Source: a bacterium
GTDB taxonomy: Bacteria > SM23-31 > JAUVVT01
Assembly: GCA_030616165.1 (NCBI GenBank)
Contig: JAUWXV010000183.1
Coordinates: 1 to 7,556, forward strand
DNA: 7,556 nucleotides
Direction: 5' to 3'
The position numbers and the translations under genes are program-made. The notes beneath the pieces were generated by a model. The model saw nothing but the letters and a program-made list of their open reading frames with translations, did not search any database and was not told where the DNA came from. Shown piece by piece: positions 1-7,556 of the stretch (its first letter is position 1; the number at the start of each line of letters is the position of its first letter).

Positions 1-60
1 AACTTGCTGCAGGAATATCCTAATTTTAAGCGGAAACGGGGTAAATTTGAAGGAATTTAA
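1..60 (+). CDS. C-terminal tail of an unknown gene entering from the left edge (partial)
   Basis: Frame 1 is open from the first base and ends at a TAA at 58-60, giving 19 residues (NLLQEYPNFKRKRGKFEGI). The stretch is visibly richer in G and C than the AT-rich spacer after it, which is what a coding end would look like here. It is too short to name. It lies 54 bp upstream of the excisionase-like gene on the same strand, so it may belong to the same mobile element. An open stretch of 19 codons can also occur by chance. Confidence 0.35.
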   Translation, partial: NLLQEYPNFKRKRGKFEGI

Positions 61-75
61 TAAAAGTGAATAAGA

Positions 76-81
76 TATAAT
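76..81 (+). promoter_or_regulatory. Possible -10 box upstream of the excisionase-like gene
   Basis: A perfect TATAAT lies 33 bp before the ATG at 115, in the only gap before the excisionase/integrase pair. I see no convincing -35 hexamer at 16-18 bp; the nearest TTGAAG (47-52) is 23 bp away. In DNA this AT-rich the match alone is weak evidence. Confidence 0.25.
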
Positions 82-114
82 ATATTTAATTTATAGAAAA
101 TAAAAGTAGATGAT

Positions 115-369
115 ATGGAAACAAATAAATTAAAAGAAAAAAGAGCATTAACAATAGCTGAAGCCGCAGAGTATGCCTGTGTAAGCAGGGGAACTATAAA
201 GAACTGGATAGCTTTAGGTGTATTACCTTTTGAGGATCTACCAGGAAGTGGAAAAGGAAATAGAAGGTTTATCCTAATAAGAAAAAAAGACCTTGATACT
301 TTCCTTAATTCTAACTATATTTGTTCAGCAGCCATGTGTATAGAAGGGAGTCTCACATGGCAAAAATAA
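115..369 (+). CDS. Excisionase-family helix-turn-helix DNA-binding protein
   Basis: A small protein of 84 residues. Residues 12-36 read as the helix-turn-helix of the excisionase/MerR-like family (LTIAEAAEYACVSRGTIKNW). A short wing follows, with a G/K/R-rich turn (residues 44-51) and then the usual closing DLDTFL helix (59-64). Proteins of this type bind DNA next to recombination sites and bias an integrase towards excision, or act as small repressors. Its last 13 bases overlap the start of the tyrosine recombinase, so the two are almost certainly co-transcribed and translationally linked. The ATG at 115 is the first usable start; its ribosome-binding site is weak. The last 15 or so residues fall outside the domain and are probably tail sequence. 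The family call is firm; the specific role as recombination directionality factor is inferred from context. Confidence 0.8.
   Translation: METNKLKEKRALTIAEAAEYACVSRGTIKNWIALGVLPFEDLPGSGKGNRRFILIRKKDLDTFLNSNYICSAAMCIEGSLTWQK
342..350 (+). promoter_or_regulatory. Ribosome-binding site fixing the integrase start
   Basis: AGAAGGGAG lies 6 nt before the ATG at 357. This favours 357 over the in-frame TTG at 321, which has no such site and would add 12 residues with no family resemblance. The site lies inside the upstream excisionase-like gene, as expected for coupled translation. Confidence 0.75.
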
Positions 370-1466
370 GAATTGTCCGGGTAGTTAAAACCAAGTATGG
401 GACTTACGCTTTACACTTTGCAAACCATCTTGGTCGAAGGAGAAGGCTCTCAGTTGGATCCAATTACCAGAGTGCAGAAAGATTAAGGATAAGGTTTGAA
501 AGTTTGCTTCTTGACGGTAAAGATCCTAAAAGGGAAACATTTAAACAAGTTCAACGCGATAAAGTACAATCCATAACCATTAAAGAGTTCTATCCTTTGT
601 TCATGAAAGTACATGGTAAATTGCAGAGTGAGTCTATGCAAAGAAGATATAAGTACTGCCTAAAAAATATCTGCCGTTACAAGATTTCTAATACTCCCAT
701 GAGCCTTATATCTAAATCCATGATGCATGATTATATGCTCTCAAGAATGGAAAATGATGGAGTTACTCCGGCTACAGTTAACAGGGAAACCGCATTTGTT
801 AAAATTATGTTATCTGTTGCTGTTCAACGTAACTACTTTAATCAGAGTCCACTTCAGGGATTGAAACTTCTTAAGGAATCTGGTAAAAGGAATGTATGTC
901 TTACAGTTCAAGAAGCAAGAAACCTCCTTAATGAACTAACTCCTTCTCTTGCAGATATAGTTGAGTTTGCTATCTGTACTGGGATCCGTAAAGAGAACAT
1001 CCTTAGTCTTAAGATTGATCAGATTAAATTTCACGACCTTTCAAAGACAGGACAGATACAATTAAAGATTAAAGGAGGTACATGGGAAATTTTTCCATTA
1101 GGATTACAGGCTGTAAACGTACTGAAAAGAGCCATAGGAGATCATGAAGAAGGATACGTCTTTATTAATCCTAAAACCGGAACAAGGTATATCAATATTG
1201 CTAAATCATTCACTAAAGCTGTAAGGAAGTTAAAACTAAAGGTAGGAGATAGTGACCTTAGATTCCATGACCTTAGGCATGTCTTCTGTACCTGGTTAAG
1301 CAATGAGGGAGTAAGCAGAGATATACTTCAGATACTATTAGGACATAAAGACAGATCAACGACTGATAGGTATACGACTTTATCTCCATTAACAGCAGGA
1401 AAATTACTTGAAAAACTACCCAATATCAGAGAAAATGTGGCAAGAATTGGCAAGGTCAGCTCTTGA
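357..1466 (+). CDS. Tyrosine recombinase / phage-type integrase
   Basis: A complete site-specific recombinase of 369 residues, the usual length for element integrases. It cuts and rejoins DNA at attachment sites through a covalent 3'-phosphotyrosine. Residues 1-60 look like the arm-binding N-terminal domain, about 72-170 the SAM-like core-binding domain, and about 182-345 the catalytic domain. All catalytic residues are visible: R211 (CTGIRKENILSL), the beta-hairpin Lys at about K239, H304 and R307 (RFHDLRH), H330 (LLGHKD) and nucleophile Y339 (DRYTTL). Nothing suggests inactivation. It overlaps the excisionase-like gene by 13 bp and ends 51 bp before a tRNA gene on the same strand, a classic neighbourhood for a tRNA-targeting element. 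Base composition appears less AT-rich than the genes on the right, consistent with transfer. The long protein relatives in Gram-negative islands fit; the exact subfamily is not decidable by eye. Confidence 0.95.
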   Translation: MAKIRIVRVVKTKYGTYALHFANHLGRRRRLSVGSNYQSAERLRIRFESLLLDGKDPKRETFKQVQRDKVQSITIKEFYPLFMKVHGKLQSESMQRRYKYCLKNICRYKISNTPMSLISKSMMHDYMLSRMENDGVTPATVNRETAFVKIMLSVAVQRNYFNQSPLQGLKLLKESGKRNVCLTVQEARNLLNELTPSLADIVEFAICTGIRKENILSLKIDQIKFHDLSKTGQIQLKIKGGTWEIFPLGLQAVNVLKRAIGDHEEGYVFINPKTGTRYINIAKSFTKAVRKLKLKVGDSDLRFHDLRHVFCTWLSNEGVSRDILQILLGHKDRSTTDRYTTLSPLTAGKLLEKLPNIRENVARIGKVSS

Positions 1467-1473
1467 GCAGTGG
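1458..1473 (+). repeat. D-arm-like copy of the tRNA sequence at the integrase stop (candidate attachment remnant)
   Basis: AGCTC (1458-1462), 2 nt, then GAGCAGTGG (1465-1473) spans the integrase stop codon. The tRNA downstream has AGCTC (1526-1530), 8 nt, then GAGCAGTGG (1539-1547), the D-stem and the start of the anticodon stem. A shared 9-mer plus an ordered 5-mer over about 70 bp is unlikely by chance. It may be a partial attachment core, or a coincidence of the stop-codon context. Confidence 0.3.
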
Positions 1474-1479
1474 TTTTTC

Positions 1480-1509
1480 TTGCCAATGCACTACATAAGT
1501 GTATATAAA
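1480..1509 (+). promoter_or_regulatory. Candidate promoter of the tRNA gene
   Basis: TTGCCA (1480-1485) is followed 16 bp later by TATATA (1502-1507), or 18 bp later by TATAAA (1504-1509). Transcription would begin only a few bases before the tRNA at 1518, which is common for single tRNA genes. If right, the tRNA keeps its own promoter between the integrase and the tRNA. Confidence 0.35.
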
Positions 1510-1517
1510 ACAATAAT

Positions 1518-1590
1518 GGCGGCATAGCTCAGTGGTTAGAGCAGTGGAATCATAATCCACCTGTCCGGGGTTCGAATCCCTGTGCCGCTA
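1518..1590 (+). tRNA. tRNA with CAU anticodon (elongator Met, or Ile2)
   Basis: The full cloverleaf can be folded by eye. The acceptor stem is 1518-1524 with 1583-1589, closing with a G-U pair. The D-stem is GCTC/GAGC (1527-1530, 1539-1542). The anticodon stem is GTGGA/TCCAC (1544-1548, 1556-1560) with loop ATCATAA, putting CAU at 1551-1553. The T-arm carries TTCGAAT, and the discriminator is A1590. CCA is not encoded. The anticodon stem lacks the three G-C pairs of the initiator, so this is elongator tRNA-Met or the lysidine-modified tRNA-Ile2; the terminal G-U pair reminds me of Bacillus-type elongator Met tRNAs, but I cannot settle it. It lies just after the integrase and is a plausible integration target. 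Confidence 0.93.
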
Positions 1591-1596
1591 CTTTTT

Positions 1597-1636
1597 AAGG
1601 CAGTTTTGATGTTTTTTATATTAATACTGCCTTTTT
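1597..1636 (+). terminator. Rho-independent terminator of the tRNA gene
   Basis: AAGGCAGT (1597-1604) pairs with ACTGCCTT (1626-1633), and a run of five T (1632-1636) overlaps the stem end. The loop is long (21 nt), so strength is uncertain, but the position 6 bp after the tRNA fits. Confidence 0.6.
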
Positions 1637-1703
1637 ATTTTTATATGATTTCACAAAAATACTTTTTTATGAATAATCAAAAATATCATTAGCATCAGTT
1701 GTC

Positions 1704-1727
1704 ATTCCCCCGAGTACTCGGGGGAAT
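1704..1727. repeat. 24-bp perfect palindrome of the GTCATTCCC...GGGAATCCA type
   Basis: Every base pairs about a centre between 1715 and 1716; the core is CCCCCGAG/CTCGGGGG flanked by ATT/AAT. With its flanks GTC and CCA it matches the widespread intergenic repeat type that begins GTCATTCCC and ends GGGAATCCA, which I recall from many bacteria, including the Neisseria dRS3 elements that serve as insertion targets. No T-run follows, so it is not an ordinary terminator. Confidence 0.8.
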
Positions 1728-1803
1728 CCATTTAAACATAGTTCATCTCGAAATATTGATTAGATTCCGACTGTTATGCAAATGTTACAATACGTAACCT
1801 GAT

Positions 1804-1828
1804 TGCCTCGGGTATCTTACCCGAGGCA
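1804..1828. repeat. Hairpin with an 11-bp perfect stem
   Basis: TGCCTCGGGTA (1804-1814) pairs fully with TACCCGAGGCA (1818-1828) across a 3-nt loop TCT. It shares CTCGGG/CCCGAG with the palindrome at 1704-1727, so arms of the two could cross-pair. No T-run follows it. Confidence 0.75.
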
Positions 1829-1837
1829 CATAATAAG

Positions 1838-1853
1838 TGGGCTTCACAGCCCA
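1838..1853. repeat. Short hairpin TGGGCT/AGCCCA
   Basis: A 6-bp stem with loop TCAC, 9 bp after the preceding 11-bp-stem hairpin. It reads as the last stem of the palindrome cluster. Confidence 0.5.
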
Positions 1854-1892
1854 TTAAATAAAGTCAATCTAAAAATTCAGGCACACAACACT

Positions 1893-1905
1893 TATTTCTT
1901 GACAA
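1893..1905 (+). repeat. Left copy of a 13-bp direct repeat containing TTGACA
   Basis: TATTTCTTGACAA occurs here and again at 2263-2275, on either side of the ABC-ATPase relic. The right copy supplies the -35 box of a good promoter. The left copy has TACATT 17 bp after TTGACA, a weak -10. It could be a duplicated promoter half, or the scar of a rearrangement. Confidence 0.55.
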
Positions 1906-1929
1906 TATGGTTAGAGAATTATACATTTT

Positions 1930-2215
1930 CGTATGGCAGGATTGGCAAGAGCACTTGCTATGGACCTTGAAATACTTCTTTGTGATGAACCTTCGGCTGG
2001 GTTAGACCCCATCATCGCTGCTGGAATTGACAATCTAATCCTACAACTTGATAAGGTATTTAAAATGACTATTATTGTTGTTACACATGAAATTAAGAGC
2101 GCTTTTACTGTTGCAAATAAAATTGTTATGCTGTTTAAAGGTAGGTTATTTCGATAGGTGAACTTTTGATGAAATCATCAAAAAAATAGATGAAAATTTA
2201 AGTAAATCATTTTAA
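1930..2215 (+). pseudogene. Relic of an MlaF-like ABC transporter ATPase (C-terminal part only)
   Basis: The open part (ATG at 1933, TAG at 2155-2157) begins inside the family, just past the LSGG signature: MAGLARALAMDLEILLCDEP. It has the Walker B region (ILLCDEPSAGLDP, with D and E), a D-loop, and the switch histidine (VVTHEIKSA), which matches MlaF/Ttg2A-type lipid-transport ATPases, where ATP hydrolysis drives phospholipid movement between membranes. Walker A, Q-loop and signature are gone, so it cannot hydrolyse ATP. The tail is broken too: after the stop, a different frame carries TFDEIIKKIDENLSKSF and a TAA at 2213-2215, which is what an intact C-terminus would resemble. I read this as a 5'-truncated, 3'-frameshifted gene. 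No permease, substrate-binding or MCE-domain partner lies nearby. Confidence 0.85.
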
Positions 2216-2262
2216 AATAAATCATTTTATTTATATATTTAAAAAATTTAAATAAAAATAAG

Positions 2263-2275
2263 TATTTCTTGACAA
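2263..2275 (+). repeat. Right copy of the 13-bp direct repeat
   Basis: Identical to 1893-1905 (TATTTCTTGACAA). Together the copies bracket the ABC relic at a distance of 370 bp. Confidence 0.55.
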
Positions 2276-2297
2276 AACAATATTTTTGTATTATATT
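2269..2297 (+). promoter_or_regulatory. Strong sigma-70 promoter of the FliM-peptide gene
   Basis: A perfect TTGACA (2269-2274), a 17-bp spacer and TATATT (2292-2297, five of six matches). Transcription should start near 2304, leaving an AT-rich leader of about 95 nt before the ATG at 2400. This is the best promoter in the window. Confidence 0.75.
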
Positions 2298-2399
2298 GTT
2301 AACAGAGATAAATTATTGTAAATAAAGAAAATAATTTAAAGGAATACATTAAATAATATAATTAATTCATTTTAAAATCAGTTATTATAAAGGATTGAT

Positions 2400-2699
2400 A
2401 TGGCTGATTTATTGAGTCAAAATGAGATTGATAATCTTTTAAACTCTACAATTACGGCTGACGAAACATCTACGGAAACTGTTGAGATTACTAAAGAAAA
2501 AGTCCAAATCAAAATGAGAACTTTTTCTTTTAAGAAGAATAAGAATATTCGTTTTTTATTCCCCTATCAATCACCAGTGATAAAAAGGGGAAATTTTCTT
2601 TTTAATCCAGATCCAGATAAAGAAAATGATGAAAATGAAGTTGTTGTCAGATGTTTAAAAAATTATGTTGAGTATTTGAAACATAATAGAAATCTTTAA
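2400..2699 (+). CDS. Small protein with a FliM/FliY-type N-terminal CheY-binding peptide
   Basis: A protein of 99 residues that opens with MADLLSQNEIDNLLNS. Residues 5-14 match the LSQ(D/E)EIDxLL motif at the start of flagellar switch proteins FliM and FliY, the short helix that binds phosphorylated CheY. The rest does not look like FliM: there is no middle CheC-like domain and no SpoA surface domain, and a full FliM is over 300 residues. Residues 20-36 are acidic and Thr/Glu-rich, 38-52 basic, and 70-80 acidic (DPDKENDENE), suggesting a flexible chain with a short helix at the end. AAAGGA lies 5 nt before the ATG. It has its own strong promoter and terminator, so it is expressed as a single gene. 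Alternatives are a truncated fliM that became a gene, or an unrelated protein sharing the motif. The motif is what I see; CheY binding is inference. Confidence 0.8.
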   Translation: MADLLSQNEIDNLLNSTITADETSTETVEITKEKVQIKMRTFSFKKNKNIRFLFPYQSPVIKRGNFLFNPDPDKENDENEVVVRCLKNYVEYLKHNRNL

Positions 2700-2717
2700 C
2701 ATTTTTAAATTAGGGGC

Positions 2718-2754
2718 AAAAGGCATATCCATTTGGGGATATGCCTTTTTTTTT
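2718..2754 (+). terminator. Strong rho-independent terminator of the FliM-peptide gene
   Basis: A 13-bp perfect stem (2718-2730 with 2737-2749, core GGCATATCC/GGATATGCC) with a 6-nt loop and nine T (2746-2754). It follows the stop codon by 18 nt, closing a one-gene transcription unit. Confidence 0.92.
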
Positions 2755-2825
2755 ATTAATTCTTTTAAAAAATTTATTTTTAATAATAAAAGATATCTCC
2801 TGCTATTATCGAAATGTATTTAATA

Positions 2826-2865
2826 TAGAGACAGAACACAGTGTGCAGGCAGTGTTCTGTCTCTA
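2826..2865. repeat. Long palindrome of the TAGAGACAG...CTGTCTCTA type
   Basis: TAGAGACAGAACAC (2826-2839) pairs perfectly over 14 bp with GTGTTCTGTCTCTA (2852-2865) across a 12-nt loop. Neither strand has a good T-run after it, so it is more like a mobile REP/MITE-type intergenic repeat than a terminator. It sits 77 bp past the preceding terminator and 133 bp before the next gene. The remaining bases of this 299-bp spacer (2700-2998) show no gene and no clear promoter. Confidence 0.75.
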
Positions 2866-2998
2866 CAATAAAAAAATATATCATAGTAGGTCTAACTTTT
2901 AACGAAGTCAAATATCTGACACTTTCTTTCTTTATGACCTATCAATTTCCAGGTAATTATCACAAAAATTCAGAAAAACACAAATTATTTTATCTAAT

Positions 2999-3967
2999 AT
3001 GCTGAAAAACTTTGACAATCATACTCTTGAGATTCTTATTTTAAAACATTTTCCCACGGAAAAATCAAATATAACATTTTATCCAATTACTACTGGCAAA
3101 TTTAATGAAAGTTATATAGTCAAATGTAGAAGTCGGGATTTAGTTTTAAGGATTGCGCCTCCACAGGACATAGGGTTGATTTTTTATGAGAAGAATATGA
3201 TGGCGCAGGAGCCCGAGATACATCGGATTGTGAGAGAAAAAACGAGTATACCGGTTCCTGAAATTTATGTTCACGATACTTCTCATTCAATAATTGGTTC
3301 GGATTACCTTATAATGGAAAAAATAGATGGGATTACGGCGACAGATGCTCATTTTCTTAAGAAAAATCAATGGGATAATGTTCTCTACCAGGTTGGTAAA
3401 CATCTGAGAGAACTTCATTCAATAACAGCAGAAAAGTACGGTTATCTCGGTGAACATCGTCCTATGGAATCTCAAAAAGATTGGGCTTCTGCCTTTATGG
3501 TAATGTGGAATAAGATGGCAAATCAGATCGTCGATGTTGAAGGATATTCAAAAGTGGAGGGGCAATTTTTTACTGAACTTCTGGAGAAACACATAGAAAT
3601 ATTTGAGCATAATCCTCCATCTTCTCTTCTTCACATGGACATCTGGCACCAGAACATAATATTGGACAGGAATGGAAAAGTTGTGGGAGTAGTTGACTGG
3701 GACCGTGCACTCTGGGGGGATGTAGAAATCGAATTTGCTGTGCTCGATTACTGCGGAATTTCCGAACCTCCATTCTGGAAAGGATACGGTAAAGAGAGAG
3801 ACACCTCTGAAAGTGTGCAGTTAAGAAATGTTTTTTATCTATTATATGAAATTAAGAAGTATATCATCATATACGCAACAAGAAGATACAATCCAATGAC
3901 TAAAGAGCAATATAAAAATCAAGTTTTTAGAATAGCAGAAAGTATTAAACAGAAAAATAATTTATGA
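2999..3967 (+). CDS. Aminoglycoside-phosphotransferase-family kinase (APH fold)
   Basis: A small-molecule kinase of 322 residues, normal length for the APH/choline-kinase superfamily. Residues 31-52 form the N-lobe nucleotide loop with GKFNESYIV and the strand LVLRI. A hinge-like segment YLIMEKIDG is at 103-111. The catalytic loop is HMDIWHQN (H212, D214, N219), followed by the metal-binding VVDWD (D233), and then the usual W-G-D turn (239-241). All catalytic residues are present, so it should be active. The substrate cannot be told: family members phosphorylate aminoglycosides, macrolides, choline, sugars or homoserine, and a resistance role should not be assumed. The ATG at 2999 has no visible Shine-Dalgarno site, so translation may be weak, leaderless, or begin elsewhere. 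It stands alone on its strand and converges with the minus-strand operon across 42 bp with no clear terminator. Confidence 0.9.
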   Translation: MLKNFDNHTLEILILKHFPTEKSNITFYPITTGKFNESYIVKCRSRDLVLRIAPPQDIGLIFYEKNMMAQEPEIHRIVREKTSIPVPEIYVHDTSHSIIGSDYLIMEKIDGITATDAHFLKKNQWDNVLYQVGKHLRELHSITAEKYGYLGEHRPMESQKDWASAFMVMWNKMANQIVDVEGYSKVEGQFFTELLEKHIEIFEHNPPSSLLHMDIWHQNIILDRNGKVVGVVDWDRALWGDVEIEFAVLDYCGISEPPFWKGYGKERDTSESVQLRNVFYLLYEIKKYIIIYATRRYNPMTKEQYKNQVFRIAESIKQKNNL

Positions 3968-4009
3968 ATAAATCAAGTTAGAAAAAATATTCTTATAATC
4001 CACTTTTCT

Positions 4010-5284
4010 TTAATATATCTTGATATTGATTCTGTTTTTAAAAGTATCAAGGTCGATTATATCTCTGTCATAATCATCAATATCACCTTTGTTTATAGTA
4101 AACTGAACATTCCCTACTTTTCTTTCTTTTGTAGCAAGAGAACTTGATATTATCAATATTTCAACCCTTTCATTATCCTTCATTTCCGTCAATGTAGAAC
4201 CAAAGTCCGCAAAAATCTCCGAGATTAAGTCTGTTAATTCCTTAACCTTTTCTTCGACACTTTTTTCTTCTATTTTTGGAGTATTTATAGTAGAAAAACC
4301 CTGTGCATTCGGCACAGCTCGGAATATTTTAACTTCAGATTTAATCTTTTCTTTAACTTCTTCCAATTTTTCCTTTGCTTTTTCGATTTCTTCCCTGGAC
4401 TTTTCAAGTTGTTCTCGTAGTTTATCGTATTCGATTTCTATATAAGATTCAACAGCATCACCAGTTTTTCTATTTATTATAACATTAACTCTGGAAAAAT
4501 CTAATCTATCAAGGTTGATTGTAAAAATGGTCCCCAGACCATTTATGTAAATTCCCTCAGTTTGATTTCTTGATATTCTATTGTATTTATTTCCAATCTC
4601 TGATTCAATAATCGATTTCAGAATATCTATCCTTTTATACATCTCTTTGAGAGCATACTGCGGTTTTGAAGTATTTTTAATTCTGTCTTTCAACTCTGCA
4701 AAATTTAATAAATCCCTTTTATAATCATTTAGCCATCTTTTTTCAACCGTTATAATAATGTTTGAATCTTCAACGCCAAGATTTTTTTCAAGCGTTTCTT
4801 TATATCCGCTTGGAACTTTACAGACAACGGTAATGCGGTCATCGGATTCAAGCCCTTTAATTGCTCCTGCATAATCGGTCAGAAATCCGATTATTGAATT
4901 AGTTAATTCTTCCAATATCTCTTCTTTCTTTTTGTCTCTCTCTTTCTCGAGTTCTTCTCCTTGGTATTGTTTTGTGAAATCAATATTAAAAGATTTATAA
5001 ATTGCAAAATATGGGTAAGTATCTAAAGAAGGAGAAGTAATAAAAACCACACCATATCCATCAACGAATATTCCTGAAGTATTGGTGCTTCTTATTGGTA
5101 AAATTTCTTTATCGTATTCTGTTAAAATTGTATTTAATATGTTCTCCATAATCCTTAAGTTCTTCCGCATTTTAATATAATCGACATTCCTTTCATATTG
5201 CATTGCCGAGATAACTGAAAATATTACTATAGATAAAGAAATTAAAATTACGATAAAGAATTTAATATTTTTTAAGATTTTCAT
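4010..5284 (-). CDS. Signal-anchored extracytoplasmic protein made of a tandem duplication plus coiled coil
   Basis: An unrecognised protein of 424 residues. Residues 8-27 are a hydrophobic N-terminal helix after a Lys-rich start, so it is anchored in, or exported across, the membrane. The rest is an internal duplication: 43-203 resembles 217-420. Three anchors align in order: a glycine motif (G71 IFVDGYGVVF and G244 IYINGLGTIF), a helix (EELTNSIIGFLTDYAG at 125 and KELTDLISEIFADFGS at 348), and an acidic end (WLNDYKRDLLNFAELKDRI, 184-202; DIDDYDRDIIDLDTFKNRI, 401-419). The second copy has an insert of about 40 residues (283-320) rich in Glu and Lys, a clear coiled coil; the first has a shorter Lys/Glu stretch near 110-127. 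The start is supported by GGGAGG 5-6 nt upstream. It is the last gene of the sigma/anti-sigma operon, 56 bp after the anti-sigma stop. A role in sensing or modulating the envelope signal is inferred from context only. Confidence 0.88.
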   Translation of the reverse strand: MKILKNIKFFIVILISLSIVIFSVISAMQYERNVDYIKMRKNLRIMENILNTILTEYDKEILPIRSTNTSGIFVDGYGVVFITSPSLDTYPYFAIYKSFNIDFTKQYQGEELEKERDKKKEEILEELTNSIIGFLTDYAGAIKGLESDDRITVVCKVPSGYKETLEKNLGVEDSNIIITVEKRWLNDYKRDLLNFAELKDRIKNTSKPQYALKEMYKRIDILKSIIESEIGNKYNRISRNQTEGIYINGLGTIFTINLDRLDFSRVNVIINRKTGDAVESYIEIEYDKLREQLEKSREEIEKAKEKLEEVKEKIKSEVKIFRAVPNAQGFSTINTPKIEEKSVEEKVKELTDLISEIFADFGSTLTEMKDNERVEILIISSSLATKERKVGNVQFTINKGDIDDYDRDIIDLDTFKNRINIKIY

Positions 5285-5340
5285 TTTATCCTCCCATTTT
5301 AAAATTTTTTTGACTTTTTTAATAAGATTATTTAAAAAAA

Positions 5341-6015
5341 TTATTTCATAAGATTCTCTTCTGCGAGATAAACTAATCTTCCAATAAGTTCATCATTTTC
5401 TCTGAATTTTTGAGCGGTTACAGTGCTGAAAAGTTCAATATTTTCCCCAACGAACAGCATATCTGATTCTCTTTGTCTCTGTATCTCCTGAACCAACTGT
5501 GCAAGCATAATATCTCTTTCTTGTTTTATCCTATCCTCGCTTGCTGCAACTACTTGCAGTATGAGGTTTATTGTCTCCTGCTGGTTCTGCATAAGTTTTT
5601 CCAGGAATTCATTTTCAACTTTATCTACTTTTCCCTTTCCAAAAATGCCCGTACTTATTGAAACTCCGGATTCGTCATAATTAAACTCGAAGTTTACGAG
5701 AGATAAAACTATCATCACAGCAGCCGCCACTCCTGCCAGAATGTATCCTATTCTTATCGGTTTAAGCGATTGTGGTCTGAAATATTCTTTTATTTTTGAA
5801 ATAATGGATTGTTTTCCCTCAACAAAAACAAATTCCATCTTTGGAGATTCTACCTCCCATTTTTTGAGAATATTCCTCTCACGTATTAATAAACCGATTT
5901 CTTTTTTACATTCCCGACAGGTTTTAATGTGTTGTTTTAAAATTTTGGTTTTATTTTCGTCGAGTTCATTATAAATAAAAGCGATTAAATCCTTTTTATT
6001 AATAGAACAACTCAT
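5341..6015 (-). CDS. Anti-sigma factor with zf-HC2 zinc finger and one membrane helix
   Basis: A membrane protein of 224 residues that likely holds the partner sigma factor inactive. The cytoplasmic N-terminus has the anti-sigma zinc-finger pattern: C3, then H29-x3-C33-x2-C36 (HIKTCREC). A linker follows, then a membrane helix at about 89-108 (IGYILAGVAAAVMIVLSLVNF). The outer part (about 130-224) is rich in Gln, Glu and Ile and looks almost entirely helical, unlike short-tailed relatives, so it may be the sensing domain. The start is supported by AAGGAGGT ending 10-11 nt upstream, inside the end of the sigma gene; only 3 nt separate the two genes, typical of a coupled sigma/anti-sigma pair. 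Cleavage by site-1/site-2 proteases is the usual release mechanism, but nothing here proves it. Confidence 0.93.
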   Translation of the reverse strand: MSCSINKKDLIAFIYNELDENKTKILKQHIKTCRECKKEIGLLIRERNILKKWEVESPKMEFVFVEGKQSIISKIKEYFRPQSLKPIRIGYILAGVAAAVMIVLSLVNFEFNYDESGVSISTGIFGKGKVDKVENEFLEKLMQNQQETINLILQVVAASEDRIKQERDIMLAQLVQEIQRQRESDMLFVGENIELFSTVTAQKFRENDELIGRLVYLAEENLMK

Positions 6016-6018
6016 ATT

Positions 6019-6606
6019 TTAAAATACCTCCTTATCTAAATTTAATTTTTTAAAGGTAGTTTTAATGTTTTTGAGTGCATAATACATCCTTGACTTTGCC
6101 GTATTTTCAGAAATTTTTAGAATCTCTGCTATTTCCCTGAATTTTAAGCCCTGATATTCTTTCAAAATCAAAACTTCCTTCTGTTCATCGGACAGACTGT
6201 TTACTGCACTGTTTATAATTTCTCTTATATCTTTTTTAATTATATTTTCTTCAAATTCTGGCTTAACGTCAGCTGTATCTTTTAAAACAGGTTCATTTTT
6301 ACTGCTTATCTGGTCAAGAGAAGAGTGTTTTCTTTTCTTTCTTTTTTTCAATTCATCTTTACAGAGGTTAACAGCAATTCTGTAAATCCAAATTGAAAAA
6401 CTTTCATTATTTTTCAGTTTTTTGAGATTTTTGTATGCCTTTATAAATGTATTCTGAGAGATGTCTTTTGCATCCTGCTCATTCCCAATATACCTGTAAG
6501 CCACTTCATATACGGGAATTTGCCACCTCTTTACGAGAAGATTAAAAGCATATGAATCTCCACTGAGAAATCTACTTATATATTCTTGTTCTGGAGAAAT
6601 CCCCAA
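6019..6606 (-). CDS. ECF-type RNA polymerase sigma factor (sigma-70 family, RpoE-like)
   Basis: A sigma factor of 195 residues containing only the two ECF domains. Region 2 covers about 10-85: the helix with DAKDISQNTFIKAYKNL recognises the -10 box and binds core polymerase. Region 4 covers about 135-188, with LSDEQKEVLILKEYQGLKFREIAEILKISENTAKSRMYYALKNIK-type sequence whose helix-turn-helix reads the -35 box. A basic linker (KKRKKRK, about 86-93) and an acidic stretch lie between. The start is a TTG at 6604-6606 with GGAG 5 nt upstream; upstream codons are open but offer no ATG. It leads a three-gene operon with the anti-sigma and the duplicated extracytoplasmic protein, so it likely drives envelope-stress or similar genes, usually including its own promoter. 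Confidence 0.95.
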   Translation of the reverse strand: MGISPEQEYISRFLSGDSYAFNLLVKRWQIPVYEVAYRYIGNEQDAKDISQNTFIKAYKNLKKLKNNESFSIWIYRIAVNLCKDELKKRKKRKHSSLDQISSKNEPVLKDTADVKPEFEENIIKKDIREIINSAVNSLSDEQKEVLILKEYQGLKFREIAEILKISENTAKSRMYYALKNIKTTFKKLNLDKEVF

Positions 6607-6611
6607 TATAA

Positions 6612-6615
6612 CTCC
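6612..6615 (-). promoter_or_regulatory. Ribosome-binding site selecting a TTG start for the sigma gene
   Basis: GGAG on the minus strand lies 5 nt before the TTG at 6604-6606. No in-frame ATG or GTG lies between it and the upstream stop near 6664, so this decides the start. Confidence 0.6.
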
Positions 6616-6643
6616 AATAAAATTTTCTTTAAAATTACTTCTA

Positions 6644-6674
6644 ATTATAAGACTGTTGATTCTTTAAAAAAGTT
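6644..6674 (-). promoter_or_regulatory. Candidate ECF-type promoter of the sigma operon
   Basis: On the minus strand, AACTT (6674-6670) is followed after 16 bp by GTC (6653-6651), the spacing and end bases of the GGAACTT-N16-GTC class used by ECF sigma factors, although the leading GG is missing. A TATAAT (6649-6644) lies just after and could instead be a sigma-70 -10 box, but has no good -35. The rest of the divergent 253-bp spacer is plain AT-rich sequence. Confidence 0.3.
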
Positions 6675-6859
6675 TTATATAAAATTAAATTCTTGAATAT
6701 TTTATTAATTTTAAAATATTGCATATAGAGAGTAATATTTGTAAATTTTGTTTTAATAATAAATAAAAGTAGATAATAAATCAGTTAATAGTTTTTTTCC
6801 CCTATCTAATATATTTAATTGTCATTATTAAAAACATTAATAAACAATATTAAAGAATT

Positions 6860-7099
6860 ATGAAAGTTATAAATAAAAAAGGGACAGTTATCATATTTCA
6901 GGAGGATAATCAATATGGAGTTAAAGACCTTGAAACAGATAAAGAGGTATGCAGAAGATCAAAATACATTCAAGAAATTAAAGAGGAATTTGAATATTAC
7001 TGGAGAAGAAAATATCTGTTTGAAGAATCTGAAAACAGCGGTATATTTTCTGATGAAAAAGAATTTTTTAATTGGAATTCATCTATAATATATGAATAA
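6860..7099 (+). CDS. Small unknown ORF, possibly fused to an MBL relic
   Basis: An open frame of 79 residues beginning MKVINKKGTVIIFQEDNQYG. I do not recognise it. Codons inside start with G very often (many GAA, GAG, GAT), a coding-like pattern in this AT-rich DNA. The middle looks like two strands (GTVIIFQED, YGVKDLE) followed by a charged helix (YIQEIKEEFEYYWRRKYLF). The ATG at 6860 has no Shine-Dalgarno site. It ends at TAA 7097-7099, and the same frame continues without another stop into the MBL-fold remnant, so the last residues (SSIIYE) may already belong to that gene. A good AGGAGG with ATG lies inside it in another frame (6915-7088), which makes the true reading frame uncertain. It is divergent from the sigma operon. 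Confidence 0.5.
   Translation: MKVINKKGTVIIFQEDNQYGVKDLETDKEVCRRSKYIQEIKEEFEYYWRRKYLFEESENSGIFSDEKEFFNWNSSIIYE
6915..7088 (+). CDS. Alternative overlapping small ORF with a strong Shine-Dalgarno site
   Basis: This frame starts at ATG 6915, 9 nt after AGGAGG (6900-6905), the best ribosome site on the plus strand here, and encodes 57 residues (MELKTLKQIKRYAEDQNTFK...), ending at TAA 7086-7088. The protein would be basic and helical, with a hydrophobic end (AVYFLMKKNFLIGI). It overlaps the 79-residue frame starting at 6860 almost completely. That frame has the more coding-like codon pattern, and the AGGAGG may just be its CAG-GAG-GAT codons. Only one is probably real; I slightly prefer the other. 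Confidence 0.25.
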   Translation: MELKTLKQIKRYAEDQNTFKKLKRNLNITGEENICLKNLKTAVYFLMKKNFLIGIHL

Positions 7100-7462
7100 A
7101 ATCCTGAAAATAAAAAATTTGTTTTTCTCACGGATAATGAACTTACATTTACCCATACTGGAGGGTTAGTTTATAAGGATTATCTTGAGTTCAGCAGAGG
7201 AGCAGATTTGCTGATTCATGATACTGAATTTACAGAAGATGAATATGTTAAGACAAGGACTTGGGGACATTCTATTTATACCGATGCACTTCAATTGGCT
7301 TTGGAGGCAAATGTAAAAGAATTTGGTTTATTTCATCATAATCATGAAAGAACGGACTCCGAACTTGATAAAATTGTGAATCATTGTATGGGGATTATAG
7401 AAAGTAAGAAATCTTCATTAGAATGTTATGCTGTGCAGTCGGGAATGGAAATTAAATTATAA
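7100..7462 (+). pseudogene. C-terminal half of a metallo-beta-lactamase-fold hydrolase (5'-truncated)
   Basis: The frame is open from just after the stop at 7097-7099 to a TAA at 7460-7462. It carries the second half of an MBL-fold hydrolase: KFVFLTDNEL (bridging metal Asp in TDNE), then GADLLIHDTEFTEDEY, TWGHSIYTDALQLALEA and VKEFGLFHHNHERTD with the last metal histidine. This pattern resembles MBL proteins of the cyclic-nucleotide-phosphodiesterase-like type. The first half, which holds the HxHxDH metal-binding loop, is missing, so it cannot be active alone. The only starts in frame are late ones such as TTG 7208, without a ribosome site. It is in the same frame as the small ORF upstream and separated by one TAA, which one base change from GAA could have produced. 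Confidence 0.8.
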
Positions 7463-7474
7463 TATAAATTAAAA

Positions 7475-7555
7475 CTACGCCGTACTGTGCATCATATTTA
7501 AATATTTCACAAGGCAGTTATACTTTTCCTCTAAAAGTTCCTCACCCTCCTTTTT
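7475..7555 (-). CDS. Possible C-terminal end of a minus-strand gene leaving the right edge (partial)
   Basis: On the minus strand an open frame enters from the right edge and ends at TAG (7477-7475) after 26 codons: EELLEEKYNCLVKYLNMMHS near the end. The composition is protein-like, with an acidic helix. It converges with the MBL relic across 12 bp. No family can be named, and such a short open run may be chance. Confidence 0.3.
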   Translation of the reverse strand, partial: KKEGEELLEEKYNCLVKYLNMMHSTA

Positions 7556-7556
7556 C

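Follow-up and report, generated by a model that had tools for sequence, protein, structure and literature searches.

Phosphorylated CheY (CheY-P) usually exerts its effect through direct docking on FliM or FliY, and the locus considered here raises the question of what a short protein that begins with the FliM-type docking peptide could be: a remnant of fliM, a free decoy of the motor site, or an adaptor with a second binding partner. The gene lies at positions 2400..2699 on the + strand of the window, the term used here for the entire 7556-base contig that was analysed, which belongs to a 3.74-Mb genome (G000) that comprises 343 contigs and is 90% complete.

The gene, its expression signals and its relationship to FliM

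The reading frame opens with an ATG and encodes a 99-residue protein with the N terminus MADLLSQNEIDNLL (full reading MADLLSQNEIDNLLNST...NRNL). A ribosome-binding site, AAAGGA, was located at 2389..2394 (+), 5 nt ahead of the ATG. Further upstream, a sigma70-type promoter, TTGACA-17-TATATT, spans 2269..2297 (+); a site of such quality is found in ∼2.5% of composition-matched sequences of equal length. Downstream, an intrinsic terminator consisting of a 13-bp stem and a T run occupies 2718..2749 (+) and folds with -18.9 kcal/mol (z -5.1). The initial annotation had described a compact unit rather than debris, equipped with precisely these three signals, and this description is supported by the conservation of promoter and terminator and by the selection on the gene. 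Only the word "perfect" for the promoter had to be given up, given that 11 of 12 positions agree and the second hexamer reads TATATT instead of TATAAT.

The nearest relative of the protein is an orthologue (G001_C339, 59% identical) from another genus of the same family. Upstream of this gene the promoter site and its spacing are identical to those of the window gene, the terminator arms AAAAGGCATAT/ATATGCCTTTT are common to both, and the peptide is the same at 16 of 16 residues; the body, the start and the reading frame are also conserved, and the linker carries an in-frame indel. The two loci likewise share a gene order that includes a kinase-like gene downstream, the gene for a 424-aa protein, and genes for a putative anti-sigma factor and an ECF sigma factor. 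Comparison of the coding sequences gave a dN of 0.33 and a near-saturated dS of about 2.1 (dN/dS about 0.16), and the pN/pS ratio resembles that of three of four neighbouring genes. At the level of codon substitutions, these values indicate that the window gene is under purifying selection.

Three segments can be distinguished in the protein. The FliM-type, putatively CheY-binding peptide MADLLSQNEIDNLLNS (residues 1-16; 2400..2447, +) was recognized by hhalign, by identity with the orthologue and by AlphaFold, which places a helix at residues 7-18. It is followed by a variable, polar and predicted disordered linker (residues 17-44; 2448..2531, +), recognized from the alignment, low pLDDT and the in-frame indel, and by a conserved body (residues 45-99; 2532..2696, +) with the pattern F-Y-x-SPVIK ... 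NP ... VVVR-x-L-x-NY, recognized from alignments and AlphaFold. The models of two family members concur: a helix at the N terminus leads into a disordered linker, after which come a small hairpin and a final helix at the C terminus. In the window protein, the body is predicted as a beta-hairpin and a helix at residues 86-98. With their low pTM (0.33 and 0.29), the two models do not establish a fold for the body. A search of solved structures returned only weak chance matches to SAM lyases and capsid proteins (E above 0.3), and none for the peptide.

The relationship to FliM was found to be confined to the N terminus. Profile comparison of the family with FliM by hhalign aligned residues 1-23 (E 5.1e-9, probability 95.9%), and the FliM model TIGR01397 matched the window protein with an E-value of 7e-4 and six of ten family members overall. 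By contrast, the body showed no similarity to FliM in the profile comparison (probability 0.2%). The EIDxLL core of the FliM peptide is kept, and the peptide of the window protein is nearly identical to the N terminus of the FliM encoded by the same genome. In FliM, the EIDALL motif and its helix form the CheY-P site (PMC9126983; PMC7595845). The resemblance exceeds chance, and residues 1-23 are, on this profile evidence, homologous to FliM.

A Pfam scan of the window protein gave no family match, and the FliM middle domain (PF02154) and the C-terminal PF01052 are absent from it and from all aligned family members. The genome encodes a separate, intact FliM of 336 aa, whose gene adjoins motB- and fliL-like genes and a FliN-domain gene. 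FliY of Bacillus subtilis, a second CheY-P-binding switch protein besides FliM, also bears an LSQxEIDALL peptide (PMC7595845). It differs from the window protein in its CheC-like and FliN domains; the 99 residues gave no CheC hit and likewise lack PF01052. In G000, the peptide is absent from the start of the FliN-domain protein whose gene lies near fliM. Given that the FliM match is limited to the peptide, that no Pfam family fits and that the genome has an intact FliM of its own, the protein is neither a truncated FliM nor FliY. A recent truncation of fliM, named beforehand as the result that would overturn the idea of a stand-alone peptide, was ruled out by the separate intact gene and by a body unrelated to FliM. 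Thus, the earlier view of a FliM-type peptide without the FliM body proved correct, and the suggestion of a captured fliM fragment fits the first ∼23 residues but not the rest of the protein.

Other features of the window were also recorded. A tRNA-Met(CAT) gene (1518-1591) is directly preceded on its 5' side by an excisionase-like gene of the helix-turn-helix type (115-369) and a tyrosine integrase gene (ending at 1466), and the region 115-1591 probably marks an end of an integrated element. An ABC-transporter ATPase fragment at 1933-2157 resembles MlaF by eye, with no Pfam hit; given that the orthologous region of G001 has MCE-like and lipoprotein genes upstream of the short gene, the operon is seemingly truncated in the window. 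The operon at 4010-6606, conserved in G001, encodes an ECF sigma factor, a putative anti-sigma factor with a weak zf-HC2 match and the 424-aa protein, which gave no confident family match. A broken gene at 7106-7459 covers the last 118 residues of a metallo-beta-lactamase-like protein; the version in G001 is intact, and the two are 69% identical.

Distribution and architecture of the family

A search among relatives of the window's genome yielded homologues of equal length, and searches with a profile of the family identified homologues in each of the six genomes compared from this little-known, flagellated phylum (E down to 1e-31). Each contains one to three copies besides full-length FliM, and two or more copies are present in five of the six. 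Among 380 genomes outside the phylum the profile found no homologue, its matches being only to the N-termini of full-length FliM. A further scan with the FliM peptide as pattern returned 22 named genomes, in each case through full-length FliM genes only, and a search for the body elsewhere in the six genomes recovered only known members. An origin from phages or plasmids was considered and rejected, as tblastn gave no match in either collection; a PHROGs search produced a single weak match, in one family member.

Alignment of 11 members revealed the same architecture throughout, namely the peptide, a linker of variable sequence and a body of ∼45 residues. The peptide core QxE-I-D-x-L-L is conserved, as are SP..K, NP and V of the body, with S58, P59, K62, N69, P70 and V83 invariant among the 11; the linker varies. 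The window protein has all of these elements, including the FliM peptide and the VxVxxLxxY pattern at the end of the body. A twelfth member, G000_C147 (L029 6955-7173), has the body without the FliM peptide and a TTG start after GGAGG. The short architecture, including residues 17-99, whose lack of conservation had been named beforehand as grounds for dismissing the gene, is thus kept in six of six genomes. Judged by this comparison, the 99-aa protein is a conserved member of a small, phylum-specific family and not debris. Chance resemblance in a random open reading frame, which the lack of a Pfam family might suggest, is refuted by homologues in six genomes and by the FliM profile match, and its probability is negligible.

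The pattern of conservation also bears on the possibility that the protein is a sink or competitor for CheY-P, i.e. a free copy of the motor site that would lower the CheY-P available to FliM, with the body serving stability or dosage only. Such a role would accord with a peptide nearly identical to the N terminus of the FliM of the same genome and with a strong promoter dedicated to the gene. However, a second invariant segment would be superfluous in a pure decoy, and here SP..K, NP and V match the peptide in degree of conservation; moreover, in G000_C147 the body is present although the peptide is missing. We therefore regard a sink as unlikely.

Promoters of the sister copies and chemosensory genes of the relatives

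Sites resembling the published sigma28 consensus, TAAAGTTT-n11-GCCGATAA (PMC2859248), were observed upstream of several family genes. A strict form, TAAR-N14/16-NCCGATA within 300 nt upstream, is present at 5 of 12 family genes (G000_C168, G001_C421, G003_C33, G005_C266 and G002_C245) versus 0.05 expected; the corresponding Poisson p of 1.7e-9 is post hoc and optimistic, given that the motif was spotted first and then tested on the same sequences. A sixth gene, G004_C245, has a single mismatch (CAAG for TAAG). With a looser sigma28 score, three TAAG-type sites were not separated from background, whereas the stricter motif count did separate. An independent check was provided by flagellin genes, 15 of 20 of which in these genomes are preceded by TAAAG...CGAT[AT] versus 0.1 expected. 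In one fixed-spacing form, the sigma28-type pattern occurred 65 times in the six whole genomes, compared with 20 for a reversed control. Flagellin-domain genes (L202-L221) number three to six per genome.

The sigma28-type site belongs to the second copy of each genome (five strict, that of G004 with one mismatch) and is absent at the window copy. The window gene and its G001 orthologue have no sigma28 site upstream and carry the sigma70-type promoter instead; copies of this type in general have a housekeeping-type promoter or no recognized one. A clean division of the copies into two clades was not upheld, tree support being too weak (60/81). Given this weak support, the labels class A (no sigma28 site, to which the window gene belongs) and class B refer to promoter type and neighbouring genes rather than to phylogeny.

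In G002 and G004, two genera of one family, the non-sigma28 copy and a CheY-like receiver gene that retains its phospho-acceptor residues are divergently oriented neighbours. The short-gene copy of G005, a member of that taxonomic family as well, has no receiver gene beside it. The orthologue of the receiver in G001 is found downstream of an MCP gene and a gene for a CheA bearing three CheW domains, and G002 and G004 contain corresponding CheW-MCP-CheA clusters without a receiver. In G003, the receiver orthologue follows a GAF-type histidine kinase, the domain type being judged by eye. As the pairing is restricted to two genera of a single family, it is suggestive yet may reflect one event. 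The CheA at L149 700-3453 has Hpt and three CheW domains with no PF02895 match; its neighbours are a receiver and a short MCP, and G002 and G004 have related CheA genes.

These arrangements invite the view that the protein is the output adaptor of a separate, non-flagellar pathway, in which an MCP-CheA-receiver system would act through it on some target that is not the motor. The pairing of receiver and short gene in G002 and G004, the receiver orthologue within the MCP-CheA operon of G001 and the receiver-less CheW-MCP-CheA clusters of G002 and G004 all favor it. Nevertheless, the sister copies carry flagellar-type sigma28 promoters, the G003 orthologue of the receiver sits with an ordinary histidine kinase, and the short gene persists in G000 despite decay of the operon there, so that a purely non-flagellar role appears rather unlikely.

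The initial annotation noted correctly that the window contains no flagellar gene. Flagellar genes are nevertheless present elsewhere in G000, comprising fliM, adjacent motB/fliL-like genes, a FliN-domain gene and six flagellin-domain genes. In the same genome no CheA dimerization domain, no CheW and no intact MCP were detected. A remnant of an MCP, 47 residues long with in-frame stops, lies at G000:C314:7646-7786 (L232 7643-7786), at the place clearly syntenic with the MCP-CheA-receiver operon of G001. To judge from this remnant, the linked chemosensory operon is decayed in G000, with flagellar genes remaining. A loss of CheA, CheW and MCPs from G000 as a whole is likely rather than proven, given that the genome is 90% complete.

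With the pathway apparently reduced, the window copy could be a drifting relic of a family that functions elsewhere. The missing CheA, CheW and MCP, the MCP remnant with stops and a third G000 copy without the FliM peptide would all fit such a history. Against it, the copy (C150) is intact, its peptide matches the orthologue at every residue, promoter and terminator are conserved, and its ratio of dN to dS is like that of its neighbours. A relic is thus quite improbable.

A proposed role in motility signaling

Among the proposed roles, that of a lineage-specific CheY-P-docking adaptor for motility signaling fits best, in view of the conservation of the second segment and of the sigma28-type promoters found at sister copies; we assign this reading roughly an even chance. 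The product would be a small, mostly disordered adaptor of a CheY-type output pathway. Its N-terminal FliM-type helix would bind a phosphorylated CheY-like receiver, as in FliM and FliY, and the variable linker would tether the bound receiver to the docking partner of the C-terminal segment (SPVIK ... NP ... VVVRSLxNY). This partner would most likely belong to the flagellar switch or otherwise be associated with the motor, and the complex may in turn affect motor rotation. Given that the linked chemosensory operon has decayed in G000, any receiver bound there would need a different kinase for its phosphorylation, or the gene may be a maintained leftover of a reduced pathway.

The proposed adaptor can be set beside known systems. 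Like FliM, the protein has an LSQxEIDALL-type peptide with an EIDxLL core within residues 1-23; unlike FliM, it joins this peptide to a different conserved body in place of the middle and C-terminal domains. CheF, the archaeal adaptor between CheY-P and the archaellum, parallels the proposed task of a lineage-specific link from CheY-P to a motor (PMC9126983). However, CheF, a large PH-domain protein that forms dimers, binds CheY at a different face and has no visible sequence relation to the family; neither its PH-like domains nor its C-terminal CheY-binding helices were found in the window protein, which has 99 aa, gave no Pfam hit and is mostly disordered in the models. FssF, an accessory C-ring protein of Caulobacter needed for chemotaxis, is likewise a lineage-specific link between chemotaxis and the C-ring (PMC11580411), but it is a FliN homologue, whereas the window protein has no FliN domain. 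The Cle proteins of Caulobacter, also lineage-specific, are further participants at the docking site on FliM (PMC5677366); they are CheY-like and act from the CheY side, whereas the window protein mimics the FliM side.

A more far-reaching version of the adaptor reading, which we put forward tentatively and consider somewhat doubtful, holds that the family frees the CheY-P docking site from the motor. A tethered FliM-side helix would deliver phosphorylated receivers, among them that of a dedicated MCP-CheA system, to the target of the SPVIK-NP body, with one copy built under sigma28 together with the flagellum and the other separately controlled.

In practical terms, short open reading frames of this kind should not be annotated as broken fliM. 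The family provides a testable handle on the diversification of motor control in uncultured phyla. If the proposal is true, the family would give CheY signals a docking element that is separate and portable, and its role in bacteria might parallel that of CheF in archaea.
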